A stretch of DNA of 7,442 nt, taken from the NCBI GenBank assembly GCA_046727435.1, contig JBKPCR010000488.1, positions 1 through 7,442 on the forward strand, in the 5' to 3' direction. The notes under the pieces are model-generated. The model was not told the DNA's origin. It was given only the letters and a program-made list of their open reading frames with translations, and searched no databases. The position numbers and the translations under genes were made by a program. Origin of the DNA: CAVPRW01 sp046727435 [NCBI: bacterium] (GTDB taxonomy: Bacteria; Tectomicrobia; Entotheonellia; J063). This document shows, piece by piece, positions 1 to 7,442 of this stretch; the stretch's first letter is position 1, and the number at the start of each line of letters is the position of its first letter.

Positions 1-2
1 GA

Positions 3-377
3 AGGCGGTCAATCCTATCCCCGCAACGCGATCGCGCGTATGGCGTGCGATCGCACGTGCAGTGCTGTAGGTCCGTCTTCGACACGCACCACCGCCACAT
101 CGTCGACTTTGCGGCCAAGCACCGGTTGCCGGCCATCGACCCCTTCCGAGTACACGCGGACGCGGGCGGGCTTATGTCCTATGGGCTGAGCCATGCTGAC
201 CTCTGGCGGCGCGCCGTCACGTCCGTGGACAAGATCCTCAAAGGGACCAAGCCCGACGATTTACCGGTGGAGCAGGCCACCACGTTTGCGTTCGTCATTA
301 ACCTCAAGACGGCGAAGGATGTGGGCCTCATGATTCCCCCATCGCTGCTCTTCCAGGCGACAGAGGTGATCCAATGA
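3..377 (+). CDS. ABC transporter substrate-binding protein, C-terminal fragment (possibly frameshifted)
   Basis: The readable part, from about position 84 to the TGA at 375-377, matches the C-terminal end of periplasmic ABC substrate-binding proteins of the TrpX/DUF534-like type. Its signatures are AAKHRLPAI, then DAGGLMSYG, then VDKILKGTKPDDLPVEQ, and finally NLKTAKDVGLMIPPSLL near the end. This family delivers small organic ligands to inner-membrane permeases; the ligand cannot be told from this fragment. The gene enters from the left edge. The frame stays open to position 3, but its first ~27 codons (R/C-rich) do not look like the family. The frame starting at position 1 instead shows AIARMACDR, resembling the conserved A-x-A-x-M-x-R-x-R stretch expected there, so an indel around 60-85 is likely. 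The GTG at 45 is therefore not a credible start. Family assignment is good; whether the gene is intact is doubtful. Confidence 0.72.
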   Translation, partial: RRSILSPQRDRAYGVRSHVQCCRSVFDTHHRHIVDFAAKHRLPAIDPFRVHADAGGLMSYGLSHADLWRRAVTSVDKILKGTKPDDLPVEQATTFAFVINLKTAKDVGLMIPPSLLFQATEVIQ

Positions 378-464
378 CACAAGTGAGGCTCGATGTCCCC
401 ACGCCCAGAGGCGTTGTGCCGATGCACACGCCTCAATCTGTCTAGGAGCTCAGCGGACAGCGCC

Positions 465-484
465 TCACGAAGAGACCTTCGTGA
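465..484. terminator. Perfect 8-bp hairpin, possible terminator of the upstream gene
   Basis: TCACGAAG at 465-472 pairs perfectly with CTTCGTGA at 477-484 around the loop AGAC. It lies about 90 bases after the stop of the substrate-binding protein gene. No T tract follows (the next bases are CGACCATACT), so a classical rho-independent terminator is not supported. It could be an RNA-stabilising stem or a protein-binding palindrome. Confidence 0.3.
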
Positions 485-596
485 CGACCATACTATTATC
501 GACGTGGACTTGGGCAATGGGGTCAGGGCAAAGGAAAATCGTTAAACCTGGAGGCCGCTAGGGCCATCAGCCTCCACACGAGGGAGACATGCCCTG

Positions 597-614
597 CGGT
601 GTGTGTTCACACCG
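597..614. other. Perfect 7-bp hairpin of unknown role
   Basis: CGGTGTG at 597-603 pairs with CACACCG at 608-614 around the loop TGTT. It sits about 300 bases before the glycosidase start, in DNA without a recognisable gene. It could be an operator-type palindrome or a transcript stem; nothing else in the sequence points to a function. Confidence 0.25.
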
Positions 615-911
615 GTCTTGTTCGGGCCGCCTGCCCGACATCAGTGACGGGAACATAAGAGGGGAAGGGTGTCCGGGAAGCGGAGCTCCGCGATCGTATG
701 AATATCTACCTGGCTCTTCACCGCCGCGACACCAACAATGCCATGGCATGGCCCATCCCAGCCGGGGGCTGGTCTACCTGGCCGGATTCGGCCGCGCAGC
801 GGTGGAACAGCCCGAGGTGTACAGTCGTGGATGCCCTCCGCGCAACCAGCGAGGTCACGCGTCGTCGACCTCCCAGGGCCTTTGTCCTCTTCACCCGAAC
901 GGAGGAACCTT

Positions 912-3350
912 ATGGAACGCTACGTGTGCATTCATGGCCACTTCTACCAGCCCCCTCGGGAGAATCCTTGGCTGGAGGCCATCCAACTGCAGGATTCGGC
1001 CTATCCCTATCACGACTGGAACGAGCGGATCGCCGCCGAATGCTACGCGCCCAACGCCGCCTCCAGGATATTGGACGGCGAGGGTCGCATCGTCAAGATC
1101 ATCAACAACTATGCCAGGATCAGCTTCGACGTGGGCCCGACGCTGCTCTCCTGGCTTGAACACACCACACCGGAGACCTATCGGGCCATCCTTGCGGCGG
1201 ACCGCGAGAGCCAGAAGATCTTTTCGGGACACGGCTCGGCGTTGGCTCAAGCGTACAACCATATGATCCTGCCCTTAGCGAATCGGAGCGACCAGTATAC
1301 GCAGGTGCTGTGGGGGATTCGGGATTTCGAGCAGCGCTTCGGCCGAACGCCGGAGGGAATGTGGCTCCCCGAAACCGCGGTGAATCTGGAGACCCTTGAC
1401 ATCCTGGCAGAGCTCGGGATCCGCTTCACCATTCTCGCCCCCCATCAGGCCAGCCGGGTGCGGATCATCGGCGACCCCACCTGGAACGACGTCAGCGGAG
1501 GACGGATCGACTCCACCAGACCCTACCTGCTGCGCCTCCCCTCGGGACGGCGGATCACCCTCTTCTTCTATGACGGCCCCATCGCCCGGGCGGTGGCCTT
1601 CGAAGGCCTGCTCACGACGGGAGAACACTTCGCCGACCGGCTCGTAAGCGCCCTCTCGACAGAGCGCACGTGGCCTCAGCTCGTCCATATCGCCACTGAC
1701 GGCGAGACCTACGGCCACCACCACCGGCATGGCGACATGGCCTTGGCGTATGCCCTCGATTACATCGACACCAATTATCTCGCGCGCCTCACGAACTATG
1801 GGGAATATCTCGAAAAGCACCGCCCTACGCACCTCGTCGAGATCATCGAGAATACTTCCTGGAGCTGTACCCACGGGATCGAGCGGTGGCGGAGTGACTG
1901 TGGATGCCATTCGGGCGGGCACCCGGCGTGGCATCAGACCTGGCGGACCCCACTCCGGGAGGCTTTTGATTGGCTCAGAGACACCCTGGCCCCCCACTAC
2001 GAGTCGCGCCTGGGCCAGCTCCTGAGGGATCCCTGGGAGGCTCGGAACGACTACATCAACGTCATCCTCAATCGCTCGTGGGAAAGCGTGGAGCGGTTCT
2101 TGGCCCAGCATGCCGTCCGCAAACTCCCCGAGGCTGACACGATCACGGTCCTCAAGCTCTTAGAGTTGCAGCGCCATCTGATGCTCATGTACACCAGCTG
2201 TGGCTGGTTCTTCGATGAGCTATCAGGGATTGAAACGGTGCAGGACATCCAATATGCCGGGCGCGCCGTGGAATTGGCGGAGGCGCTCTTCTGCGAGCCC
2301 ATCGAGGCGTCCTGGCTCGAACGGCTGATGCAGGCGCAGAGCAACATTGCTGAATACCGTGACGGTGCCCACATCTACCAGACGTTCGTGAAGCCGGCCA
2401 TGGTCGATTGGGAGAGGGTCGGCGCCCATTACGCCGTGAGCTCCTTGTTCGAGGAGTATCCCGAGCGGACACGCATTTATGGCTATACGTTCGACCGCGA
2501 GGACGACCAGCGCGTTGAAGCGGGGAAGGCGAAGCTCATTGTCGGCCGGGCGCTCGCCACCTCCGACATGACCCGCGAGGCGGCCAGGTTGAGCTTTGGC
2601 GTCCTCCACATCGGTGACCATCACATCAACGGAGGGGTCCAACTGTTCCGGGGAGAGGAGGGCTATCGGGTTCTGGTGCAGGAACTCACTGAGGCCTTCA
2701 CCAAAGCGGATTTCTCCGAGGCGATTCGACTGCTGGACAGGCATTTCGGGGAGTCGACATATTCCCTCAAATCCCTCTTCCGCGACGAGCAGCGGAAGGT
2801 ATTACATCGCATGCTGGAATCGAGTCTGGCGGAGGCGGAAACCGTCTATCGGCAGCTCTATGAGCAACAGGTCCCCCTGATGCGCTTGCTGACCGATCTT
2901 GCCATGCCCCTCCCCAAGGCGTTTAGTATGGCCGCCGACTTCTTCCTCAACACCAATCTCCGGAGGGCCCTGGAGCAGGAGGAGCTTGACCTGAACCGCA
3001 TTATGACCCTTCTGGATGAGGCCGCCAGAGGGAAGATCACACTCGACACGGCCGATCTGGGGTATGCCCTCGAGCAGACCCTCCAGCACATCATCGGGCG
3101 GCTGGCTGTCAATCCGAGCGAGCTCACGGTCCTCAAGCAATTACAGGCGGCCGCTGCGCTCGCGCATACACTCCCCTTCGAAGTGGACCTGTGGAGAGCG
3201 CAGAATGTCTATTATGAACTGCTCAGAGGGGTCTATCCCGAGTTCCTGGACAAGGCCGACCAGGGGGATGAAGAGGCGCACGCCTGGGTGGAGCGCTTCG
3301 TCCCTCTCGGGGAAGCGCTCCGGGTTCGAATCCCATCGGTGGGCGCCTAA
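912..3350 (+). CDS. Glycoside hydrolase family 57 protein with DUF3536 C-terminal region
   Basis: This 812-residue protein belongs to GH57, the family of alpha-glucan-active enzymes (alpha-amylases, 4-alpha-glucanotransferases, branching enzymes) that act by a retaining mechanism. The N-terminal half is the catalytic barrel. HGHFYQP at residues 8-14 is the first family motif. GMWLPETAVN carries the likely nucleophile E154, and HIATDGETYGHH carries the likely acid/base D263. A Cys-rich segment follows (SCTHG at 318-322, DCGC at 329-332, then GGHPAW). The rest, from roughly residue 450, matches the helical DUF3536 region that commonly follows GH57 domains and has no known function. No signal peptide is seen, so it should be cytoplasmic, most likely in glycogen or malto-oligosaccharide turnover; the exact reaction is not predictable. 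The start at 912 is chosen because GGAGG lies at 901-905 with 6 nt spacing and because MERYVCIHGHFYQPPREN is the usual N-terminus of this group; upstream in-frame codons do not look like protein. No other glucan gene is adjacent. Confidence 0.93.
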   Translation: MERYVCIHGHFYQPPRENPWLEAIQLQDSAYPYHDWNERIAAECYAPNAASRILDGEGRIVKIINNYARISFDVGPTLLSWLEHTTPETYRAILAADRESQKIFSGHGSALAQAYNHMILPLANRSDQYTQVLWGIRDFEQRFGRTPEGMWLPETAVNLETLDILAELGIRFTILAPHQASRVRIIGDPTWNDVSGGRIDSTRPYLLRLPSGRRITLFFYDGPIARAVAFEGLLTTGEHFADRLVSALSTERTWPQLVHIATDGETYGHHHRHGDMALAYALDYIDTNYLARLTNYGEYLEKHRPTHLVEIIENTSWSCTHGIERWRSDCGCHSGGHPAWHQTWRTPLREAFDWLRDTLAPHYESRLGQLLRDPWEARNDYINVILNRSWESVERFLAQHAVRKLPEADTITVLKLLELQRHLMLMYTSCGWFFDELSGIETVQDIQYAGRAVELAEALFCEPIEASWLERLMQAQSNIAEYRDGAHIYQTFVKPAMVDWERVGAHYAVSSLFEEYPERTRIYGYTFDREDDQRVEAGKAKLIVGRALATSDMTREAARLSFGVLHIGDHHINGGVQLFRGEEGYRVLVQELTEAFTKADFSEAIRLLDRHFGESTYSLKSLFRDEQRKVLHRMLESSLAEAETVYRQLYEQQVPLMRLLTDLAMPLPKAFSMAADFFLNTNLRRALEQEELDLNRIMTLLDEAARGKITLDTADLGYALEQTLQHIIGRLAVNPSELTVLKQLQAAAALAHTLPFEVDLWRAQNVYYELLRGVYPEFLDKADQGDEEAHAWVERFVPLGEALRVRIPSVGA

Positions 3351-3353
3351 ATC

Positions 3354-3373
3354 ATGGCATGGACGCATGCCGT
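3354..3373 (+). terminator. Hairpin directly after the GH57 stop codon
   Basis: ATGGCATG at 3354-3361 pairs with CATGCCGT at 3366-3373 (one G-T wobble) around the loop GACG, three bases after the TAA of the glycosidase. The position suits a 3'-end stem or terminator, but no T run follows, so intrinsic termination is uncertain. Confidence 0.35.
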
Positions 3374-3380
3374 CATGCCG

Positions 3381-4511
3381 GTTCTGTCAGATCTCAGACC
3401 TCCTCCGAGTGGCTCATGTGTATAGGCCAACGCGACTTGTCATCCAACCACCCCTCTCCCCGGACGCACTGGAGGAGCGGTATCGTGCGGCCAACGATCC
3501 CGTGGCGCGTCGCCACTGGCCAATCGTGTGGCGGCTTGGCCAAGGACTGCCCTCCGAACAGGTGGCGGCCGTCACTGGCGACACGGCCAACGGGGTGCAC
3601 ACCATCGCCCAGCATCACGATGAAGACGGCCCCACAGGTGTCGGCGATCGGCATCATCGCTACCCCGGTAGCCCTGGATTCCTCTCAGGCGCGCCGTATA
3701 CGGCCTTGGCAGGCGTGCTCGACCAGCCGCCACCCGATAGGGGGCGTTGGACGGGGTCGAAGGTCGCCGCCTGGATGGCCACCGTGCTCGGCCCCCCGTG
3801 CACCCGCAGCGGGGCGGGGACGTCCTCCGACAACTCGGCTTGCGCCCCAAATGCCACGGCTACGGCACGCCAAGGCAGCCCCGGCCGCCCAAGCGGCCGT
3901 TCAAAAAAGCTTCCCAGCCTCGTGCAGCGCAAACGGGATACCCACCCCCGCGATGTGATTGAGTTGTGGACGGTCGACCAACACCGTTTCGGCCTCACAC
4001 CGATCCTGCGGCGCGTGTGGTGCCGCCGGGGCAGCGCCCCCCGCCGTGGTCCAGCATCGGTATCCATGGTCTTCTCTGTACGCCGTTGTCCATCCCCCGT
4101 CGGGCCGGACATGTTGGCTGCTGCTGCCCACCGTTGCCATGATGGCCTTCACTGTGGCACTCGCCGCATGTGTCCACGCCGTAGGAACGGGACGCAGCAA
4201 GCCGATCCTTCCGGGGCTCGATGGTGCGGGTTGGCATGTGAGCCCGCAGCTACAGGTGCTAGAGGGGGTGCATCGCCATTGTTTGCCGCCGTATTTGCCG
4301 GGGCTGCAGCAGGCGGAGCGCTCGTGGCCATTGACTCAAGAAGCACTCGCCAATCGCCATTGCCAGGACGTCGAGGCCCTGCAAACCGCGCAAGCCCACC
4401 GCTGTCTCAGCTTGCAATGCCGGAGGTGATCCGTGCCCACACCAACGTTCATTGGTGGCCACAAACCGCCTAAACCTGTGTCGATCATCCGGATTTGATA
4501 TGAGACGGGAC
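3381..4511 (+). mobile_element. Degraded IS630-family insertion sequence
   Basis: The element is recognised by its transposase remnant (3418-4473). Candidate outer ends are 3381-3400 on the left and the reverse complement of 4492-4511 on the right. Aligned without gaps these agree at 14 of 20 positions by my hand count (shared start GT-C-GTC, then AT-TCA). That would give an element of 1131 bp, close to the usual 1.1-1.2 kb of IS630 elements. The ends are weak evidence: the repeats are imperfect and I see no flanking TA duplication, the expected IS630 target. That an IS630-type element is here is well supported; its exact limits are not. Confidence 0.6.
3418..4473 (+). pseudogene. IS630-family transposase, multiply frameshifted
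   Basis: Pieces of one IS630-type DDE transposase lie in the right order but in changing frames. 3418 to ~3790 carries LSPDALEERYRAANDPVARR and WTGSKVAAWMATVLG (N-terminal helix-turn-helix part). ~3790-3840 shifts to VLRQLGLRP. ~3840-3920 shifts to PQMPRLRHAKAAPAAQAA. ~3920-4040 shifts to VIELWTVDQHRFGLTPILRR. ~4040-4420 shifts to QHRYPWSSLYAVVHPPSGR, WLLLPTV and LDGAGWHVSP. The last frame gives HWWPQTA and the TAA at 4471-4473. At least five frame changes are needed. The catalytic triad codons can still be placed at 3976-3978 (Asp), 4220-4222 (Asp) and 4316-4318 (Glu). Neighbouring positions have drifted: DQ replaces the common DE, and LPGLQQAERSW replaces SPELQPAERLW. The likely start is the GTG at 3418, giving VYRPTRLVIQPP. 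No functional protein can be made without correction of the frame; this is a decayed copy. Confidence 0.85.
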
Positions 4512-5042
4512 ATCGGGCCCCAACTGGCCGGATCAGAAGACTGATACAAGCAGCCGCGGGAGAGCTGGATCAGAGGCCCACGTCTTCCCATACGTTCGCG
4601 GTCGTGGTGCTCATCGGTCCAGCTCCATCAGCTCACGTCAGCACGGCCTGAGGCGTCGTCGAGCATCGTGAGTGGGTTGTGCGGCACCCGTATCGGCGCC
4701 ATGGGTTCGGGATCTTTTTCGTTGACACGGCACCTTCCCCAGACTACATTCGGGCTCCCACACGTGCCTGCGCGCGCTGGACCTTCGTTGCGTCCCACGA
4801 TTGTCACAGAGGAGGGGCGCCATGCCCAAGCCATCCACCAGTCGAATCCCCGCGTGACCATTCGGCCTTGCTCGCCCTCCCGGCCCGCTCCCGGTCGCTG
4901 GTACGGCCGAACGACTGAGCCGCTGGGCTGTCGCTCGCCACGTGTCGAACCGCTCCTGGTCACTGTCTCACGCACTCACGGGCCTTCCCAGCATGAGGAC
5001 GAGTGGCCGGCGTGTCCTTATCCAGCCACCAAGGAGGATCTG
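4512..5042. other. 531-bp region without a recognisable gene
   Basis: Frames are open on both strands (for example the frame of the downstream selenoprotein back to 4668, and a minus-strand frame at 4628-4975), but none resembles a family I know. The frame upstream of 5043 is rich in R, P, S and T and does not look like protein. An 8-bp inverted repeat, GAGCTGGA at 4562-4569 and TCCAGCTC at 4618-4625, has a 48-nt spacer and may be chance. The last bases hold the ribosome binding site of the selenoprotein gene. Debris of older insertions is possible, but I cannot identify any. Confidence 0.45.
5031..5037 (+). promoter_or_regulatory. Strong ribosome binding site that fixes the selenoprotein start
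   Basis: AAGGAGG lies five bases before the ATG at 5043. It decides the start: the in-frame ATG at 4668 and other upstream codons lack such a site and lead into non-protein-like sequence. Confidence 0.8.
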
Positions 5043-5765
5043 ATGACCACGAGACCATCGCCGATTCCGGGCGGCTCGCTCAATGCCGCGCTCGACGCGT
5101 TCAAAGCCGCCTGTGCGCGGCAGTGGCCTCCAGACGCCTTCGCCCTCGTGAACCAGACGCTCGCAGACCTCGCCCAGACCGGTGTTCAGGAGATGGCTCT
5201 GAAGGCCGGCGACGCCGCCCCCCGCTTTACCCTGCCGGATCAGGAAGGTCGACTCGTCGATTCACAGGAGCTCCTGGCCAAGGGGCCGTTAGTGCTGGTC
5301 TTCTACCGCGGCATGTGGTGACCCTACTGTCACACGGAGCAGGCTGCTCTGCAAAACTCTGTAGCAGAGATGGAGGCGCTCGGGGCGTCCGTGGTCGCTG
5401 TGACTCCCGAGGTCCGTGGCGGGATCCGCACGCTGCCTCCAGGGCATCCCTTTGACGCCGTCTTTGATCAGGCTGGCTTGACAGCGCGTTCGTTTGCCGT
5501 CCTGATCGATCGAGGCAACACCGTCGCCCGACAATACCGACTCGTGCACGGCTTTCCCCCGGAATTGCGGGCGCTGTACCGGCAGTTCGGCATCGACCTC
5601 GCGGCGCACAACGAGGACGACTCCTGGACCCTGCCGCTGCCCGCGACCTTTGTGATTGATCAGCACGGCATCATCCGGAGCGCCGATGTCCACGTGGACT
5701 ATCGCAACCGCGCGGAGCCGGCCCAGACTATCGCAGTCCTGCAACAGCTGCGCGCCAGGCGCTAG
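5043..5765 (+). CDS. Peroxiredoxin-like (AhpC/TSA, PRX_like2-type) selenoprotein; in-frame TGA = Sec93
   Basis: Read through one TGA at 5319-5321, this gives a 240-residue thioredoxin-fold protein of the AhpC/TSA peroxiredoxin-like group, thought to reduce peroxides or act as thiol oxidoreductases in the cytoplasm. Residues 1-50 form the helical leader usual in the group. LKAGDAAPRFTLPDQEG begins the fold, followed by VLVFYRGMW-U-PYCHTEQAAL. Relatives carry FYRG-x-WCPYC there, so the TGA replaces exactly the first redox Cys, giving a U93-x-x-C96 motif. After the TGA the frame continues without damage: LGASVVAVTPE, the GNTVARQY stretch, FGIDLAAHNEDDSWTLPLPATFVID, and the TAG at 5763-5765. The base after the UGA is C, a weak termination context also present in E. 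coli fdhF, and a SECIS-like hairpin follows (5335-5351). The alternative is a pseudogene or read error from TGC/TGT to TGA. Against this are the exact position, the hairpin and the intact remainder. No sel genes are in the window. No signal peptide is seen. Upstream lies unassigned DNA, downstream 158 bp to an unrelated SDR, so it appears monocistronic. Confidence 0.85.
5319..5321 (+). other. Selenocysteine codon (TGA read as Sec)
   Basis: This TGA stands between TGG (Trp92) and CCC-TAC-TGT (Pro-Tyr-Cys96), at the place of the resolving or peroxidatic Cys of the FYRGxWCPYC motif. It is the only in-frame stop between the start at 5043 and the TAG at 5763. Confidence 0.82.
5335..5351 (+). promoter_or_regulatory. 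Bacterial SECIS-like stem-loop
   Basis: CGGAGCA (5335-5341) pairs with TGCTCTG (5345-5351; one G-T wobble) around the three-base loop GGC, giving a 7-bp stem. Twenty bases separate the UGA from the loop. The described bacterial SECIS pattern is a short stem, a small apical loop with a G in its first two bases, and about 16-37 nt between UGA and loop; this hairpin meets all three. The tip GCAGGCTGC is close to the GCAGGTCTGC tip of the E. coli fdhF SECIS bound by SelB. The element lies within the coding sequence, as is normal in bacteria. A second, overlapping hairpin is possible (CTCTGC at 5347-5352 with GCAGAG at 5364-5369, 11-nt loop), but its loop starts AA and fits the consensus less well. 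Confidence 0.72.
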
Positions 5766-5813
5766 ACAGACGCCCAAGCCGTCGTAGGGCCGGATAAGGA
5801 TCTGAACCGTTCC

Positions 5814-5831
5814 CCCAGCCGAGCGGCTGGG
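5814..5831. terminator. GC-rich hairpin between selenoprotein and SDR genes
   Basis: CCCAGCC at 5814-5820 pairs perfectly with GGCTGGG at 5825-5831 around GAGC, about 50 bases after the selenoprotein stop. The stem is strong, but there is no following T tract, so it is at best a candidate terminator. Confidence 0.4.
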
Positions 5832-5923
5832 AGCCACGGGGCGCTTCTCCGTCAGGCGCCGACGCGGCCGCGGCGCTGGCCACCTGGCACGAGAGGACGC
5901 ACGCGTAGGGAGGGGGACACGCG

Positions 5924-6607
5924 ATGGGCCAATTGCACAATCGAGTGGCGCTCATCACCGGAGCCGGGCGTGGGATTGGACGGGCGATCGCCCTGGCCTA
6001 CGCTCAGGAGGGGGCCAGCCTGGCCCTGGCAGGCCGCACCCGCCGCGACCTGGAGCAGACAGCCCAGGAGGCCCAGGTTCTGGGGGCCACGACCTGCATC
6101 GTGCCCGTAGATATCTCCGACCCGGCCCAGGTGGAGGACCTGGTGCGCCAGACAGTAGCGCGCTTTGGGACCATCGACATTCTGGTCAATAACGCCGGGA
6201 TGACTGGGCCCGTGGGTCCCCTGCAGGAGACCGACGTGGCGGCGTGGATACGCACTGTCCAGGTGAACCTCATCGGGACGTATCTGTACTGCCGGACAGT
6301 GTTACCAGTCATGTACAGTCAAAACCGTGGCAAAATCATCAATCTGTCCGGCGCCGGGGCGACGAATGCGTGGCGCCATTTATCGGCCTATGGCACGAGC
6401 AAGGTCGCGGTGGTGCGGCTGACGGAAACCTTGGCGCTGGAGCTGGAAGGGGCCAACATTCAGGTCAATGCCCTGGGACCCGGCTCGATTCATACGCAGC
6501 TGTGGGAGGACCTCCGCGACAAGGCGCACGCGGCCGGCGATGCGCAGCTCGAAGGTGTTTCAGAGCTGTGGACCTGCTATCCTGGATGGGTGTCTGAGAG
6601 GAAGTAG
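5924..6607 (+). CDS. Short-chain dehydrogenase/reductase (SDR), C-terminally truncated or diverged
   Basis: This 227-residue classical SDR should catalyse NAD(P)(H)-dependent oxidation or reduction of an alcohol/ketone substrate that cannot be predicted. The Rossmann cofactor motif TGAGRGIG is at residues 12-19, VDISD follows at the adenine-binding position, NNAG is at 89-92, and the catalytic residues are S142, Y156 and K160 (YGTSK). LGPGSIHT at 184-191 is the conserved PG segment after the active site. ATG 5924 is preceded by a purine-rich ribosome binding site (AGGGAGGGGG at 5907-5916, 7 nt spacing). After DKAHAAGDAQLEG, around residue 215, the protein stops resembling the family and ends within about 12 residues. 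Only 40 residues follow the PG motif, where about 60 or more are usual. The region that normally closes the substrate pocket and forms the last strand is missing, so activity is doubtful. The gene converges with the MmgE/PrpD gene across a 42-bp gap. Confidence 0.9.
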   Translation: MGQLHNRVALITGAGRGIGRAIALAYAQEGASLALAGRTRRDLEQTAQEAQVLGATTCIVPVDISDPAQVEDLVRQTVARFGTIDILVNNAGMTGPVGPLQETDVAAWIRTVQVNLIGTYLYCRTVLPVMYSQNRGKIINLSGAGATNAWRHLSAYGTSKVAVVRLTETLALELEGANIQVNALGPGSIHTQLWEDLRDKAHAAGDAQLEGVSELWTCYPGWVSERK

Positions 6608-6649
6608 CCTTAGCCCTGGAGCCGGCGACCTAGAGGTCCTGCCGAACCC

Positions 6650-7442
6650 CTAGACGACCAGGTTGTCGAACAGTTCCTTCAGGTTGGGCTGGGCCTCCAG
6701 AGACCAGAGCAGTTCCAGCGCCCGGTCGCATTGTTGCGCAGTCAGTAATTCCGCGCAGCAGCTCCGGAACTTGGCCTCGACGTCAGCGTCGCTCATGGGG
6801 TTTTGCGGGAACCCCTTCGGATAGACGCATTGGGCGACGTGTGTTCTCCCAGACCCGGTCGTGACTTCTAGTCGGCAGTTCATCTCGTCAGGGTAACGAC
6901 GGGAGAATTCCGGGTTCGGATCGATGGTCATTTTGCTGATCAGGGCACGTAACGCCGGGTCGTGAATCCGTTGCGGGTTAAAACTGGCAGGAGTCACGAC
7001 TCCATCATGCAGTGCCACTGCCACCAGGTAGGGGATACTATGGTCTGCGGTTTCCCGGGTCTGGGGGTTCCATTTCTCCGGCTCATGGACCGCCCTGAGG
7101 AAGAGCCCGTCAGGGAGTTCCAGATGGATGGCCGCTATGTCTTCTGGAGACACCTGGGAGTGCAACTCCACCGCAAGACCAGTGGGCCCCTGGGTGCCTC
7201 CCTGGGACGGAAAAAACTTGAACCTGGTAGCGTTGATACTATAGGGTTCGTCCCAGCCCTCCTCCTCCCACTGGACGGGATGGCCCAACATTTTGGCCCA
7301 TAGCCCTTCTGAGCCATCAAAGGGCTCAAAGGGGCCAGTGACGCCACACTCGGCCAGTTGGGCGGCAAAGATACCGGCTTTGGTCCCATGAGGACCGGCC
7401 ATGCCCTTCCACATGGATAATTCGCCCACCCGGGTCTGGCCC
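6650..7442 (-). CDS. MmgE/PrpD family protein, C-terminal part (cut by window edge)
   Basis: The visible 263 residues end at a TAG (6652-6650) and stay open through the right edge. They match the C-terminal half of MmgE/PrpD proteins, which are usually about 450-500 residues. The family includes 2-methylcitrate dehydratase, cis-aconitate decarboxylase and related lyases or epimerases of small carboxylic acids. Recognisable stretches are QTRVGELSMWKGMAGPHGTK just inside the edge, IFAAQLAECGVTGPFEPFDG, TADHSIPYLVAVALHDG, and MSDADVEAKFRSCC near the end. The GTG at 7429 is not the start: family sequence continues upstream of it (GQTRV). The exact reaction cannot be told; many paralogues of this kind in environmental bacteria have no assigned substrate. 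The protein should be cytoplasmic. It is convergent with the SDR gene and not in an operon with anything visible here. Confidence 0.88.
   Translation of the reverse strand, partial: GQTRVGELSMWKGMAGPHGTKAGIFAAQLAECGVTGPFEPFDGSEGLWAKMLGHPVQWEEEGWDEPYSINATRFKFFPSQGGTQGPTGLAVELHSQVSPEDIAAIHLELPDGLFLRAVHEPEKWNPQTRETADHSIPYLVAVALHDGVVTPASFNPQRIHDPALRALISKMTIDPNPEFSRRYPDEMNCRLEVTTGSGRTHVAQCVYPKGFPQNPMSDADVEAKFRSCCAELLTAQQCDRALELLWSLEAQPNLKELFDNLVV

What the first reader, a model, noticed from the sequence alone, without database searches (positions are those of the whole stretch)
5043..5765. Peroxiredoxin-like selenoprotein hidden behind an in-frame TGA
Seen: one TGA interrupts an otherwise intact thioredoxin-fold frame exactly where relatives have the first Cys of FYRGxWCPYC, giving U93-x-x-C96; the frame continues through strongly family-like sequence for another 147 residues. 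Established: selenocysteine in bacteria typically replaces the catalytic Cys of redox proteins, and peroxiredoxin-like selenoproteins are known from environmental bacteria. Inference: this gene encodes a selenoenzyme that standard gene calling would split into a short N-terminal ORF and an orphan C-terminal ORF, and the host should have SelA/SelB/SelD and tRNA-Sec.
Basis: partly seen in the sequence, partly recalled or inferred. Interest (0 to 1): 0.9.

Follow-up and report, generated by a model that had tools for sequence, protein, structure and literature searches.

The report
Selenocysteine-containing peroxiredoxin-like bacterial enzyme gene
A bacterial redox enzyme gene carries a stop codon in its active site that is almost certainly read as the rare amino acid selenocysteine, as in many related bacteria; it is a well-supported new example of a known kind of selenium enzyme.

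Summary
TGA at 5319-5321 interrupts an AhpC/TSA-family frame (5043-5765) exactly where relatives have the first Cys of FYRGxWCPYC, and family-like sequence resumes after it.

- TGA stands at the same codon in 10 of the 80 best genome relatives, in 28 of 28 matches in a Rokubacteria genome's phylum and in 10 of 10 in a Syntrophobacteraceae MAG's phylum sample.
- A hairpin fitting the published bacterial SECIS model lies 20 nt after the UGA. It covaries in 35 Sec-form sequences and is absent from 76 Cys-form ones. In the window only 0.39% of synonymous recodings have as many pairs.
- Most relatives' genomes with the TGA form have SelA, SelB, SelD and tRNA-Sec.

Against it: the window's own genome is not held, so its Sec machinery is untested. 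The window copy is a long branch that keeps fewer conserved residues after the TGA than before.

Most likely a UxxC thiol/selenol oxidoreductase; activity is inferred. Prx-like UxxC selenoproteins were known by 2005, so this is a new member.

The parts
5031..5037 (+). Shine-Dalgarno-like AAGGAGG, 5 nt before the ATG
   Evidence: read directly
5043..5765 (+). peroxiredoxin-like selenoprotein gene, 240 aa with TGA read as Sec
   Evidence: read-through translation; PF00578 E 6.3e-23 over residues 56-213; homologues with TGA or Cys at codon 93
5319..5321 (+). in-frame TGA, Sec codon 93 of the UxxC motif
   Evidence: aligned with Cys of Cys-form relatives and with TGA of Sec-form relatives
5328..5330 (+). 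TGT, Cys96, second residue of the UxxC motif; invariant in 77 aligned homologues
5335..5351 (+). SECIS-like hairpin: 7 bp (5335-5341 with 5345-5351), GGC loop 5342-5344, 20 nt between UGA and loop
   Evidence: covariation in 35 Sec-form sequences and absence in 76 Cys-form ones

Best explanation
A selenoprotein gene. Ribosomes read UGA 5319-5321 as selenocysteine, directed by SelB, tRNA-Sec and the hairpin 5335-5351 directly downstream. The product is a 240-residue AhpC/TSA-fold protein (no signal peptide seen by eye) with a U93-x-x-C96 redox motif. Sec93 most likely acts as the nucleophile that attacks a peroxide or a disulfide, then forms a selenenyl-sulfide with Cys96 that a thiol partner re-reduces. 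Shown by computation: the frame, the homology, the TGA/Cys equivalence, conservation of the RNA hairpin, and co-occurrence with the Sec machinery in relatives. Inferred: Sec insertion in this organism, the catalytic role of Sec93, and the substrate.
For: TGA at the same codon in 10 of the 80 best genome contigs relatives, in 28 of 28 matches in 27 of 95 genomes of the phylum of G002, a Rokubacteria genome, and in 10 of 10 matches in 10 of 198 genomes drawn from the phylum of G005, a Syntrophobacteraceae MAG. SECIS-like stem: 93.8% of cells paired, 3 pairs with changes on both sides (12 of 500 shuffles reach that), 0 of 500 shuffles reach the covariation score, slid versions 28-49% paired. In the Cys set 52.8% are paired, inside the 34-55% of its slid versions, and no consensus fold is found. 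Later loci: 12 TGA loci (one, L118, repeats L012's gene) average 6.7 of 8 pairs against 3.7 in 18 Cys or Asp loci. In the window, only 0.39% of 20,000 synonymous recodings have as many pairs at the family's stem position. It meets the published bSECIS limits on loop size, stem length, loop G and spacing (3-9 nt loop, 4-16 bp stem, G in the first two loop positions, 16-37 nt spacing; PMC13188914, passages read). SelB over cut-off in 10 of 11 genomes with the TGA form and in 11 of 37 known here only by a Cys form, Fisher p 0.0004. SelA in 10 of 11; SelD in 10 of 11, all ten with an in-frame TGA of their own. Eleven of 11 pairs of related TGA loci have omega 0.08-0.47 after the TGA.
Against: No genome is held for the window, so its own Sec machinery is unknown. 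The window protein is a long branch (1.12), at most about 50% identical to any relative found, with no supported place in the tree. It keeps 19 of 19 strongly conserved columns before the TGA but 26 of 32 after it, tied lowest of 77 after the TGA (p 0.07); one of the six losses (L100Q) lies in the hairpin. Its best local hairpin energy, -8.9 kcal/mol, is near the Cys-form mean of -8.6, not the Sec-form mean of -13.9, and folding the region is not exceptional against dinucleotide shuffles (z -1.5 to 0.1). tRNA-Sec is no more frequent in genomes with the gene than in the rest of the phylum of G002 (22 of 27 and 57 of 68): that phylum uses Sec generally. G004, a TGA-bearing genome, has SelB but no SelA, no SelD over cut-off and no strong tRNA-Sec. 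A record titled Desulfobacterota (L043) has the Cys form.
Confidence: 0.92

Rival explanations
1. A decaying gene: the TGA is a nonsense mutation, or a former Sec codon no longer read, and the downstream part is not translated.
For: Long branch; 26 of 32 conserved columns kept after the TGA against 19 of 19 before; a broken transposase and a short-looking SDR lie nearby.
Against: No second stop or frameshift in 147 codons; codon-position GC unchanged after the TGA and pN below pS on both sides against seven relatives; the SECIS-like hairpin is still formed and rare among synonymous recodings, 0.39%.
Confidence: 0.05
2. A sequencing or assembly error that turned a Cys codon into TGA.
For: The window is a single record and reads are not available; TGC to TGA is one base.
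Against: The same codon is TGA in dozens of other assemblies, and the window carries the hairpin that Cys-form relatives lack.
Confidence: 0.01
3. UGA is read as another residue: genome-wide reassignment, or Cys inserted by an unusual tRNA that pairs with UGA.
For: Cys is the residue at this column in most relatives; UGA-reading Cys tRNAs are known (recalled, no call).
Against: TGA ends the ABC substrate-binding gene of the same window at the end of its profile, which speaks against global reassignment. The hairpin found with TGA forms and not with Cys forms is what SelB-dependent Sec insertion needs.
Confidence: 0.02

Closest known systems
Prx-like UxxC selenoproteins (Sargasso Sea 2005, PMC1088965; GOS 'Prx-like 1', pfam00578, PMC2398784; 'Prx-like thiol:disulfide oxidoreductase', PF00578, PMC13188914 Table 1)
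   Same: Prx-like protein with one Sec in a thioredoxin-like UxxC motif; pfam00578 in the latter two (papers' passages and table)
   Different: Their sequences were not compared here, so whether the FYRGxWUPYC subfamily is among them is open.
Peroxiredoxin-like family protein (AhpC/TSA family protein), cd02970, UxxS (PMC13188914 Table 1, its reference 60, the Olavius symbiont paper)
   Same: Same name as RefSeq gives to Cys relatives here, 'peroxiredoxin-like family protein'; Sec at the first position of the motif
   Different: Motif there is UxxS, here UxxC. The source paper is not held and the sequence was not compared.
SelL and SelL-related redox proteins (NF040769)
   Same: Weak profile match, 33.5 bits over residues 58-125
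   Different: Far under the curated cut-off of 120; SelL has UxxU (recalled), here UxxC.
Classical peroxiredoxins (AhpE, PrxQ/BCP)
   Same: Same fold: AlphaFold model pLDDT 91.6; M. tuberculosis AhpE Z 18.7, rmsd 1.9 over 149 residues
   Different: Cys96 aligns with the peroxidatic Cys of PrxQ/BCP and Sec93 with the Thr or Ser three places before it. About 50 N-terminal residues, modelled mostly helical, lie outside most matches.

Membership tests
bacterial selenoprotein (Sec by UGA recoding) | in-frame UGA at a position held by Cys in homologues | tested here: met
   of 80 genome contigs relatives, Cys in 70 and TGA in 10
bacterial selenoprotein (Sec by UGA recoding) | other TGA-bearing homologues at the same codon | tested here: met
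   28 of 28 and 10 of 10 matches in two phylum samples; in the phylum of G011, 2 of 20 fetched loci plus one fetched separately
bacterial selenoprotein (Sec by UGA recoding) | SECIS hairpin with loop 16-37 nt after the UGA, G in the first two loop positions | tested here: met
   7 bp stem, GGC loop, 20 nt spacing; covariation; limits from PMC13188914. bSECISearch itself was not run, and its energy limit was not tested.
bacterial selenoprotein (Sec by UGA recoding) | selA, selB, selC, selD in the host genome | not testable with these tools
   no genome held for the window; present in most of the 11 relatives' genomes examined
bacterial selenoprotein (Sec by UGA recoding) | selenium in the purified protein | not testable with these tools
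   needs 75Se labelling or mass spectrometry
AhpC/TSA (PF00578) | score over Pfam's gathering cut-off | tested here: met
   81.5 bits, cut-off 26, with C for U
classical peroxiredoxin | PxxxTxxC-type motif (TxxU in Sec forms) with the peroxidatic residue last | tested here: not met
   Sec93 stands at the Thr/Ser place and Cys96 at the Cys place in alignments to PrxQ/BCP; motif as in PMC13188914
SelL | UxxU motif and NF040769 score over cut-off | tested here: not met
   UxxC; 33.5 bits, cut-off 120
cd02970 PRX_like2 | match to the CDD model | not testable with these tools
   CDD is not among the libraries
Prx-like UxxC selenoprotein (literature) | pfam00578 and UxxC | tested here: met
   direct comparison with the published sequences was not made

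The most novel reading that the evidence does not exclude
The FYRGxWUPYC subfamily is a distinct, mostly Sec-bearing branch of peroxiredoxin-like proteins in two phyla (28 of 28 and 10 of 10 matches sampled, one Cys record known in a Desulfobacterota), with a near-invariant SECIS written partly into synonymous sites. No NCBIfam model reaches its cut-off for the window protein, so such genes are probably split in many annotations. Sec and Cys were exchanged in the family more than once.
Probability: 0.4. Interest if true: 0.4.

Novelty: new member of a known kind. Interest (0 to 1): 0.32.

Why it matters
It is a clean case of a gene that annotation breaks in two: no NCBIfam model reaches its cut-off for the read-through protein. 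The wider set shows Sec in every sampled match of this gene in one phylum while most of the 80 best relatives elsewhere use Cys, and one Acidobacteriota genome holds both forms. That makes the exchange between Cys and Sec, and what Sec gains this enzyme, testable on paired forms.

Tried and rejected
Conserved operon with the SDR gene: three plasmid relatives have an SDR just downstream, but among loci with over 600 bp downstream only 2 of 48 TGA loci (both the same gene) and 10 of 79 Cys loci do. The window's SDR neighbour is probably incidental.

Placing the window's lineage: its DUF3536 protein is 66% identical to two genomes of the phylum of G002 and up to 65% in the phylum of G004; its MmgE/PrpD protein reaches 51% at best in the phylum of G002. 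No lineage is settled.

Viral contigs: no relative, and no match to a TGA-form pattern. Single-sequence folding scores against dinucleotide shuffles were not significant; alignment and synonymous recoding gave the signal. Whether this subfamily is already listed could not be settled: the Olavius paper is not held. The main text of the deep-Sep paper (PMC12013277) has none of six terms searched. Searches for selenoprotein with Methylomirabilota (2 papers) or Rokubacteria (1 paper) showed none on this gene by title (listings only). Table 1 of PMC13188914, seen whole in two parts, has cd02970 once, as UxxS.

Full report
What is in the sequence. The frame 5043-5765 opens with ATG after AAGGAGG, runs 92 codons to TGA 5319-5321, and continues 147 codons to TAG. 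ORF calling gives two pieces, 4668-5321 and 5370-5765. Pfam's AhpC-TSA profile matches residues 56-213 of the read-through protein. The motif reads FYRGMWUPYC.

Relatives. Column 93 is TGA in 10 of 80 and Cys in 70. By record title the ten are three Rokubacteria, a 'Proteobacteria' MAG, two Syntrophobacteraceae MAGs, Desulfoluna limicola, two Rhodospirillales MAGs and a Geobacter MAG. One of the two search patterns contained Cys at that column, so TGA forms are under-counted. In whole genomes, 27 of 95 in the phylum of G002 (L010's Rokubacteria genome; Methylomirabilota by my recollection of GTDB) match at E 1e-20, and all 28 matches have TGA at column 93. In the phylum of G005, 10 of 198 sampled genomes match at 1e-30, all ten with TGA there; yet L043, titled Desulfobacterota, has Cys, so that phylum may not be uniform. 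In the phylum of G011, an Acidobacteriota genome, 29 of 247 match; of 20 loci fetched 15 have Cys, 3 Asp and 2 TGA at column 93, and one further locus of G011, fetched separately, has TGA. G011 holds both forms.

RNA signal. 34 TGA loci plus the window form alignment A2 (35 rows, 34 distinct) and 76 Cys places form A3; three duplicates and all hits under 140 bits, the partial L112 among them, were dropped. RNAalifold finds one hairpin in A2 and none in A3. For the 8-pair stem that I took from a relative's fold (L087), A2 has 93.8% of cells paired, three pairs with double changes (12 of 500 shuffles reach three), and no shuffle of 500 reaching its covariation score; slid versions pair 28-49%. 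A3 has 52.8%, within the 34-55% of its slid versions. Because the stem was derived from A2 sequences, it is expected to exceed slid versions on pairing; the comparison with A3 and later loci matters more. Best local hairpins at the right distance are stronger in A2 (mean -13.9 against -8.6 kcal/mol, p 6e-7), but the window's own is -8.9. G is among the first two loop positions of that best hairpin in 31 of 35 and 33 of 76. Twelve later TGA loci, new except that L118 repeats L012, average 6.7 of 8 pairs; 18 Cys or Asp loci average 3.7. A few TGA loci (L078, L122, L123) fit the stem poorly. In the window the stem is 5335-5341 with 5345-5351, loop GGC, spacing 20 nt; its top pair is A-U where most relatives have U-A or U-G. 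Resampling codons synonymously from this gene's own usage gave as many pairs in 0.39% and as low an energy in 0.7% of 20,000 draws. The published bSECIS limits on loop, stem, G and spacing are met (PMC13188914, passages read).

Machinery. SelB is over cut-off in 9 of the 10 TGA genomes of the first set; the tenth, G010, has two pieces on two contigs, each under cut-off. Counting G011, 10 of 11 genomes with the TGA form and 11 of 37 known here only by a Cys form (not screened for a second copy) have SelB over cut-off (p 0.0004). tRNA-Sec at 55 bits or more, a threshold I chose: 9 of 11 and 11 of 37 (p 0.004); at Rfam's 47 bits it is 9 of 11 and 17 of 37. For these counts I used 48 of the 80 loci. 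SelA: 10 of 11; SelD: 10 of 11, all ten with their own in-frame TGA. G004 has SelB alone. In the phylum of G002, 79 of 95 genomes have tRNA-Sec: 22 of 27 with the gene and 57 of 68 without. The window's own genome is not held.

Selection and history. Eleven pairs of related TGA loci have omega 0.08-0.47 after the TGA and 0.04-0.46 before it. The window against seven relatives has pN below pS on both sides, with synonymous sites near saturation. It keeps 26 of 32 strongly conserved columns after the TGA, tied lowest of 77, and 19 of 19 before, the main point for relaxed constraint; p 0.07. A quick tree of 111 rows with the Sec column masked needs 5 changes of state, at least 2 forced by starred branches; the Geobacter TGA row sits with a Cys row at 98. 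Stars of this quick method are weak where branches are long. The window's place in the tree is unsupported.

Fold and mechanism. AlphaFold gives pLDDT 91.6 and pTM 0.90; the closest solved structures are peroxiredoxins, AhpE at Z 18.7 over 149 residues. Strand 83-87 leads to a loop with residue 93 just before helix 94-112. R89, G90, W92, residue 93, P94, C96, D156, R223 and P226 are nine of the ten invariant columns of 77 sequences (C for U). Cys96 aligns with the peroxidatic Cys of PrxQ/BCP, and Sec93 with the first Cys of ResA's CxxC (catalytic roles recalled). I infer a thiol/selenol oxidoreductase in which Sec93 attacks and Cys96 resolves. Peroxide or disulfide as substrate cannot be told from sequence.

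Novelty. Prx-like proteins with UxxC are in the 2005 and 2008 surveys (PMC1088965, PMC2398784, passages read), and a 2026 inventory lists these and a cd02970 'peroxiredoxin-like family protein' with UxxS (PMC13188914, section 7 parts 1 and 2 of 3 read). The same review reports a Methylomirabilota MAG with 63 predicted selenoprotein genes (passage). The finding is therefore a new member of a known kind, of a subfamily that may or may not be on those lists.

Noticed in passing
window 3359-4429 +: Remains of a transposase, in pieces in different frames; DDE_3 matches one piece at 2.8e-5, under its cut-off. IS630 type is my guess from recall.
   Followed up: no
window 5924-6607 +: SDR gene, 227 aa, that looks short at its C-terminus next to the convergent MmgE/PrpD gene ending at 6650.
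   Followed up: partly
window 912-3350 +: DUF3536/GH57 protein 66% identical to single copies in two genomes of the phylum of G002, each of which has a second copy at 41-42%; in the phylum of G004 identities run from 42 to 65%. Transfer between phyla is possible.
   Followed up: partly
L149 and L128 (genome G011): One Acidobacteriota genome carries both a Sec form and a Cys form of this protein; the Cys form is among the closest relatives of the window protein.
   Followed up: yes
L135, L146, L147: Three homologues from the phylum of G011 have Asp in place of the first Cys of the motif, keeping the second.
   Followed up: no
genome G004 (L009): TGA form present with SelB, but no SelA, no SelD over cut-off and no strong tRNA-Sec; perhaps an incomplete or mixed MAG.
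   Followed up: partly
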